Assembly: GCA_029257405.1 (NCBI GenBank)
Contig: JARIBO010000066.1
Coordinates: 41,128-105,127, forward strand
From: Caryophanales bacterium
GTDB taxonomy: Bacteria > Bacillota > Bacilli > Bacillales > Amphibacillaceae
DNA length: 64,000 bases
Direction: 5' to 3'
Position 1 is the stretch's first letter. Every line of letters begins with the position of its first letter. This document shows positions 1 to 64,000 of this stretch, one piece after another. Position numbers and translations under genes: made by a program. The notes under the pieces are model-generated. The model did not search any database. It had not been told where the DNA came from and was given only the letters and a program-made list of their open reading frames with translations.

Positions 1-2803
1 GTTCTTTTGTAATTTCTTTTAATAATAACATAATAGCCTTTTCACGTTTATGATCGAAGTGCACAAATGCATCGTCAATTAAAAATGGAACTGAATATTT
101 TTCACTCATTACTGAGCTTATAGCTATTCGTAATGATACATATAATTGATCAATTGTTCCTTGGGATAACTGATCAATTACAAAACGTGTGTGAATATTA
201 GTTTCGACAGAAAACGGTTTTCCTTTTTCTGGAGGATAAATTGCTATATATTTACTTTTAGTAATTATTTTAAAATAAGTTGAAGCTTTTTTAATCACAT
301 CTTTCATGTACTTTTGATGAAAGGAACGTTTTGTTGCTTCAAGTGTATCTGTTGCAAGTTTCATAGCTGCCCATTCAAAAGCTAATTCTTTTGCTCTTGC
401 TTTTTTATGAGTTACTTTGTGAAATACATTGGAATATTCTTCTGTTTCTTCCATCTGACTTAATTCTGCTTCTAATGTAGCTAGTTCTGTGCGTACTTCT
501 TCTATTTCTTGATCATACTGAGTAATTTCTATTTTTAATTCGTTATTTTTTTGATCTAAATCATAATCATCTTGATTTTTTTGTAATAATTGTTTAATTG
601 TAGCTAGATCAAAACTCGTTTCAAGTTGACTATAATAAGATGATAGTTGCTCATTTAATCGGTTTTTTTCTTCTGATTTATAATATTTTTCAATATATGC
701 TTCTTCATTTTCTACTGAAGCTAATTTGAAGAGAGCTCTTATTTCAGCTTGATAATAATTGATTTCTTCATCAAGTAAACTTTTTTCATCTCTTAATTTA
801 GCAATTATCTCTTTATAATTACTAATTAATTGATCTGCTTTTTTATGAGCTTCTATGTGGGCAACTAACTGTTCATAATTCATTATTGATAAATTATTTA
901 ATATATTAGATAACCTTTGTTCGTATGCATTTAAGATTTCATTAACTTGTATGTTTTTTAACTCTTTCTCTGTTAAATAAGTTTCTTTTTCTTTTAACTG
1001 TTTTAATATAGTTAATAATTCTGTCCAATGAATTGGGTCAATATTATTTAAAAAATCATATTCTTTTCGTTCATCCAACACGCGTTCGTTAAAGATACTT
1101 TCTCTTTGCTTAAACATTTCAGAACGTTCATTAATTTGGAGTTGTTCGCGAGTTATTTTTTGTTTTTCATTTTCTAAAAACTTTAGCTGCATGTAATAGT
1201 CATCTTGTTTTTCTACTTGCTTTTTTATTTTTATATATTCATCTTTTGTTAAACTACTACTTTGATTTGCAACAAGTGAATGAATTAACTGTTCATTTTT
1301 CTTTTCAAAGTAATTAACTAAATAATATAAACTTGCTATTATTATAGCAATACCGATACTACTATAAATAAAAAGTGAACTTGTAGTAATAAAAAATAAT
1401 ATAACAAGTAAAGTAACGACGCCCAGTCCACCTTGAACTATTTTTTTCTTAGCTGATTGGTTAATTTTATGCTCATTAAATTGCGTCGTTTGTTTGGTTG
1501 ATTGTGTATAATTAATCAGCTGTTCTTTTAATTTATCAAGTTCTTCAAGTGCTAGTAATTTGTGCTTTAATTGATTCGTTTCTGTTTCAATCATTTCAAG
1601 TTCATTTTCTAACATTAATTGTTCTGATTCAATTTCTTTTCTTATTTGACTTAATTGAAGCGCTTCTTCTTCTATACTTTTCCATGTCTTAGCAAGGTAA
1701 TAAGGTAAGCTCAAAACTTTAAATGATTCTATATTTAAAGGTATAGCTAGATCATTTAAACCTAATTCAATTTCGTTCGCTGTTTTTTCCAATGTCCTTG
1801 TTAATTCTTCTGATTCAACTAAATAATGTTCATAGTTATTTCTATCCTTTTGAAGGTTACTTGCTAGATCATACATTTCCTTTGAAAGAATTGATTTTTC
1901 AAGTTTTTCTAACTCTTCTTTATAATTTAGCATGTTTTTTTCAATGCTTGCTTGATTACTTAATAAAGGAATAAGAGATTCCTTATACTTTTCTAAACGC
2001 TTAATCCCCGCTTCAGGAAAATCAAGTGTTTCAGGAAATTTTTGTAATTCTTCTTTGGTGCTCTTTAATTCATTAATTGCTGGGAGTAAGTGGCGTTGTT
2101 TACTGATAAAATCTGCCTCTATACGTGTTGCTTTAATTTTTTTAATTAAATTTTGTAATCTTACCTTCTTACTCTTTTGTTTTTCTTTCATTTCTGCGTA
2201 ATAACTTTCTTGTTTTTTGAGCTTTTGTTCAATCGAAACAAGTTCTTCTAGCTTTGTTAATTGTTTATTAAGTGTTGGAATTCTACCTGTTTTTTTAAAT
2301 AACTTACCTGTTTCACGTTCAATATTACGTTCAGCTATTTCTATATTTGTTGCTCCTGCTAAACCTACATTGAATAAAATATTACCAAATTCTTGTTCAG
2401 TAATATCTCTTATTTGTAAAAGATCAACTGCTGAAAATGAATAGATCGACATAAAGGTTTGTTTTGTTAATCCATTTAAATAAGTCGTTAATACTTTTTC
2501 TTCATTGGAAGTTTCAGTAGGAGAATAAATTGTCAACTGTTCTTTAGTCCGCTCAACACTAACCTCTTGGTTATTTGCATCTAAAAACGTTAAGATCCCA
2601 CCAAACTTACTACTTTCTATTGGTTGATGGGCTACTTGTTCTTTAGCTGTTTGACCAAAAAGTATAAACATAATAAATTTTTGCAAGGTTGTTTTTCCTG
2701 ATTCGTTTTCTCCGTAAATTACATTTAATTCATTTTCATTAAAAATTATTTCCTTATCTACCCACTTACCAAATCCATATATATTAGCCCGAGTAAATTT
2801 CAT
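1..2803 (-). CDS. yhaN: YhaN-type SMC/SbcC-like ATPase, C-terminus off window
   Basis: Large ABC-type ATPase of the Rad50/SbcC class, the presumed partner of the YhaO nuclease in DNA processing. About 934 codons are visible and the C-terminus runs off the left edge. The start ATG at 2803 overlaps the yhaO stop, implying translational coupling. Residues 1-50 carry the head domain with Walker A GENESGKTT. The middle is long, charged and coiled-coil-like, interrupted near residues 455-490 by two hydrophobic segments that look like a membrane hairpin. Near the C-end are an ABC signature, DQLSQGTIDQLY, and a Walker B, PFLIDDAFVHFD. Only a few tens of residues should be missing. Function is inferred from family and pairing; whether the protein sits in the membrane is inference from the hydrophobic hairpin. 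Confidence 0.88.
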   Translation of the reverse strand, partial: MKFTRANIYGFGKWVDKEIIFNENELNVIYGENESGKTTLQKFIMFILFGQTAKEQVAHQPIESSKFGGILTFLDANNQEVSVERTKEQLTIYSPTETSNEEKVLTTYLNGLTKQTFMSIYSFSAVDLLQIRDITEQEFGNILFNVGLAGATNIEIAERNIERETGKLFKKTGRIPTLNKQLTKLEELVSIEQKLKKQESYYAEMKEKQKSKKVRLQNLIKKIKATRIEADFISKQRHLLPAINELKSTKEELQKFPETLDFPEAGIKRLEKYKESLIPLLSNQASIEKNMLNYKEELEKLEKSILSKEMYDLASNLQKDRNNYEHYLVESEELTRTLEKTANEIELGLNDLAIPLNIESFKVLSLPYYLAKTWKSIEEEALQLSQIRKEIESEQLMLENELEMIETETNQLKHKLLALEELDKLKEQLINYTQSTKQTTQFNEHKINQSAKKKIVQGGLGVVTLLVILFFITTSSLFIYSSIGIAIIIASLYYLVNYFEKKNEQLIHSLVANQSSSLTKDEYIKIKKQVEKQDDYYMQLKFLENEKQKITREQLQINERSEMFKQRESIFNERVLDERKEYDFLNNIDPIHWTELLTILKQLKEKETYLTEKELKNIQVNEILNAYEQRLSNILNNLSIMNYEQLVAHIEAHKKADQLISNYKEIIAKLRDEKSLLDEEINYYQAEIRALFKLASVENEEAYIEKYYKSEEKNRLNEQLSSYYSQLETSFDLATIKQLLQKNQDDYDLDQKNNELKIEITQYDQEIEEVRTELATLEAELSQMEETEEYSNVFHKVTHKKARAKELAFEWAAMKLATDTLEATKRSFHQKYMKDVIKKASTYFKIITKSKYIAIYPPEKGKPFSVETNIHTRFVIDQLSQGTIDQLYVSLRIAISSVMSEKYSVPFLIDDAFVHFDHKREKAIMLLLKEITKE

Positions 2804-3999
2804 TTCTTCTCACCTCGGTTGTAAAATTCTAATGTAAGTATTTCTTGTGCTCTGTTTTTTAATTGTTCATTATCTATATCATAAATCTCAGGGTGTTTTC
2901 TTGCTTGTGGGTGTGTTAATAAATCACTTATTGATGTCTCTACTTCTGATTCTTCCAAATGAAGCAATAGCTGATCAAAGAAGTAATTATTAGAAAAGAA
3001 AGTACCTGTGTTTAACTTTACTTTATATTTATATATATAACTCGAATGTAAATCATTAATAAGTTGGATTAACTCACTCAACCTATCTGTTTTCTCCCAC
3101 TCTGTTATCTCATCCGTTTGACTATTAATCGTCAGATGGATTAACTCAAGTTCGTCTTCAAACAATTGATGATTGATTTTTTCTTTTAACTGGTGTAACG
3201 TATCCTCTTTTACTAAATCAATGACTATTGATTTGAATTTGATGATTCCAAGAGGAATAAATTTAAATTGTGTTTCATTTTTTGTTAAGTTAACTAAGTA
3301 ACATCCTTTATCTCCAGGTTCATTCCGATGACGTCCTTGAATATTTCCTGGATAAACAATTGGCGGTGACTCTGATAAAATTTCTCGCTTGTGAATATGA
3401 CCTAGCGCCCAGTAATCAAATGGTTTGTCTTTTAATTCTGATATTTTAAAGGGTGCATAAGTAGCGTGCCCATGAGATGTATCAGCTGATCCATGTAATG
3501 TTGCGATATGATAAGATATATCAGCATTAATTTTTTGGTATTCTTCTATCTTGTTTTCGGTAACTTCTCTTGTTTCATAACTAAATCCATAAATGTTAGC
3601 TAATGCTTGTTCATCTTTATAATAAGTAAAATGACTTACTTTTTCATTTGGAAAAACAAATACATTCTCAGGATAATCAATTGGATAAAGATTACCTTGA
3701 ATAAAATCATGATTTCCATAACTTAAATAAACATTAATATTATATTTATTTAACCTATCAAAAGCTTCCTTTAATCTGACTTGTGCTTTTAAACTCTGTT
3801 TATTATTATCAAATAAATCTCCTATAATTAAAACAAAATCTACTTTATATTTAATTGCTTCATTAACTAAATTATTTAATGCTGTAAATGTACTTTCTTT
3901 TACTTTTTCAAATAATTTCTCATCTAGGTCACTTAAACCGAGAAACGGACTATCTAAATGTAAATCTGCGGCATGAATAAATTTAATTCCTTGAGACAT
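2800..3999 (-). CDS. yhaO: YhaO-type DNA repair exonuclease (SbcD/Mre11-like)
   Basis: Calcineurin-like metallo-phosphoesterase of the SbcD/Mre11 class, expected to act on DNA with YhaN. The metal-binding motifs occur in order: HAADLHLDSP near residue 10, GDLFDNN near 60, GNHD near 97, LHGS near 168 and LGHIHK near 200. A family-specific C-terminal half follows. The frame is open to a GTG at 4011, but the ATG at 3999 has an AAAGGTGG ribosome binding site at proper distance and is preferred. The stop overlaps the yhaN start. The exonuclease activity is family inference. A 12-bp palindrome lies about 60 bp upstream. Confidence 0.9.
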   Translation of the reverse strand: MSQGIKFIHAADLHLDSPFLGLSDLDEKLFEKVKESTFTALNNLVNEAIKYKVDFVLIIGDLFDNNKQSLKAQVRLKEAFDRLNKYNINVYLSYGNHDFIQGNLYPIDYPENVFVFPNEKVSHFTYYKDEQALANIYGFSYETREVTENKIEEYQKINADISYHIATLHGSADTSHGHATYAPFKISELKDKPFDYWALGHIHKREILSESPPIVYPGNIQGRHRNEPGDKGCYLVNLTKNETQFKFIPLGIIKFKSIVIDLVKEDTLHQLKEKINHQLFEDELELIHLTINSQTDEITEWEKTDRLSELIQLINDLHSSYIYKYKVKLNTGTFFSNNYFFDQLLLHLEESEVETSISDLLTHPQARKHPEIYDIDNEQLKNRAQEILTLEFYNRGEKK

Positions 4000-4058
4000 C
4001 TGTGTAACCACCTTTTAATCATCGCTTTTATTTATCCTATCACGTAACATTAATGCGA

Positions 4059-4070
4059 GCAAACGTTTGC
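4059..4070. promoter_or_regulatory. Perfect palindrome upstream of yhaO, possible operator
   Basis: GCAAACGTTTGC is a 12-bp perfect palindrome with a central CG, as in operators of LacI/PurR-type repressors. It lies between the yhaP terminator and the yhaO start, where a promoter for yhaO-yhaN would be. It is not a good cre match because flanking positions differ. The binding protein is unknown. Confidence 0.35.
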
Positions 4071-4080
4071 CTTTCATTCG

Positions 4081-4119
4081 AAAAAAGACTACTAAAGTTT
4101 ATTTTTAGTAGTCCTTTTT
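4081..4119 (-). terminator. Rho-independent terminator after yhaP
   Basis: A 10-bp stem, GACTACTAAA with TTTAGTAGTC, is followed on the minus strand by a run of T. It sits just after the yhaP stop and separates the exporter from yhaO-yhaN. Confidence 0.8.
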
Positions 4120-4123
4120 ATCT

Positions 4124-5377
4124 TTATTTTTCTTTTTTTGATAGACTAAACGCATTTTTAATATCTTTTAGCGAGCGAGATGGCCCATACATCAAGACGC
4201 CTCCACGATAGATTCTTGCACCTAATAAACCTAAAACAACAATTGTTCCGATTAAAATACCAATTGATACTAAGATTTCCCATAAAGGAACACTAATCAT
4301 CCCAATACGTAAAAACATGATCATTGGTGAAAAAAATGGAATAAATGAACTAATTGTTATAAATTTTGCTTCTGGCATATTTAAACCAAACATTGCGATG
4401 AAAAATGCGATGATGATTAGAATAAACATGGGCATTAATAATTGCTGTAAATCTTCGACACGACTAACTAGTGAACCAAACATCGCTGCGATTGTTGCGT
4501 ATAAAAGGTAACCTAATAGAAAAAATAAAAAACCATATAAAAAAAGCGCTGGGCTTACACTTCCTAAACCGATGTCTTCTAAAAGACCAGGTTTTATTCC
4601 TTTAAGTTTAGGAATAATTGCAATCGTCCCGCCTATAACTACAATTCCTACTTGAGTAATTCCTAATAATGCAATTCCAATAATTTTAGCAAACATATGC
4701 GTTACAGGTGATGCACTTGAGATAAGTAACTCCATAACGCGCGATGATTTTTCAGTAGCTATATCAGTTGCAATCATTTGCCCATAAATAATAATTGCCA
4801 TATATAAAATAAATATCATGACGTAAACAATCACGCGAGCTAAATCGAGCTCTGCGTCTGTTTTAGCAGATTTATCAAGAGCAAGCTTTTCTATGTTAAC
4901 TGGCTCGTTTAATTCGAGTAAAGTCGCTTCATCTATACCTGCTTGCTCTATCAGCAAAGAATCTTTAATGATTTGTAAGTTTGCTTCAAGTTTAGTTTGA
5001 AGTTCATCAGTTGTAACACTTTTTGCGTAATAAGTAACATCTGGTAAAGTGTTTGCTTGTTCTTTTAAAACGAGTAACGCTTCATATTCTTCGTTTTCAA
5101 CTGCTTTTTTTCCTGCTTCTAGTCCTTCTTCATACTCAATTAACTTTATCGTTTCGTCACTAGCTAAATAATTATCAAGTTCAGTATAAATTAAAAGCGA
5201 TTCATTAATAACGATAACTTCAGAAGCTTCTGAATCAGAATCAAAGATTTTAATAATTGAATCTATGTTTGCAACTGCTAAAACGAGAAGTAACAGAATA
5301 GCTGTTGTGATAAGGAATGCTTTAGATTTAAAGCGTGTCCAATATGTATGCCCTAAGACTAATAAAAATTTATTCAT
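4124..5377 (-). CDS. yhaP: ABC-2 type exporter permease (YhaP/NatB-like)
   Basis: Membrane subunit of an ABC exporter of the NatAB/YhaPQ type; the substrate cannot be read from sequence. There is one N-terminal membrane segment (about residues 15-35), then a charged extracytoplasmic domain of roughly 140 residues. The C-terminal half has about five more membrane segments, including one around the conserved ATEKSSRVMELL stretch typical of this family. The start ATG at 5377 follows GTAGGTG and overlaps the end of the ATPase gene by 8 bp, so the two are translationally coupled. A GTG at 5386 is in frame but poorly spaced. Confidence 0.88.
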   Translation of the reverse strand: MNKFLLVLGHTYWTRFKSKAFLITTAILLLLVLAVANIDSIIKIFDSDSEASEVIVINESLLIYTELDNYLASDETIKLIEYEEGLEAGKKAVENEEYEALLVLKEQANTLPDVTYYAKSVTTDELQTKLEANLQIIKDSLLIEQAGIDEATLLELNEPVNIEKLALDKSAKTDAELDLARVIVYVMIFILYMAIIIYGQMIATDIATEKSSRVMELLISSASPVTHMFAKIIGIALLGITQVGIVVIGGTIAIIPKLKGIKPGLLEDIGLGSVSPALFLYGFLFFLLGYLLYATIAAMFGSLVSRVEDLQQLLMPMFILIIIAFFIAMFGLNMPEAKFITISSFIPFFSPMIMFLRIGMISVPLWEILVSIGILIGTIVVLGLLGARIYRGGVLMYGPSRSLKDIKNAFSLSKKEK

Positions 5378-6269
5378 AATGAGCACCTACTTTTTCTATG
5401 AAAATGTCATTTAAAGTTGGTTCTTCTAAATCAAATTTCCTAACAAACTGCTCACTTTTTAATTCAGAAAAGATTGCCATAGATACTTCTTCGTTTTCTA
5501 TTTGTAATTCGCAACCATTTCTTAGTTGGTTGAAAGCTGTAACTCCTGGAAAATTTTTTAAGTATTCTAAATTTGCTTCTGCGTGAATAATTAAGTTCTT
5601 TTTTCCATAATCTCGCTTAATATCATCTAAATTTCCTTGAACGACTGCTCGACCATTTTGTAAAATACATAAATTTTCACACATCTCTTCAACATGCGAC
5701 ATTTGATGTGAAGAAAAAATGATTGTTGTACCAGACGCTTTTAAATCATAAATTGCTTTTTTTAACATTTCAACATTTAAAGGATCCAGCCCTGAAAACG
5801 GTTCATCTAAAATAAGTAATTCAGGTTTATGTAAAACACTTGAGATAAATTGGATTTTTTGTTGGTTTCCCTTTGATAACTCTTCTACTTTTTGGTTTAA
5901 ATAATAAGGTATTTCGAATTTATCTAACCATTTTATAATTTCTGCTTCTGCACCACGTTTAGTCATACCTCTTAAACGGCCAAGATAAATTAATTGTTCC
6001 TTTACTTTTAGATTAGGATAAAGTCCTCTTTCCTCAGGTAAATAACCTACTAAATGACTTGTTTGGTAATTTATTTGTTGTCCTTTCCAAGTAATTTCTC
6101 CAGAAGTCTCGTCGATTAAACCTAAAATCATTCTAAATGTAGTTGTTTTTCCTGCACCGTTTCCACCAAGCAAACCGAACATTTCTCGTTCAGGTATCGT
6201 TAACGTTAAAGGGTGAACGGCGGTAAAATCCCCGAAATCCTTTGATACTTTATTTATCTTTAACCCCAT
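5370..6269 (-). CDS. yhaQ: ABC transporter ATP-binding protein (YhaQ/NatA-like)
   Basis: ATPase subunit paired with the YhaP permease. Motifs: Walker A GGNGAGKTT near residue 36, signature LSKGNQQK near 134, Walker B LLILDEPFSGLD near 155 and switch histidine SSHQ near 188. The C-terminal extension of about 80 residues is typical of the NatA/YhaQ group. It is first gene of a two-gene operon ending in the terminator at about 4100. NatAB-type pumps are linked to Na+ extrusion or drug and peptide stress, but the substrate here is not determined. Confidence 0.9.
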   Translation of the reverse strand: MGLKINKVSKDFGDFTAVHPLTLTIPEREMFGLLGGNGAGKTTTFRMILGLIDETSGEITWKGQQINYQTSHLVGYLPEERGLYPNLKVKEQLIYLGRLRGMTKRGAEAEIIKWLDKFEIPYYLNQKVEELSKGNQQKIQFISSVLHKPELLILDEPFSGLDPLNVEMLKKAIYDLKASGTTIIFSSHQMSHVEEMCENLCILQNGRAVVQGNLDDIKRDYGKKNLIIHAEANLEYLKNFPGVTAFNQLRNGCELQIENEEVSMAIFSELKSEQFVRKFDLEEPTLNDIFIEKVGAHYE

Positions 6270-6398
6270 ACTGATTCTCCTTTATAATGCATGTGACTTG
6301 TTAATTCAACATTGTAAACGCTATACATTTAACTTTCATTTATTTGTTTTTCATGACATAATAGTTTTAAGATAACATCATTATTAGGAGGTGTCTAG

Positions 6399-6584
6399 AT
6401 GAAACACTATAACCTTACTGCTTTTGAGCGTACAGGTGTAAAAGTAATTGACGAAGCATTTACTGCCCAAAATGATGAAGAAGCTAAAGCTTATACGCTC
6501 AGAAAATTAGAGCAAGAAGGTTTTTCTGATTTACCACATCGCTGCGTTACTGATAATGCAAAACTCGTTTCTTTCCAGAGATAA
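6399..6584 (+). CDS. Small YhzD-like conserved protein
   Basis: A soluble 61-residue protein with a clear ribosome binding site (AGGAGGTG) before its ATG. The pattern, an N-terminal hydrophobic strand followed by NDEEAKAYTLRKLEQEGF and a conserved HRCV segment, resembles the YhzD family of Bacillales; this assignment is from memory and is not certain. It is divergent from yhaQP and convergent with the yheA-like gene, with a strong terminator between. No function is known. Confidence 0.65.
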   Translation: MKHYNLTAFERTGVKVIDEAFTAQNDEEAKAYTLRKLEQEGFSDLPHRCVTDNAKLVSFQR

Positions 6585-6589
6585 TAAAT

Positions 6590-6614
6590 CCCCCTAAACA
6601 AAATGTTTAGGGGG
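6590..6614. terminator. Bidirectional terminator between yhzD-like and yheA-like genes
   Basis: An 11-bp stem, CCCCCTAAACA with TGTTTAGGGGG, has T- and A-rich flanks on both sides and serves two convergent genes. Confidence 0.85.
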
Positions 6615-6633
6615 TGTTTATTATTATTACTAT

Positions 6634-6984
6634 TTATTTCATTGAAGCTTCATATGCTTCTTCTAAAGGCTTCATAATAATTGTACTAACTTCTTGAATT
6701 AGCTGATTTAATGCATGTTCATTTGCCATAAAACCATTTACAATTTCATTTTCCTTTAAAGTCTCAAATTGTTGGCGTGATTCTTCTATTTCAGCTTCAG
6801 TCACTTCAAGTCCTTGAGATTGTTTTTCATTTAAACTAATTTGAAAATCACGGAACCCTTCATAAAGCCCACGTGCTTCATCATCTTCTAACATTGCTTT
6901 AAATGATGCTTCAAATGCTGTGAACGCTTCTGATTCGCGTAATTCACTTTGTACTTCTAATGATTTTTCTTCTAATTTAGACAT
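6634..6984 (-). CDS. yheA: YlbF/YmcA family protein (YheA-like, UPF0342)
   Basis: A 116-residue, all-helical, acidic protein of the YlbF/YmcA/YheA superfamily. Members with known roles (YmcA, YlbF) belong to the Y-complex that modulates RNase Y and competence. The YheA branch has no established function. Helix-rich stretches with heptad-like Leu spacing run through residues 1-60 and 70-110. The ATG at 6984 follows TGGAGGTG. It lies just upstream of the fumarase gene in genome order but is separated from it by about 75 bp, so co-transcription is possible. Confidence 0.85.
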   Translation of the reverse strand: MSKLEEKSLEVQSELRESEAFTAFEASFKAMLEDDEARGLYEGFRDFQISLNEKQSQGLEVTEAEIEESRQQFETLKENEIVNGFMANEHALNQLIQEVSTIIMKPLEEAYEASMK

Positions 6985-7058
6985 AAGACACCTCCATAAA
7001 ATATTGTATGCAAATTACTATAACAGACCTAGTAATTTCTGTATACTGATTTAGTTTT

Positions 7059-8444
7059 TTATAATGTATGTGTCATATCTTCTGGGACAACATATTCATC
7101 AAATTCTTCTTCTGTTAAAAGACCAGATGCAACTGCTGCTTCTTTAAGCGTTGTATTTTCATCAAATGCTTTTTTAGCAATTTTAGCTGCATTTTCATAA
7201 CCGATATGTGGATTGAGCGCTGTTACTAACATTAAAGATCCATTTAAAAATTCATCAATTTTTTCGTAGTTAGCTTCTATTCCACGTACTGCACGTTCTT
7301 CAAATGACTTCATGCCATCTGCTAATAATTGCGCTGATTGTAAGAAATTATATGCGATAACAGGTTTAAATACATTAAGTTCAAAATTCCCTTGGCTAGC
7401 TGCAAAACCAATTGTCGCGTCGTTACCCATAACTTGCGTAACAACCATCGTTAATGCCTCGCTTTGCGTCGGGTTCACTTTCCCTGGCATAATTGAACTT
7501 CCTGGCTCATTTGTTGGTAAAGTAATCTCACCTAAACCAGAACGCGGTCCACTTGCTAACCAACGCACATCGTTTGCAATTTTCATTAAATCAGCTGCTA
7601 ATGCTTTAAGCGCACCATGAGCATATACTGCTTCATCATAACTTGTTAACGAATGGAATTTGTTTTTCTCAGAACTAAATGTGCGATTTGTTGATTTGCT
7701 TATCTCAACACACACACGGTCTGAAAATTCTGGATGAGCATTTAGACCTGTTCCAACTGCAGTTCCACCAATTGCTAAGTCTTTTAAATGTTCAGTACTT
7801 TCACCAATCATCACTTCTGCTTTTTCTAACATACGATGCCAACCACTCATTTCTTGACCAAGTGTAATTGGTGTAGCATCTTGCAGATGAGTACGTCCAA
7901 TTTTAACAACATCTTTAAAAGCCTCTACTTTGACAGCGATAGAATCCTTTAATATTTTTACTGCTGGAAGAACTTCATCTTCTAACTTTAATACCGCAGC
8001 AACATGAAGTGCTGTTGGATATGTATCATTTGAACTTTGAGATTTATTAACGTCATCATTTGGGTGTAATACAAGGTCACTTCCTTGTTCTTTTAACCAT
8101 TCATTTCCAACGTATGATAAAACTTCATTCACGTTCATATTTGATTGTGTTCCGCTTCCAGTTTGCCAAACAACTAATGGGAAGTGTTCATTTAATTCCC
8201 CTGCAACTACTTTATCAGCTGCATAACCAATTGCGTCTGACTTTTCTTTTTCTAGTAAACCTAAATCATGATTTGCTTTTGCTGCACTTTTCTTAAGTAT
8301 TGCAAATGCTTTAATAATTTCTTTAGGCATTTTTTCATTTCCGATTGGGAAATTTTGTTTACTTCTTTGTGTCTGAGCACCCCAATATTTTTCAGTAGGT
8401 ACTTTTACTTCACCTAACGTGTCTTTTTCTATACGATAACTCAA
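7059..8444 (-). CDS. fumC: Class II fumarate hydratase
   Basis: Iron-independent fumarase of the TCA cycle, converting fumarate to malate in the cytoplasm. At 461 residues it has normal family length. The superfamily signature [11 protein letters not shown] is intact near residue 317. Active-site segments [13 protein letters not shown] near 97, [11 protein letters not shown] near 137 and [10 protein letters not shown] near 183 are all present. It starts with TTG at 8444, eight bases after a strong AAGGAGG. The other TCA genes in the window, odhAB, are 14 kb away. Confidence 0.97.
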
Positions 8445-8658
8445 TTCAATTCCTCCTTGATAGGTAATTGATTCAACTCACCCACTATTGTAACAAATCA
8501 TATTGATTTAATGAAATGTTTAACTTAAATAGTGAGAATTTTCTTTAATTACAATCGTTTAAAAGTATAATGACACAAAATTGTACTTTTTCACTTAATT
8601 ATTTCGTTCTAAAACATCTATAATAGAAATAATAGATTTTATAAAAGGAGTAAAGATA

Positions 8659-9489
8659 ATGCCGATGATTTGGACTCACATATTATTTTCCGAAGAAGTA
8701 ACTGATCGTACCGAAAAACTCGCAAACTTTACTTTAGATGAAAATTATTTAATTCTTGGAGCACAAGGAAATAACTTGTTAGATTTCATTCCTTTTTATT
8801 CACAAAATAAATTATTCTTTAAGAAGCAGCTTCTCACATTAACTAGTGAAAATAGTGAAGAAAATTTTATTAAATTTATTCACTCAATCTCTTCCACAAA
8901 CAAACAAGTAACTTCATATATTATTGGTTATATTACTTATTGTTTTTTAGAAAAGGAAATGAGCAAATATCTAAATCATTTCAGTAAATTAACACATACA
9001 AGTGTAAATGTTCTAAAAACGAATATCGATACTTTAATTATGCATAAGTATTATAATCTAGACACAAGAAAAGTCCCTGTTTTAAAAGAATTTAAGTTAA
9101 AAATACTTTTAGATTCTAACATCAAAAAATCAATGAAAATTATTAACCCTCATTTAGCAAAGAATCTCCAAAAAGCTTATTTACACACTTTAATAGGTTT
9201 AAGATGGCTTTTTGACCCATATGGTTGGAAGTCTAAAATGTTCCCTTCTTACACACCTTTATACGACATTCATTTGAAGTTAAATACAAGTACTGATTTA
9301 TTAAATGAAAATCATGTTGTTTGGGATGAGATTAATAACGATTCACGCTCTTTTATAGATATTTATAATCAAGCTATATTTAAATCAACAGAATTTTTGA
9401 ATTTGCTTTTTATATTTTTGGAAAAAAAGGATCAAAAAAGTTTGAATACTGCAATCCATTTATTAAAAACTTTAAACAAAAAAAGCTAA
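8659..9489 (+). CDS. Zinc-dependent phospholipase C-like family protein, degenerate metal site
   Basis: A 276-residue soluble protein resembling the zinc-dependent phospholipase C-like family of Bacillales. Evidence is the N-terminal WTHILF and the LILGAQG stretch near residue 31. In typical members the latter continues as GPD, and a later helix carries HxxxD and HP zinc ligands. Here the corresponding places read GNN and TYCFLEKEMSKYLNHF, so the usual ligands appear lost. It may be a non-enzymatic relative. An AAAAGGAG ribosome binding site and a TATAAT-like box precede it. It stands alone, ending in a bidirectional terminator. Confidence 0.6.
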   Translation: MPMIWTHILFSEEVTDRTEKLANFTLDENYLILGAQGNNLLDFIPFYSQNKLFFKKQLLTLTSENSEENFIKFIHSISSTNKQVTSYIIGYITYCFLEKEMSKYLNHFSKLTHTSVNVLKTNIDTLIMHKYYNLDTRKVPVLKEFKLKILLDSNIKKSMKIINPHLAKNLQKAYLHTLIGLRWLFDPYGWKSKMFPSYTPLYDIHLKLNTSTDLLNENHVVWDEINNDSRSFIDIYNQAIFKSTEFLNLLFIFLEKKDQKSLNTAIHLLKTLNKKS

Positions 9490-9522
9490 TTAAACTAAAA
9501 TAATTTAGTTTAATTAGCTTTT
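9481..9522. terminator. Bidirectional terminator
   Basis: A 17-bp AT-rich stem (AAAAGCTAATTAAACTA with its complement) with flanking A and T runs, between convergent genes. It overlaps the last codons of the upstream gene. Confidence 0.85.
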
Positions 9523-9542
9523 CTTAATAGAGTTCATTTATA

Positions 9543-9767
9543 TTATTGGTTTTTAAATTTTTTATATTTTAAGCTATATTCAGTGAACATTTTTTTATTT
9601 GAAGTATCTAAAGCATAATTTATTTGTTCGAGTAAGTAATTTTCATTCCACCCATAGCATAAATTATCTAATAATAACCGGGCTGTTAATTCCATATGAA
9701 ACGGTGCCTTTTCCTGATTTAGTTGATTAAGTTCTTGGTTTGGTTGACTATCTTTATATCTTTTCAT
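9543..9767 (-). CDS. IDEAL domain protein
   Basis: A 74-residue hydrophilic protein. The C-terminal half, LLEQINYALDTSNKKMF with following Tyr/Phe-rich helix, fits the short IDEAL domain (I-D-E-A-L-like I-N-Y-A-L here) found in ComK- and YpiB-type Bacillales proteins. The N-terminus is Gln/Asn-rich and probably disordered. The ATG at 9767 follows a GGGGG ribosome binding site. It sits alone between terminators; the role is unknown. Confidence 0.65.
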   Translation of the reverse strand: MKRYKDSQPNQELNQLNQEKAPFHMELTARLLLDNLCYGWNENYLLEQINYALDTSNKKMFTEYSLKYKKFKNQ

Positions 9768-9834
9768 AAATTACGCCCCCTTTTTACTTCCTAAGTCTAT
9801 TATGCAGAATTTTCTGAATAATTGCAAGGCGTAT

Positions 9835-10128
9835 TTACATTGTTATTAAATAAACTGCTATAATTGCTCCTACGACAACAAAAACAATATTTAATCCTAA
9901 AAATGCAAGTATAATAGCGACAATTCCTCCGATAATGCCAACACTGGGATTATTATCTTTAACATAAAGAATTCCAGGAAAAATCATTGCCCCTAGCGCA
10001 GCATATGGTATCGCTGATAACCACCGATTAATCCAATCTTTAAAAACAAACTTTTCAACAATAAATGCAGGAATTATTCTTGGTATCATTGTCACAAGTG
10101 ACATACCTATAATGATAATAAAAATCAC
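9835..10128 (-). CDS. azlD: AzlD family branched-chain amino acid transport protein
   Basis: Small hydrophobic subunit (97 residues, about three to four membrane helices) of the AzlCD exporter of branched-chain amino acids and their analogues. The segment ATIPR-like MIPRIIPAF near residue 14 and the later AIPYAALGAMIFPG are typical. The start overlaps the azlC stop by 4 bp (ATGA type), indicating translational coupling. Confidence 0.85.
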   Translation of the reverse strand: MIFIIIIGMSLVTMIPRIIPAFIVEKFVFKDWINRWLSAIPYAALGAMIFPGILYVKDNNPSVGIIGGIVAIILAFLGLNIVFVVVGAIIAVYLITM

Positions 10129-10862
10129 TTACTTTCCTCCTTTAACAAAACAACACCACTCAAACCACCGATCAAAGTGCCTAGCACAATTGCCCAACCA
10201 TCGCTCATAATTTGTGAAAAGAAATAATTAACTGTCATCGCAATAACAACAATTAAAATAACTTTAGTGTTTCGTTTAATCGAAGGTACAAGTAAACCAA
10301 TAAAGAGTGCATATAAAGCAATTCCCATACTATTGCTTAATTGTTCGGGAATAATATCTCCAACAAGCCCCCCAATTAAACTTCCAATCACCCAAGTTAA
10401 ATAAGCAGTTAAAATAACCGTAATAAAAAATACATACCCTTTTTTATAATCAACTTTATCTATATGAAGTGCCGACACAGCAAATGATTCATCAGTTAGA
10501 CCGAGTCCTAGTGAAACTCTGCCCTTTCGACCAATAGTTGACTGAACTTGATTCATAAACGATAAACTCATAATAAAATGTCTGAAATTCAAAACAAAGG
10601 TTGCTACGATTATTTCTAAGGCAGAAGCACTACTAATAATCATATTCGCACCCATAAATTGGCTTGCACCTGCATAAACAAAAGCACTCATCATCGTCAA
10701 TTCTAAAATAGACATACCAGCTTGTTTAGCTAGTATGCCAAATGTGAGAGCGACAGGAATATAACCAAAAGCTATGGGAAGTGATGTTTGAATACCTAAT
10801 TTAATCATTTCTTGAGCAGAATAACTATCGTAATCTGCAGCTTTTTCACTTATCTCTCTCAC
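10125..10862 (-). CDS. azlC: AzlC family branched-chain amino acid permease
   Basis: Large membrane subunit of an AzlCD exporter. Family motifs are GYIPVALTFGILAKQAG near residue 35, FVYAGASQFMGA near 65 and LNFRHFIMSLSF near 92. Around six to seven membrane helices are predicted. The ATG at 10871 abuts its own AAGG, so the GTG at 10862, eight bases after AAGGA, is the likelier start. It lies 18 bp after map and may be read with it. No Lrp/AzlB-like regulator is adjacent. Confidence 0.85.
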   Translation of the reverse strand: MREISEKAADYDSYSAQEMIKLGIQTSLPIAFGYIPVALTFGILAKQAGMSILELTMMSAFVYAGASQFMGANMIISSASALEIIVATFVLNFRHFIMSLSFMNQVQSTIGRKGRVSLGLGLTDESFAVSALHIDKVDYKKGYVFFITVILTAYLTWVIGSLIGGLVGDIIPEQLSNSMGIALYALFIGLLVPSIKRNTKVILIVVIAMTVNYFFSQIMSDGWAIVLGTLIGGLSGVVLLKEESK

Positions 10863-10880
10863 TTTTATCATCCTTAAATT

Positions 10881-11630
10881 TTAGTCCTGTTCTGTTAAAA
10901 TTAACGGACCATCTTTCGTAATCGCAAGTGTATGCTCATATTGAGCTGAACGACTTTGATCTTGTGTACGCGCTGTCCAACCATTGTCATCCATTTGACT
11001 ATGCCATTTACCTTCATTAATCATTGGTTCGATTGTGATAACCATACCTTCTTTTAGGCGTGTACCTTTATTAGGTAAACCAAAGTGTGGTATATGTGGA
11101 GGTTCATGCAATGTTGGTCCAATACCATGACCTGTAAAGTCTCTCACAACTGAAAACCCTTCTTTTTCTGCATAAGTTTGAATCGCATGACCAATATCCC
11201 CAACACGGTTACCTACTTTCGCTTGTTCAATACCAAGGTATAGTGCTTTTTTTGTTACTTCCATTAAATGTTTACCTGCTGGGTCTATTTCACCGACAGC
11301 ATATGTCCACGCAGAATCAGCTAATCCTCCATTTAGATTAACAACCATATCAATTGTCACAAGATCACCATCGACTAATTTTTCATTTCGCGGGAAACCA
11401 TGACAAATTTCATCATTAATTGACGCACACGTTGCATATTTGTAACCTTGGAAACCTTTTTGTTCTGGAGTTGCCCCATGCTTTTTTAAAAAATCTTCAA
11501 CGAATGTATCAATCTCCATCGTTGTAATTCCTGGTTTTATCATTTTTGCAATTTCTTTATGTGTTTTAACTAATAAGTCACCTGCTAATTTCATTTGTTC
11601 TATTTCTCGTTTACTTTTACGTGTAATCAA
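10881..11630 (-). CDS. map: Type I methionine aminopeptidase
   Basis: Removes the initiator methionine from nascent proteins. At 249 residues it is like the B. subtilis YflG/staphylococcal enzyme. The five metal ligands are visible: Asp in TIDMVVNLNG, Asp in LADSAW, His in FTGHGIG, Glu in TIEPM and Glu in YEHTLAI. It starts with TTG at 11630 behind GGAAGGGAAG. It is not next to adk/secY, the other common location for map in Bacilli. AzlCD follow closely downstream. Confidence 0.95.
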   Translation of the reverse strand: MITRKSKREIEQMKLAGDLLVKTHKEIAKMIKPGITTMEIDTFVEDFLKKHGATPEQKGFQGYKYATCASINDEICHGFPRNEKLVDGDLVTIDMVVNLNGGLADSAWTYAVGEIDPAGKHLMEVTKKALYLGIEQAKVGNRVGDIGHAIQTYAEKEGFSVVRDFTGHGIGPTLHEPPHIPHFGLPNKGTRLKEGMVITIEPMINEGKWHSQMDDNGWTARTQDQSRSAQYEHTLAITKDGPLILTEQD

Positions 11631-11701
11631 ACTAATATCTTCCCTTCCTTATTTCATTTAAACTTTCTTTATCTATACTTTATTTTACGCGTTTTTACAA
11701 C

Positions 11702-11747
11702 AAAAAGCTAACCAACACTATTTATAAATAGTATTGGTTAGCTTTTT
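11702..11747 (-). terminator. Terminator after fadH
   Basis: A long stem, AAAAAGCTAACCAATACTA with its near-complement, ends in a T run on the minus strand. It separates fadH from map. Confidence 0.85.
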
Positions 11748-11761
11748 AATTTAATCATTTA

Positions 11762-12529
11762 CTAAAATGGCATTTGATTTAACCACTGTCCACCGTCCAT
11801 GGTAACGACTTCACCATTTATGTAAGCGGCATCATCTGAAAGTAAGAAAAATGCTAGTCCAGCAATCTCTTCTGGCGTACCAAATCTTTGTAACGGTACC
11901 GATTGACGTGTTTGCTCAGCCATATCTTCTGATAACATTAACTTTTCTGCTCCACCTGTGCGTTCAATTGGACCTGGTGCGATTGCGTTTGTGCGAATTC
12001 CGTAACGTGTTCCCCACTCAACTGCGAGTGTACGTGTTAAACTTAATACGCCTGCTTTTGCTGCTGCACTATGGATTACTCCTGCTCCTGCATCCCAAGC
12101 GTATGTTGCAACCATATTTAATATTGCACCTTTATGTTTTGTTTCAATCCAATGCTTTCCTACAGCTTGGCTACAGTAAAATGTACCATTTAAAACAATA
12201 TCTATAACAGAATTCCATCCATTTGGTGATAAATCTTCTGCTAAGGCAATGAAATTACCTGCTGCGTTATTTACTAAATAATCAATTTGTCCAAAATTTT
12301 CAACTGTCTCACTGACCATGCGATCGACATCTTCTAGGTTCCTTACATCCATTTGGAATGGGTATACGGTTCCTGTTGCTGTTTTTTCTATTTCTGCTTT
12401 AGCTTCTGCTAATCTTTCTTCATTTCTTCCAGTCATCACAACGGAAGCGCCTTCATTTGCAAACTTTTGAACCATAGCTTTACCCATACCACTTGAACCA
12501 CCTGTAACAATAACAACTTTATCTTTCAT
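11762..12529 (-). CDS. fadH: 2,4-dienoyl-CoA reductase-like SDR (FadH)
   Basis: Short-chain dehydrogenase of 255 residues, closest in pattern to B. subtilis FadH (YkuF), which reduces 2,4-dienoyl-CoA in beta-oxidation of unsaturated fatty acids. The cofactor loop GGSSGMGKAM at residue 10 and NNAAGNF near 87 are present. The usual YxxxK triad is replaced by HSAAAKAG, as expected for this branch rather than for FabG. The operator-like TGAATGAGTATTCATTCT about 25 bp upstream fits the FadR regulator of fatty-acid degradation and supports the assignment. Confidence 0.85.
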   Translation of the reverse strand: MKDKVVIVTGGSSGMGKAMVQKFANEGASVVMTGRNEERLAEAKAEIEKTATGTVYPFQMDVRNLEDVDRMVSETVENFGQIDYLVNNAAGNFIALAEDLSPNGWNSVIDIVLNGTFYCSQAVGKHWIETKHKGAILNMVATYAWDAGAGVIHSAAAKAGVLSLTRTLAVEWGTRYGIRTNAIAPGPIERTGGAEKLMLSEDMAEQTRQSVPLQRFGTPEEIAGLAFFLLSDDAAYINGEVVTMDGGQWLNQMPF

Positions 12530-12553
12530 TAGTAATCTCCTCCTATTAAGTTA

Positions 12554-12571
12554 TGAATGAGTATTCATTCT
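12554..12571. promoter_or_regulatory. FadR-type operator upstream of fadH
   Basis: TGAATGAGTATTCATTCT agrees with the Bacillus FadR consensus TGAATGANTANTCATTCA at all but the last base. It lies 25-42 bp upstream of the fadH start, a position where a repressor would block transcription until long-chain acyl-CoA relieves it. Confidence 0.7.
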
Positions 12572-12653
12572 TTAATTACAATTAGTTTATCAAACTTAAC
12601 GAGAAAAAGACATACTTTTCATAAAGTATTAATGAATTTCATAATATATTTTT

Positions 12654-12705
12654 TTGCTTATCACTATTAGAGTAAATTCTTAACCTTTAAAATGGTGATA
12701 AGCAA
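12654..12705. repeat. 11-bp inverted repeat with 30-base spacer
   Basis: TTGCTTATCAC and GTGATAAGCAA are perfect arms around an AT-rich spacer, between yueD and fadH. A T run follows the right arm on the plus strand, so it could terminate plus-strand transcription, but no plus-strand gene is seen there. Its role is unknown. Confidence 0.45.
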
Positions 12706-12736
12706 TTTTTATCATTATAAAATTCATTGTATCTAG

Positions 12737-13495
12737 TTAAATATAATCGGTTATATTATAAATTTCACCATTTCTTATTTCTGATTCACTTGTTAAGATA
12801 TCTAAAAAAACTCCAGCTACAACATCTGTATCTTTTAATAAATTACTTTTTTTATAATTTTTGAAGTTTTCAACTTCAATAAAAGCATCTTTATCTTGAA
12901 TTCGTATATGTTTTTGCATATCTGTATCCATTATTCCTGGGCTAAAAGCAAATATTTTATTATATGTTTTTAACACATTTTGCTCTATACCAACAGTTTG
13001 TGTATATGCATTAAGGCTTGCTTTCGAACTACTATAAGCACTCCAACCATAAATTGCTTTTGTAGCTGCTCCACTTGTGATATTTGCAATTGTCAGTGTA
13101 TAATCTGCTTTTTCACTTAATTTTAAAAAATTATTCGTAATCATCATGGGAGTCAGTGCATTTATTTGAAAATGTTTAATTAATTTTTTTGAATCTACTT
13201 CTTTCGCTTGATTCATTGGTTCTAACATTCCAGCATTGTTAATAATATATAAACTGTTCACTTCATATTCACTTAATATTTCATTTGCTTTAATTATCAT
13301 TTCTTCAACTTCATTAGCAACTGTTAAATCAGTAGTTAAATGAATATAATTCACATTATATTCTTTTGCTTTAGCTTGTAACCCTAAATTTTTTGTTCGT
13401 GATACACCGATGACGTGGACATATGACTCCAATAAAAACTCCGCGATTGATTCTCCTAACCCTCTTGATGTACCTGTTATAAGTGCAAACTTCAT
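12737..13495 (-). CDS. SDR oxidoreductase, YueD/benzil reductase-like
   Basis: Classical short-chain dehydrogenase of about 252 residues with TGTSRGLGE at the N-terminus, INNAG near 90, catalytic-type serine in TSGAA and YSSSKAS carrying the Tyr and Lys. The overall pattern is that of B. subtilis YueD, reported as an (S)-benzoin-forming benzil reductase; the natural substrate is unknown. A GTG at 13504 is in frame, but the ATG at 13495 is eight bases after AAGGAG and is preferred. It is 5 bp after the M20 peptidase and probably shares its transcript. Confidence 0.8.
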   Translation of the reverse strand: MKFALITGTSRGLGESIAEFLLESYVHVIGVSRTKNLGLQAKAKEYNVNYIHLTTDLTVANEVEEMIIKANEILSEYEVNSLYIINNAGMLEPMNQAKEVDSKKLIKHFQINALTPMMITNNFLKLSEKADYTLTIANITSGAATKAIYGWSAYSSSKASLNAYTQTVGIEQNVLKTYNKIFAFSPGIMDTDMQKHIRIQDKDAFIEVENFKNYKKSNLLKDTDVVAGVFLDILTSESEIRNGEIYNITDYI

Positions 13496-13500
13496 GTCCT

Positions 13501-14871
13501 TCACTCCTTTTTGAATGTATTCCAGTAATAAACAATTGTTTCCATACCTAAATCAAAACTATTTAGTGGAAAACTTTCATTTGGTGAGTGCAAACGATCA
13601 TCTGGTGTCCCAAATCCAAGTAATACAACCGGATGCTCATATAAATTATCCAACCATTCAACAACGGGTATTGAACCACCCATACGCACAAATACAGCTT
13701 CTTTTTTAAATGCACGTTCATAGCTTTCTGCTGCTTTTACAATTAATGGGTCTGTTGGCTCTACTTTATATGCTTTTGCAGATAGCTTTTCTTTCTTTAC
13801 TTTAACTTTAACACCTGCTGGCTTATACTTTTCGATATGCGTTTCTAATAAATCTTGTATTCTTTCTGGGTCTTGATTCGGGACAATTCGACAAGTTATT
13901 TTAGCTGTTGCAGACGTTGGGATGATTGTTTTAGTCCCCTCGCCTTGATAACCCCCATAAATACCATTTATTTCAAAAGTAGGTCTTGCCATTGTATGTT
14001 CTTTTGCTGAGTATCCTTTTTCTGAAATTGTTTGAATCGCACCTGTTGTTTCTAAATAATTTTCACCTTGAACATTTTTAATGAGTTCTCTTTCTTCTTT
14101 TGTTAAATCTTCAACACCATCATAAAAGCCTGATACTGTAATCTGTTCATCTTTATTTTTCATAGTTGCAAGTAATTGGGCTAAAGCCATTGCTGGATTT
14201 TTTACCGCTCCACCGTAAATACCAGAGTGGAGATCATAACTTGGTCCAGTTACTTCAATTTCAATTCCAGTAAACCCTTTTAACCCGTAAAGAATTGTCG
14301 GTTGATTTTCAGCAATCATACCAGAATCTGATATTACTGTAAAATCAGCTGCAAATTTCTCAGGGTAAGCATTTAAGTAATTATGTAAATTTTCGCTTCC
14401 AATTTCTTCTTCACCTTCAATACACACCTTCACATTGAGTGGTAATTTTCCTTCAGTTTTCATAAATGCTTCAAAGACAGCTAAGTGCATAAAGACTTGC
14501 CCTTTATCGTCACTTGCACCACGTGCATAAATTCGACCATTTCTTTCTTCTGGTAAAAAAGGCTCACTTATCCACTCTTCATAAGGATCTGCTGGTTGTA
14601 CATCATAATGACCATATAATAATACAGTTGGTGCATCCTTACCCGCTCCCATATATTCACCATAGATAATTGGATGTCCATCGGTTTCAATCATTTCTAG
14701 ATTAGAAAAACCAATTTCATTTAAATAGTCATAAACGAACTGTCCTGCATTTCTAACATCTTTTTTAAATGTTGAATCTGTACTTACACTTGGTATTTTC
14801 AAAAAATCATATAATGCTGCTAAGTTTTTACTTCGATTTTCTTTTAAATAATTTAATTGTTGTTCACTCAC
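13501..14871 (-). CDS. M20 family metallodipeptidase
   Basis: Zinc peptidase of 456 residues, similar in layout to the CNDP-type dipeptidases. Metal and catalytic residues are seen in order: His in YGHYDVQPADP near 87, Asp in ARGASDDKGQ near 118, the Glu pair in EGEEEIGS near 152, Asp in VISDSGMI near 180 and His in LHSPNESF near the C-end. A dimerisation (lid) domain fills residues 200-320. The start is GTG at 14871 after AAGGAGAG. Downstream is the YueD-like SDR; upstream, 18 bp away, is the protease gene, so all three may form an operon. Confidence 0.88.
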   Translation of the reverse strand: MSEQQLNYLKENRSKNLAALYDFLKIPSVSTDSTFKKDVRNAGQFVYDYLNEIGFSNLEMIETDGHPIIYGEYMGAGKDAPTVLLYGHYDVQPADPYEEWISEPFLPEERNGRIYARGASDDKGQVFMHLAVFEAFMKTEGKLPLNVKVCIEGEEEIGSENLHNYLNAYPEKFAADFTVISDSGMIAENQPTILYGLKGFTGIEIEVTGPSYDLHSGIYGGAVKNPAMALAQLLATMKNKDEQITVSGFYDGVEDLTKEERELIKNVQGENYLETTGAIQTISEKGYSAKEHTMARPTFEINGIYGGYQGEGTKTIIPTSATAKITCRIVPNQDPERIQDLLETHIEKYKPAGVKVKVKKEKLSAKAYKVEPTDPLIVKAAESYERAFKKEAVFVRMGGSIPVVEWLDNLYEHPVVLLGFGTPDDRLHSPNESFPLNSFDLGMETIVYYWNTFKKE

Positions 14872-14889
14872 TTAAATCTCTCCTTCTTT

Positions 14890-15702
14890 TTACCTATATA
14901 TGTCATGAAAATAATCAATTGGAACGAATAAACCAACTTTTCCTATCTCTTCTTCATCTATTGTAGCAAATATTACACCAGTAACTTTTCCATCTTTATT
15001 AATTATTGGACTTCCACTATTACCTCTATAAACAGGAGCATCAATTGTAACAACTGGTTGATCCCAATCTTTAAGCCTTACTTCTTCTATTAAATTTCCT
15101 TTATTTGCAATGCCACTAAATTTCAGTGGATTACCGATAAAATAAATTAATTCATCTTGTTCATATTCTGGATTTTTAGCTAACTCTAAATAAGGAGTTG
15201 CTTCGCCAATATCTATTTTAACAACAGCCAAATCAATTTCCGGATAATCTTCAACCACTTTTCCAGTAAACAAACCATGCTCAGGAACACCGACAGTAAC
15301 TGTGTCATTTCCTTCAATGACATGGCTATTAGTTAACATTAATCCATCATTTGAAAATAAAAAACCTGTCCCTTTACTATCCCCTGTTTCAATCACTGTC
15401 ACGGATTTTTTATATTCTTTTATATCATCTTGTTTTGATAGTTCAGTAGATGTTATTAAAAATTCAATAGCGGGAATCGAAAGTGTTTGTGGTAAAAGTG
15501 CGACAATATTGAATGCTAATGCAAGAGAAATTAACCAAAATGCCCATTTAGGGAATTGTCGCTTTGGTTTACCATGTTTTTTTTGATAAGCCTCTCTTGC
15601 GAACGCCGCTTCTCTTGCTTGCTCTACTAACTCTAACATCTCTTCATCATCAATATCTTCAATTAAGTCAGTATCTATGATATCATTATTTTTTTTATCC
15701 AT
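14890..15702 (-). CDS. Membrane-anchored trypsin-like serine protease
   Basis: A 270-residue protease with a charged cytoplasmic N-terminus (1-50), a single membrane segment at about 52-71 and an extracellular chymotrypsin-fold domain. The catalytic triad is visible as His in LTNSHVIEG, Asp in EIDLAVVKID and Ser in YRGNSGSPII. There is no PDZ domain, so it differs from HtrA. The ATG at 15702 follows CCGGAGG; an ATG-like start 18 bp upstream lacks a site. It probably acts on surface or cell-wall proteins, but the substrate is unknown. Confidence 0.85.
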   Translation of the reverse strand: MDKKNNDIIDTDLIEDIDDEEMLELVEQAREAAFAREAYQKKHGKPKRQFPKWAFWLISLALAFNIVALLPQTLSIPAIEFLITSTELSKQDDIKEYKKSVTVIETGDSKGTGFLFSNDGLMLTNSHVIEGNDTVTVGVPEHGLFTGKVVEDYPEIDLAVVKIDIGEATPYLELAKNPEYEQDELIYFIGNPLKFSGIANKGNLIEEVRLKDWDQPVVTIDAPVYRGNSGSPIINKDGKVTGVIFATIDEEEIGKVGLFVPIDYFHDIYR

Positions 15703-15873
15703 AATACCTCCGGATAACATTTAATTATCTTTATTATACCATTTTAAAAAATTCTCTCATATCGTTATCTTCCAATTCATTAAACTGCTTTTTCAAAAAA
15801 AAATATGCTATAATTAGTTAATTACTAATATTTAAATAAATTAAATATCATAAAAAAACTTGGAGTGATTCAT

Positions 15874-16449
15874 TTGTTTTTAGAAGAAATGTTAAAGTAT
15901 AATGAGAAATTTGTTGAAGGTAAAGAATATGAGAAATATAAGTCAGACTCATTACCTAATAAGAAGATGGTTATTTTCACTTGCATGGAATCAAGACTTG
16001 TTGAATTATTACCAAAAGCTTTAAACATTCACAATGGTGATGTTAAGATGGTTAAAAACGCAGGTGCAATTATTCGTAAACCGTTTGACAGCATTATTAA
16101 AAGTTTACTTGTTGCAGTTTATAATTTAAATGCAGAACAAATCATTGTAATTGGACATCATGACTGCGGAATGTCTAATGTTGATACTCATGCGTTATAT
16201 GACAATATGAGAAAAAAAGGAATTAGTAAAGAAACACTTAATGCGATTGACTATGCCGGTATTGACATTCATCAAGAGTTCCATGGTTTTGAAACTGTTG
16301 AAGAATCGATTAATCAAAGTGTTGATATTATTCGAAATCATCCTCTTTTACCAGAATATGTGATGGTTCATGGACTTGTTATCGATCCACATACAGGTAA
16401 AATAGATATGGTTTATCGTGATCCTAAAAGTGAAGGATTAGAGTTCTAA
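15874..16449 (+). CDS. Beta-class carbonic anhydrase
   Basis: Zinc enzyme interconverting CO2 and bicarbonate, 191 residues. Ligand motifs are FTCMESRLVELL (Cys, with Glu-Ser-Arg in place of the usual Asp-x-Arg spacing) near residue 41 and GHHDCGM (His and Cys) near 96. This resembles the YtiB-type short beta carbonic anhydrases. The best start is TTG at 15874, eight bases after GGAG; the GTG at 15865 overlaps that site. It ends in a terminator shared with murG, which converges on it. Confidence 0.88.
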   Translation: MFLEEMLKYNEKFVEGKEYEKYKSDSLPNKKMVIFTCMESRLVELLPKALNIHNGDVKMVKNAGAIIRKPFDSIIKSLLVAVYNLNAEQIIVIGHHDCGMSNVDTHALYDNMRKKGISKETLNAIDYAGIDIHQEFHGFETVEESINQSVDIIRNHPLLPEYVMVHGLVIDPHTGKIDMVYRDPKSEGLEF

Positions 16450-16455
16450 TTTCAA

Positions 16456-16492
16456 AAAAACATTAACTAAATTATAAGTTAATGTTTTTTTG
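16456..16492. terminator. Bidirectional terminator overlapping the murG stop
   Basis: Stem CATTAACT with AGTTAATG, preceded by an A run and followed by seven T. The murG stop codon lies inside the hairpin, an economical convergent arrangement. Confidence 0.8.
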
Positions 16493-17555
16493 CTGTTTCT
16501 TCAATTATTTTTACAACTGTATTAAACGAATCTACTGCTTCGTTTTGTTTCATTTTGCGCGTTAATACTGGTCCATTTGAGACTAATTCATCTAATGATT
16601 TAATGAGTGATTCATCTGTTAAATTCTCTTCTTCTAATATATGTGCATATCCTTGTTTTTCAAATGATTTAGCATTAAAAATCTGATCTCCTCGGCTTGC
16701 TCCAAGTGATAATGGAATAAGTAACATCGGAATATTAAGTGCCAAAAATTCAAATATGGCATTAGAACCAGCGCGTGAAATAATATAATCTGTTATCGCA
16801 AATAAATCATTTAATTCATCATTAACATATTTATATTGCACGTATCCTTCTTCTTCAATTGCTTCATCGATTCCATCGTCACCACAAATATGAATTATTT
16901 GATATTCTCCAAGTAATCTAGATAAATTTTTTCGTATAATTTGATTAATTTTACGGGAACCACCACTACCGCCCATCACGAGTATGATAGGCTTCGTATT
17001 TTTTAGTCCAGTTAACTTATAGCCATTCGTTTCGCTACCTTCAGTCAACTCATTTCTAACTATAGCACCTACATGTGTCGTTTTCTTTATTGGTAAGTAA
17101 TTTATTGTTTCTGGAAATGTTGTTAATATTTGTTTTGAAAAAGGAGTTACTAATTTATTCGCAAGCCCCGGTGTGAAATCCGATTCATGAATAATCATCG
17201 GAACTCTTCTAAACCAACCAGCAATACTCACTGGAACAGATACAAATCCTCCTTTAGAAAATATCACTTGTGGACGGGTACTTCGAAGGATTTTCCATGA
17301 CTGAAAAATTCCTTTTAAGATTTTAAAAGGATCTTTAAAATTTTCAATCGACATATAACGTCTTAATTTTCCTGTCGAAATCGGATGATAGGTTACATAA
17401 TCAAAATTCTCTATTAACTCTTTTTCAATTCCTGATTTCGATCCTATGTAGTCAATTTTCCAACCTGCTTTATGAAAATGGGGAATGAGTGCAATGTTAA
17501 CAATAACATGTCCAGCAGTTCCACCACCTGTAAATAGTATCCGTTGCTCTTTCAT
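16479..17555 (-). CDS. murG: UDP-GlcNAc transferase of peptidoglycan lipid II synthesis
   Basis: Membrane-associated glycosyltransferase that adds GlcNAc to lipid I to give lipid II. The N-terminal GGGTAGHV loop, HESDFTPGLAN near 125, MGGSGGSRKIN near 190 and SRAGSNAIFE near 258 are all family motifs, and the 358-residue length is normal. The sequence pattern is like the staphylococcal enzyme. The gene stands alone with its own RBS (AGAGGAG), not in a division/cell-wall cluster. Some Bacillaceae carry a second copy, so whether this is the only MurG cannot be judged here. Confidence 0.93.
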   Translation of the reverse strand: MKEQRILFTGGGTAGHVIVNIALIPHFHKAGWKIDYIGSKSGIEKELIENFDYVTYHPISTGKLRRYMSIENFKDPFKILKGIFQSWKILRSTRPQVIFSKGGFVSVPVSIAGWFRRVPMIIHESDFTPGLANKLVTPFSKQILTTFPETINYLPIKKTTHVGAIVRNELTEGSETNGYKLTGLKNTKPIILVMGGSGGSRKINQIIRKNLSRLLGEYQIIHICGDDGIDEAIEEEGYVQYKYVNDELNDLFAITDYIISRAGSNAIFEFLALNIPMLLIPLSLGASRGDQIFNAKSFEKQGYAHILEEENLTDESLIKSLDELVSNGPVLTRKMKQNEAVDSFNTVVKIIEETAKKH

Positions 17556-17629
17556 ACAATTCGTTCTCCTCTAAAATCATATTAAATATTATTATAGCTA
17601 ATGAGATACTTAATTGATACTAATAAGAC

Positions 17630-17659
17630 AAAAACACTTCTAAATTTAGAAGTGTTTTT
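17630..17659 (-). terminator. Terminator after opuAA
   Basis: Perfect 13-bp stem AAAAACACTTCTA with TAGAAGTGTTTTT, ending the opuAB-opuAA transcript. Confidence 0.85.
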
Positions 17660-17671
17660 ACTAATAAAAAA

Positions 17672-18883
17672 TTATTCTTCTTGAATTTCTTCTGCAGTTT
17701 CTTCTGTATCAGAAATTAAACCTGACAATAAATGTACTCTTAAAATAATTCCTTGTAATTTATTATCTTCATTTATAACTGCTAAAGGATACTTGGTTTG
17801 CAAAGATTTAGGTATTAAATCATGCACGTACTCTTCTTCTCCTACAATTTCAATATCTCTTCTTAATATATCATTCACTGTTTGATTTTGTTTAATTGCT
17901 TTAACAGCATCATCAATTGAGACAATTCCTAACAAATTTTCTGCCGCGTCTGTTACAAATAAACTCGATACGCTATGTTCACGCATTTTATTAACAGCTG
18001 TATTTACTGTCTCTTCTAATGAAACAGTGACACGTACTTCACTCATCACATGTTTTGCTTGAAACACTTTTGACCGGTCAATATCTTGAATAAAGTCAAC
18101 AATGTAATCATTTGCTGGCTCTTCAATTATTTCTTCAGGAGTACCTACTTGGACAACATGACCATCCTTCATTACCGCTATTCGGTCACCTAGCTTGAAT
18201 GCCTCATTTACGTCATGAGTGATAAAGACAATTGTTTTCTTTAATTTTTCTTGTAAATTTACTAGTTCTGATTGCATTTCACGTCGGATAAGTGGGTCAA
18301 GTGCACTAAATGGCTCATCCATTAATAATATATCTGGATCATTTGCAAGTGCACGAGCTAAACCTACACGTTGTTGCATTCCACCTGATAATTGGCTGGG
18401 ATACTGATCTTCATAACCTTTTAAGCCTACAAGTTCAATATTCTTTTGCGCTATAGCTCTTCGTTCTTCTTTTGACATTTTCCGAATTTCTAAACCATAT
18501 TCAACATTAGCTAAAATTGTTCTATGATCAAACAAACCAAAATGTTGAAACACCATCGCTATTTTTTCTTGGCGAACTTTCTTTAAATCATTTCCAGTAG
18601 CTTTAGCTATATCTTCACCATCAATATAAACTGAACCTGCCGTTGGTACATTTAATAAATTAAAACAACGTATTAAGGTCGATTTCCCACTACCTGAAAG
18701 CCCCATTACTACGAATACTTCGCCCTCTTTTATATCTACAGAAGCGTCATATACACCTACTGTATGACCCGTTTCATTTAATATATGATCTTTAGATTTA
18801 CCTTCTTTAATCATTGGAATAATTGATTCAGGATTTGGACCAAATATTTTCGATACATGTTCAAGTTTTATTTTTGTACTCAT
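17672..18883 (-). CDS. opuAA: Glycine betaine ABC transporter ATPase (OpuAA/ProV)
   Basis: Energising subunit of an osmoprotectant importer, 403 residues. Walker A GLSGSGKST near 58, signature LSGGMQQR near 164 and Walker B ILLMDEPFSALDP near 184 are intact. Two CBS domains occupy about residues 270-390, the part that senses ionic strength or c-di-AMP in relatives. The start overlaps the permease stop by 4 bp. The cognate binding protein is encoded upstream on the same strand. Confidence 0.95.
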   Translation of the reverse strand: MSTKIKLEHVSKIFGPNPESIIPMIKEGKSKDHILNETGHTVGVYDASVDIKEGEVFVVMGLSGSGKSTLIRCFNLLNVPTAGSVYIDGEDIAKATGNDLKKVRQEKIAMVFQHFGLFDHRTILANVEYGLEIRKMSKEERRAIAQKNIELVGLKGYEDQYPSQLSGGMQQRVGLARALANDPDILLMDEPFSALDPLIRREMQSELVNLQEKLKKTIVFITHDVNEAFKLGDRIAVMKDGHVVQVGTPEEIIEEPANDYIVDFIQDIDRSKVFQAKHVMSEVRVTVSLEETVNTAVNKMREHSVSSLFVTDAAENLLGIVSIDDAVKAIKQNQTVNDILRRDIEIVGEEEYVHDLIPKSLQTKYPLAVINEDNKLQGIILRVHLLSGLISDTEETAEEIQEE

Positions 18884-19740
18884 TTATTAATCCTCCGATG
18901 CTTTTGGAATCGGTCAGCAACACCATTTGTAATTCTATCGATAATAATGGCTAAGAAGACAATACTAATTCCCGCTTCAAAACCGAGCGCTATATCTATT
19001 CTATTTATTGAAATAAGTACTTGTTCTCCTAAACCTGATGCACCAACCATTGAAGCTATTACAACCATTGCCAGTGCCATCATTGTTGTTTGATTTACAC
19101 CCGCCATAATTGTAGGTAATGCTTGTGGTAATTGGACTTTACGTAACATTTGCCATCTTGATGAACCAAATGATAGGGCTGATTCAATTACCTCTTCATC
19201 TACACCTCGTATGGCAAGTTCTGTTAATCTGATTACAGGAGGTATCGCGTAAATTAAAGTTGCGAAAATAGCTGATACGTTTCCAAGACCAAAAAAGAAG
19301 ATTGCTGGTATTAAATATACAAAACTAGGCATCGTTTGCATTGCATCCAATATAGGGCGAATAATATTTGATGCTAATCTATTAAACGACATCAATATAC
19401 CAATTGGTAATCCTATTAGCAATGATAGAACCACTGCTGTTACTATAATTGCTATTGTAGTCATCATATCTGCCCATAACCCAAAAGTTCCTATAAGAAA
19501 AATAAATAGACTAAATACTATTCCTGAGATAAGTGATTGAAAATACCAACCAAGAGCTAAAATTATTAATATAAATAACCACCAAGGTAACCAAACTAAG
19601 AAATTATCAATTCCATTAATTGAGCGAGATGCAATAAAAAATATTAAATCAAAAAAACCTGCCCATGATGATGCTAAAAAATTAACAAAATCTTCAACGT
19701 ATTTTCCTATAGCTGTTGTAATATCCGGGAAATTTTCCAT
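18880..19740 (-). CDS. opuAB: Glycine betaine ABC transporter permease (OpuAB/ProW)
   Basis: Membrane subunit of the betaine importer with about six helices. The ABC coupling motif appears near residues 190-215 as EEVIESALSFGSSRWQMLRK. The ATG at 19740 is preceded by an unusual leader: AAGGA lies 25 bases upstream, with a GAAA-tetraloop hairpin (ACTGC-GAAA-GCAGT, 19746-19759) in between. If the hairpin forms, the effective spacing is about 11. The gene has its own leader after the opuAC terminator. Confidence 0.93.
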   Translation of the reverse strand: MENFPDITTAIGKYVEDFVNFLASSWAGFFDLIFFIASRSINGIDNFLVWLPWWLFILIILALGWYFQSLISGIVFSLFIFLIGTFGLWADMMTTIAIIVTAVVLSLLIGLPIGILMSFNRLASNIIRPILDAMQTMPSFVYLIPAIFFFGLGNVSAIFATLIYAIPPVIRLTELAIRGVDEEVIESALSFGSSRWQMLRKVQLPQALPTIMAGVNQTTMMALAMVVIASMVGASGLGEQVLISINRIDIALGFEAGISIVFLAIIIDRITNGVADRFQKHRRINK

Positions 19741-19745
19741 ATTTC

Positions 19746-19770
19746 ACTGCTTTCGCAGTCTCACATCCTT
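19746..19770 (-). promoter_or_regulatory. Hairpin between Shine-Dalgarno and start of opuAB
   Basis: On the minus strand, AAGGA (19766-19770) is separated from the ATG by ACTGCGAAAGCAGT, a 5-bp stem closed by a GAAA tetraloop. No other good Shine-Dalgarno is closer. The hairpin may bring the site to working distance and could make initiation sensitive to RNA structure. Confidence 0.55.
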
Positions 19771-19847
19771 ATCTTAAATTTTATATGTTTATTTTAGTAT
19801 TAATAAATATAACATAATAGAATAAAATATTGTTTTTTTATTAAATG

Positions 19848-19888
19848 AAAACAGACATCTAATTATATCAAAATCAGATGTCTGTTTT
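19848..19888 (-). terminator. Terminator between opuAC and opuAB
   Basis: Perfect 13-bp stem AAAACAGACATCT with AGATGTCTGTTTT directly after the opuAC stop. It should limit read-through, so that binding protein exceeds the membrane subunits. Confidence 0.8.
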
Positions 19889-19893
19889 GATTC

Positions 19894-20898
19894 TTATAGT
19901 GCTTTTTTTACCTTTTCAGCAACTTCATCTGAAACCCACGCCGTCCAAATATCTTCATTTTCTTTCATCCACCAAATTGCTGCTTCATCATTTGTTGCAT
20001 CATTTTCTTCCATATACTCTAAAGCAGTTTCTGTTAATGCACTACTTGTTTCATAATTTTTAAGAAACTCTACAACTTCAGGAGCTTGTTCTGGTAAATC
20101 TTTTTGAACTCCTACTTCAACATCATTAGGTGGGAATGCTGTGCCACTATTTTTTTTCCAAACTTCTTCATCATATGGCTCTTCTTCTAATAATGTTAAA
20201 TCATATTTTGCAGTAACGGCTGTAGGTGACCAGTAATAACCAACCCAACCTTCGCCTTTATTATAAGCATCGACTAATGACGTTACAATCGCAGCATCCG
20301 AACCTGGTGAGAAATTGGTAAATGTTTCACCTAAACCATAAGTTTCAAATTTTTCAGTAATGTTTTTTTCTAATTCCCAACCGCTTGGCGCATTAATAAT
20401 TCTTCCTTTTCCTGGCTTTTCAGGATCTTCAAACACTTCAGGATATTTCTTTAAGTCTTCAACTGTTTTTAAATCAGGAGCTAGAGGTTCTATATCTCTA
20501 TCTGGATCTCCTTCTATTACATATGTAGGAACGTAAAGACCTTGATCATTATCATCAAAGTTAGTTGATAAGCGCTCAATATCTCCTGACTCGATTGCTT
20601 CTTCATATATTTCTATAATATTATCCGTCCATATCTCCATATAAACCTGGATATCTCCATCACGGAATCCTTGGAATGTTGTTGCTGTAGAACCTGAAAT
20701 GACATCAGTTTTATAATCAAATCCATTTTCAATAATCGTTTGTGCGACACTATTATGAAATCTAATACTATCCCAACCAGCATCTGCAAAAACAATCGTT
20801 TCTATTTCTTTAGCTTCATCACTTGAACTATTATCACCACACGCTGCAATAACTGTTAATAACAATACTCCTATTAATGTCAATAAATATTTCCTCAT
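19894..20898 (-). CDS. opuAC: Glycine betaine-binding lipoprotein (OpuAC/ProX-like)
   Basis: Substrate-binding lipoprotein of the betaine importer, 334 residues. A signal peptide of about 19 residues ends in lipobox VIAAC, giving a lipid-anchored Cys. Aromatic residues expected in a quaternary-ammonium cage occur in DAGWDSIRFHN, YMEIWTDN, NAPSGWE and GYYWSPT. The C-terminus WTAWVSDEVAEKVKK is matched by a decayed copy about 45 bp upstream of this gene. Order here is binding protein, permease, ATPase, the reverse of the common opuAA-AB-AC order. Confidence 0.92.
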   Translation of the reverse strand: MRKYLLTLIGVLLLTVIAACGDNSSSDEAKEIETIVFADAGWDSIRFHNSVAQTIIENGFDYKTDVISGSTATTFQGFRDGDIQVYMEIWTDNIIEIYEEAIESGDIERLSTNFDDNDQGLYVPTYVIEGDPDRDIEPLAPDLKTVEDLKKYPEVFEDPEKPGKGRIINAPSGWELEKNITEKFETYGLGETFTNFSPGSDAAIVTSLVDAYNKGEGWVGYYWSPTAVTAKYDLTLLEEEPYDEEVWKKNSGTAFPPNDVEVGVQKDLPEQAPEVVEFLKNYETSSALTETALEYMEENDATNDEAAIWWMKENEDIWTAWVSDEVAEKVKKAL

Positions 20899-20943
20899 TT
20901 TTATATCCCCTTTATTTATTATTATTTACTTAATTTTATAAAG

Positions 20944-21065
20944 CTACTTTAACTTTTCTTTCACATTCTCAGGTACCCACTCACTCTAGACATATTTATA
21001 TTCATTCATCTACCACAAGCGGTTACAATTGTTAATAATAAAAGGTTTTAAGTATAAATAATCAT
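20944..21065 (-). pseudogene. Relic of a second OpuAC-like lipoprotein gene
   Basis: Reading the minus strand in one frame from ATG 21065 gives MIIYT, a stop, then NLLLLTIVTACGR, which is a lipoprotein signal with lipobox TIVTAC. After a TGA the same strand reads MNEYKYV, a TAG, then SEWVPENVKEKLK and a stop. That tail aligns position for position with the intact OpuAC C-terminus (MKENEDIW-TAWVSDEVAEKVK), the TAG standing for Trp. The middle of the gene is deleted. A ribosome-binding-like AGGAGGG remains at 21085-21091. This is the footprint of a duplicated and lost binding protein. Confidence 0.75.
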
Positions 21066-21323
21066 TGCTTCAGTTAAAATTGTTCCCTCCTAGTCTCTGT
21101 ATATCTGTAACTAAGTCTACTATCTATAATAACTAAGTTTTTCATTTATTACAAAAGGTGTAACATGGATAAAAATTGAATATTCTGTCATATAACAGCA
21201 TAATAATTCTTTAATGTTCTATTTATGAAGTTATGATGATGTATACTCAAGATTACTCAATATTTTGATGTTTTTTAGCTAATTTCTGTATTTTATGCAA
21301 TATTAAATTTTATATTCAATAAA

Positions 21324-21359
21324 AAAATCTCGCTGAACATAATTGTTCAGCGAGATTTT
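21324..21359 (-). terminator. Terminator after odhB
   Basis: Perfect 16-bp stem AAAATCTCGCTGAACA with TGTTCAGCGAGATTTT followed by T residues on the minus strand. Confidence 0.88.
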
Positions 21360-21373
21360 AATGTTTATATAAA

Positions 21374-22609
21374 TTAACCTTGTAGTAGTAAATCATATGG
21401 ATCTTCAAGCATTTCTTTTATTCTCACTAAGAAACGAACTGCTTCAGCTCCATCGACGATTCTATGGTCATAAGATAACGCTAAATACATCATTGGACGT
21501 ACTTCAATTGAGTCATCCGGCATTACCATTGCACGTTTAACTATGTTATGCATACCTAGAATACCTACTTGCGGTGCATTTAAAATTGGCGTAGATAGCA
21601 TTGAACCAAAGATACCACCATTTGTAATTGTAAATGATCCACCTTGTAGTTCATCTAATCCTAATGAATTTTCTTGTGCTTTTCCACCAAGTACTTTAAT
21701 TTCTTTTTCTATTGCTGCAAAATCTAATTTATCTACATCACGGATAACAGGTACAACTAAACCACCTGGTGCTCCTACTGCAATTCCAATATCATAATAT
21801 TCTTTAATGAGTAAATCTGTTCCGTCAATTTCAGCATTAAGATGCGGGAATTCTTTTAATGCTGCTACACTTGCTTTTGTAAAGAATGACATAAATCCAA
21901 GTTTAATATCATTTTTAGCAACAAATTGTTCTTGACGTTCTTTACGTAAATTCATAATTGCTGACATATCTACTTCGTTGAACGTAGTTAACATTGCTGC
22001 TGTTTGTTGTGCTTCAACTAAGCGTTTAGCAATTGTTTGACGACGACGTGACATTTTTTCACGTTTTGTTGGTTTAGCAAATTCTGGTTCTTCTACTGCT
22101 GGAGTTGATGCTTGTGATGTTTGAGCAGGCGCATTAGCTGCTGCTTCAACATCTTCAGGACGAATACGACCTAAAGGATCATGCGGGCTTACTTGACTTA
22201 AATCAATATCCAATTCACGCGCACGTTTTCTAGCAGCTGGTGAAGCAACAACGTCACTATCTGTTGAAGTTGTTTCTTCAGTCTTAACTTCTTCTTTTGA
22301 TTTTTCTTTTGGCTCTTCTTTTACTTCTTCTTTTGGTTCTTCTTTTGCTTCAGGAGTAGCAGCACCTGCTTCAGCATTCTCATCAACTTTTCCGATAACG
22401 TCTCCTACTTCTACGTCATCTCCTTCTTCAAAAAGTACTTCTACAAGTACACCTGAGTAATCTGAATTAACTTCTACGTTTACTTTATCAGTTTCTAATT
22501 CTAAAATTGGATCACCCTGTTTTATTGAATCACCTGGTTTTACAAGCCACTCTGCTATTGTACCTTCTGTAATTGATTCTGCTAATTCTGGTATTTTAAT
22601 TTCTTTCAC
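21374..22609 (-). CDS. odhB: 2-oxoglutarate dehydrogenase E2 (dihydrolipoyl succinyltransferase)
   Basis: E2 core of the 2-oxoglutarate dehydrogenase complex. In order: lipoyl domain with ETDKVNVEV (lipoylated Lys near 42), a Glu/Lys/Pro linker, an E3/E1-binding domain beginning [18 protein letters not shown] near 123, and a catalytic domain ending with [10 protein letters not shown]. The proper start is GTG at 22609, seven bases after AGGGAGG; the upstream extension in frame is not native. It overlaps the odhA end by 14 bp, so E1 and E2 synthesis are coupled. Confidence 0.95.
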
Positions 22610-25454
22610 TATTATTTCCTCCCTTTGTTGGATTAATTGCATCTTTAACAATTTTATCTTGAATTAATTTATGAATATTAGGATCTCCAACTGAAGTTGA
22701 CGCACGATTAGGCTGACCAACATAACGAATTGGAATACCTTTTCCTACAATATTGCGTAATTCTTCTAAAACGAAAAGCCATCCTCCCATATTTTGCGGT
22801 TCTTCTTGAACCCACACAACTTCTTCCAAGTTTGGTAATTGCTTTAATTCTTCAATGAGTTGTTCTTCAGGGAATGGGTATAACTGTTCTACTCGTAAAG
22901 CTCTTAACCAGTCAAACTTTTCTTCTGAATCTAGAATTGCAGATTCTATATCTACCATTACTTTACCAGTTCCAAGTAATAAGCGTTTTGCATTTTTCTT
23001 ACTTACTTTTAAATTAGGTTGATTTCGTAATGCCAAGAACTTACCTTCAGTGAATTCTTTTGGCTCAGAGGCAACGCGTTGGTCACGTAATAAACTTTTT
23101 GGTGACATAACGACTAGCGGTCTAGCTTCTTCTTTTCCTTGCATCTTTGCTTGTCTACGTAATAAATGGAAGAACTGCGCTGCTGATGTAACATTTGCAA
23201 CAATTAAATTATTTTCTCCTGCCATTTGTAAGAAACGTTCAAGCTTAGCACTTGAGTGTTCTGGTCCTTGACCTTCATAGCCGTGTGGTAAAAGCATAAC
23301 CATGTTTGACTTTTCGCCCCATTTAGCACGCCCTGATGAGATGAATTGGTCTAACATAACTTGAGCAACGTTTACGAAGTCTCCAAATTGCGCTTCCCAA
23401 ATAACAAGTGTCTCAGGTGATTGAACGCTATAACCATATTCAAATCCTAGAACCGCTGTTTCTGAAAGTGGACTATTATGAATATCAAATGATGCTTTTC
23501 CATCTTCTAATCCATGCATTAAACAATATCTTTCGTTTGTTTTTATGTCATATAAAACTAAGTTTCTATGTGCAAAAGTACCGCGTTCAGAATCTTGTCC
23601 TGTTAAACGAATTGGAATTCCTTCACTAATGATTGATGCATATGCTAATGCTTCACCAGCACCCCAATCAGCTTTATTACCTTCTTCAAGCATTTCTTTT
23701 CTACGGTTAAATACACGATCTAAACGTTTGAAACGATTAAAGTCTTCTGGTAATTCAAGCATGTCTTTATTATATTTTTTTAACTTTTCTAAAGGTACAG
23801 CTGTTTCATAATCATCAATACTTTTAATAAGAACATTTGGCATTTTTACTTCAGACATACCTACTAAGTTGTCTTCAGTCATACTATCATAAACATTTTG
23901 TAATTTTGTTTGTGCTTGTTCTTTATATACTTCATAATCCGCTTCTTGAATAATCGAATCTTGAGTAAGTCGATCAGCAAAAATTTTAGTGACAGTTGGG
24001 TGTTTATCAATTTCGTTATATAATTCAGGTTGAGTTGATCTTGGTTCATCCATTTCGTTATGACCATAGCGTCTATATCCGACTAAATCGATTAAACAAT
24101 CTTTTTCAAATTTATTTATATAATCAAATGCTATCTTAGCTGCAGATACACAAGCTATCGGGTCATCTGCATTTACACGGATAATTGGAATTTCGTAACC
24201 TTTAGCAAGATCACTTGCATAACGCGTTGAACGACCTTCTTTTCGATCTGTCGTAAAACCAACTAAGTTATTTGCAATAATGTGCATAGATCCACCTGTA
24301 CGATAACCTTTTAGCCCACTTAAGTTAAGGGATTCTGGTACAATACCTTCACCAATAAATGCGGCGTCACCATGAATTAATATACTCATTGCTTTTTTTA
24401 AATCAGATACTGGATACCCTTTTTTAGTTCTGTCATCTTGTTCAGCTCTTGCTCTTCCTGTTACAACAGGATTAACAAATTCTAAATGCGATGGATTGTG
24501 AGCTAACGATAAACGTGTTGATAAATTATCTTGTTTATAGTCTTTAACGGCTCCAAAGTGATATTTTACGTCACCTGTCCACCCATAATAAATCCCTTGT
24601 GAACCGTGTGAAGGTATTAGGGTCTTGTCTGGTCCGTAATGGAATTCAGAGAAGATTTTATCTAATGGCTTTCCTAAGACATGAGCTAATACACTCAATC
24701 TTCCACGATGCGCCATACCCATCATAATATTTTCTACTTGCTCTTTATTTGCTAATTCAACAATTTTATCCAAAACAGGAACCATTGACTCTAGTCCTTC
24801 GATAGAAAATCTTTTTTGCCCTACAAACGTTTTTTGTAAGAAATGTTCAAAACCTTCTACTTCAATTAACCTATTTAATAAGTCTTTTCTTTCAGCTTCT
24901 GTTAGCTTTACTTTATAATTTCCAGATTCGATTTCATTTGAGAACCAATGACGCTCTTCATCACTATTTACATGATCATATTCAAATGATATCTTACCTG
25001 TATAACGTTTTCTTAATATTTTAATAACATCGTAACCTGTCTCAGCAGTTTCAGGTGCCTTATCCCATAACCATTTTGCTGGTATTTGAACGAGGTCCTC
25101 ATCTGTAATATTGTATGTGTTTGGATTTAGTAAATTAGTCGTTTCGTCCCATCCGCCTACAGCATATATATCTGCTTCTAAATGCCCATAACGTCTAATA
25201 GCCTCAGCATATTTAATCGCTGAAGTTAGTTTTTGGGCTTGACTGAGTGAGAGTCCACCATTTTCAATTTTTTCTTGTCCTTGACTTTGTTCTAGTACTT
25301 TTGGTGCACCATGTTTATTAAAGAGATCTCTTAATGAAGCATCTACTTCTTCTGGATTTTCTTTAAATAATTCATATTGCTCTTCTATATATCCCATATT
25401 TGGACCAAAAAAACTCTTCCAAAATTTTGTACCGTTATTTGTAGAATGTGTCAC
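22596..25454 (-). CDS. odhA: 2-oxoglutarate dehydrogenase E1
   Basis: Thiamine-diphosphate-dependent E1 subunit, 952 residues, decarboxylating 2-oxoglutarate in the TCA cycle. The N-terminal segment has the family's WxxxFGPN-like start. [18 protein letters not shown] near 245, [14 protein letters not shown] near 368 (ThDP/Mg region) and [14 protein letters not shown] near 725 are diagnostic. It starts with GTG after GGGGGT and is followed in operon by odhB; the E3 gene is not in the window. Confidence 0.96.
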
Positions 25455-25708
25455 GTCTTAATACCCCCATTTAGATATTGACTTTATATGATTTATATTC
25501 TTTTTACACTCACACTCTATTATAGGACTGTCTACTTAGTTCAGCAACTAATAAGTATTATAACTCATAATGCAACACAATAATCCAATTTTTACGATTG
25601 ATTAAACACTTTTTTTATTTACACCTCTTTAATATTGGAGCATTATCATATTTTAATGTATTATAATAATTAAGCATTATTTTTTAAGCTAAGAGGAGGA
25701 GGCTTTTT

Positions 25709-25810
25709 ATGAATCTTGCACTGATTTTAGTTGTAAGTGTTGTGTTCCTAATATCTTGTTTAACTTCAGGATATGAATCAAAAGCTGGTGTTCCTAAGCA
25801 CGATCAATAA
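25709..25810 (+). CDS. 33-residue putative membrane peptide
   Basis: A short reading frame with an unusually strong ribosome binding site (AAGAGGAGGAGG) and a dedicated terminator right after its stop. Residues 2-19, NLALILVVSVVFLISCL, form one membrane helix; the tail TSGYESKAGVPKHDQ is hydrophilic. TATAATAAT-like sequence upstream could be its promoter. The helix-plus-short-tail shape is reminiscent of the tiny YtzI-type membrane proteins of Bacilli, but I cannot confirm homology. Likely real because signals for initiation and termination frame it exactly. Confidence 0.6.
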   Translation: MNLALILVVSVVFLISCLTSGYESKAGVPKHDQ

Positions 25811-25811
25811 T

Positions 25812-25863
25812 AAAAATCATGTAATTTAAAGGTGAAAATACCCTTTAGGTTACATGATTTTTT
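25812..25863. terminator. Bidirectional terminator between peptide gene and trmL
   Basis: Stem AAATCATGTAA with TTACATGATTT around a 25-base loop, A- and T-rich flanks on both sides. Confidence 0.8.
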
Positions 25864-26335
25864 ATATCAAGTTATTAAAATTTTGCTGTCTCAACACTTC
25901 ATAGAGAATAATCGTCGCACAATTCGATAAATTTAAAGACCTTACCTTATCCGTAGTTGGTATCCGTAAGCACTTTTCTTCTTTACCCTTAATAACTTCT
26001 CTTGGTATTCCTGTTGTTTCTTTACCAAAAATAAAATATTGATCAATATCTGTTCGACTAAAATCAAAGTCTGTATATTGTTTTGTTCCAAAATTTTCTA
26101 TAAAATAATGCTCTCCGTCCGAATGCTCTGCATAAAATGAATCTAATGAATCATATTCATGTACATCGACGTTTTTCCAGTAATCAAGACCTGCTCGTTT
26201 TAACATTTTGTCGTCCGTTGAAAATCCTAAAGGATGAATTAAATGTAGTGTCGTATTTGTCGCTAAACAAGTACGTGCAATATTTCCGGTATTAAAAGGT
26301 ATTTCTGGTTCATATAAAACAATATGTGTTCCCAC
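25862..26335 (-). CDS. trmL: tRNA (cytidine(34)-2'-O)-methyltransferase
   Basis: SPOUT-class methyltransferase for the wobble ribose of tRNA-Leu. At 157 residues it is a typical minimal TrmL. NTGNIARTC near residue 16, FGKETTGIP near 99 and the knot region LRIPTTDKVRSLNLSNC near 118-138 are conserved. It starts immediately after queG, so two genes that modify tRNA wobble positions are co-transcribed. Confidence 0.93.
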   Translation of the reverse strand: MGTHIVLYEPEIPFNTGNIARTCLATNTTLHLIHPLGFSTDDKMLKRAGLDYWKNVDVHEYDSLDSFYAEHSDGEHYFIENFGTKQYTDFDFSRTDIDQYFIFGKETTGIPREVIKGKEEKCLRIPTTDKVRSLNLSNCATIILYEVLRQQNFNNLI

Positions 26336-27487
26336 TTAAGTTCTCCTTACATCTTCTTTATTTTTAAATGCCAAACCATTTTCCATTTCAATTCGCGCTT
26401 CTTCATTTTCTTCTTTTTTGAGTGCTTGTTCAATTGCTATATATGATTTTTCTGTGCCTATTTTCCCAAGTGCCCAAGCAGCAGTACCTCTGATTGCAGG
26501 TCTAACATCATTTTCTATTACTTCTATTAAATCATCGATAGCTGTTTTATCTTTATAATGAGCAAGCCCGATTATTGCATTTCTTTGTAAGGGATTTTTA
26601 CCTCTCCAAAATCCAGCTACATGACCAAACTTCTCTCTAAACTCTCGATTTGATGCATTTAGCATTGGTTTTAATTTGGGCTTAGCAACTTCTGGATCTG
26701 GTTCAAATTCTGGATGATTATGAAAATCGATTCCTTTATTATAAGGACAAACTGCTTGGCAAGTGTCACATCCATATATTCTGGTTCCTAAAACTTCTTT
26801 AAATTCATCTGGCAAGAAATGTTTTGTTTGTGTTCGAAAAGCTAAACATTGTTGTGAATTTAATTGTCCTCCTTCAACAATTGCTCCTGTTGGACAAACG
26901 TCAATACATTTTCTACAACTTCCGCAGTTAAGAGCTAAGGGCTTATCTGGTGCAAATGGAATACTAATCAGGATTTCACCTAAATAAACAAATGAGCCAA
27001 ATTCTTCTGTGATGAGCAATGTGTTTTTACCTGTAAAACCTATCCCTGCACGTTCTGCTACAGCACCATCAACTAATTCTCCTGTATCTACCATAATTTC
27101 ATATCTTACATCAGGCTCTTGTTTTTTTATAAAAGTCATTAATGCTTCTAGTTTCTCTTGTAAAACAACATGATAATCTACTCCCCAAGATGCCCGGCAA
27201 AAAATTCCACGACGATCTTCTTTTGTACTCTTTGGTGGTTTTTTTATACGAGAAGGATAGGCAAGAGCAATTGATATAATTGATTTTGCTTCTTTTAATA
27301 ACACCTTTGGTTCAGTACGTTCTTCATTTGTCCCTTTTTCAAAACCAGAAGCATAATTATTTTTTTGTTGATTTCTTAACTGTTCTTTTAATTCTATAAA
27401 AGAATCAGCAGATGTAAAACCTATTTTATCAATTCCTAAACGTTCACTTTCTTGAATAACTTTCTTCTTAAGTAATTCAGTACTCAC
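26336..27487 (-). CDS. queG: Epoxyqueuosine reductase
   Basis: Cobalamin- and Fe-S-dependent enzyme for the last step of queuosine synthesis in tRNA. Two [4Fe-4S] motifs are seen: CGSCRKCIDVCPTGAI and, after a spacer, CDTCQAVCPYNKG. The N-terminal half has the DTGELVDGAVAERAGIG segment of the catalytic domain. The C-terminal 80 residues form HEAT-like repeats, as in long Bacillus QueG forms. GTG at 27487, seven bases after GGAGG, is the likely start rather than the ATG two codons upstream. Confidence 0.94.
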   Translation of the reverse strand: MSTELLKKKVIQESERLGIDKIGFTSADSFIELKEQLRNQQKNNYASGFEKGTNEERTEPKVLLKEAKSIISIALAYPSRIKKPPKSTKEDRRGIFCRASWGVDYHVVLQEKLEALMTFIKKQEPDVRYEIMVDTGELVDGAVAERAGIGFTGKNTLLITEEFGSFVYLGEILISIPFAPDKPLALNCGSCRKCIDVCPTGAIVEGGQLNSQQCLAFRTQTKHFLPDEFKEVLGTRIYGCDTCQAVCPYNKGIDFHNHPEFEPDPEVAKPKLKPMLNASNREFREKFGHVAGFWRGKNPLQRNAIIGLAHYKDKTAIDDLIEVIENDVRPAIRGTAAWALGKIGTEKSYIAIEQALKKEENEEARIEMENGLAFKNKEDVRRT

Positions 27488-27597
27488 TACCATTCCTCCT
27501 CTCCTATTTCTCTTGTTATATCTTAACATATTTTATCGTTTACTTTCCTATAATTTAATTGTAAACTAAAGGCTCAAACTAATGGAGGTCGTATTTT

Positions 27598-28446
27598 ATG
27601 TCAGCTCATACAATTATAATGACTCAAGGTAAGTTTATGCACCGGGATAGTTTAACATTTCCTTTTGAAGAACGTGGTTTACAATTTGGTGACGGTGTTT
27701 ATGAAGTCATCCGGATTTATAAAGGTAGATATTATTTACTTGAAGAACATATTGATCGTCTCTATAAATCTTTACAAGCTACTCAGATAACTATTTCTCA
27801 ATCAAAAGCTGATTTAAGCTACTTATTAGAAGAACTGCTTTTAAGAAATAAGATTATCAATGACGCTCATGTATATCTTCAAATAACGAGAGGCTCTGCT
27901 GAAAGAGTTCATTTATATCCAGAAGATACTAAACCTAATATTTATGCATATGTTAAAAACACACCACGTCCACTAAAAAACTTAACAAATGGTGTTGCAG
28001 CTATTACTTATCCAGATGAACGCTGGAAAAACTGCTATATTAAAAGTCTGAATTTGTTACCTAATATTTTAGCAAAACAAAATGCTTTTGAGCAAGGTGC
28101 GCACGAGGCTATTCTACACAAAGATAACGTTGTTACCGAATGTAGTACTTCGAATGTCTTTTTAGTAAAGAATAACGCGATATATACCCATCCTGCTAAC
28201 AATTCAATTTTACATGGTTGTGTAAGGTCTGCAGTTAAAAAATTTGCAGCAAATCTAGATATTCCTTTTAATGAAACAATATTTAAATTAGATGATATTA
28301 GTAGTGCCGATGAAATGTTTTTAACAAATAGTATAGATGAAATTATGCCAATCGTTAAAATTGATCATAACATCGTAAACACGGGGCATCCGGGTAGCAT
28401 TACTAAACAATTACAAATCGCTTATCAAATGGATGCTAAAATATAA
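27598..28446 (+). CDS. dat: D-amino acid aminotransferase
   Basis: PLP fold-type IV transaminase, 282 residues, interconverting D-alanine and D-glutamate; D-Glu supplies peptidoglycan. RGLQFGDGVYEVIRIY near 27, the PLP lysine in YIKSLNLLPN near 144 and ECSTSNVFLVKN near 180 match the family. The ATG follows TGGAGG. A phosphoesterase gene follows 25 bp downstream, probably on the same transcript. It is divergent from queG. Confidence 0.93.
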   Translation: MSAHTIIMTQGKFMHRDSLTFPFEERGLQFGDGVYEVIRIYKGRYYLLEEHIDRLYKSLQATQITISQSKADLSYLLEELLLRNKIINDAHVYLQITRGSAERVHLYPEDTKPNIYAYVKNTPRPLKNLTNGVAAITYPDERWKNCYIKSLNLLPNILAKQNAFEQGAHEAILHKDNVVTECSTSNVFLVKNNAIYTHPANNSILHGCVRSAVKKFAANLDIPFNETIFKLDDISSADEMFLTNSIDEIMPIVKIDHNIVNTGHPGSITKQLQIAYQMDAKI

Positions 28447-28471
28447 TACCTTTTAGAAAAGAGATGGTGCG

Positions 28472-29323
28472 ATGTTTAATAAAACTAAAATTTTTAAATT
28501 GCTTTTTATCTTTTTAGTGATTTATAGATTTTTCAAAAATCAGAACTCTAAGCTTACTAAATCAACTTATAAAGTTAAACACACGCATATTCCAGAAAGT
28601 TTTTCGAAATATAAAATTGTCGCTATTTCTGACTTACATAATAAATCATTTGGAAAAAATAATACGCATTTATTAACGAAAATCAGTAAGTTAAAACCCA
28701 GTATTATTGTTATTACGGGTGATTTAATTAATGCATATTCACCTAATAGTGAAGTTGCTATAAACTTAGTCAAAGAAGCAAAAAAAATTGCTCCTGTCTA
28801 TTTTATTAGTGGTAATCATGAAATAAGATTATTTGATTATCAATTATTAAAAAAAGAATTAATTCAAGCAGGTGCAATCGTTTTAGACAATGCTAAAACA
28901 AATATCATACGAGGTCATGATTCTATTCATTTACTTGGACTTGCTGATCCTAAAAGTTATTTTAGTAGTTATCCTTATTCACTCTTAGCAAACGAATTAG
29001 ACAACCTACTCGCTGGAGTGAAACCTGACGACTTTACACTTTTACTCGCTCATCGACCTGAACTAATGCCAATTTATGCTTCTCGGTCAATTGACCTTGT
29101 TTTAAGCGGTCATGCTCATGGTGGACAATTCCGCTTACCTTTTATCGGTGGTGTGTTTGCTCCTAATCAAGGCTTATTTCCAAAATACTCATCTGGTCAG
29201 TACACAAAGTCAGGTACTTTAATGATTGTTAGTAGAGGACTTGGTCCAAGCTCTTTTCCTCTTAGATTAAATAATAAACCAGATCTTGTAGAAGTTATTT
29301 TATATCCTTCACCAAAAAACTAA
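28472..29323 (+). CDS. Membrane-anchored metallophosphoesterase (YkuE/YaeI-like)
   Basis: Calcineurin-like phosphoesterase with an N-terminal membrane anchor at about residues 7-22, probably facing outwards. Metal motifs: ISDLHNKSFG near 52, VITGDLI near 80, SGNHE near 110, LLAHRPE near 191 and LSGHAHGGQ near 210. Relatives YkuE and YaeI act on cell-envelope substrates (YaeI on UDP-diacylglucosamine in lipid A relatives), but the Gram-positive substrate is not settled. Follows dat. Confidence 0.87.
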   Translation: MFNKTKIFKLLFIFLVIYRFFKNQNSKLTKSTYKVKHTHIPESFSKYKIVAISDLHNKSFGKNNTHLLTKISKLKPSIIVITGDLINAYSPNSEVAINLVKEAKKIAPVYFISGNHEIRLFDYQLLKKELIQAGAIVLDNAKTNIIRGHDSIHLLGLADPKSYFSSYPYSLLANELDNLLAGVKPDDFTLLLAHRPELMPIYASRSIDLVLSGHAHGGQFRLPFIGGVFAPNQGLFPKYSSGQYTKSGTLMIVSRGLGPSSFPLRLNNKPDLVEVILYPSPKN

Positions 29324-29344
29324 AAGAAATCCAGCAATTTGTTT

Positions 29345-29383
29345 ACTACCTCCAGGTCAAATAAAAGGGAGGTAGTTTTTTTG
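29345..29383 (+). terminator. Terminator after the phosphoesterase gene
   Basis: Stem ACTACCTCC with GGAGGTAGT and seven T residues on the plus strand. Confidence 0.88.
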
Positions 29384-29395
29384 CTTGAATTTCTT

Positions 29396-30355
29396 TTAGT
29401 TATCTAGATATCGATCAATATATTCATTTATTTTATTTTGATAAGCTTTCTTTTCAATTATATAAGACTCGCCATGCCCCGCATTGTCAACAGTAAACGT
29501 TTCATAGTCACTCGCTGTTTCTTTACTTAATTTAAGTGCCATATGAGTCGGGACAAATGTATCTTGTTTTCCGTGAATATAAAGAATCGGTATTGACGCT
29601 TTTTTAACTTGGTTTTTAGTAGAAGCTTCTGTTAATGAATAACCTGCCCTAATTTTTGTAACAACACTAAGTGTTGGTAAGATTGGTTTACCTGGTAAAT
29701 TATACATTCGTTTCATTTGATAGGCGAACATATCATATACTGAAGTGTATGGGCTATCTGCAATAATTAATTTAACTTGTTCTGGCAACTTTTCTCCACT
29801 CGCCATCAGCATGGCTGAAGCACCCATAGATAAACCGTGTAAAACTATCTCTACATCTTTACCTTCCTTTTCAATTAGCACATTTAACCAATCTATAATA
29901 TCTAAACGGTCGTGCCAACCAAAACCATAATAATCTCCCTCACTTTTGCCATGACCTCTTAAGTCTGGAGTGAAAAGATTAAAATCCAGCTCTTCATGGT
30001 AATATTGACCAAAAAAACCCATGTCTTTTGCAGCTCCTAAATAACCATGAGCAAAAACAACTAACTTTTTTGATTTTTCTTTAGCTGGTAAATAATATCC
30101 TTGTAAATTTAAATTATCATAAGATTGCATTTCAAGCTTTTCAAAATCTTGATTATCTGTCCATATAACCCAATCGCCATTTAAGAATTCACCTAAAATT
30201 TCTGGGGCTACTTCTAAATCTTCGTTATTTTGTAAATATTCTTTTGGTCCTCTTTTAATAACTAAATTGTAAAAAAATACGCCTACTAGACTATTAATCG
30301 TAAAGACAATGACTATTATACTAATTAACCATTTTAAAAAACTTTTTCTTTTCAT
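29396..30355 (-). CDS. Membrane-anchored alpha/beta hydrolase
   Basis: A 319-residue serine hydrolase with an N-terminal membrane helix (residues 10-31). The fold motifs are FAHGYLGAAKDMGFF (oxyanion region) near 104, nucleophile elbow GLSMGASAM near 173, Asp in HGKQDTFVP near 264 and His in NAGHGES near 292. This arrangement is common for BAAT/FrsA-like surface esterases of Bacillales; the substrate is unknown. It lies 57 bp after the SAM-hydrolase gene with no obvious terminator between, so it may also be under the upstream T-box. Confidence 0.87.
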   Translation of the reverse strand: MKRKSFLKWLISIIVIVFTINSLVGVFFYNLVIKRGPKEYLQNNEDLEVAPEILGEFLNGDWVIWTDNQDFEKLEMQSYDNLNLQGYYLPAKEKSKKLVVFAHGYLGAAKDMGFFGQYYHEELDFNLFTPDLRGHGKSEGDYYGFGWHDRLDIIDWLNVLIEKEGKDVEIVLHGLSMGASAMLMASGEKLPEQVKLIIADSPYTSVYDMFAYQMKRMYNLPGKPILPTLSVVTKIRAGYSLTEASTKNQVKKASIPILYIHGKQDTFVPTHMALKLSKETASDYETFTVDNAGHGESYIIEKKAYQNKINEYIDRYLDN

Positions 30356-30412
30356 TATTCACCTCGATGGAAACGATTATTAAAGCTCATTTAATTAATA
30401 GCCTATTAATTA

Positions 30413-31261
30413 TTATTTATCTGCTTTTTTTATTTCGATTTTCCAATTGATTCCTGTTTCAACATGATATGCTTGAGCAAATGAACCTTGATTAATCGCT
30501 ATACCCATCGAGTCTACAGAATTAACAAATAGTATTGCTTCTCCTAAACGGCTATCTGCAAAAGAACGACCATAACTTATTCTGTTTTTAAATATTTGGC
30601 GATCATTTTTAATTATTGTTACTTCTAATAAATCACCAAAATTAACACCAATCGAAAGAAACAACTCTCTTCCGATATTAGTCCAAATGTTACCAAATCT
30701 AACGTCTAAGATATCTATTTTTCCATAGACAACGCCTGAATCAATGTAAGGCTTTGGATTATGGAGTGTGATAATTGATGTTAACTCTAACTCAGGTCCT
30801 ACCTGCTCAAAAGAAATAACACCTGAGGCAAGTCTTGCTCCTGTATATGCGTATACATCACGACCATGAAAAGTATATGATGCTCCTGAATGAGGTAATC
30901 GATTCACCTCTTCATCTATTTCTCGAATTGATTGAATACCAACTTCCCCTGCAATATGTGTCAGTGTACCGTTATTTGGTGTAATAATATATTGGTTTTC
31001 ATTTGTTTTTACAACAACGCTTTTGCGGTCAGAACCGACTCCTGGATCGACGACTGAGACAAATACTGTTTCTTCAGGCCAATATGTCATCGTTTGATAC
31101 AAGCGATAAGAGGCTTCCCAAATATTATATTGTGGAATTTCATGGGTTAAATCAAAGATCCCAAGATTTGCATCAACATTTAAGGCAACGCCATACATCG
31201 CACTCACTGCACCATCTGATAAACCAAAATCTGTTTGTAATACTAATTTTTTAGTCAACAT
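30413..31261 (-). CDS. SAM hydrolase family protein (DUF62, SAM:hydroxide adenosyltransferase)
   Basis: A 282-residue member of the fluorinase/chlorinase/SAM-hydrolase superfamily. Signs are LQTDFGLSDGAVSAMYG at the N-terminus, VFVSVVDPGVGSDRKSVV near 67, ITPNNGTLTHIAG near 92 and FHGRDVYAYTGARLASG near 130. Family members in non-halogenating bacteria hydrolyse S-adenosylmethionine to adenosine and methionine. The gene directly follows a T-box leader read here as methionine-specific. This suggests the enzyme is made when Met-tRNA is uncharged, releasing methionine from SAM. That link is inference; the ATG at 31261 follows AAAAGGATG. Confidence 0.9.
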   Translation of the reverse strand: MLTKKLVLQTDFGLSDGAVSAMYGVALNVDANLGIFDLTHEIPQYNIWEASYRLYQTMTYWPEETVFVSVVDPGVGSDRKSVVVKTNENQYIITPNNGTLTHIAGEVGIQSIREIDEEVNRLPHSGASYTFHGRDVYAYTGARLASGVISFEQVGPELELTSIITLHNPKPYIDSGVVYGKIDILDVRFGNIWTNIGRELFLSIGVNFGDLLEVTIIKNDRQIFKNRISYGRSFADSRLGEAILFVNSVDSMGIAINQGSFAQAYHVETGINWKIEIKKADK

Positions 31262-31277
31262 TAATCATCCTTTTTGT

Positions 31278-31558
31278 TTAAACATAAAAAAACACGCCTC
31301 TACCGATTATCATCGATAAGGACGTAGTAATATAAACGTGGTACCACCTTAATTCACTGTATTCACAGTCTTTACTTGTACGAAAGCATAAAGCTTTTAT
31401 ACTGTGGTAGTTGATAACGGATACCAATTCCCGTTGCTGCTTACTCATACTTTTTTCAGCAGAAGACTCTAAAGACCATTTCAACTTCTTATTTTTTACT
31501 TCTTTTCACCATACGAAGCTCTCTTTTAAAAAATAATGAAATTTACTATCCTTTGTCT
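31278..31558 (-). promoter_or_regulatory. T-box riboswitch, methionine specifier
   Basis: The conserved T-box AAGGTGGTACCACG is at 31350-31337. A terminator hairpin (ACGTCC...GGCGT with seven T, about 31325-31285) follows. Stem I has the expected parts: GGATAGTAA bulge side, distal AGAGAG and TATGGTGAAAA loop. The upper stem (AATTTC with GAAGTT) leads into a specifier loop GAAATGG, placing codon ATG at 31479-31477. UGGU in the antiterminator bulge predicts discriminator A73, as in tRNA-Met. It regulates the SAM-hydrolase family gene starting 17 bp downstream. Confidence 0.9.
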
Positions 31559-31635
31559 ACATCTTTAATATATTTTTAATGTTTTTAGATTAGTTAATAT
31601 TATACGTAGTGATTTCACGTAAAGCAAATTTAACT

Positions 31636-31671
31636 AAAAGCACGCATTATTTAATTAAAAATGCGTGCTTA
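31636..31671 (-). terminator. Terminator after the cytochrome gene
   Basis: Stem AAGCACGCAT with ATGCGTGCTT just downstream of the cytochrome stop on the minus strand. Confidence 0.78.
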
Positions 31672-31675
31672 TTTT

Positions 31676-32611
31676 TTATTCTGCTACTTTAACTGCTTCA
31701 ATTTCCGACCAATCAAAAGTTCCTTCTTGAATTGCTTTTCTTCTTTCTTCAGTAATGATATCTGATGGTGGATTCTCCATTTCTGGGAAATCATCAGCGT
31801 GTCCAGCAAAGACAGGACGGTCTTGCATTAAAATAAATGCTCCTAAGTCAACTGCTTCTTGATCAGTTAAATCATATTCATCACCAATTGGCATGTTATT
31901 TTGAATGTAACCTGTTATCTTAGTTAATCTACCCATACCTGCTCCATCATTAAATGAGTTTTCTCCCCATAGTGCAGGTCCAGTATTAGCTCCTGTTCCA
32001 CTTCCATCTGTAGCATGACACGTTAAGCAGTTTTTCTCTTCATATAATTCTTCTCCTGCTACAACGTTTGGTTCAGGTATTTCTTCTTTATTACTCGGTG
32101 CTGCCCAAGGACGTTCTGCTGTCCCTATTTCATAACCTTCTGATAAAAATGTCATATAAGCAATTAAACCGCGCATTTCTTCACTATCAGTTTCCATCAT
32201 CTCACCATTCATACTACGAATCATACAACCGTTTACACGATCCTCTAAAGTGAATGTAACGTTTTCACGTGGACGATATTGTGGATAATCTGCTACTACA
32301 CCGACTAACGATGAACTAACTGATAAACCACCATCTGCGTGACAACTTTGACATGACAGTTCGTTACCAACGTGATCTGGCATAACGACGTTTGTTTCAT
32401 TAAAGACTTCTTCACCATAAAGAATTGCTTCTGTTTTAGGATCTTCAGGATCTAAACTGTCGATATCCGGTGTAATTGGATAGACTGAATCCTCTTCTTC
32501 TTTTGGTTTGTCTCCTTCAGTTTCTTTTGCACTTTCATCTGACGAATTAGAACAAGCACCAATAATTAGGATTAATAATAATGCTGCAAATAACCATTTA
32601 AATCGTTTCAT
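31676..32611 (-). CDS. Dihaem cytochrome c lipoprotein, TsdA-like
   Basis: A surface lipoprotein of 311 residues (signal ends in lipobox IIGAC) with two c-type haem sites, CQSCH near 89 and CLTCH near 195. The first domain continues with YPQYRPRENV and RVNGCMIRSMNG. That pattern belongs to thiosulfate dehydrogenase (TsdA) relatives, where the Cys in this stretch can be an axial haem ligand. A role in thiosulfate or tetrathionate conversion, or as a general electron carrier, is family inference. The ATG at 32611 follows a GGGGGGAA site. It stands alone. Confidence 0.82.
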   Translation of the reverse strand: MKRFKWLFAALLLILIIGACSNSSDESAKETEGDKPKEEEDSVYPITPDIDSLDPEDPKTEAILYGEEVFNETNVVMPDHVGNELSCQSCHADGGLSVSSSLVGVVADYPQYRPRENVTFTLEDRVNGCMIRSMNGEMMETDSEEMRGLIAYMTFLSEGYEIGTAERPWAAPSNKEEIPEPNVVAGEELYEEKNCLTCHATDGSGTGANTGPALWGENSFNDGAGMGRLTKITGYIQNNMPIGDEYDLTDQEAVDLGAFILMQDRPVFAGHADDFPEMENPPSDIITEERRKAIQEGTFDWSEIEAVKVAE

Positions 32612-32752
32612 TTTGGTTCCCCCCAAATTTTTACATTTTAAACTATATTCACTATAACCGATAATGAAAATAAAATTAAGTAAAATTTGTGGAAATTTTA
32701 AATTGTTTCTTATTATTCACTTTTCTGACACATAATTGTCAGAATCTTTGAA

Positions 32753-34159
32753 TTATATTGCTTTTTTCTCGTTAATAAAGAAGGTCAAGATGAGACCAGC
32801 GAAGGTCACAGCTGTCATCACATAAAACGATATATTAACACCATGAATAAGTGCAGCTGTATCAGTACTCGAACTTGGTTCTAATGCTGCGACAGTCATA
32901 ATTGTAATAAACATTGCCGTTCCGATTGATGCACCGACTTGACGCATTGTATTAATCATTGCTGTTCCATGGGACATTAAATGGATTGGTAATATATTAA
33001 GGCCGGCTGTTGTCGATGGCATCATTACCATTGAGATACCAAGCATTCTTACAGCAAACGCAATAATTAAATACCCTAAGCTAGTGTCTGACGTTAGATT
33101 AGTAAATAATAAAGTTGTCGTTGCCATAATTGCCATTCCAGTAATGAGTAACCCACGCGCACCAACGCGGTCAAAGATTTTTCCGACGATAGGTGAAGCA
33201 AACCCCATTAATAATGCTCCTGGTAAAATCATAAGTCCTGATTCTAATGCCGTAAAACCAGCCATTAATTGCATATATATGGGTAAAAGTGTTTCAGCTG
33301 CAATCAATACTGTAAAAGTAATTGTTCCAATAATCGTCGCGAAAGTAAACGTCCGATATTTAAAAACTCTAAATTCAAGCATTGGTTGTTTCAGTTTCAT
33401 TTGACGTAAAATAAACCAAGTTAATGTAATCACACCAATAACTATCGCTGTTAAAACAATTTCATTTGACCAACCGTAATTCCCAGCTGAACTAAACCCG
33501 TATAATAAACCCCCAAATCCGAGCGTTGAAAGTAATATTGATAAAAAATCCACCTTAGGGAAACTTCTTGGTATAACATCCTTCATAAAATAAAATGCTA
33601 AGACAAGATCAAGAATAGCAATAGGTAATATAGCATAAAACAATGAGCGCCACGGTAAATATTCAATAAACCACCCAGAAAGTGCCGGACCTAAAGCGGG
33701 CGCAAATGAAATAACTAACCCCGCCATTCCCATCGCAAAACCTCTTCTTTCAATCGGAAAAATTATCATAAAGACAGTCATCATTAAAGGCATAATAACC
33801 CCTGCCCCAATTGATTGAACAATTCTTCCTACCATTAACATTGGGAAACTTAAAGAAAGTGCACTAATAAACGTTCCTAAAATAAAAATCATCATTGATA
33901 CAGCAAACAAACGTCGGGTTGAGAATGTCTCCATTAAAAACGCTGTGATTGGAATCATGATTCCACTAATTAACATAAAAATTGTCGTTACCCACTGGGC
34001 AGTATTTTCAGTCAATCCAAGTTCTTCCATTATATGAGGTGTTGCAGTTATAAGTAGCGTTTGGTTTAAAACTGCTAAAAATGCGCCTAATAAAAAGACC
34101 GCAACAATTGGTCCACGATTTAATTTAGCTTTTTCAAGTTCTGTTGTTGTATTTGTCAT
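32753..34159 (-). CDS. MFS drug:H+ antiporter, DHA2 family (14 TM)
   Basis: A 468-residue transporter with about 14 membrane helices, resembling the EmrB/LmrB/MdtP branch of multidrug exporters. Typical motifs: FLAVLNQTLLITATPHI near 30, WVTTIFMLISGIMIPI near 58 (motif C region follows), GRIVQSIGAGVIMP near 112 and RQVGASIGTAMFI near 412. Drug or metabolite specificity cannot be read. The ATG at 34159 is eight bases after GAGGT; an ATG two codons upstream is also possible. No adjacent regulator is visible. Confidence 0.88.
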   Translation of the reverse strand: MTNTTTELEKAKLNRGPIVAVFLLGAFLAVLNQTLLITATPHIMEELGLTENTAQWVTTIFMLISGIMIPITAFLMETFSTRRLFAVSMMIFILGTFISALSLSFPMLMVGRIVQSIGAGVIMPLMMTVFMIIFPIERRGFAMGMAGLVISFAPALGPALSGWFIEYLPWRSLFYAILPIAILDLVLAFYFMKDVIPRSFPKVDFLSILLSTLGFGGLLYGFSSAGNYGWSNEIVLTAIVIGVITLTWFILRQMKLKQPMLEFRVFKYRTFTFATIIGTITFTVLIAAETLLPIYMQLMAGFTALESGLMILPGALLMGFASPIVGKIFDRVGARGLLITGMAIMATTTLLFTNLTSDTSLGYLIIAFAVRMLGISMVMMPSTTAGLNILPIHLMSHGTAMINTMRQVGASIGTAMFITIMTVAALEPSSSTDTAALIHGVNISFYVMTAVTFAGLILTFFINEKKAI

Positions 34160-34220
34160 GCTCATTTACCTCTATTCTATAATATCTTATAACAGTATAA
34201 CGTTTAAAAATATAAAATGA

Positions 34221-34260
34221 TAACAAAAAGAAAACCATTACTCAATTGCGAGTAATGGTT
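34221..34260 (-). terminator. Terminator of the ncRNA
   Basis: Perfect 11-bp stem AACCATTACTC with GAGTAATGGTT followed by TTCTTTTTG on the minus strand. The neighbouring MFS gene starts downstream of it on the same strand, so this hairpin can only end the ncRNA. Confidence 0.85.
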
Positions 34261-34448
34261 GATATTGCTATATGTATAGCCACAATGCCGTACTTATTAG
34301 AAAGTTTAAACCACCACTTATTCAAAGTGGGTGTTCGCAGATACCTTCATGTTTTCCACTCAATCGAGGCACAACAATCGGGTAACTATTTAAAACTCCC
34401 TTATAGATCTTTAGAGGTTAAACTTAAATGTATACGTACATCGCAGCT
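34225..34448 (-). ncRNA. Structured non-coding RNA, candidate 6S-like RNA
   Basis: A complete transcription unit with no plausible reading frame. It has promoter TTGCAA-N17-TATGAT, about 220 nt of RNA and a strong Rho-independent hairpin. The RNA folds into a long imperfect hairpin. An apical stem CCACTT/AAGTGG (34330-34325 with 34319-34314) is extended by GAAGGT/ACTTTC (34348-34343, 34305-34300). A large asymmetric internal loop is closed by GTGCC/GGCAT (34372-34368, 34289-34285). A long hairpin with a central bubble and about 200-nt size are the hallmarks of 6S RNA, which binds sigma-A RNA polymerase. I cannot confirm the family by search. Confidence 0.65.
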
Positions 34449-34454
34449 ACTTAT

Positions 34455-34483
34455 ATCATAAGCCTTTTTTCATCTTTTTGCAA
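34455..34483 (-). promoter_or_regulatory. Sigma-A promoter of the ncRNA
   Basis: On the minus strand TTGCAA (34483-34478), a 17-bp spacer and TATGAT (34460-34455). It is the best match to a vegetative promoter in this gap, and a start near 34448 would yield the structured RNA. Confidence 0.75.
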
Positions 34484-34547
34484 ATGAAGAATCTAGTAGT
34501 TTACGAATCAACCGTTTGATGTATACTTAAAGGAAGGAGAGATATAA

Positions 34548-35726
34548 ATGAAAAAAGTTATTTTTGGTAATCATGAAGATAACACTTTAAGACAATTTGA
34601 CAACTGTTTATCACACGGTAATGTTGCAGGTGGCGTTTTATGTGCTGATGGACATTATGGCTATTCGCAACCTGTGGGCGGTGTTGTTGCTTATAAAAAT
34701 CAAATATCCCCTTCTGGTGTTGGTTTTGATATTGGCTGTGGAAATAAGGCGATTAAAACTGATTTAAAATTCCATGATATTAAAAATAGTATTCCACTTA
34801 TTATGGATGATATACAAAGAGCGATTCCTTTTGGCGTCGGAGAGTCTATTGGTATTCATAAAAACCACGCTATTTTTGAAGATCCGCTTTGGGATGTTTT
34901 CTTAAATATTGGACAACACGAGCATGATGACTTGATATCGACTGCTCGCTCACAACTTGGAACTGCTGGTGCAGGTAACCATTATATAGATATTTTAGTG
35001 GATGAAAAGACAGATGATGTTTGGATTGGTAACCACTTTGGAAGTAGAGGATTTGGTCATAAAACAGCAACTGGATTTATGAACATAGCATTGAACAATA
35101 AATTTTCAGATACTCTTCCAAATCAATCGATGGAAGCAGCGCCTTTATTGTTTGATTTGCCCAGTGAAGTTGGAACGATGTATTTTGATGCGATGACTTT
35201 AGCTGGTAAATATGCTCAAGCTGGACGCAACCTTACTTTAGAAAAAGTCTTAAATATATTAGGCGGCAAGTCTCTTTTAGAAGTACACAATCATCATAAT
35301 TATGCTTGGAAAGAAACTCATTTTGGTAAAGAGTACGTTGTGGTCCGTAAAGGTGCGACACCTGCGTTCCCTGGTCAATTAGGTTTTGTTGGCGGTAGTA
35401 TGGGTGATATTTCTGTTATTTTACAAGGTATAGATTCAGAAAAAAGTCGCGATGCTTTTTTTAGTACCATTCATGGAGCTGGTAGAATTATGAGTCGAAC
35501 TCAAGCTGCTGGAAGAATGAATTGGAAAACAAAAGAACGCCGAGGTGGATTAGTCACACAAAAACAGATGGATCAAGCACTTAAAAATTATGGGGTAGAA
35601 CTTAGGGGTGGTGGACTTGATGAAAGTCCATTTGTTTACCGAAAACTAAGAGACGTCTTACAAGCACATGAAGGCACAATCGATATTGTAAATGTTCTGA
35701 AGCCAGTTGGTGTAAGTATGGCTTAA
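34548..35726 (+). CDS. RtcB-family RNA ligase
   Basis: RNA ligase of the RtcB family, 392 residues, joining 2',3'-cyclic phosphate or 3'-phosphate ends to 5'-OH ends with GTP and Mn2+. Diagnostic parts: DGHYGYSQPVGGVVAY near 32, SGVGFDIGCGNKAIK near 56 (metal Cys), GTAGAGNHYIDI near 143, HNHHNYAWKE near 247 and HGAGRIMSR near 308 with the His that is guanylylated. It belongs to the shorter RtcB-like branch. Neither archease nor RtcA is adjacent, but a structured ncRNA is transcribed divergently from the same gap. AAGGAAGGAG precedes the ATG. Confidence 0.88.
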   Translation: MKKVIFGNHEDNTLRQFDNCLSHGNVAGGVLCADGHYGYSQPVGGVVAYKNQISPSGVGFDIGCGNKAIKTDLKFHDIKNSIPLIMDDIQRAIPFGVGESIGIHKNHAIFEDPLWDVFLNIGQHEHDDLISTARSQLGTAGAGNHYIDILVDEKTDDVWIGNHFGSRGFGHKTATGFMNIALNNKFSDTLPNQSMEAAPLLFDLPSEVGTMYFDAMTLAGKYAQAGRNLTLEKVLNILGGKSLLEVHNHHNYAWKETHFGKEYVVVRKGATPAFPGQLGFVGGSMGDISVILQGIDSEKSRDAFFSTIHGAGRIMSRTQAAGRMNWKTKERRGGLVTQKQMDQALKNYGVELRGGGLDESPFVYRKLRDVLQAHEGTIDIVNVLKPVGVSMA

Positions 35727-35805
35727 TGTTAAATGTTATTTCTTAACAAACATATTTTTTTGTGTATAATATAAATTAATTAAATTATAGTAGGAGTTTT
35801 GAACA

Positions 35806-36693
35806 ATGCATCTAGAACCAACAGTAAAACCAAAAAACAAAAATATAGGAAGACTCGTTGTTAAATGTTCGGATAAACCTGGAATTGTTTCAGCTATTTC
35901 ACATTTTTTATATAAACATAATGCTAATATTATTGAATCAAGTCAATATTCCAGCGATCCTGAAGGCGGTACTTTCTTTATTCGAATTGAATTTCATTTA
36001 AATGACTTAATAAACAAAAGAAAAACAGTTGAAGATAATTTTGCGCCCCTTGTTGCTAAGTTTGCTATGGAACATTATTTCTCTTATGGTGATCAAATAA
36101 AACGAAGCGCTATTTTTGTATCTAAAGAAACACATTGTTTACTCGAGTTACTTTGGGAGTGGCAAAGTGGTGATTTAGAAACAGATATCGCACTTGTTAT
36201 TAGTAATCATGAAACTGCAAGAAGTACTGTTGAATCTCTAGGTATCCCTTTTTATTATATTCCTGCTAATAAAGATATCAGAGCTGAGGTTGAAGCAAAA
36301 CAAATCGAATTAATGAAAGAGCATAAAATTGACTTACTCATTCTAGCTCGTTATATGCAAATATTAACACCACATTTTGTTTCTGAGTTCCCTAATAAAA
36401 TTATTAATATTCATCATTCTTTTTTACCCGCTTTTATCGGAGCAAATCCATATGAAAGAGCTTTTGAGCGTGGTGTAAAATTAATTGGTGCAACATCACA
36501 CTATGTGACAAACGATCTTGATGAAGGCCCAATTATCGAACAAGATATTGAACGTGTTGACCACCGTGATGCTGTTGTTGACTTAAAGAAAACAGGTCAA
36601 CAAGTTGAGCGAAGAGTACTTGCAAAAGCTGTGAAATGGCACTTGCAAGATAGAATTATTGTAAAAAATAACACGACAATTGTCTTTCAATAA
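35806..36693 (+). CDS. purU: Formyltetrahydrofolate deformylase
   Basis: Releases formate and THF from 10-formyl-THF, balancing one-carbon pools. An N-terminal ACT domain (about 15-95, beginning LVVKCSDKPGIVSAIS) is joined to a formyltransferase-fold catalytic domain. The latter has NIHHSFLPAFIGANPY near 200 and the catalytic Asp in TNDLDEGPIIEQD near 230. The length of 295 is typical. It is single, with AGGAG before its ATG and a terminator after. Confidence 0.95.
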   Translation: MHLEPTVKPKNKNIGRLVVKCSDKPGIVSAISHFLYKHNANIIESSQYSSDPEGGTFFIRIEFHLNDLINKRKTVEDNFAPLVAKFAMEHYFSYGDQIKRSAIFVSKETHCLLELLWEWQSGDLETDIALVISNHETARSTVESLGIPFYYIPANKDIRAEVEAKQIELMKEHKIDLLILARYMQILTPHFVSEFPNKIINIHHSFLPAFIGANPYERAFERGVKLIGATSHYVTNDLDEGPIIEQDIERVDHRDAVVDLKKTGQQVERRVLAKAVKWHLQDRIIVKNNTTIVFQ

Positions 36694-36706
36694 GTTATTA
36701 AATAGT

Positions 36707-36741
36707 TAAAAACAAGCACATCAATGTGCTTGTTTTTTTAT
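36707..36741. terminator. Bidirectional terminator between purU and the EamA gene
   Basis: Stem AAAACAAGCACAT with ATGTGCTTGTTTT and flanking T runs. Confidence 0.88.
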
Positions 36742-37632
36742 TTTTCTTTGTTTAATTAAATATTCAAGTGTACCTGAACCTACAAAAACACCCATCAATA
36801 TTAAAATAACGCCTATATAATGATTTTTTAAAATAGGTTCTCCTAAAAATAACGCGGCACCTAGTATCGCAAAAAAAGTATTTAAATTAATAAATATAGC
36901 TGTCTCTGCTGGACCTACATTTTTGACTGCGTAATTATAAGTCATATGACCAAATGCAGTTGCTATAAGTGCACTGAATAAAAATATACTTCCTAGTTTC
37001 CAATTAAATACGAGCGATATTTGTGTTAAATCTCCTTCGATTACATAAGCAAACATAAATATAATAGACGATCCAATAACTAGCATATAGCCTGTTAAAA
37101 GCCTTGGATCAAATGATGGATTTAATTTACTTATTAAAATAAAACTAAAGGCTTGCATAATCATCGAAAGAAAAATAAATAAGTCACCTATAGATATAGA
37201 CGCTAACCCACTGCCGCCTACCATTGACGTTACCATTATTCCGATAAAACCTAAGAAAAAACCAAATAACCTGAGCCTTGTTATCCGGTCTTTAAGTAAT
37301 ATACTTGAAAATATCATTGTAACAAGCGGTGCTGCTCCTAAAATAATTCCTGTATTTACACCTGTGGTTATTGTTAAACCTAGAGCTAAGAATGAATGAT
37401 GAAAAACAACATTAAAGATAGTAATGATTAAAAGTGTTTTTACTTCTTTCTTATTAGGCACCTTAAAAATTCCCATCATATATGAAATAATTAAAACACC
37501 TATTCCGGCAGTTAAAACTCGGTAGGCTGTTAATGTTATCGGTGGCACGTTATTAACAAGTGTTGATAATGCTGATACATTAAAACCCCAAATTGCCATT
37601 ACTAAAAATAATAAGGCATATATCTTACCCAA
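36721..37632 (-). CDS. EamA/DMT family metabolite exporter
   Basis: A 303-residue membrane protein with about ten helices arranged as two EamA repeats (about 1-140 and 150-290). The repeat ends, such as LRLFGFFLGFIGIMV and the YIGVILILMGVFVGS near the C-end, are typical of drug/metabolite transporters. Start is TTG at 37632, eight bases after AGGTG. Substrate unknown. Confidence 0.88.
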   Translation of the reverse strand: MGKIYALLFLVMAIWGFNVSALSTLVNNVPPITLTAYRVLTAGIGVLIISYMMGIFKVPNKKEVKTLLIITIFNVVFHHSFLALGLTITTGVNTGIILGAAPLVTMIFSSILLKDRITRLRLFGFFLGFIGIMVTSMVGGSGLASISIGDLFIFLSMIMQAFSFILISKLNPSFDPRLLTGYMLVIGSSIIFMFAYVIEGDLTQISLVFNWKLGSIFLFSALIATAFGHMTYNYAVKNVGPAETAIFINLNTFFAILGAALFLGEPILKNHYIGVILILMGVFVGSGTLEYLIKQRKIKKQAH

Positions 37633-37717
37633 CTAATCACCTATTCTTTAAAACTAATATTAACAAGTTTAACAGCATACAGACTATTTTCCAAATCGTT
37701 ACAATTTAACTTAACCC

Positions 37718-39037
37718 TTAAATTTTGATTTCTTTTCTTTTACTTGAAGAAGGAATATTTAATTCATCTCGATACTTGGCTATCGTACGCCTTGAAATTG
37801 CAATGTTTTGATTTATTTTCATTTGTTCAGCTAATTTTTGGTCCGATAGTGGTTTATATTTATTTTCTTTTTTTATCATTGACTGTAGAATATTTTTAAC
37901 TTGTGTTTGTGAAGTATCTTCTCCCGTGCTTGTTGATAGCCGGGTTGAAAAGAATTGTTTTAACTCAAATGTACCTGCTGGTGTCTGAATAATTTTATTA
38001 TCTGTCGCCCGACTCACTGTCGATTCATGCATGTCGATTATTTCAGCTACATCTTTTAATGTTAATGGATTTATTTTTTTGAGTCCCCCTAAAAAAACGT
38101 CAGTTTGCTTAGTTAAAAGTACATTCATAATTTTTATAATTGTACTTCTTCGTTGTTCAATACTATTTTTTAACCATTGATATTTTTTAAACTGATCTTT
38201 CACATAATTATCAAAATGATTAGATTCATTATTTTTCTGTGTATAATTTTGATTAAATGTTATATTGGGAATATAGTGATCGTTTAAATTTACAATGAAC
38301 TGTTCACTTTCTTCATCAAATTCCACAATAATATCTGGCGTAAGATAAGTTGCTTCTACACAATTAAAATTCCCTGCAGGTTTTGGATTTAACGAGCGAA
38401 TAATTTCAAATGCCTGATCTATTTCTCGCATGGATACATCTTCTTGTTTAGAAATAACATGCCACTGCTTATTAGCTAGCTCTTTTAAGTATGATTTAAC
38501 TATTTTTTTAGCTAATATTTCATCTGGGTAATAAAATTTTAATTGAATCTGTAAGCAATCCGCTAAATCGGCTGCCCCTATTCCTATCGGTTCTAATGAC
38601 TGTAATTTCAAAACCAATGATTCAAAAGCTAATTCACCTAGCTGTAGGTCCTTTGCTAAGTCTTGTTTATTAAAAGTAATATAACCATTCTCATCCAAAT
38701 TTAAAATTAAATACTTTAACTGCTCTTTTTTTTCTTGTGATATTTTTTTAAACTCAATTTGCTCAATCAGGAATTCATGTAAATTTCTTTCTTTATTAGC
38801 GACAAAATCTAGTGGATCTATATAATCATCATTTGATTGTACTGTCTGATTTCTACTTTTGGGATAATCATACGTTTCATTTTTTTCAACTAATTCAATT
38901 AATGGATTTTCCAACTCTTGTTCTTTTAAATAATCATATAAATCTTGAGTAGAATATTGTAATAATGTAATTGCTTGCCTTAACTCCGTCGTCATAACAA
39001 GGTTTAAATGCTGTTTTTGCTGCAGTACTAATTTCAT
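37718..39037 (-). CDS. sigL: RNA polymerase sigma-54 factor (SigL)
   Basis: Sigma factor of the RpoN type, recognising -24/-12 promoters and needing an AAA+ activator. Region I is Gln/Leu-rich (QQKQHLNLVMTTELRQAITLLQ) at the N-terminus. The core-binding domain lies in the middle. A helix-turn-helix near 330-350 (LKDVAEIIDMHESTVSRATDN) and the RpoN box SRRTIAKYRDELNIPSS near 413 complete it. At 439 residues it is of normal size. No activator gene or clear -24/-12 promoter was found in the window. In B. subtilis SigL controls amino-acid and acetoin catabolism. Confidence 0.95.
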   Translation of the reverse strand: MKLVLQQKQHLNLVMTTELRQAITLLQYSTQDLYDYLKEQELENPLIELVEKNETYDYPKSRNQTVQSNDDYIDPLDFVANKERNLHEFLIEQIEFKKISQEKKEQLKYLILNLDENGYITFNKQDLAKDLQLGELAFESLVLKLQSLEPIGIGAADLADCLQIQLKFYYPDEILAKKIVKSYLKELANKQWHVISKQEDVSMREIDQAFEIIRSLNPKPAGNFNCVEATYLTPDIIVEFDEESEQFIVNLNDHYIPNITFNQNYTQKNNESNHFDNYVKDQFKKYQWLKNSIEQRRSTIIKIMNVLLTKQTDVFLGGLKKINPLTLKDVAEIIDMHESTVSRATDNKIIQTPAGTFELKQFFSTRLSTSTGEDTSQTQVKNILQSMIKKENKYKPLSDQKLAEQMKINQNIAISRRTIAKYRDELNIPSSSKRKEIKI

Positions 39038-39085
39038 TAGAGACCACCTCCCACTGTAAGCGCGTTCATAATAGTCTATTAGTTA

Positions 39086-39625
39086 TTATTTAATAAGGTT
39101 ACTAACACTTTTAAAATTAGAATATTTAGCTGTCTCCATTAATTCGAATAAACACATTTCTACTGAAGTCGATTTAGCACCTAAACTGTTTAATTTCTTT
39201 ATTCCTATTTTCTTATTTTCTTTAGTTCGCGATGAAACTGCATCTTCTACAATTTCGATTTCGTAGTTGTGAGCAATTAAGTCAGCACCTGTTTGGTAGA
39301 CGCATACATGAGATTCAATTCCAGTTAATAAAAATGACTGACATTTAGTTGCTTCAATAGCTTCTTTAAACTCTGCATTTTTGTATGCACTGAAGGTTAT
39401 TTTTTCAATTGGTACATGTTCTTTCAGTAAATCTTGTATTTCTTCAACAGTTGGTCCTAAACCTGCTGGATATTGTTCCACCCATATTATTGGAATATTT
39501 AATATTTGAGCTCCTTTTATCAAGTTACAAATATTTTCAATCACAGATTCACTTTCATATACTAGTCTAGCTAATTTTCCTTGAACATCAACAACAATTA
39601 ATCCTGTTTGAGATTTTTTTAGCAA
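39086..39625 (-). CDS. Isochorismatase-fold cysteine hydrolase
   Basis: A 179-residue hydrolase of the isochorismatase superfamily. The catalytic Asp is in IVVDVQGKL near 13 and the nucleophilic Cys in GIESHVCVYQTGAD near 118. The segment WVEQYPAGLGPT with a central Lys-containing AYKNAE is also typical (YcaC-like group). The substrate is unknown. TTG start at 39625 after GAGGAGG. Lies 18 bp downstream of the TatD gene and probably forms an operon with it. Confidence 0.85.
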   Translation of the reverse strand: MLKKSQTGLIVVDVQGKLARLVYESESVIENICNLIKGAQILNIPIIWVEQYPAGLGPTVEEIQDLLKEHVPIEKITFSAYKNAEFKEAIEATKCQSFLLTGIESHVCVYQTGADLIAHNYEIEIVEDAVSSRTKENKKIGIKKLNSLGAKSTSVEMCLFELMETAKYSNFKSVSNLIK

Positions 39626-39642
39626 TGATAGGCCTCCTCAAG

Positions 39643-40413
39643 TCATAATTTATAAAGTTTTTTTGTATTTTCTAATATTTGTTCACCTATTTTAAATTTG
39701 TTCTCTTCTTTTATTTTGGCAATTTTATCTATTATATCATAAAGTATTTTTGGATGTGTCATCTTATTTTTATTGTGTTCATATTTCCATGGTCCGTCAG
39801 TTTCTATCATGAGTAATTCTTTTGGATAGTTTTTTACAAGTTGTCTTGTTCTTTCTTTAGTAAAAATATCTGGTGTAACCGAAATAAAGTATCCTTTTTC
39901 CTTCATTATATTCAATGTCGTATCATCAGTTTTACACCAATGAAAATGAGCTTGATGATAGTTATGTTTTTCTAATAAATCACAAACTAATTTAGTATCT
40001 TCGTAAATAGCATGTAAATTAAGTGGTTTATCTAATTCTTTTGCTAACACAATAAAGTGTTCTAACAATTCAAGATAAGGTTTTTTATTAAAATCAACAT
40101 TGTTTTTTCGGATATAAAAAGGAAGGCCGACCTCCCCAATTCCATAAATAAATTTTTCATGTTTTTTTATATAGTTAGTCAGTTCTTTTAACTCTGATTT
40201 AGTGAGAAGCTCTTGTTCAGGATGGTAACCGGCACAAGCTTTGACCTGTGAGTACTTTTTAGAAAATGATATTACCTTCTTTAAAGAAGCTAGATTGTTA
40301 CTAACTGAAATAAGTCCTGTAATATGATATTTTTCTAAGCTATTAAGAATCTTTTCACGGTCACTTCTACAATAAGTATCTATATGGATATGCGAATCGA
40401 TTACACTTACCAC
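39643..40413 (-). CDS. TatD-family metal-dependent hydrolase
   Basis: TIM-barrel metal hydrolase of 256 residues. DSHIHIDTY near the N-terminus gives the HxH pair, followed by GIGEVGLPF (Glu) near 94, NLHAIYED near 130, AHFHWCK near 155 and MIETDGPWKYE (Asp) near 204. Relatives act as DNases or on unknown phosphoesters. GTG start at 40413 after GGAGGG. The Cys-rich iron centre of other families is absent. Confidence 0.85.
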   Translation of the reverse strand: MVSVIDSHIHIDTYCRSDREKILNSLEKYHITGLISVSNNLASLKKVISFSKKYSQVKACAGYHPEQELLTKSELKELTNYIKKHEKFIYGIGEVGLPFYIRKNNVDFNKKPYLELLEHFIVLAKELDKPLNLHAIYEDTKLVCDLLEKHNYHQAHFHWCKTDDTTLNIMKEKGYFISVTPDIFTKERTRQLVKNYPKELLMIETDGPWKYEHNKNKMTHPKILYDIIDKIAKIKEENKFKIGEQILENTKKLYKL

Positions 40414-40430
40414 TATAACCCTCCTACTTT

Positions 40431-40805
40431 TTATTTCTTTTGTGATTTTAATATGTCACGAATCTCAACTAATAATTGTTCTTGTGCGTCTATTCCTAAT
40501 GTGTCTTCTTCAACTTCTTCTTTTTTACGTCTTAATATAAAACGTAAGGCTAAAAATATGGAGGCAGCAATAATTAAAAAATTCACGATAGTTTGAATGA
40601 AAGCACCATACATAACTGTCGCACTCCCTACTTCAATTGCTAAGCCACTAAAATCTGTTCCACCCATTAATATACCAACTAAAGGCATGATTATATCTTC
40701 TACTAACGAAGTAATAATTGCTCCAAATGCAGCACCAAATATTACTGCAACAGCTAAATCAATTAAATTTCCTTGAAAGGCAAACTCTTTAAAATCTTTT
40801 AACAT
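40431..40805 (-). CDS. mscL: Large-conductance mechanosensitive channel
   Basis: A 124-residue channel that opens on membrane tension and releases solutes during hypo-osmotic shock. Conserved N-terminal FKEFAFQGNLIDLAVAVIFG leads into the first membrane helix, a loop of about 30 residues and a second helix. A charged cytoplasmic helix RRKKEEVEEDTLG ends the protein. It complements the betaine importers in this window by letting solutes out. Confidence 0.95.
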   Translation of the reverse strand: MLKDFKEFAFQGNLIDLAVAVIFGAAFGAIITSLVEDIIMPLVGILMGGTDFSGLAIEVGSATVMYGAFIQTIVNFLIIAASIFLALRFILRRKKEEVEEDTLGIDAQEQLLVEIRDILKSQKK

Positions 40806-40876
40806 ACCGATTCCCCTTTTGTCACAGTGTATTTATTCTATTTTACATTTTTTCTTTTGTATGTGCAATCCACTCC

Positions 40877-40911
40877 CTGTTATAGTACAGATGAATTGTC
40901 ATCTATAACAG
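40877..40911. promoter_or_regulatory. Inverted repeat over the sulP -35 region
   Basis: CTGTTATAG and CTATAACAG are perfect 9-bp arms 17 bp apart (26 bp centre to centre). They flank the -35 hexamer of the sulP promoter, suggesting a dimeric repressor site. The regulator is unknown; the pattern is not a CymR box as I remember it. Confidence 0.55.
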
Positions 40912-40924
40912 TTTATGTTATAAT
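40896..40924 (+). promoter_or_regulatory. Sigma-A promoter of sulP
   Basis: TTGTCA (40896-40901), a 17-bp spacer and TATAAT (40919-40924), 77 bp before the sulP start. Confidence 0.75.
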
Positions 40925-41001
40925 CAGAGGGTATATAGCTCTTTACTACTCGTTTTATATTATATATAGTTAATTATATCTTAAGGAGTGGACCCGTAAC
41001 T

Positions 41002-42711
41002 TTGTTTAAGGACAATCGATTTAGAGGATTAACCACTAACGATTTAAAAAATGATTTAGTTGCCGGTGTAACAGTCGGTGTTGTTGCCATTCCATTAGCA
41101 ATGGCATTTGCAATTGCATCTGGCGTTAAACCAGAATATGGAATTTATACAACAATTATTGCAGGTCTAATCGTTGCGCTATTTGGAGGGTCACGTTTCC
41201 AAATTGCCGGACCTACAGGTGCATTTATTCCAATCTTACTCGCAATCGTGTTGCAATATGGCTATGAAGATCTTTTAATTGCTGGATTTTTAGCCGGTAT
41301 CTTATTAATGATTATGAGTTTCTTTAAATTAGGAAGCCTCATTACTTATATACCCAGATCAGTCACCATTGGTTTTACATCAGGAATAGCAGTTATTATT
41401 TTCTCAGGACAAATTGAAAACCTCTTAGGTATTGAAGGTGTGGAAAAGAAACAATATTTTCATGAAAATATAATGGAAATTGTCAATAATATAAGTACAA
41501 TTAATTTATTTAGTATTTTGATTGCACTTATTGGTTTTGCTTCAGTTTTACTTATCCCTAAAATATTTCCAAGAGTACCTGTTTTACTTGTCGCTTTGAT
41601 TGTGCCAACAATTATTAGTGTACTTATATTTCCTGGAAAAGTAGCTACAATTGGATCTGCTTTTGGTGGAATATCACAATCACTTCCTGCCTTTAGCTTT
41701 CCAGACTTTACATTTGATAAATTACTTTACCTTTGGCAACCTGCCTTTGTTATTGCTATGCTTGGTGGAATTGAATCTTTATTATCTGCAGTTGTAGCAG
41801 ATGGAATGACTGGTAAACAACATAAATCAAATAAAGAACTTTTTGGTCAAGGTTTAGCAAATATTATTACACCTTTATTTGGAGGTATTCCAGCAACAGG
41901 AGCAATTGCCCGAACGGCGACAAATATTAAAAGTGGAGCAGTGAGTCCGTGGTCTGGTATTTTCCAAAGTTTATTTGTTTTACTCACGTTACTTTTATTT
42001 GCGCCTTATGCATCTCATATACCACTTGCCAGTATGGCACCTATCTTAATGGTTGTTGCTTACAATATGAGTGAAGTAAAATCGTTTGCTCACATTATTA
42101 AAATGCGTTCTGGCGATTCGCTTGTTTTAGTGACTACTTTCTTGTTAACAGTATTTGTTAACTTGACTGTTGCAGTTCCTGTTGGACTGTTACTTGCAAT
42201 GATTTCATTTGTTAAGCGAATTAGTTCTGTTTTAGAAGTAGACGAATTGAAAATTGATGAATCTCCAGATGATAGTGATAATGAAAATAAGTTAGAAACT
42301 AATGCATGTCCTCAAATTGCTAGTTTTACAATTCAAGGACCGTTATTTTTCGGAGCAGCTGATCGTTTTGAATCTGCTTTAACACGGTCAATTAATGAAC
42401 GCCCGTCTGTTTTAATTTTAAAAATGAAATACGTTTCATTAATCGACGCTACTGCTGAAGCAAACTTATCTTCATTAATTAATGATTTTGTTGATTTAGG
42501 TGGCACTGTTTTAATTACTGAATTACCTGAGGAACCTCTAAATATGTTAAAAAGAAGTGGGTTATATGCAAATATTGGAGGCGAATACTTTTTTGAGAGC
42601 ACAACAGATGCTATCGATTATGCATTAGATATTATTAATGTAAATAAGTGTCCAAGGTGTTCACGGATAGGCGCTACTTCTTGCCAGGTCTTTAAAAAAA
42701 TAAATAATTAA
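41002..42711 (+). CDS. SulP family anion permease with STAS domain
   Basis: A 569-residue transporter of the SLC26/SulP family: about ten to twelve membrane helices to residue 410, then a cytoplasmic STAS domain (about 440-550). FQIAGPTGAFIPI near 75 and the GGIPATGAIARTATNIKSGA segment near 295 are typical. Sulfate, bicarbonate or other anions are possible substrates. Because a carbonic anhydrase is in the window but 25 kb away, a bicarbonate role is only a guess. The C-terminal Cys-rich tail CPRCSRIGATSC is unusual and could bind metal. TTG start after AAGGAG. Confidence 0.88.
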   Translation: MFKDNRFRGLTTNDLKNDLVAGVTVGVVAIPLAMAFAIASGVKPEYGIYTTIIAGLIVALFGGSRFQIAGPTGAFIPILLAIVLQYGYEDLLIAGFLAGILLMIMSFFKLGSLITYIPRSVTIGFTSGIAVIIFSGQIENLLGIEGVEKKQYFHENIMEIVNNISTINLFSILIALIGFASVLLIPKIFPRVPVLLVALIVPTIISVLIFPGKVATIGSAFGGISQSLPAFSFPDFTFDKLLYLWQPAFVIAMLGGIESLLSAVVADGMTGKQHKSNKELFGQGLANIITPLFGGIPATGAIARTATNIKSGAVSPWSGIFQSLFVLLTLLLFAPYASHIPLASMAPILMVVAYNMSEVKSFAHIIKMRSGDSLVLVTTFLLTVFVNLTVAVPVGLLLAMISFVKRISSVLEVDELKIDESPDDSDNENKLETNACPQIASFTIQGPLFFGAADRFESALTRSINERPSVLILKMKYVSLIDATAEANLSSLINDFVDLGGTVLITELPEEPLNMLKRSGLYANIGGEYFFESTTDAIDYALDIINVNKCPRCSRIGATSCQVFKKINN

Positions 42712-42720
42712 GATACTTAT

Positions 42721-42754
42721 CCCCTAAACCTCTTTAAAGAGTGTTAGGGGATTT
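42721..42754 (+). terminator. Terminator after sulP
   Basis: Stem CCCCTAA...TTAGGGG with inner CTCTTTAAAGAG, followed by ATTTTA. Confidence 0.75.
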
Positions 42755-42785
42755 TACTGTATACTTATTTGAAAGGAGGGATTTA

Positions 42786-43904
42786 ATGTCTTTGAATATA
42801 AATGAAATAACACTTAATCGTTTAAACATGACTTTAAAGCATCCATTTAAAACGAGTTTTGGTGTGGTTCAAGATAAAGATTTTTTTATAATTGAAATAA
42901 ATGATGATCAGGGCTTAACTGGATATGGTGAATCTGTTGCTTTTTCTAGCCCGTGGTATACAGAAGAAACAAGTGAAACGACCTTACACGTTATGCGCGA
43001 CTTTTTAATCCCTTTACTACAAGAGACACCTATTTCTCATCCAAGTGAGGTGACTGATGTATTTAGAGTAATTAGAGGTAATAATATGGCTAAGGCAGCT
43101 ATTGAAACTGCCATCTGGGATTTATATGCCAAACAAGTAAATCTACCTCTACACCAATTAATTGGAGGTAAACAAATGCAAATTGCTGCTGGAGTAAGCC
43201 TTGGTATTGAATCTGACACTACTAAATTAATCACAAAAATTAAAGAACATATAAATAAAGGGGTTAAAAGAGTTAAAATAAAAATAAAGAAAGATCATGA
43301 TATTGAAATCATCAAACAAGTACGCGAGGCTTTTCCAAACTTACCACTTATGGTCGACGCTAACTCTGCATATACGTTAGCTGATATAGACCATTTAAAA
43401 AAATTTGATGACTACAATTTATTAATGATTGAACAACCATTAGGTCATGATGATATTTTCGAACATTCTATTTTACAAAAACAACTTGCTACACCACTTT
43501 GTTTAGATGAAAGTATTTATTCATTAGAAGACGTTATTTTAGCGCATCAGTTAGGGAGTTGCCAAGTAATCAATTTAAAATTAGGACGTGTTGGAGGTCT
43601 TAGTGAGGCAATTAAAATCCATGATTACTGTGTTAAACATAAGATTGATTTATGGTGTGGTGGTATGTTAGAAGCTGGGATTGGTCGTGCTCACAACATT
43701 GCCTTATCAACTTTACCAGGATTTAATTTACCTGGAGATACAGGCGCTTCTGCTCATTACTGGTTTAAAGATATTATCAAACCAGAAGTAACTTTACTTG
43801 ATGGTGAAATTGAAGTAAATAACAATATCGGTATTGGTTACGAATTAAATAGTGATCATTTCCATGAATATGTAGTGGATAAAGTAAGTTATCCTTTTAA
43901 TTAA
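42786..43904 (+). CDS. menC: o-Succinylbenzoate synthase / N-acylamino acid racemase (MenC)
   Basis: Enolase-superfamily enzyme of 372 residues, of the OSBS/NAAAR branch used in Bacilli for menaquinone synthesis. Catalytic KxK is in VKIKIKK, metal ligands in MVDANSAY, MIEQPL and LDESI, and the second lysine in VINLKLGRVGG. The C-end WCGGMLEAGIGRAHN is diagnostic. The ATG at 42786 follows AAAGGAGGG; a longer frame upstream covers the sulP terminator and is not used. No other men genes are near, so a racemase role cannot be excluded. Confidence 0.88.
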   Translation: MSLNINEITLNRLNMTLKHPFKTSFGVVQDKDFFIIEINDDQGLTGYGESVAFSSPWYTEETSETTLHVMRDFLIPLLQETPISHPSEVTDVFRVIRGNNMAKAAIETAIWDLYAKQVNLPLHQLIGGKQMQIAAGVSLGIESDTTKLITKIKEHINKGVKRVKIKIKKDHDIEIIKQVREAFPNLPLMVDANSAYTLADIDHLKKFDDYNLLMIEQPLGHDDIFEHSILQKQLATPLCLDESIYSLEDVILAHQLGSCQVINLKLGRVGGLSEAIKIHDYCVKHKIDLWCGGMLEAGIGRAHNIALSTLPGFNLPGDTGASAHYWFKDIIKPEVTLLDGEIEVNNNIGIGYELNSDHFHEYVVDKVSYPFN

Positions 43905-43912
43905 TTTAAAAC

Positions 43913-43948
43913 AAAAAAAAGATAAGAGATTAATCTCTTATCTTTTTT
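43913..43948. terminator. Bidirectional terminator between menC and the SSS symporter gene
   Basis: Perfect stem AAAAAAGATAAGAGATT with its complement, between convergent genes. Confidence 0.9.
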
Positions 43949-43960
43949 GATGTTTTAAAT

Positions 43961-45499
43961 TTATTCTGCACCAATTCCTGTATGTGATCTAACTGACATT
44001 TCAGCGAACATTGCATCTTTATCTTCTGGCTTCGTAAGTAACGATACGATTACAGCGATTAAGAATCCTGCTGGAATTGATACAATACCTGGGTTAGTTA
44101 ATGGGAAGAGTGCTGCATCCCCCATAATTTCTGGTCCAATTAGAATTAATATAACTGTAATTGAAGTACCTGAAATCATTGCTGCAACTGCGCCTGGTGT
44201 ATTAAATCGCTTCCAGTAAATTGAGAAGATAATAACTGGTAAGTTAGAACTTGCACCAACTGCGAATGCATATGTAACGAGTTGGGCAACGTTAAAGTCT
44301 TTCGCTAATATTCCTAGAACAATTGAAACGACTCCAATTACAACTGATGTAATACGTGCAACCTGGAATTGTTTTTTATTATCAACTTTTCCACGCATAA
44401 TAACGTTCGTATAAATATCGTGAGCGAATACTCCAGCACCTGTAATAACAAGTCCTGCTACTACTGCAACAATTGTTGCGAAGGCTACTGCTGAAATACC
44501 TGCCATAAAGATTTCTCCACCGACTGTTCCGGCTCCCCCACCTAATACTTGAGCAAGTAATGGTGCGGCCATGTTTCCTCCACCACCAGCTGCGTTAATT
44601 GCTTCATCACCAACAAGAGCTGCTGATGCAAAACCAATTACTGCGATAACAAAGTAGAACGTTCCAATAATAACCATACCCCATACTACTGACGAACGTG
44701 CTGCTTGTGCTGTTGGTACTGTAAAGAATCTAACGAGTAAGTGAGATAACCCAGCTGTACCCAAGATTAATGTTAATCCAAGTGATAATAAATCAATCGG
44801 ATCTTTATATAAGTTACCTGGATGTAAGAATGGATTACCATCTACTTCTATTTCTGTTAAATCGCCAAATAGTGTAGATAAGTTAAAGTTAAAGATTACT
44901 GCGATAAACAGTAACATAACTACCATTGCACCCATTAATAAAATTGCTTTTATTATTTGTACCCAACTTGTTGCTAGCATCCCACCTAGTGATACATAAA
45001 TCATCATTAGTACTCCAACAATGACTAGTGACAGCTCGTAAGGGATTCCAATAAGTAAGTTTATGATTGCTCCTGCACCAACAAGTTGTGATATCATATA
45101 AAACATTGTAATTGCCATCGTTACAACAGCTGCTGCTGTTCTAACAGGTCTTTGATTTAATCTGTATGAAATTACGTCTGCTACCGTAAAGTTTCCTGAG
45201 TTTCTAAATGGTTCTGCTACGATATATAAAACAATCACGTAACCCATTAACCAACCAATAGAATACATAAATCCATCATAACCATATAATGCTACTAAAC
45301 CTGCGATACCTAGGAATGAAGCGGCACTTAGATAATCTCCTGCAATAGCTAAACCATTTTGGAATCCTGTAAGTGATCTACCAGCTGCATAGAAGTCACC
45401 TGTCCCACTTGTTTTCTTTGACGCTAAATATGTAACGTACATCGTCAGAGCGATAATGACTCCAAATAATGCTATACCAAATATTTTTGCTATATCCAA
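43961..45499 (-). CDS. Sodium:solute symporter, acetate/pyruvate type (ActP-like)
   Basis: SSS-family Na+ symporter of 512 residues with about thirteen helices, similar to ActP/YwcA acetate permeases. The N-terminal GDFYAAGRSLTGFQNGLAIAGDYLSAASFLG is the strong ActP signature (Na+ site region), and GAVAAMISG near 435 also fits. It is paired with a DUF485 gene 2 bp upstream, as in known acetate systems. The pair has its own promoter with a cre-like site and possible LytTR repeats, so it may be the target of the two-component system encoded just upstream. Confidence 0.92.
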   Translation of the reverse strand: MDIAKIFGIALFGVIIALTMYVTYLASKKTSGTGDFYAAGRSLTGFQNGLAIAGDYLSAASFLGIAGLVALYGYDGFMYSIGWLMGYVIVLYIVAEPFRNSGNFTVADVISYRLNQRPVRTAAAVVTMAITMFYMISQLVGAGAIINLLIGIPYELSLVIVGVLMMIYVSLGGMLATSWVQIIKAILLMGAMVVMLLFIAVIFNFNLSTLFGDLTEIEVDGNPFLHPGNLYKDPIDLLSLGLTLILGTAGLSHLLVRFFTVPTAQAARSSVVWGMVIIGTFYFVIAVIGFASAALVGDEAINAAGGGGNMAAPLLAQVLGGGAGTVGGEIFMAGISAVAFATIVAVVAGLVITGAGVFAHDIYTNVIMRGKVDNKKQFQVARITSVVIGVVSIVLGILAKDFNVAQLVTYAFAVGASSNLPVIIFSIYWKRFNTPGAVAAMISGTSITVILILIGPEIMGDAALFPLTNPGIVSIPAGFLIAVIVSLLTKPEDKDAMFAEMSVRSHTGIGAE

Positions 45500-45501
45500 T
45501 G

Positions 45502-45831
45502 TTATACAGTCCCTTCTCCATCAGTGTATTTCTCTACAATTTCATCTACTAATTTATCATAAGAACGTGCTTTGATAACGTATACAAATGCAAGTGCCCA
45601 GATTACGAGATAGTATGATACGCCGAATAAGTAACCTTTTGTTAAATTACCTATAAGTGGTTCTGCCATAAAATCCTGTGCATAAGCTGACATGACTATA
45701 AAGAATAGATAGTATGCTATAAACAATAATGGTACTGGGAAAATAAAGCGATATTTCCTTCTTTTTAGTTCCTTAAACTCATCCGTTTGCTCAATCTTGA
45801 TATATTCATATTTTGTATTGTACTCAGCCAT
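45502..45831 (-). CDS. DUF485 membrane protein, partner of SSS symporter
   Basis: A 109-residue membrane protein with two helices (about 28-50 and 65-88). FPVPLLFIAYYLFFIVM and the ending ARSYDKLVDEI are typical of DUF485 proteins, which are almost always encoded before ActP-like symporters. The exact function is not known. ATG start after AAGGAGGT. A homologous gene with an abnormal start sits before the other symporter. Confidence 0.9.
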   Translation of the reverse strand: MAEYNTKYEYIKIEQTDEFKELKRRKYRFIFPVPLLFIAYYLFFIVMSAYAQDFMAEPLIGNLTKGYLFGVSYYLVIWALAFVYVIKARSYDKLVDEIVEKYTDGEGTV

Positions 45832-45853
45832 TACTTATTACCTCCTTATTTGA

Positions 45854-45869
45854 ATGTAAACGCTTTAAT
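45854..45869. promoter_or_regulatory. cre-like catabolite control site
   Basis: Read on the minus strand, ATTAAAGCGTTTACAT fits the CcpA site consensus WTGNAANCGNWWNCAW except T for G at position 3. It lies just downstream of the predicted start of transcription of DUF485-symporter, a road-block position. Confidence 0.6.
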
Positions 45870-45882
45870 TTGTGTAGAGTAA

Positions 45883-45911
45883 AGTATAACAATTTGAGTT
45901 CCTTTTTTAAA
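45883..45911 (-). promoter_or_regulatory. Promoter of the DUF485-symporter operon
   Basis: TTTAAA (45911-45906), a 17-bp spacer and TATACT (45888-45883) on the minus strand. The -35 is weak, consistent with need of an activator. Confidence 0.6.
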
Positions 45912-45942
45912 CTTTATCGCTCGAATTGCCATTAAAAGTCAC

Positions 45943-45971
45943 TGAGTGGTCTATTTAAATGATCAAGTGTA
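45943..45971 (-). promoter_or_regulatory. Direct repeats, possible LytTR-type operator
   Basis: On the minus strand TACACTTGA (45971-45963) and ACCACTCA (45950-45943) share the core CACT(T/C). Their spacing is 21 bp, two helical turns, as usual for LytTR response regulators. They lie upstream of the weak symporter promoter and just after the regulator gene. ACCACTCA resembles the motif I recall for the BtsR/YehT regulator. Confidence 0.5.
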
Positions 45972-45975
45972 CTTT

Positions 45976-46728
45976 TTAATTACCAAATTTCTCAAATAAA
46001 CCTTTTCTCGCTGATCTACTCACAGGTATCGTTGTTTTATTTTTATCTTTTAAAGTAATATTATAGGCACCATTAAACCAAGGCGTAATTTCTAATATTT
46101 GATTTAAGTTTACTAAATAACTCCGGTGCGTTCTAAAGAAAGGTTGTCCCTTTAGTTTCTTTTCTAGCTCTTGTAGAGTTAATTTGCTCTCGATTACTTT
46201 TTCTTCTGTATATATCTCTAACATTCGATCAGATGGTACTGCATAATAAATAGAACTTGGTGAAATAACAATCATTTTTTCACCATCATCAATTAGTAAC
46301 TTTTTTATTGCTGAAGAATCAACTTCAACTTGCTTTGGTTCAATCTCTTCAATTGAATAGCTTTTTCGATTTCTTAATCTTTCTAACATTTGCTGAAATC
46401 GTATTTGATCAAAAGGTTTTAGTAAATAATCAACTGCTTCGATATCAAATGCTTCTACTGCATAATTATCATAGGCAGTTGTAAATACAATATGTGGCGG
46501 TGTTTTAGTTGTCTTTATTATTTGACGTGCTGCATCGACACCTGTCATTCCTGGCATTTCAATATCCAAAATGAGGATATCAGGTTTATGTTCAAAATAA
46601 AGCTCAATTAACTCTTCACCTGATTCAGCACTTGGACAAAGCTCAATATCTTTTTCTTTTTCTAACATATACATTAATTCATCTTTTGCTAAATATTCAT
46701 CTTCAGCTATCATGATTCGCATTTTCAT
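45976..46728 (-). CDS. LytTR family response regulator
   Basis: A 250-residue regulator with receiver domain (acidic pair ED at 9-10, phospho-acceptor Asp55 in LILDIEMPGMTG, Lys in LKPFDQ near 106) and a C-terminal LytTR DNA-binding domain from about 145. That domain includes FFRTHRSYLVNLNQI. The start overlaps the kinase stop (ATGA), so kinase and regulator are coupled. Placement between two SSS symporter units suggests it controls carboxylate uptake, like LytST/BtsSR systems that respond to pyruvate. Confidence 0.92.
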   Translation of the reverse strand: MKMRIMIAEDEYLAKDELMYMLEKEKDIELCPSAESGEELIELYFEHKPDILILDIEMPGMTGVDAARQIIKTTKTPPHIVFTTAYDNYAVEAFDIEAVDYLLKPFDQIRFQQMLERLRNRKSYSIEEIEPKQVEVDSSAIKKLLIDDGEKMIVISPSSIYYAVPSDRMLEIYTEEKVIESKLTLQELEKKLKGQPFFRTHRSYLVNLNQILEITPWFNGAYNITLKDKNKTTIPVSRSARKGLFEKFGN

Positions 46729-48479
46729 AAATTATTATCCCCCTGTACAATTGGTATGAAAAAATAAACTTCACTACCACCCGTATCAACATTTTGAAAT
46801 CTTAATTTACAATTTTCACCTAACAAACTAATTAATCGTTGATTCACATTATATAACCCTACTCCACCATTGTTTTTTTCCAATTTGCGATGTTTTGCTA
46901 ATTCATTTATTTCTTCTTCAGTAAATCCTTTTCCGTTATCAGTTACACTGACACGCACAAGGTTATTTTCTCTTTTTACAGTTACAGATACAATCCCATT
47001 TTGAACAATATTATTTAAACCATGTTCAATCGCATTTTCCACTAAAGGCTGAATTGTTGATGGCGGAATTAACACATGGAATAAACTTGAATCAATTTGT
47101 ACGTTGATTTTCAAACGTTTACCAAACCGCGCTTCAATAATTTCAATATAAGACTCTAAATGCTCATATTCACGCTCCAACATGATTAAAGGCTTGGAGA
47201 CAAGATTTAGATTAAATCGCATGAAATTAGCTAGTTGAATCGTAATATGCCTTGCTCTTAATGGATCAACTCTAAATAAAGTCGCTATTAAATTTAAAGT
47301 ATTAAATAAAAAATGTGGGTTAATTTGTGCTTGTAGAGCTCTGAGTTCTGTATCTAAAATATTCGCTTCCATTTTTTCATGAGATATGACATTTAATTGA
47401 TTCGAAATAATTTGACCAATTCCTCTTGTTAGAACGTGTTCAACTGGTCTAATATGTTGTGCTTTTTTAAAGTAAAACTTAATTAAACTTACTTCACCTT
47501 GTGTACTAATTATTGGGACAATAATTGCCGCTTCTAATGGACAATCTTCATTTATACATTCGATATCTTCTTTTGAATAAGCTACTTTTACTTCTTTATC
47601 TTCAAGTGCACTTTTGGATAATGGTGTAATAATTTTTTTTCCTGCTTTATGATGATTTTCACCTAATCCGACATGAGCAAGTACATAATCTTCATTTGTA
47701 ATGGAAACTGCCGCAACTTTTAAACGCCGATAAAGTAAACTTGCTAAACCTTCTGCCATCTCAGTAGAAGATTCCTTCTTTAGATAAGGTAAAGCTTCTT
47801 CTGCAATTGTCAGCGCCTGCTTTGTAGCTAATGCCGCTTCATTTTCTTGTTCTCTTAAAATAATACCAATCATCGCCGTAAATATTGCTATTCCGATACT
47901 ATTAGATAGAACTAATGGTAAACCGATTGAGTTAACAACATCTACCACATCTTGTTTATCAGGATGTAAAATTAATAATAACTGCATTTGAAGTATTGGC
48001 GGGAAAACACCAATAAATAAAGCTTGAATTGGCGAAATAACACGTTCCTTTGAAAAAAATGCTCCTGTTAAACCGGCTAATAAACCTGATATTGGATTAA
48101 TTAAGAGGTTTGAAAACCAACCAACCCCACCTAAAAAAAATAAGTGTACCCCAGCAATAACACCAGCTCCTAGTCCTACTACTGGTCCGCCTAATAATCC
48201 AGCAATGACAATAGCAACTAAACTTAAACTAATTATCATTTCATGATCTTCGACACCGAAAATTAAACCATGAGTAATAATTTCATTTCCATTAATCACA
48301 ATCCCTAATGTCGAACTGATCATTCCAAAAACACCAAAAAGCAAAATGTTAATAAAAGTCATTCTAGGACTCGCTTCTTTATAGATTAAAGATCTAAATC
48401 CAGGAATTCGAGTTAGTACAAATGCAATAATTAATAATAGTCCAATTCGCTCAACTAAAATAAAGGATAATTCTTTCAT
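46725..48479 (-). CDS. LytS-type sensor histidine kinase (5TMR_LYT)
   Basis: A 584-residue kinase. The first 200 residues form a 5TMR_LYT membrane sensor with NGN and GLLGGPVVGLGAGVIAG loops. A GAF-like domain (about 225-350) contains ECINEDCPLEA, two cysteines that might sense redox or metal. The catalytic part has the His in LQAQINPHFLFNTLN near 387, the N-box PLVENAIEHGL near 482 and DNGKGF near 520. It overlaps both neighbours by 4 bp. LytS-type sensors with this membrane domain are linked to extracellular pyruvate or membrane state. Confidence 0.92.
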   Translation of the reverse strand: MKELSFILVERIGLLLIIAFVLTRIPGFRSLIYKEASPRMTFINILLFGVFGMISSTLGIVINGNEIITHGLIFGVEDHEMIISLSLVAIVIAGLLGGPVVGLGAGVIAGVHLFFLGGVGWFSNLLINPISGLLAGLTGAFFSKERVISPIQALFIGVFPPILQMQLLLILHPDKQDVVDVVNSIGLPLVLSNSIGIAIFTAMIGIILREQENEAALATKQALTIAEEALPYLKKESSTEMAEGLASLLYRRLKVAAVSITNEDYVLAHVGLGENHHKAGKKIITPLSKSALEDKEVKVAYSKEDIECINEDCPLEAAIIVPIISTQGEVSLIKFYFKKAQHIRPVEHVLTRGIGQIISNQLNVISHEKMEANILDTELRALQAQINPHFLFNTLNLIATLFRVDPLRARHITIQLANFMRFNLNLVSKPLIMLEREYEHLESYIEIIEARFGKRLKINVQIDSSLFHVLIPPSTIQPLVENAIEHGLNNIVQNGIVSVTVKRENNLVRVSVTDNGKGFTEEEINELAKHRKLEKNNGGVGLYNVNQRLISLLGENCKLRFQNVDTGGSEVYFFIPIVQGDNNL

Positions 48480-50014
48480 TTAAGTACCTCTTCTTTCACA
48501 ATTCCTGTTTGTGATTTTAAATAAAACTCATCAAAATCAAACTCATCATTTGGTTGTGTTAATAACGAACCTACAATTGCACTAATAAAACCTAGTGGTA
48601 TTGTAATAATTCCTGGATTTAATAGATTAATAAGTGGTTCTCTTTCAATCCAACCATTGACTGGATCCATTATATGAGGTCCAATTGCTAACAAGACTAC
48701 TGAAGCAATTAGCCCTGTAACCATTCCAATAATAGCGCCTGATTTAGTAAATCTTCTCCAATAAATTGTAAGGATAATAACTGGGAGATTACTCGATGCA
48801 GCTACTATAAAGGTGAGTGAAACTAAAAAGGTCACATTTATATTTTCTAACCCTAAAGCAAATACAGTTGCAGTAATACCTATTAGAAATGCAGATAGCT
48901 GAGCTGCTCTTAATTGTTCTTTTTCAGTAGATTGTCCTTTTTTAATAATGTGGTGATAAATATCATGTGAAAAAGCAGTTGTTGATGAAATGACCAATCC
49001 TGCTACAACTGCTACAACTGTCGTAAAGGCAACTGCAGAAATAAACGCCAGTAAAAAATCTCCACCTAATGCTTTAGCAAGTAGTGGCGCCGCTAAATTT
49101 CCTGTTGAATCTGCTTGAATTAATGCATCATAGCCAATTACCGCAGTTGTTCCAAGACCTAGTATTAAAGTCATCAAATAAAAAACACCAATTATCCAAG
49201 CGGCTGTTATGACTGATTTACGTACTTCAATTTTATTTTTCACAGTGTAAAAGCGTATTAAAATGTGTGGTAATCCTGCTGTCCCAAGGATTAAAGCTAA
49301 ATAAAGCGAAAACACCTCTACTGGATTTGATAAAAGTTGTCCTGGCATAAAAAATTGATCTCCTAGCGGTGTTCCTAATTTAACTTCTTCTATTAAATCA
49401 AATATATTCCACTTGAATTTTGAAAAAACAGTTAATGCTAATAAGAATGTACCTGATAATAAAAGAATTGTTTTAATTATTTGAACCCATGACGTTGCCA
49501 TCATGCCACCAATTGCTACATAAACCGTCATTAACCCACCTATAATTAAGACTGAAGTTGAATAATTTATATCAAGTAATAATCTGATAAGTAATCCTGA
49601 AGCAACTAATTGCGGAATCATGTAAAAAAGAGATATAACAAAAGTACTAATCGCCATTAAAAATCTTATCTTTTTTTCAGGAAATCTCGCAGCAATAACA
49701 TCTCCTAACGAATATTTCCCGAGATGATGCACTGGTTCTGCGACGAAAAATAAAACAGCTAAGTAAGATGCTAAAAAACCAATGGAATAAATAAATCCAT
49801 CGAATCCACTAATCGCAATTGCCCCTACAATGCCTAAAAAAGATGCTGCACTTATATAATCACCTGCAATAGCAAGTCCGTTTTGTATACCCGTTAAAGA
49901 TCCTGATGCTGCATAATATTGATAAGTTGTTTGATTTTTTTTAGCAGCCCAATAGGTAATAATTAAAGTACAAATAACAATACAGATAAAAAAGAAAAAA
50001 TACGTTAAGTTCAT
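48476..50014 (-). CDS. Second sodium:solute symporter (ActP-like)
   Basis: SSS symporter of 512 residues, about thirteen helices, clearly related to the one at 44-45.5 kb: TYQYYAASGSLTGIQNGLAIAGDYISAASFLG opens it. It lies in the same operon as the LytS-type kinase, overlapping by ATGA at its end and by ATGA with DUF485 at its start. A transporter fused by operon to a sensor may serve as co-sensor or main substrate importer. Acetate, pyruvate or a similar acid is likely. Confidence 0.9.
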   Translation of the reverse strand: MNLTYFFFFICIVICTLIITYWAAKKNQTTYQYYAASGSLTGIQNGLAIAGDYISAASFLGIVGAIAISGFDGFIYSIGFLASYLAVLFFVAEPVHHLGKYSLGDVIAARFPEKKIRFLMAISTFVISLFYMIPQLVASGLLIRLLLDINYSTSVLIIGGLMTVYVAIGGMMATSWVQIIKTILLLSGTFLLALTVFSKFKWNIFDLIEEVKLGTPLGDQFFMPGQLLSNPVEVFSLYLALILGTAGLPHILIRFYTVKNKIEVRKSVITAAWIIGVFYLMTLILGLGTTAVIGYDALIQADSTGNLAAPLLAKALGGDFLLAFISAVAFTTVVAVVAGLVISSTTAFSHDIYHHIIKKGQSTEKEQLRAAQLSAFLIGITATVFALGLENINVTFLVSLTFIVAASSNLPVIILTIYWRRFTKSGAIIGMVTGLIASVVLLAIGPHIMDPVNGWIEREPLINLLNPGIITIPLGFISAIVGSLLTQPNDEFDFDEFYLKSQTGIVKEEVLK

Positions 50015-50280
50015 TCTTTAGACCTCATCTTTTCAGCTAGCTTGTCAAACTGTTTAGCTTTTAATAAATACAGATGGGCTACGATTAGCGTCATAATAAT
50101 TTGTAAAAATGCATATAACCAGATTAATGGTAACCCCCATATAATCGTTGGAGTATTGATGAACTCAGGAAATAAAGCTAATGAAATAGGTAAAGAAAAA
50201 TAAAAAATAACAAGGAATATTAGTAAAGGGAAAATAAATCTTTGTCTACTCTTTAACCACTCTTCATATAACTTATTTAT
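50011..50280 (-). CDS. DUF485 protein with non-canonical start codon
   Basis: Minus-strand frame of about 89 residues reading NKLYEEWLKSRQRFIFP at the start, two membrane helices, and ending KAKQFDKLAEKMRSKE. It is a good DUF485 protein and overlaps the symporter start (ATGA). No ATG, GTG or TTG exists near its beginning. The frame is closed by TGA at 50287. An AGGAG site (TAGGAGTGATTCATC) points to ATA at 50280 (spacing 9) or ATC at 50283 (spacing 6). Either the gene uses a rare start codon, which would keep expression low, or there is a sequence error. Confidence 0.75.
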   Translation of the reverse strand: MNKLYEEWLKSRQRFIFPLLIFLVIFYFSLPISLALFPEFINTPTIIWGLPLIWLYAFLQIIMTLIVAHLYLLKAKQFDKLAEKMRSKE

Positions 50281-50336
50281 GATGAATCACTCCTATTATT
50301 TTATAAAATTCCGACTATTCACTATACACTCAAAAG

Positions 50337-50366
50337 CCGAATACCTAATTTCTGTTAGGTATTCGG
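50337..50366 (-). terminator. Terminator after ppaC
   Basis: Perfect 12-bp stem CCGAATACCTAA with TTAGGTATTCGG, followed by CTTTTG on the minus strand. Confidence 0.8.
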
Positions 50367-50379
50367 ATGCAACTATAGT

Positions 50380-51306
50380 TTATTTAAATGTGTCTCCTAA
50401 GTGTGTAACGATTTGTTTTTTTCTTGATACAACACCTTCAAGTAAGGCACGATTAGCTGCAAGCTTTACTTTAAATGCTTCTTCAACATTTTGAGTTGCT
50501 TTTCCTATCGCTAACACATCTGAATTACTATTGATTATATCTGTTACGACGAGTAAAAATAAGTCGAGTTCTTTTTCTTTTATTATTTTATTTATTTCTG
50601 CTTCTAATTCTTCTCTTCTTTCAAAGACTGTTCCTGTATCAATTGCGTTTACTTGAGCAATAATGACATCAGACTCACCAAATGAAAATTCTTTGGCATC
50701 CATTGTTAGAAGTTCTACAGCTGTTTTATCATCTAAAGCAGTTCCAGCTTCAAGCATAGCTAACCCATATTCTTCTACATTAATTTCTGCGATTTCACCT
50801 AACTCTTTTGCTGCTTTAACATCTTCTTTCGTACATGTTGGTGATTTAAATAATAGTGAATCTGATATAATTGCCGACAACATAAGCGTTGCAATTGTTT
50901 TTGAAATTTCTTTATCATTTTCTTGATACATTTTATAAAGAATAGTTGACGTACACCCTACTGGTTCAACTCTAAAATATAACGGATCATTTGTTTCGAA
51001 ATTTGATATTCTATGGTGATCGATCACTTCTAATATTTTAACATCGCGAATATTATCTACTGATTGTTGAAATTCATTATGGTCTACTAAAATAACACCT
51101 TTAACATCTTCTGGTACTTTAGTAATTAATTCTGGTGCTTTTACGTCTAAATAATCTAGTACATATTCTGTTTCTTTATTTAATTCACCTAATCTTACTG
51201 GTTTAACGTTATCACCCAATTGAGTTTTTAAGTCTGCATAAACAAGTGCCGAACAAATTGAATCTGTATCTGGGTTTTTATGACCGAAAATCATTTTTTT
51301 ATCCAT
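50380..51306 (-). CDS. ppaC: Manganese-dependent inorganic pyrophosphatase
   Basis: Family II pyrophosphatase, 308 residues, hydrolysing PPi in the cytoplasm. DHH-superfamily motifs are GHKNPDTDSIC near residue 8, VDHNE near 75, IDHHRI near 97 and SDSLLFKSPT near 150; the C-terminal substrate-binding SRKKQ near 296 is present. Single gene with its own terminator. Confidence 0.97.
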   Translation of the reverse strand: MDKKMIFGHKNPDTDSICSALVYADLKTQLGDNVKPVRLGELNKETEYVLDYLDVKAPELITKVPEDVKGVILVDHNEFQQSVDNIRDVKILEVIDHHRISNFETNDPLYFRVEPVGCTSTILYKMYQENDKEISKTIATLMLSAIISDSLLFKSPTCTKEDVKAAKELGEIAEINVEEYGLAMLEAGTALDDKTAVELLTMDAKEFSFGESDVIIAQVNAIDTGTVFERREELEAEINKIIKEKELDLFLLVVTDIINSNSDVLAIGKATQNVEEAFKVKLAANRALLEGVVSRKKQIVTHLGDTFK

Positions 51307-51470
51307 TCATACGCTCCTTACAAGCTCATATATTCAATATTATATCTTTATCTAGTTTAGCATATTTAGATTTAGATGTTAATTTAATTAGACTTTAAGT
51401 TTTTTTATTTACAAATAGGGTAGCTATTCATTATAGTAAGTGAAATGATTAGAAAAAAAGGATGTTTATT

Positions 51471-52592
51471 ATGAAAAAAATTGTCATTGTTGGTGCGGGT
51501 ATTTTAGGAGCTTCTCTCGCGTATGAATTATCTAAAAAGAATTTAAATATAAGTATTATTGAAGCCAATTTTGAAGGTGCAGCAACAACAGCTGGAGCTG
51601 GTATAATTTGTCCTTGGACAACAAAAAGAAAAAATAAGTTATGGTATCAACTTGCTGAAAACGGGGCTAAATATTATCCTTCACTTATTCAATCACTTGA
51701 AAGTGATAATGAATTAGATCACGGATATTCAAAAGTTGGTGCACTCTCACTTAACGCTGCACATGAAGAGATTCACTTACTTAAAGATAAACTCACACAT
51801 TTACGAAAAAAAGCGCCTGAGATAGGCGATTTACAAGAACTAGACATAGAAGAAACGACGAAGCTGTGTTCATTTGCAGATTATAAGTATTATTCTTTAT
51901 TTATAGAAGGCGCTGCACAAATAGATGGAAATAAACTAAAAAAATCACTGTTAAATGCAGCAATAAAAAATGGCGCAAAATTAATTCGTGGTCAAGCAAC
52001 TTTACATCAATCATTTACTGAAAAACCTGTTTTAGAAATAAATAAAAATCCACTTAGCTATGACTCTCTCATCGTTACGAATGGCGCTTGGATGAAGGAC
52101 TTTTTTTCTCAGCTACAGATAAACTTAAGAACTGATTTTCAAAAGGGACAAGTGATTCATCTTAAAAAAGAAAATATTAATACGAGTCAACTCCCCATTA
52201 TTATGACACCTGATAGCCAATATATACTCGGATTTCCAAATCAAAAATTAGTCATTGGGCCAACACGTGAACCTATCAAAGTAATGGATACGTCAATAAC
52301 CGCGCATGGGGTTTTTAATATTTTAAATAAATTAAATGAATTTGCACCACTTTTACTTGATGCAGAAATAAGTAAAGTTAAAACGGGTTTTAGGCCAAAT
52401 ACGTTTAATCGCTTGCCTGTTTTTGGTCCTTTACCAAAACATTCAAATATTTTCCTTGCCAACGGACTTGGTGCTTCTGGATTAACAACTGGACCTTATA
52501 TTGCAAAATTACTTAGCCAAATCATTTTAAATGAATCTACTGATATTCCAATCGAACCGTACTCTGTTGACCAACTCATTCAATTAAGTTAA
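51471..52592 (+). CDS. FAD-dependent amino acid oxidase/dehydrogenase (DadA-like)
   Basis: A 373-residue flavoprotein of the DAO fold. The FAD-binding IVGAGILGASLAYELS is at the N-terminus with the acidic residue in IIEANFEGA, and the C-terminal ANGLGASGLTTGPYIAKLL closes the flavin site. The pattern is that of glycine/D-amino acid oxidases. With the dat aminotransferase it could serve D-amino acid turnover, but substrate is unknown. The ATG at 51471 is eight bases after AAGGA; the ATG at 51462 overlaps it. It ends 4 bp inside the convergent yczE-like gene. Confidence 0.85.
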   Translation: MKKIVIVGAGILGASLAYELSKKNLNISIIEANFEGAATTAGAGIICPWTTKRKNKLWYQLAENGAKYYPSLIQSLESDNELDHGYSKVGALSLNAAHEEIHLLKDKLTHLRKKAPEIGDLQELDIEETTKLCSFADYKYYSLFIEGAAQIDGNKLKKSLLNAAIKNGAKLIRGQATLHQSFTEKPVLEINKNPLSYDSLIVTNGAWMKDFFSQLQINLRTDFQKGQVIHLKKENINTSQLPIIMTPDSQYILGFPNQKLVIGPTREPIKVMDTSITAHGVFNILNKLNEFAPLLLDAEISKVKTGFRPNTFNRLPVFGPLPKHSNIFLANGLGASGLTTGPYIAKLLSQIILNESTDIPIEPYSVDQLIQLS

Positions 52593-53200
52593 GTATTTGC
52601 TTGTCGGCGCTCAACAACGCGCGTAAGCCTTAAATATGAAAATTCAAAAATCGGACTTTGAACAAATGTAAAAATAAATGTGAAGATAAAAACCGGCCCA
52701 CCAATAAACAAGCCGATTACAAGAATAATAAGTTCTGTAGCTATCCTCACACGACCAATCGAGTAACCCGTCTTATCTGAAATAGAAAGCATAAAACCAT
52801 CACGTGGTCCTGCCCCAAGTCCGGCAGCATTATATATGCCACCTCCAATACCCATTAATACAATTCCTAAAATCATGATGAGTATATCTAAAGGAAGTGC
52901 TGAAGGTTCAGGCAGTAAATCTGTCCATAAATAAAAATCGACTAAAATACCAATTAAAAATAAATTTAAAAATGTACCTAACTTAATATATGTATGATCA
53001 AGGACAGCTGCAATCATAACTAAAATAATACCAATTAAAATACTCCAAGATCCAATACTTAAACCAACAATATCAAATAAACCAACATTTAAAACATCCC
53101 ATGGATGAAGTCCTAAATAGTCCATTTTTATTGCTAAGCTAATTCCAAAACTAAATATTAAAATACCAATAGTAAAAATAATTAATCTATATACAAACAA
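52589..53200 (-). CDS. YczE/YitT-like integral membrane protein
   Basis: A 203-residue protein with about five membrane helices. GLHPWDVLNVGL near residue 31 and the GLGAGPRDGFMLSISDKTGYSIGRVRI stretch near 126 define the YczE-type family, whose members are of uncertain function (YczE affects surfactin production in B. subtilis). TTG start at 53200 behind AGGTGGG. Confidence 0.82.
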   Translation of the reverse strand: MFVYRLIIFTIGILIFSFGISLAIKMDYLGLHPWDVLNVGLFDIVGLSIGSWSILIGIILVMIAAVLDHTYIKLGTFLNLFLIGILVDFYLWTDLLPEPSALPLDILIMILGIVLMGIGGGIYNAAGLGAGPRDGFMLSISDKTGYSIGRVRIATELIILVIGLFIGGPVFIFTFIFTFVQSPIFEFSYLRLTRVVERRQANT

Positions 53201-53387
53201 TTAAAACACCCACCTAATTTTGAACTATGTCTATTATAGCGATTCAATCTTCAAAATCACATAATAAGCAATTACGCGAGATCATTCGAGTTAAAATATG
53301 TAAATTAAAACGAATAAACGTTTACTTTTTCGTTTTTTAAAGTAAAGTAGATACTATAGAGACCATCCTTATAAGGAGGAGTTCAAA

Positions 53388-53822
53388 ATTAATTCAAACT
53401 ACAAAAACATTTTATTAGCTCTTGATGGTTCAAAAGGCGCTGATAAAGCATTCAACAAAGCACTAGATATCGCAAAGAGAAATGATGCAACACTTATTTT
53501 AACTCATATCGTAGACACAAGGGTCCTAGCACCCATAGCTGAGTATGATAATGAAATTATTAATGTTGCAGAAGTAAGAGGTAAAGAAATATTAGCTACT
53601 TATGAAAAAAAAGCGCATGAAGCCAATGTTACTGATATTAAAATTATTTTAAAAAGAGGGTTACCTAAATTAGTTCTTACAAAAGAACTTGTTCCCCAAG
53701 AAAATGTAGATTTAATTGTGATGGGAGCAACAGGAGTCAATGCTGTTGAACGTTTTCTAATTGGAAGCGTATCTGAAAATGTAGTACGCCATGCAACTTG
53801 TGATGTATTAATTGTTAGATAA
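53388..53822 (+). CDS. Universal stress protein (UspA family) with ATT start
   Basis: A 144-residue Usp-fold protein beginning (M)NSNYKNILLALDGSK, with THIVDTR at 41 and the nucleotide loop GATGVNAVERFLIGSVSENV near 110-130. This fits the G-2x-G-9x-G-S pattern of ATP-binding members. There is no ATG, GTG or TTG in frame anywhere near the start; the frame is closed by TAA at 53343. ATT at 53388 is exactly eight bases after AGGAGG, so it is the start. Such codons (as in infC) are weak and depend on IF3. A strong terminator follows. Confidence 0.85.
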   Translation: MNSNYKNILLALDGSKGADKAFNKALDIAKRNDATLILTHIVDTRVLAPIAEYDNEIINVAEVRGKEILATYEKKAHEANVTDIKIILKRGLPKLVLTKELVPQENVDLIVMGATGVNAVERFLIGSVSENVVRHATCDVLIVR

Positions 53823-53828
53823 ACTGCG

Positions 53829-53872
53829 AAAGGCATTGTTAAATAAAATTTTATTTAGCAATGTCTTTTTTG
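53829..53872 (+). terminator. Terminator after the universal stress protein gene
   Basis: Imperfect stem GGCATTGTTAAATAAAA...TTTTATTTAGCAATGTC followed by six T. Confidence 0.8.
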
Positions 53873-54035
53873 ATTCTATCATTTAATTTGTTTACTGAAG
53901 TTTCTGTTTTTATTTAAACTATTGACTTTTTAATAGAATACCTTCACACTTTATGTTTATAGTCTTTTATTAGTCATTTATTTTAGAATACAAAGCAATA
54001 GTATTTAACATTTATAAATTAGAAGGGATTAAATT

Positions 54036-55547
54036 ATGAAAAAAATTACAAGTGTATTTTGGGTTTCAGTTTCAATTACTTTATTATTAGTTTTATTCGG
54101 GACTTTTGCTGCTGAAACATTTGAAAGTGTCACTCAGCAATTACAAATTTTTATTACAAACTATTTTAGTTGGTATTACTTAATTGTAGTTGTCGCAATT
54201 GTTTTGTTCTGTGCTTTCTTTATTTTTAATTCTGTTGGTTCAATTCGTTTAGGTAAACCTGATGATCGTCCACAGTTTTCTCTTCCAACATGGTTTGCAA
54301 TGTTATTTAGTGCTGGAATGGGTATTGGGCTCGTCTTTTGGGGTGCTGCAGAACCATTATCACATTACATAGATCCTCCACTTGCTGATGGTGAAACAGC
54401 TGCTGCATATAAAGAAGCCCTCACATTTTCGTTTTTCCACTGGGGGATTCATGCATGGGCAATATATGCAGTCGTTGCACTTACTCTAGCCTATTTCCAA
54501 TTCAGAAAAGGTTATCCAGGACTGATTTCATCTACATTAAGACCGCTATTTGGTAAATGGATGGATGGTATCCCTGGGAATCTTATCGATATTTTAGCTG
54601 TTATGGCTACGATCATCGGTGTTGCTACAACATTAGGTTTTGGAGCAAAACAAATTAACGGTGGACTTTCTTATTTATTTGATATTCCTATCACATTTTC
54701 TGTCCAATTAATTATCGTCATTATCGTTACTGTTTTATTTATAGCTTCAGCTTGGTCAGGACTTGGTAAAGGGATTAAATACTTAAGTAATACAAACCTA
54801 GTACTAGCAGTTGTTTTATTAGCTCTCGCATTTATACTCGGACCTTCGATTCTTATGTTAGACTTATTTACAGACTCACTCGGTAAATATATAACTGACA
54901 TTGCAGAAATGAGCTTTAGAAGTGCGCCTTTTGATGATGCTGGTCGAGCATGGATCAATAGTTGGACAACTTTCTACTGGGCTTGGTGGATTGCCTGGTC
55001 TCCTTTTGTCGGACTTTTCATTGCACGTATTTCAAAAGGACGAACCATTCGTGAATTCTTAATCGGTGTTACATTGGTTCCTTCATTTATTGGGTTCATT
55101 TGGTTCACTGTCTTTGGTTCTTCAGCAATTGAAATTCAAAAGTCAGGCGCTGTTGACTTGAGTGTACTTGAAACAGAAGAAGTACTCTTTGGCGTCTTTA
55201 GCCAATTTCCTTTAGGAGCTGCCTTATCAGTAATTGCTTTAGCTTTAATTCTTTCGTTCTTTATTACATCTGCAGACTCGGCAACTTTTGTTCTTGGTAT
55301 GCAAACAATGAACGGATCACTGACTCCGCCATTCCAAATTAAGATTACGTGGGGAATTGCACAGTCAGCTGTCGCGCTTATTTTACTATACAGCGGTGGA
55401 TTAGATGCTTTAGAAAACATACTTATTATCGCAGCACTGCCCTTTTCAGTTATTATTATTCTCATGATGGTTTCTTTATCCAGGGAGTTAATGGCCGAAA
55501 GAAAAACGCTACTTTCAAATAAGAACTCTAAAAACAAAAATGAATAA
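54036..55547 (+). CDS. BCCT family betaine/choline/carnitine transporter
   Basis: Osmoprotectant importer of the BCCT family, 503 residues, twelve helices. [18 protein letters not shown] near 92 and the Trp-rich [17 protein letters not shown] near 308 with [12 protein letters not shown] after it are the substrate and family signatures. It is comparable to OpuD of B. subtilis. The C-terminal tail is short, so osmosensing by a long tail is unlikely. It doubles betaine uptake capacity together with the OpuA system. Ends in a bidirectional terminator. Confidence 0.93.
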
Positions 55548-55555
55548 ATAAATAA

Positions 55556-55594
55556 AATGCGACTTTATGAATAATCATAAAGTCGCATTTTCTA
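55556..55594. terminator. Bidirectional terminator after the BCCT gene
   Basis: Stem AAAATGCGACTTTATGA with near-perfect complement TCATAAAGTCGCATTTT. Confidence 0.88.
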
Positions 55595-55602
55595 TACATC
55601 AA

Positions 55603-55890
55603 TCATTTTTTTATTTTTTTCAACTCTAAAAGTATAGGAGTTATATTTAATAAAATCAATATTGTCATCAAAATCCATAATACTGTTTCCTTTGTGGGAA
55701 CTACATCGGATAAAGCAGACCAATCCTCCAATTTTACCCAATCGGACACCATATTATATTCTGCCATAATTGTTAATGCTGTAAATGATAATCCCATCGC
55801 CATTCCTAGTTTATAATCTTTACCTATTCTATACATATAAAGGTTTATAAAAGTAGCGACTATGGCAATACTCCCTAATATTATCCACAT
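55603..55890 (-). CDS. Small membrane protein of unknown function
   Basis: A 95-residue protein with three hydrophobic segments (about 1-18, 28-48 and 68-90) and a Lys-rich end LELKKIKK. GAGGAG precedes the ATG at 55890. I do not recognise the family. It is separate from the lipoprotein gene upstream by about 95 bp and may share its transcript. Confidence 0.65.
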   Translation of the reverse strand: MWIILGSIAIVATFINLYMYRIGKDYKLGMAMGLSFTALTIMAEYNMVSDWVKLEDWSALSDVVPTKETVLWILMTILILLNITPILLELKKIKK

Positions 55891-55984
55891 AAATTAAACT
55901 CCTCTTCTATCTTTTCTTGTTCCTAAACAGCATCCGATTACGATTATCTTATTTTATTGTTAATCATTGGAGTTTTTATTATTA

Positions 55985-56575
55985 TTACTTATTAAATTTA
56001 ACTTTTAGAAGATAAAGAACATCATATTTTTCTAATTCATTCATCTGACCTTCAAAATCTTCATAAATATCAGAAGAAAGACTACTCATAATTTCATCAC
56101 TTGAATATCCAATACCTGCTAACAACTGCTCACTTTCAGCCAGATCGACTTTTCCTTCTAGAGTACTCCAGGTGCTAGCCATATTTGCCGAGGCATTAGA
56201 AGTCAGTTCCAAATTATTTACAGAACTTACACCCCCGTTGTTACTAATACCAAGATTGAATGTTCGATTCTTTTCCCCGTCAATTAGATAAGCATTTGTG
56301 AAAATAATAGAACCATTACGATTCTTTACATCTGTTGTTAAAGAACTTACTTCTTTATCAATTAATTTTCCTGATTCATACTTTTCAATCCAGACTGTTA
56401 CTTCTGTATACTCACTATCAACTTGGAAATCAAATACAAACGACTTATCTGAAGTAGTCGACAATATTGCATTTTCTCTTTCAGTTAATTCACTAACAGA
56501 AATCATATTTGTATTATTAGCGCAACCACTCACTACAAACATTAAAAGTGCGACTAATGTAAACAATCTTTTCAT
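55985..56575 (-). CDS. Putative lipoprotein of unknown function
   Basis: A 196-residue protein with a signal peptide and lipobox VVSGC (Cys18), so probably anchored outside the cell. The mature part is polar, with a beta-rich first half (VFDFQVDSEYTEVTVWIEKY) and a helical C-terminal region. No known domain is recognised. GAGGAG precedes the ATG. Confidence 0.7.
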   Translation of the reverse strand: MKRLFTLVALLMFVVSGCANNTNMISVSELTERENAILSTTSDKSFVFDFQVDSEYTEVTVWIEKYESGKLIDKEVSSLTTDVKNRNGSIIFTNAYLIDGEKNRTFNLGISNNGGVSSVNNLELTSNASANMASTWSTLEGKVDLAESEQLLAGIGYSSDEIMSSLSSDIYEDFEGQMNELEKYDVLYLLKVKFNK

Positions 56576-56732
56576 TGTGGCTCTCCTCTTTCATCAATTA
56601 ATTTATTTAATTTTGAAATTACTGATTTTTATTCTATTCAAATATTATACTACAAATTATTTATCATAGTCAGAATTTAGTTAATATATATAATTAAATT
56701 TTATTTCACTTTTTTTATTATTCTTTAAACAT

Positions 56733-56771
56733 AAAAAGCCTCGTAATTCCTATAATATCTAGGATTACGAG
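56733..56771 (-). terminator. Terminator of the tRNA operon
   Basis: Stem CTCGTAATCC...GGAATTACGAG followed by GCTTTTTA on the minus strand, after the last tRNA gene (Leu). Confidence 0.85.
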
Positions 56772-56813
56772 ACTAATTTTATTTACATCAAACGTTTTAA
56801 TTAATTCTAAGTA

Positions 56814-56895
56814 TACCAGTGGCCGGGATCGAACCGGCACTCCCTAAGGAACGGGATTTTGAATCCCGCGTGTCTGCCAATTCCACCACACTGGC
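56814..56895 (-). tRNA. tRNA-Leu(CAA)
   Basis: Cloverleaf with acceptor GCCAGTG/CACTGGT, a long variable arm and anticodon loop TTCAAAA. No encoded CCA. Last gene of the cluster. Confidence 0.92.
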
Positions 56896-56952
56896 TAGTA
56901 TATTAATTTTAAAGATAAAAAAACCACCAGCATTTGCTTGGTGAAAAGAATA

Positions 56953-57026
<74 letters not shown>

Positions 57027-57097
57027 AATTATAAAGAAATTGGCTTTGCCACCAATTATTAAAAAACTTGACTTAATCGCCATTAAATAAATTAAAA

Positions 57098-57169
57098 AGC
57101 GGAAGACGGGATTCGAACCCGCGACCTCCACCTTGGCAAGGTGATATTCTACCGCTGAACTACTTCCGC
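57098..57169 (-). tRNA. tRNA-Gly(GCC)
   Basis: Acceptor GCGGAAG/CTTCCGC with discriminator T, anticodon loop TTGCCAA; no encoded CCA. Confidence 0.94.
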
Positions 57170-57177
57170 ATAATAAG

Positions 57178-57248
57178 CTGGGCTACAAGGATTCGAACCT
57201 TGGATGACGGGACCAAAACCCGTTGCCTTACCGCTTGGCTATAGCCCA
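57178..57248 (-). tRNA. tRNA-Gln(TTG)
   Basis: Acceptor TGGGCTA/TAGCCCA, discriminator G, anticodon loop TTTTGGT; no encoded CCA. Confidence 0.94.
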
Positions 57249-57260
57249 ATATAATAAATG

Positions 57261-57335
57261 GGGCGACCGAAGGGATTTGAACCCTCGAGTGCCGGAGCCA
57301 CAATCCGGTGCGTTAACCGCTTCGCCACGATCGCC
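57261..57335 (-). tRNA. tRNA-His(GTG)
   Basis: The extra 5' G (position -1) faces C73, as required for HisRS. Anticodon loop TTGTGGC. No encoded CCA. Confidence 0.94.
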
Positions 57336-57374
57336 ATTTAAACTAAGTGCAAATATAAATTCAAGGTTACTTGA

Positions 57375-57445
57375 CAGGGGTAGAAGGATTCGAACCCTCA
57401 TCGACGGTTTTGGAGACCGGTATTCTACCATTGAACTATACCCCT
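57375..57445 (-). tRNA. tRNA-Trp(CCA)
   Basis: Acceptor AGGGGTA/TACCCCT, discriminator G, anticodon loop CTCCAAA. Confidence 0.94.
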
Positions 57446-57457
57446 ATTTAATAAGAG

Positions 57458-57539
57458 TGGTGGAGGGCAGATTCGAACTGCCGAACCCGTTGGGAGCGGA
57501 TTTACAGTCCGCCGCGTTTAGCCACTTCGCTACTCCACC
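57458..57539 (-). tRNA. tRNA-Tyr(GTA)
   Basis: Acceptor GGTGGAG/CTCCACC, class II variable arm, anticodon loop CTGTAAA. Confidence 0.94.
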
Positions 57540-57568
57540 ATGTTTTTATATTTAATTGCTTTATAAAG

Positions 57569-57641
57569 TGGCTCAAGACGGAATCGAACCGCCGACACAA
57601 GGATTTTCAGTCCTTTGCTCTACCGACTGAGCTATTGAGCC
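57569..57641 (-). tRNA. tRNA-Phe(GAA)
   Basis: Acceptor GGCTCAA/TTGAGCC, anticodon loop CTGAAAA. In many Bacillales a tRNA-Thr follows here; none does. Confidence 0.94.
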
Positions 57642-57652
57642 CTATACAATTA

Positions 57653-57726
57653 CGATCCGGACGGGACTCGAACCCGCGACCTCCAGCGTGACAGGCTGGC
57701 ATTCTAACCAACTGAACTACCGGACC
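57653..57726 (-). tRNA. tRNA-Asp(GTC)
   Basis: Acceptor GGTCCGG/CCGGATC, discriminator G, anticodon loop CTGTCAC. Confidence 0.94.
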
Positions 57727-57791
57727 ATATATATTTAATAATACTTTAAATTCTATATTTTGCAAACAATTTAATACATAGAATAAAAAAT

Positions 57792-57868
<77 letters not shown>

Positions 57869-57874
57869 GTGTAA

Positions 57875-57950
57875 TGGTGGAGGATGACGGGCTCGAACCG
57901 CCGACCCCCTGCTTGTAAGGCAGGTGCTCTCCCAGCTGAGCTAATCCTCC
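57875..57950 (-). tRNA. tRNA-Val(TAC)
   Basis: Acceptor GGAGGAT/ATCCTCC, anticodon loop CTTACAA, CCA encoded. Confidence 0.94.
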
Positions 57951-57976
57951 ATAAAATATCTGGTTTATTAAATTAT

Positions 57977-58051
57977 TGGTGACCCGTACGGGATTCGAAC
58001 CCGTGATACCACCGTGAAAGGGTGGTGTCTTAACCGCTTGACCAACGGGCC
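57977..58051 (-). tRNA. tRNA-Glu(TTC)
   Basis: Acceptor GGCCCGT/ACGGGTC, anticodon TTC in CCCTTTCACG, CCA encoded. Confidence 0.94.
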
Positions 58052-58092
58052 ATTTATGTAATAATGGCATAAATTCTATATCTTTTCAAGAA

Positions 58093-58181
58093 CGGAGAGC
58101 AAGGGATTTGAACCCTTGAGACCGTAATACGGCCTACATGATTTCCAATCATGCTCCTTCAACCAGCTCGGACAGCTCTCC
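58093..58181 (-). tRNA. tRNA-Ser(GGA)
   Basis: Class II tRNA with long variable arm; acceptor GGAGAGC/GCTCTCC, discriminator G, anticodon loop TTGGAAA. Confidence 0.94.
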
Positions 58182-58185
58182 AAAT

Positions 58186-58260
58186 TGGCTCCACAGGTAG
58201 GATTCGAACCTACGACCGATCGGTTAACAGCCGATTGCTCTACCACTGAGCTACTGTGGA
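58186..58260 (-). tRNA. tRNA-Asn(GTT)
   Basis: Acceptor TCCACAG/CTGTGGA, discriminator G, anticodon loop CTGTTAA, CCA encoded. First gene of the cluster behind a strong promoter. Confidence 0.94.
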
Positions 58261-58317
58261 ATGAAGGATAGTATCTCTTTTAAATAAATTTAATCATTTA
58301 TTTTAGCGACAATCTCT

Positions 58318-58346
58318 ATTATAGCTTATTTGATTTCAAATTGCAA
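58318..58346 (-). promoter_or_regulatory. Promoter of the tRNA operon
   Basis: TTGCAA (58346-58341), a 17-bp spacer and a perfect TATAAT (58323-58318) on the minus strand, 58 bp before tRNA-Asn. The rest of the 58261-58597 gap holds AT-rich sequence, a short palindrome over the -35 region (TTGCA...TGCAA, 58341-58357) and the leader of the AtoE gene. Confidence 0.85.
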
Positions 58347-58597
58347 TTATTATGCAATTAAACTTTTGCTGTTGAAGAAAATAAAGTTAACGCTCTTTCA
58401 ACCGAGCCTTTATATAATAGCATGCATTCAGATAAATAACAAATGAAAGCTCTTTTTTTCTTTCTTTACCCCTTCCTAAGCATTTATCATCATGTAAATA
58501 GTGATATTTAAAATTTAATTACTTTTTTGATTTTTTTAAAATGTGTTATAATAACAAAATCTATTTACTGTTTTATTATTTTAAGGAGGATAAAGGA

Positions 58598-59923
58598 ATG
58601 CGGGTTTTGACAAACTTTTTTGATCGTATTGTACAAAAATATTTACCAGATGCTTTTTTATTCGCAGTTATTTTAACAATCATTGTTTTTATTATGGGAG
58701 TTTCTTTTACTGATAGCTCTCCTATTGAAATGATTGAATTTTGGGGGTCTGGCTTTTGGGATTTACTGGCATTCACCACTCAAATGGCATTGATTGTTGT
58801 CACAGGATACGTACTTGCTAATACACCTATTGTAAAAATTGCTTTAGTGAAATTAAGTAGTTTAGCAAAAACACCACCACAAGCTATTATGTTAATTACT
58901 TTTATAGCTTCGTTAGCTTCAATGATTAATTATGGATTTGGTTTAGTAATCGGTGCTTTACTAGCAATTCAAATTGCTAAACGCGTACCTTCTGTCGATT
59001 ACCGGTTACTCGTAGCAAGTGGTTATAGTGGATTTCTTTTGTGGCATGGAGGACTTTCTGCTTCAATTCCACTGCTTATCGCCACGCCAGGACATTTTTT
59101 AGAAGAAGAAATAGGGTTAATTTCTGTTACTGATACTTTATTTAGTAATTCAAATATTTTTATTATCTTATTTTTACTCTTTACTTTGCCATTTTTAAAT
59201 CGACTCTTATTAAAATCACGTGAAGGTTTAGAAGTTCAAGATCCGATTACATGGGAAAACAGTGTCGTTGAACAAGAAGAGTTAATTGATGAACCTATTA
59301 TTACGCCCTCTGACAAATTAGAGAACAGCCGTATTATCTCTATTTTGATTAGTATTTTAGGATTTGGGTTTATTATTTATCACTTTAAAAATAATGGTTT
59401 TGATTTAAATATTAATATTGTTAACTTTATCATGTTATTTTTAGGTATCTTGTTACATGGTACACCTAAGAAATTCTTACATAGCGTTAATCAAGCGGTT
59501 AAAAATATTGGTGGCATTATTATTCAATTTCCTTTTTATGCGGGAATTATGGGAATGATGGTTGCTTCAGGCTTATCACAAAGTATGTCACTTTGGTTTG
59601 TTAGCATTTCAAATGAATTTACATTTCCTTTATTTACATTTTTAAGTGCTGGAATTGTTAACTTCTTTGTTCCTTCTGGCGGAGGTCAGTGGGCTGTGCA
59701 AGGTCCAATAATGACTGAAGCAGGTTTAGCAATCGGTGTTGATACTGCGAAAACAGCAGTTGCCGTTGCATGGGGAGATGCTTGGACAAATATGATTCAA
59801 CCTTTTTGGGCACTGCCTTTACTTGCGATTGCTGGACTAAAAGTAAGAGATATTATGGGCTTTTGTATTATCATTTTAATCTATAGTTTCTTTCCGATTG
59901 CAATCGGTCTGTTATTCTTTTAA
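58598..59923 (+). CDS. atoE: Short-chain fatty acid transporter (AtoE family)
   Basis: A membrane protein of 441 residues with about ten to twelve helices, of the AtoE family that imports butyrate or acetoacetate. It starts MRVLTNFFDRIVQKYLPDAF, typical of the family. SLASMINYGFGLVIGALLA near 103 and the re-entrant-like VPSGGGQWAVQGPIM near 360 are conserved. The ATG at 58598 lies after AAGGAGGATAAAGG. No ato catabolic genes adjoin. Fits the window's short-chain acid uptake theme. Confidence 0.88.
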   Translation: MRVLTNFFDRIVQKYLPDAFLFAVILTIIVFIMGVSFTDSSPIEMIEFWGSGFWDLLAFTTQMALIVVTGYVLANTPIVKIALVKLSSLAKTPPQAIMLITFIASLASMINYGFGLVIGALLAIQIAKRVPSVDYRLLVASGYSGFLLWHGGLSASIPLLIATPGHFLEEEIGLISVTDTLFSNSNIFIILFLLFTLPFLNRLLLKSREGLEVQDPITWENSVVEQEELIDEPIITPSDKLENSRIISILISILGFGFIIYHFKNNGFDLNINIVNFIMLFLGILLHGTPKKFLHSVNQAVKNIGGIIIQFPFYAGIMGMMVASGLSQSMSLWFVSISNEFTFPLFTFLSAGIVNFFVPSGGGQWAVQGPIMTEAGLAIGVDTAKTAVAVAWGDAWTNMIQPFWALPLLAIAGLKVRDIMGFCIIILIYSFFPIAIGLLFF

Positions 59924-59924
59924 A

Positions 59925-59957
59925 CAAAAAAAGCTTCTTATTATAGAAGCTTTTTTT
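59925..59957. terminator. Bidirectional terminator between atoE and tenA
   Basis: Stem AAAAAAGCTTCTT...TAGAAGCTTTTTT with flanking A and T runs. Confidence 0.88.
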
Positions 59958-59977
59958 CGTTTATTTATATAAATATC

Positions 59978-60664
59978 TTAAACCAATACTTTAACTGGCC
60001 ACATTGATTGTTGTTCGGCCATTTCCCAAAACATATATTCAAAATTACTGGTTTGAACAACTATTTCTTCAAGCTCTTTTAATTCATCTTCTGGCTTATC
60101 TTTTGCGAGTTCATTAAGTAAATCTTTACAATCATTTGCAATCTTAGTAAATCCAACAGATGAATACATTTTCACCCAGTTACCATACAATTCATGTTCA
60201 AGAGCGCCTGGCCACTTAGCTAGCCTTTCACCAATATAATTATAGCTCCAAGCACATGCTAATACAGCAGCCGTCGCATTTTCTACACCACCAAGCTGCG
60301 CTTTATTTAACATATAACTTGTATAAGCAGTCATTGTTGCTGACGGTTCTGTTGCTTCTAGCTCTTCATTTGAAATGCCAAACTGTGCTGCATATTCGCG
60401 GTGCAAATCCATCTCATAATTCATCGTACCGTGAAGTAAATCAGCAAACATTGTCATACTTTTTAAATCTTTAGATTTTGACGCGCCTATCGCAAAAATA
60501 CGTGAATATTCAATTAAATAAATATAATCTTGTTTTAAATAATGTTTGAACTTTGCTTCATCAAGATTGCCTTCTCCAATACCTTTTACAAAAGGATGCT
60601 CTAAATAAGCATTCCATAAAGGTTCAATTCGTTTAAATATTTGATCAGTAAATTTTTCTTGCAT
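59978..60664 (-). CDS. tenA: Thiaminase II (aminopyrimidine aminohydrolase)
   Basis: Haem-oxygenase-fold enzyme of 228 residues that salvages the pyrimidine moiety of degraded thiamine. FKHYLKQDYIYLIEYSR near 38, the catalytic Cys in LACAWSYNYIGE near 135 and the Glu in FEYMFWEMAEQQ near 208 are intact. It is alone behind a TPP riboswitch; the usual partners thiD, thiM or thiE are not next to it. Confidence 0.95.
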   Translation of the reverse strand: MQEKFTDQIFKRIEPLWNAYLEHPFVKGIGEGNLDEAKFKHYLKQDYIYLIEYSRIFAIGASKSKDLKSMTMFADLLHGTMNYEMDLHREYAAQFGISNEELEATEPSATMTAYTSYMLNKAQLGGVENATAAVLACAWSYNYIGERLAKWPGALEHELYGNWVKMYSSVGFTKIANDCKDLLNELAKDKPEDELKELEEIVVQTSNFEYMFWEMAEQQSMWPVKVLV

Positions 60665-60704
60665 GTTTTATCTCTCCCTTTTTATTTTCTAGGAGTTTGC
60701 CAAA

Positions 60705-60740
60705 GTAAAAAAGACCATTCCCTGATAATAGGAAATAGTC
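60705..60740 (-). terminator. Expression-platform terminator of the TPP riboswitch
   Basis: Stem GACTATTTCC with GGGAATGGTC followed by six T, between aptamer and tenA. Supports transcriptional control. Confidence 0.85.
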
Positions 60741-60776
60741 GAAAAGATATGATTAGTATTTTACGATTAATCAATC

Positions 60777-60859
60777 GACACTTCCCTACGCTAGTACAAA
60801 CTAGATCAGGTTCAAAGGGTCATAGTATATATTCTCAGCAAAATTTGCTCCCCTAGTGT
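60777..60859 (-). promoter_or_regulatory. TPP riboswitch (THI element)
   Basis: On the minus strand: P1 ACACT/AGTGT, the conserved GCTGAGA near 60836, ACCCTTTGAACCTGATCTAG around 60820-60801 and GTAGGGAAG at the 3' end. The aptamer lies upstream of an intrinsic terminator and tenA, so thiamine diphosphate should switch tenA off. Confidence 0.95.
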
Positions 60860-60921
60860 TTGAATGTAATATTCAATTAACTTTCATTCAACCATAAATA
60901 ACTTACCGAGTCAACTCAAAC

Positions 60922-61704
60922 TTAACTTAAACGCATCCATGGCCTGCTTGCGTGCCAGTCTAATTGTACGTTTTTATTAAACAAACCACTTAAATTTTCA
61001 TTCGTTAACACATCTTTATTAAACCCTGAATCATATACCGTGCCCTCACTTAGCAATAAGGTATGTGAAAATAACGGAATAATTTCTTCTGTATGATGTG
61101 TAACATAAATAATTGTTGGCATATTGGCTGCTTTAGACATGTCGTTTAATGCTTCTAATAAATCTTCTCTTGCAATAAAATCTAAACCTGTTGTAGGTTC
61201 ATCTAAAATAAGCAACTTTGGATTTGCCATTAACCCTCTAGCAATAAGGATTTTTTGTTTTTCACCATGCGAACACATTTCATATCTTTTACCATATGTA
61301 TGTTCGCAGTTTAATTGTTCCATAATTTCTCTTGCTTCTTCATATACCGCTTCTTCTGGTTCTTCGTATAAAAATCCAAAAGTCTTTTTAACACCACTCA
61401 CAACAATATCTTCAGCTAAGTAACGTCCATTCATTCGTTGTTCTAATGATGAACTGACCCAACCTATATTAGTTCGCATTTGATATATATCTGTTTCACC
61501 AAACTTCTTCCCTAGTACACTTACCTCACCTGTTGTTGGCCATGAATAACCATTAACCATATTTAAAAGCGATGTTTTACCTGCCCCATTTAATCCAAGA
61601 ATTGCCCAGTGCTCACCTTCTTTTATTTGCCAATTAATATTTGATAGAATTTCTTTTCCATCTCTTTTCCAAGATACATTTTTCATATCAATTACATGAG
61701 TCAT
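60922..61704 (-). CDS. ABC transporter ATP-binding protein (YlmA-like)
   Basis: Single-domain ATPase of 260 residues. Walker A GLNGAGKTS near 37, signature CSHGEKQK near 143, Walker B LLILDEPTTGLD near 163 and switch THHTEE near 203. The pattern is that of B. subtilis YlmA. No permease is encoded nearby, so the partner and substrate are unknown; related soluble ATPases also act without permease. Confidence 0.87.
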   Translation of the reverse strand: MTHVIDMKNVSWKRDGKEILSNINWQIKEGEHWAILGLNGAGKTSLLNMVNGYSWPTTGEVSVLGKKFGETDIYQMRTNIGWVSSSLEQRMNGRYLAEDIVVSGVKKTFGFLYEEPEEAVYEEAREIMEQLNCEHTYGKRYEMCSHGEKQKILIARGLMANPKLLILDEPTTGLDFIAREDLLEALNDMSKAANMPTIIYVTHHTEEIIPLFSHTLLLSEGTVYDSGFNKDVLTNENLSGLFNKNVQLDWHASRPWMRLS

Positions 61705-61732
61705 CTCTACCCTCCTTTTGAAAGAATATAAA

Positions 61733-61768
61733 AATGCCTTCTACTAATTATAATTAGTTAGAAGGCAT
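61733..61768 (-). terminator. Terminator after ferredoxin gene
   Basis: Long stem ATGCCTTCTAACTAATT with near-perfect complement, then TTTTTATA on the minus strand. Confidence 0.85.
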
Positions 61769-61773
61769 GTATA

Positions 61774-62010
61774 TTAATTACCGAAAAATTCTTCAGCTTT
61801 TTCTAAAAATATTTCTTGATCTGGTGTTAAGTCGTACTCTTCAACAATTGCGTCTACAGGGCACACTGCTACACAAGCACCGCAGTCGATACAAATGTCT
61901 GGATCTATATAAAACTGGTCTGGTCCCTCTTCGATACAATCTACTGGACACACGCTTACACACTCACCAGATTTTTCATTCTGACATGGGTCTAAAATAA
62001 CGAAAGCCAT
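61774..62010 (-). CDS. fer: Bacterial-type ferredoxin
   Basis: A 78-residue electron carrier with two cluster sites: CQNEKSGECVSVCP (cluster I, spacing suiting a [3Fe-4S] or [4Fe-4S]) and CIDCGACVAVCP (regular [4Fe-4S]). The acidic surface and the C-terminal EIFLEKAEEFFGN extension are typical of Bacillus/Staphylococcus Fer. Possible partners include cytochrome P450 and desaturases; none is adjacent. Confidence 0.94.
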   Translation of the reverse strand: MAFVILDPCQNEKSGECVSVCPVDCIEEGPDQFYIDPDICIDCGACVAVCPVDAIVEEYDLTPDQEIFLEKAEEFFGN

Positions 62011-62156
62011 ACAATATTCCTCCTTTACAGCTTAAAAACACTTATATCTAAGCTTTTATAATAAGCCTTATTTTCTGTTAAGTATTTCTAGTTAGTATTA
62101 TACAACTTTTTAAGAACTTTTGCACGGACTCTTTCTACTTTTTTGTTAATAAATGT

Positions 62157-64000
62157 CTATTCTTTGTCTTTTAATTTTTTTAACGCTTCTGCAAATGGGT
62201 TATTTGTAAATTCTTCATCGTCTTTTTTTAAGTATTTATTAATATCTTGTTTAGATACACGTGATTTTTGATGTTTTTTTCTTCGTTTCTGAAAAGTTGC
62301 CATTTTTTCTCGATGTCCACACGAACAAGTAAACATCTCACTTTCACCTTCGCCGTAAAGTTTTAAGCGTTTTTTACAATTTGGACAGCGCGCATTTGTA
62401 TTTTTATATACATTGCGTTTATGATTACAAGAACGGTCTTGACACCTTAACATCTTACCATTTCTGTTTTCAATTTCTAACATAAACTTATCACATTTAG
62501 GACAACGTGTACCTGTAAGATTATCATGCTTATAGGTTTCTTCCATTTTTTTAATATGTTCTACGATGTCTTTTGTGTATGTTTTTATTTCTTTAATAAA
62601 TACAGTTTTATCTAATTTACCTGCTTCAATTTGCTTAAGCTTATTTTCCCATTCAGCTGTTAAAGTTGGCGACCGTAAAGCTTCTGGAGCGAGTTCTAAA
62701 ATCTGTTCACCTTTTTTAGTTAAGTGAAGAGACCTTCCACGCCTTTCCATATATTGTGTATTATAAAGCTTATCTATTACATCAGCTCTTGTTGCAACAG
62801 TACCTAGTCCACCTGCTTGTTGAATTGTTTTTTCTAACTCTTTGGTTGAGTCTTCCATAAACCGAGTTGGATTTTCCATCGCTTTAAGTAATGTCCCTTC
62901 AGTAAAGCGTGCTGGAGGTGTTGTTTCTCCTTCACTAGTTGTATAAGAAACATTAGTTAAGTGTGCTCCTTCTTTTAATGTCGAGATAACTGGATTCACT
63001 TGATTAATTTTTTCCCCGTAAACAACTTTCCAACCTAGGTCTTGAATTACATTTTCTTTTAAATGAAATGCGTATTCACCTGATGATGCAATAATAGTCG
63101 TTTCATCATATACATGTACTGGACTTAATACTGCAAAAAAACGTTTAACAACTAAGTCATATATTCGCCTTTCTTCTGGTGACATGTCTGCTAAGTAAAC
63201 GGGTTGTTCAGTTGGAATAATCGCATGGTGATCCGTTACCCCTTGATCATTTACGACCGAACGTGGTAGTTTAATATTTTTTAAATTTATTCCTTTACTT
63301 AAAGCACCATACTCATCTACTGACGCGGCGTCTACTCGTTCTTTAAGTGTTGGGACGATATCAGTTGTGATGACACGTGAATCTGTGCGTGGGTAAGTTA
63401 GTACTTTATGACGTTCATACAATGCTTGCATAAGATTTAACGTTTGTTTACCTGAAAAATTAAATAAGCGGTTTGCATCTTGTTGAAGTTCTGTTAAATC
63501 ATACAACTGTGGCGCATGTGACTCGCGCCTGCGTTTAGTAATCGATTTAATTTTGAGGTCTTTTTTATTAACTGCCTTTAATATTTTTTCTGCTTCACTC
63601 GGATTAAAAATCCGGTCATTATTTAATTGATCACGATAAGTAAATGATAATCCCGTACTAATTGAAGCTTTAATTACATTATATTTACGTGGCTTGAATG
63701 TTTTTATTTGCTCTTCACGATGCGCAATAATACCAAGCGTTGGTGTTTGCACGCGACCACTTGAAAGTTGCGCATTGAATTTAGTCGTCAGTGCACGCGT
63801 CGCGTTGAGTCCGACATACCAGTCTGCTTCTGAACGGGCAACAGCTGCTGCATAAAGGTTCTCATATTGTTTACCTGGTTTTAATTTGCTAAATCCGTCC
63901 CGAATTGCTTTATCTGTTACTGAAGAAATCCATAAGCGTTTAACCGGTTTTTTAGAACCAACTTTATCAATAATCCAGCGTGCAACAAGCTCACCCTCAC
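62157..64000 (-). CDS. topB: DNA topoisomerase III, N-terminus off window
   Basis: Type IA topoisomerase. The frame is open to the right window edge, giving about 614 residues. The visible part includes NATRALTTKFNAQLSSGRVQ at 63760-63820, the active-site tyrosine region TYPRTDSRV near 63390, THHAIIPTE near 63220 and HFEG-domain parts. The C-terminal third has Cys clusters (CPKCDKFMLE, CNHKRN, CPNCKKR, CSCGHRE) forming zinc fingers. A Lys-rich tail follows. Only the N-terminal Toprim part is missing. An internal ATG at 63752 is not the true start. Confidence 0.95.
   Translation of the reverse strand, partial: EGELVARWIIDKVGSKKPVKRLWISSVTDKAIRDGFSKLKPGKQYENLYAAAVARSEADWYVGLNATRALTTKFNAQLSSGRVQTPTLGIIAHREEQIKTFKPRKYNVIKASISTGLSFTYRDQLNNDRIFNPSEAEKILKAVNKKDLKIKSITKRRRESHAPQLYDLTELQQDANRLFNFSGKQTLNLMQALYERHKVLTYPRTDSRVITTDIVPTLKERVDAASVDEYGALSKGINLKNIKLPRSVVNDQGVTDHHAIIPTEQPVYLADMSPEERRIYDLVVKRFFAVLSPVHVYDETTIIASSGEYAFHLKENVIQDLGWKVVYGEKINQVNPVISTLKEGAHLTNVSYTTSEGETTPPARFTEGTLLKAMENPTRFMEDSTKELEKTIQQAGGLGTVATRADVIDKLYNTQYMERRGRSLHLTKKGEQILELAPEALRSPTLTAEWENKLKQIEAGKLDKTVFIKEIKTYTKDIVEHIKKMEETYKHDNLTGTRCPKCDKFMLEIENRNGKMLRCQDRSCNHKRNVYKNTNARCPNCKKRLKLYGEGESEMFTCSCGHREKMATFQKRRKKHQKSRVSKQDINKYLKKDDEEFTNNPFAEALKKLKDKE

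What the first reader, a model, noticed from the sequence alone, without database searches (positions are those of the whole stretch)
30413..31558. Methionine T-box controlling a SAM-hydrolase family gene
The leader has all T-box parts, and the specifier loop reads GAA-ATG-G. UGGU in the antiterminator predicts A73 as in tRNA-Met. The gene behind it belongs to the family that hydrolyses SAM to adenosine and methionine. Together this suggests a rescue circuit: when Met-tRNA is uncharged, the cell recovers methionine from SAM. Control of this family by a T-box would be an unusual use of the switch.
Basis: partly seen in the sequence, partly recalled or inferred. Interest (0 to 1): 0.75.

Follow-up and report, generated by a model that had tools for sequence, protein, structure and literature searches.

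The report
Methionine T-box controls a SAM hydrolase
In this relative of Bacillus, an RNA switch predicted to sense uncharged methionine tRNA sits directly in front of a gene of the SAM-hydrolase family, so that running short of methionine would likely make the cell break down SAM to get methionine back; the same pairing is found in many other Bacilli.

Summary
Window 31568-31315 (minus) is a complete T-box (RF00230, 108 bits, E 5.5e-23), 53 nt before a 282-aa gene with both SAM_HAT domains. AUGG stands at the specifier in all 60 leaders I read beside orthologues, and UGGU in the antiterminator in 56. Met is clear for the family; in the window alone, spacing would also allow UGG (Trp). No other T-box of the 18 in this genome precedes a Met gene; six SAM riboswitches guard Met and SAM synthesis. 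A T-box adjoins the gene in 35 of 45 related genomes that have it. The enzyme keeps Asp-Arg-His (the recalled hydrolase triad).
(2) In much of the class the gene adjoins an ECF importer (25 of 33 genomes with a strong S component), pointing to uptake and cleavage of SAM or a relative; the window's genome lacks a close copy of that S component. Activity, epimer preference and induction are untested.

The parts
31599..31627 (-). promoter-like site: TTGCTT (31627-31622), 17 nt, TATAAT (31604-31599)
   Evidence: picked by eye, coordinates; the consensus scan does not list it (only 3 of 6 match in the -35), so weak
31315..31568 (-). T-box leader RNA (RF00230, full length 1-219)
   Evidence: 108.3 bits, gathering 93, E 5.5e-23
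31544..31547 (-). AGUA motif, 5' side of the specifier loop
   Evidence: sequence; aligned to the family consensus
31550..31554 (-). 5' strand (AAAGG) of the helix next to the specifier loop
   Evidence: can pair with UCUUU 31475-31471, the pair nearest the loop being G-U (reading of the sequence)
31477..31479 (-). specifier codon, most likely AUG, followed by G (31476)
   Evidence: AUGG here in 60 of 60 leaders read; spacing in the window itself would also allow UGG 31478-31476
31471..31475 (-). 3' strand (UCUUU) of the helix next to the specifier loop
31337..31350 (-). T-box sequence AAGGUGGUACCACG of the antiterminator; UGGU bulge at 31346-31343 predicted to pair with the tRNA NCCA end
   Evidence: tRNA-Met in the window ends A73-CCA, tRNA-Trp has G73
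31286..31325 (-). intrinsic terminator hairpin (31325-31293) and U7 tract; its 5' arm overlaps the 3' arm of the antiterminator
   Evidence: (-15.3 kcal/mol, z -3.74); not flagged by the stricter scan
30413..31261 (-). SAM_HAT (DUF62) family gene, predicted SAM hydrolase, 282 aa; D72, R79, H132
29396..30355 (-). alpha/beta hydrolase gene 57 nt downstream, possibly co-transcribed; not a conserved partner

Best explanation
A T-box leader whose specifier most likely reads AUG (Met) stands directly before a gene of the SAM-hydrolase (SAM_HAT/DUF62) family, and is predicted to let the gene be transcribed when tRNA-Met is uncharged, so that the enzyme would likely release methionine and adenosine from SAM when methionine is short. 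Shown by sequence and comparison: the complete T-box, AUGG at the specifier, the UGGU antiterminator, the terminator, the family and its conserved Asp-Arg-His, and the recurrence of the pair across Bacilli. Inferred from the known T-box mechanism: uncharged tRNA-Met pairs with AUG and UGGU, holds the antiterminator and lets the polymerase pass; charged tRNA leaves the terminator. Inferred from characterised relatives: SAM + H2O gives methionine + adenosine. A rationale (inference): this genome places its Met and SAM synthesis genes under SAM riboswitches, which open when SAM is low; a SAM-consuming enzyme under such a switch would be induced just when SAM is scarce. A T-box senses methionine apart from SAM, so it can open when Met is short while SAM, or its useless (R,S) epimer, or SAM from outside, is still there.
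For: RF00230 E 5.5e-23. AUGG at the specifier in 60 of 60 leaders read: 35 aligned, 13 more, 12 more; L048, L088 and L124 by eye because scripts missed or misplaced them. AUG 9 bases before the [GA]AG that ends stem I in 56 of 60 (54 by script, 2 by eye), the place of the cognate codon in 10 of the genome's 17 other T-boxes. UGGU in 56 of 60; tRNA-Met in the window A73, tRNA-Trp G73. The other 17 T-boxes of the genome precede aaRS or biosynthesis genes of other amino acids (by eye); six SAM riboswitches precede metN/metQ-type genes (three), a metI-type operon with metE, a metY-type gene and metK (names by eye except metE). PF01887+PF20257; D72/R79/H132 in 54 of 59 T-box-bearing proteins (some genomes counted twice); AF2 model pLDDT 91.4, best PDB match 2zbu at TM 0.89, then chlorinases, fluorinases and PH0463. 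T-box beside the gene in 35 of 45 relatives. Met was assigned independently to the Listeria leader (PMC2494555, passages).
Against: No expression or enzyme data. In the window itself the specifier spacing is 10, which alone would favour UGG; local sequence and spacing resemble the genome's own second trpE leader L004. Seven of the genome's 17 other T-boxes do not fit the 9-base ruler at all. The base after AUGG cannot pair with the facing base in about 16 of 60 leaders (5' GAGA against CCUC/CCUU or ACUC), so helix pairing does not settle the codon. The protein scores far below the NCBIfam cut-offs for the two named (R)-SAM hydrolases (123.9 of 350; 117.6 of 470). Ten of 45 relatives have the gene without a T-box, among them the nearest, an 80%-complete MAG (84% identity), which keeps only a terminator-like hairpin. 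13 of 25 class-sample loci and all 13 of the Clostridium and other loci put to Rfam have no detected T-box. H132 is Tyr or Phe in 5 of 59 T-box-bearing proteins. Cleaving one's own SAM wastes the ATP that made it.
Confidence: 0.57

Rival explanations
1. The enzyme mainly acts on SAM (or a SAM-like nucleoside) taken up from outside: the T-box turns on a scavenging system of which the ECF importer is the other half, and the window's species has lost or displaced the importer.
For: ECF S component, fused ATPase and T component directly follow the gene in many Bacilli and Clostridium and flank it in Anaerolineae and a Spirochaetales MAG; 15 of 45 relatives have S adjacent, all 15 with a T-box, 0 of 10 without T-box (Fisher p 0.019 uncorrected); class sample: 25 of 33 genomes with a strong S hit have the gene next to it.
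Against: No close S component in the window's genome; its PF07155 hits are weak and in other surroundings. The 20 relatives with T-box but no adjacent S have no S hit anywhere. Counted by kinship the link of S and T-box is not significant. Substrate of the importer unknown; NCBIfam calls it riboflavin. No T-box near S where the gene is absent: 0 of 8 and 0 of 2 loci.
Confidence: 0.2
2. Housekeeping: the enzyme clears the inactive (R,S)-SAM epimer; methionine gain is a by-product and the T-box merely links the clean-up to Met status.
For: StDUF62 prefers (R,S)-SAM, and the solved MJ1651 entry 22uy is named (R)-SAM hydrolase.
Against: A clean-up enzyme needs no Met sensor; the T-box is kept over many genera. 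Authors of PMC12120602 themselves doubt this role for StDUF62.
Confidence: 0.1
3. The specifier in the window is UGG and this copy of the switch senses tRNA-Trp.
For: UGG is also invariant, one base further on; in the window it, not AUG, lies 9 bases before the GAG, and the genome's second trpE T-box L004 reads GAA-UGG-U-CUUA-U-GAG much like the window.
Against: In 56 of 60 leaders of the same gene AUG lies at 9; the window's helix AAAGG/UCUUU can simply be one pair longer; UGGU where L004 has UGGC; Trp has G73. But L017, the other trpE leader, has UGGU.
Confidence: 0.09
4. The gene is a halogenase (chlorinase-like) rather than a hydrolase.
For: Fold matches chlorinases better than PH0463.
Against: Asp72-Arg79-His132 kept, whereas the three Actinobacterial relatives have Tyr-Thr/Ala-Tyr there; the solved SalL mutant Y70T fits Tyr as a chlorinase mark.
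Confidence: 0.02

Closest known systems
Methionine-specific T-box riboswitches (e.g. metE-metF, yxjH, metQ leaders of Lactobacillus paracasei, PMC6004538, passages seen)
   Same: T-box architecture, ATG specifier
   Different: known targets make or import methionine; here the target is predicted to release it from SAM
lmo2587 leader of Listeria (Wels et al. 2008, PMC2494555 Table 2, passages seen)
   Same: Met T-box on what is, by its place between fdhF and mdrT (lmo2588), the same gene family
   Different: listed as 'Met related cytosolic hypothetical'; no SAM-hydrolase link in the passages I saw
SAM hydroxide adenosyltransferases / (R)-SAM hydrolases: PH0463 (1wu8, 2wr8), MJ1651 (2f4n, 22uy), StDUF62, T. 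maritima 2zbu
   Same: both Pfam domains, fold, Asp-Arg-His; 35% identity to 2zbu in the structural alignment
   Different: a ~282-aa branch below the NCBIfam equivalog cut-offs; RNA-switch control and ECF neighbour in relatives
ECF transporters with PF07155 S components (PRK13661, labelled riboflavin)
   Same: S + fused A-A' + T gene order in relatives; predicted fold of S like FolT, RibU, ThiT
   Different: no solved sequence relative; bound in gene order to the SAM hydrolase; absent beside the window's gene

Membership tests
T-box leader (RF00230) | full-length covariance-model match above the curated score | tested here: met
   108.3 vs 93 bits, positions 1-219 of 219
T-box leader (RF00230) | T-box sequence with UGGN bulge, and a competing terminator before the gene | tested here: met
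   AAGGUGGUACCACG at 31350-31337; hairpin + U7 at 31325-31286
T-box leader (RF00230) | responds to uncharged tRNA | not testable with these tools
   needs in vitro antitermination or a reporter
Methionine-specific T-box | AUG at the codon place of the specifier loop, in the family of orthologous leaders | tested here: met
   AUGG in 60 of 60; AUG 9 bases before [GA]AG in 56 of 60
Methionine-specific T-box | AUG at the codon place in the window's own leader | tested here: inconclusive
   AUG at 10, UGG at 9; helix AAAGG/UCUUU would keep AUG+G
Methionine-specific T-box | UGGN fits the discriminator of tRNA-Met | tested here: met
   UGGU vs A73 of the initiator-type tRNA-Met in the window; U could also face G73, so supportive only; the elongator tRNA-Met was not looked up
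SAM_HAT / DUF62 | PF01887 and PF20257 above gathering score | tested here: met
   175.3 and 68.6 bits
SAM hydrolase activity | Asp-Arg-His triad (recalled from work on PH0463) | tested here: met
   D72, R79, H132; an Arg of MJ1651 was mutated in 22uy (R89A, title)
SAM hydrolase activity | SAM + H2O to adenosine + methionine | not testable with these tools
   needs purified enzyme
(R)-SAM hydrolase equivalogs NF058624, NF053629 | score above curated cut-off | tested here: not met
   123.9 of 350 and 117.6 of 470 bits; so not filed as that equivalog
SAM hydrolase + ECF importer module | ECF S-A-T genes beside the gene | tested here: not met
   absent in the window and no close S component in the genome; present in 15 of 45 relatives

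The most novel reading that the evidence does not exclude
A SAM-scavenging module: a Met T-box, a SAM hydrolase and a dedicated ECF importer whose PF07155 S component takes up SAM (including its dead epimer) from the surroundings; methionine starvation turns on both uptake and cleavage to methionine and adenosine. The window holds a stripped-down version without the importer. It would give DUF62 hydrolases a physiological role and add SAM to the list of ECF substrates.
Probability: 0.3. Interest if true: 0.78.

Novelty: new variant of a known kind. Interest (0 to 1): 0.56.

Why it matters
[quoted passage not shown] A recurrent Met-tRNA sensor on the gene is independent evidence that, in Bacilli, the role is methionine supply, and it gives a simple test. 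It also suggests a genome that splits its two sensors by direction of flux: SAM riboswitches on Met and SAM synthesis, a Met T-box on SAM breakdown. The linked ECF importer names a candidate SAM transporter.

Tried and rejected
Trp reading of the specifier: taken seriously because UGG is equally invariant; disfavoured, not excluded, for the window (speaks for UGG in the window alone, against it in the family). Confidence in the best explanation was lowered slightly and that of the Trp rival raised. Helix pairing as proof of the codon: given up, since about 16 of 60 leaders cannot form the pair next to the G. Automatic specifier finding was wrong for the window and L088 and for L088; let G-U pairs shift the register, so from it I use only the UGGN counts and the listed letters; the UGGN letters are partly wrong sites. 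L048, L088 and L124 were read by eye. Purine after the codon: only a tendency in this genome's T-boxes (by eye), not used as proof. Calibrating with Trp leaders by a DNA pattern was too unspecific (92 of 101 genomes matched, list cut) and not followed. A second pattern hit 15 of 101 genomes; 14 are leaders of this gene by place, one (L186, G071) showed no T-box on reading nor in Rfam. The stem-I energy alone is weak (z -1.90). The alpha/beta hydrolase as a partner: found near the gene only in a few loci of close kin. Importer and T-box: Fisher 0.019 but not significant when kinship is counted. The terminator scan missed the T-box terminator, so its silence downstream of the gene means little. 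Literature: T-box with SAM hydrolase, S-adenosylmethionine hydrolase, hydroxide adenosyltransferase, COG1912: 0 papers each; mixed-term search: 1 paper, listing only, which holds neither enzyme term. RegPrecise paper PMC3766115 (passages): no COG1912 or hydrolase in the main text. Vitreschak 2008, Gutierrez-Preciado 2009, Rodionov 2004 and 2009 are not held and supplement look-ups are capped at 0 here, so an earlier listing there cannot be excluded.

Full report
What is there. On the minus strand a T-box leader (31568-31315) matches RF00230 over its full length with 108.3 bits, E 5.5e-23. A gene of 282 codons follows at 31261-30413 with both domains of the SAM hydroxide adenosyltransferase family, PF01887 and PF20257. 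A terminator hairpin with a U7 tract (31325-31286) stands between them, and its 5' arm is shared with the antiterminator's 3' arm. A TATAAT with a weak -35 ends 30 bases upstream of the leader (picked by eye).

Which amino acid. The 3' strand of the specifier loop reads GAA-AUG-G, then the helix. The codon could be AUG (Met) or, one base on, UGG (Trp). I read 60 leaders of the same gene: 35 in the alignment (window included), 13 more including Listeria and E. faecium and 12 from a class-wide sample. All 60 have AUGG at this place; L048, L088 and L124 were read by eye. As a ruler I took the distance to the [GA]AG that ends stem I. In this genome's other 17 T-boxes, whose amino acid is known from the gene, the cognate codon lies exactly 9 bases before it in 10 (ileS, serS, cysE, both trpE, tyrS, hisS, valS, proC, ilvB); 7 do not fit. 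In the 60 leaders AUG lies at 9 in 56 (54 by script, L088 and L124 by eye), at 10 in three (the window, L031, L036) and at 8 in L025. So the family reads AUG. The window itself is the awkward case: its spacing would fit UGG, much like the second trpE leader L004. I still read AUG, because the window can form a helix one pair longer (AAAGG/UCUUU, with G-U next to the loop) that leaves AUG-G in place, because it carries UGGU where L004 carries UGGC, and because its orthologues read AUG. The antiterminator has UGGU in 56 of 60; the others are UGGA (L033, L069), UGGC (L032) and UGAU (L048). tRNA-Met in the window (initiator type) has A73 and tRNA-Trp G73. UGGU is supportive only: L017, the other trpE leader, also has it. 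The helix after AUGG comes as GAGG/CCUC, AAGG/CCUU, UAGG/CCUA, GGGG/CCCC, AAAG/CUUU and GAGA/UCUC, which supports the stem; but in about 16 leaders the base next to the G cannot pair, so pairing does not decide the codon.

Place in the genome. After an uncultured Bacillaceae MAG, the nearest named kin are Pseudogracilibacillus. Rfam finds 18 T-boxes in the genome. By eye the other 17 precede ileS, serS, cysE-cysS, trpE (two in tandem), tyrS, hisS, valS, proS, serC, thrS, pheS, proC, proB, ilvB, glyQ and alaS. Six SAM riboswitches precede three metN/metQ-type transporters, a metI-type operon that includes metE (PF01717), an O-acetylhomoserine lyase-like gene and metK (names by eye). So, as far as Rfam sees, the SAM hydrolase gene is the only one here under a Met T-box. 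I infer the logic: a SAM riboswitch would turn on SAM breakdown when SAM is low, while a T-box reads methionine alone.

Conservation. Of 101 related genomes 45 have the gene. All 45 loci were examined and 35 have a T-box directly upstream: the window, 17 of 18, 14 of 16 of L038-L053 (L048 weak, 39 bits) and 3 of 10. Of 78 named loci 21 have one by a profile built from these leaders; 13 of the remaining 57 were also put to Rfam and had none at the gathering score. Several of the 78 are the same genomes as among the 45. In a class-wide sample of 299 genomes 36 have the gene; 25 new loci were examined and 12 have a T-box, 7 of these below the gathering score. On a quick tree of 81 proteins the T-box label needs 9 changes, against 25.7 for shuffled labels; near-copies alone would make it cluster, but it fits an old trait lost several times. 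The nearest relative, G006 (80% complete, 84% identity), shares the upstream cytochrome gene but has no T-box; a terminator-like hairpin remains at the matching place.

The enzyme. The model (pLDDT 91.4) matches T. maritima 2zbu best (TM 0.89), then chlorinases, fluorinases and PH0463, the SAM hydroxide adenosyltransferase. D72, R79 and H132 stand where, as I recall, PH0463 has its catalytic triad; 113 of 123 family members keep all three, and the three Actinobacterial sequences keep none. Five of 59 T-box-bearing proteins have Tyr or Phe for His. The protein is far below the NCBIfam cut-offs of the two named (R)-SAM hydrolases, so I file it in the family, not in that equivalog.

The importer. 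In many relatives the gene is followed by an S component of about 185 aa (PF07155), a fused ATPase of about 570 aa and a T component. In 15 of 45 relatives an S component lies within the 1.5-kb flank, always with a T-box; 20 have a T-box without it and 10 have neither. A search of all 101 genomes for S gave 18 hits, 17 strong: those 15, and two genomes without the gene. In the class sample 46 of 299 genomes have an S hit, 33 of them over 150 bits, and 25 of those 33 have the gene right next to it by coordinates. Of 78 named loci 29 hold an S homologue within the fetched flanks, among them Clostridium, Anaerolineae and a Spirochaetales MAG. An E. faecium plasmid carries T-box, gene and importer together. 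Where S occurs without the gene no T-box was found (0 of 8, Rfam; 0 of 2, motif only). The window's genome has no close S component. NCBIfam names this S component a riboflavin transporter; no solved relative is found by sequence, and the predicted fold is about equally like FolT, RibU and ThiT, so its substrate is open.

Prior art. Wels et al. 2008 (PMC2494555, passages seen) list lmo2587 with a Met T-box as 'Met related cytosolic hypothetical'. In a Listeria record the SAM_HAT gene lies between fdhF and mdrT; mdrT is lmo2588 (PMC10294697, passages seen), so this gene is lmo2587 by order (inference), and its leader is a T-box with AUG-G. No paper found joins a T-box with this enzyme family; the big surveys are not held.

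Verdict. Observation confirmed; Met specificity firm for the family and likely for the window's own leader; enzyme family certain, activity likely; physiological role (methionine recovery from internal or imported SAM) inferred. PMC12120602 (parts 1 and 2 of 3 read) states that the role of such hydrolases is unsettled, which is where this finding matters.

Noticed in passing
window 60864-60766 (-): TPP riboswitch, 81 bits.
   Followed up: no
window 34452-34273 (-): 6S RNA, 79 bits.
   Followed up: no
window 56814-58260 (-): Cluster of 14 tRNA genes, including an initiator-type tRNA-Met and tRNA-Trp.
   Followed up: partly
window 31479-31466: The window's specifier spacing (10 instead of 9) and local sequence resemble the genome's second trpE leader (L004); either a longer helix or drift of the codon register.
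   Followed up: partly
L020 upstream of the gene (G006): The nearest relative has no T-box but keeps a terminator-like hairpin at the matching place.
   Followed up: partly
L200 (E. faecium plasmid NZ_CP034950.1): Met T-box, SAM hydrolase gene and ECF importer together on a record typed as mobilizable.
   Followed up: partly
L095, L096, L097, L099, L101, L102, L104, L105, L107, L112, L116, L125, L131, L137; also L114, L117, L119, L121: Two SAM_HAT paralogues close together (second copy about 43-51% identical to the query), on one strand in the first group and divergent in the second; in some of the first group beside ECF genes and an M20 dipeptidase-like gene.
   Followed up: no
L063, L060/L091, L106, L108: Catalytic His replaced by Tyr or Phe in T-box-bearing members.
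   Followed up: no
L048 1105-1282: Decaying T-box without a proper stem I and with GGUGAUACC in the antiterminator.
   Followed up: partly
L195, L196: Two very similar PF07155-bearing gene groups on different contigs of the own genome.
   Followed up: no
L060 2497-2598: A SAM riboswitch lies just downstream of the T-box-controlled gene.
   Followed up: no
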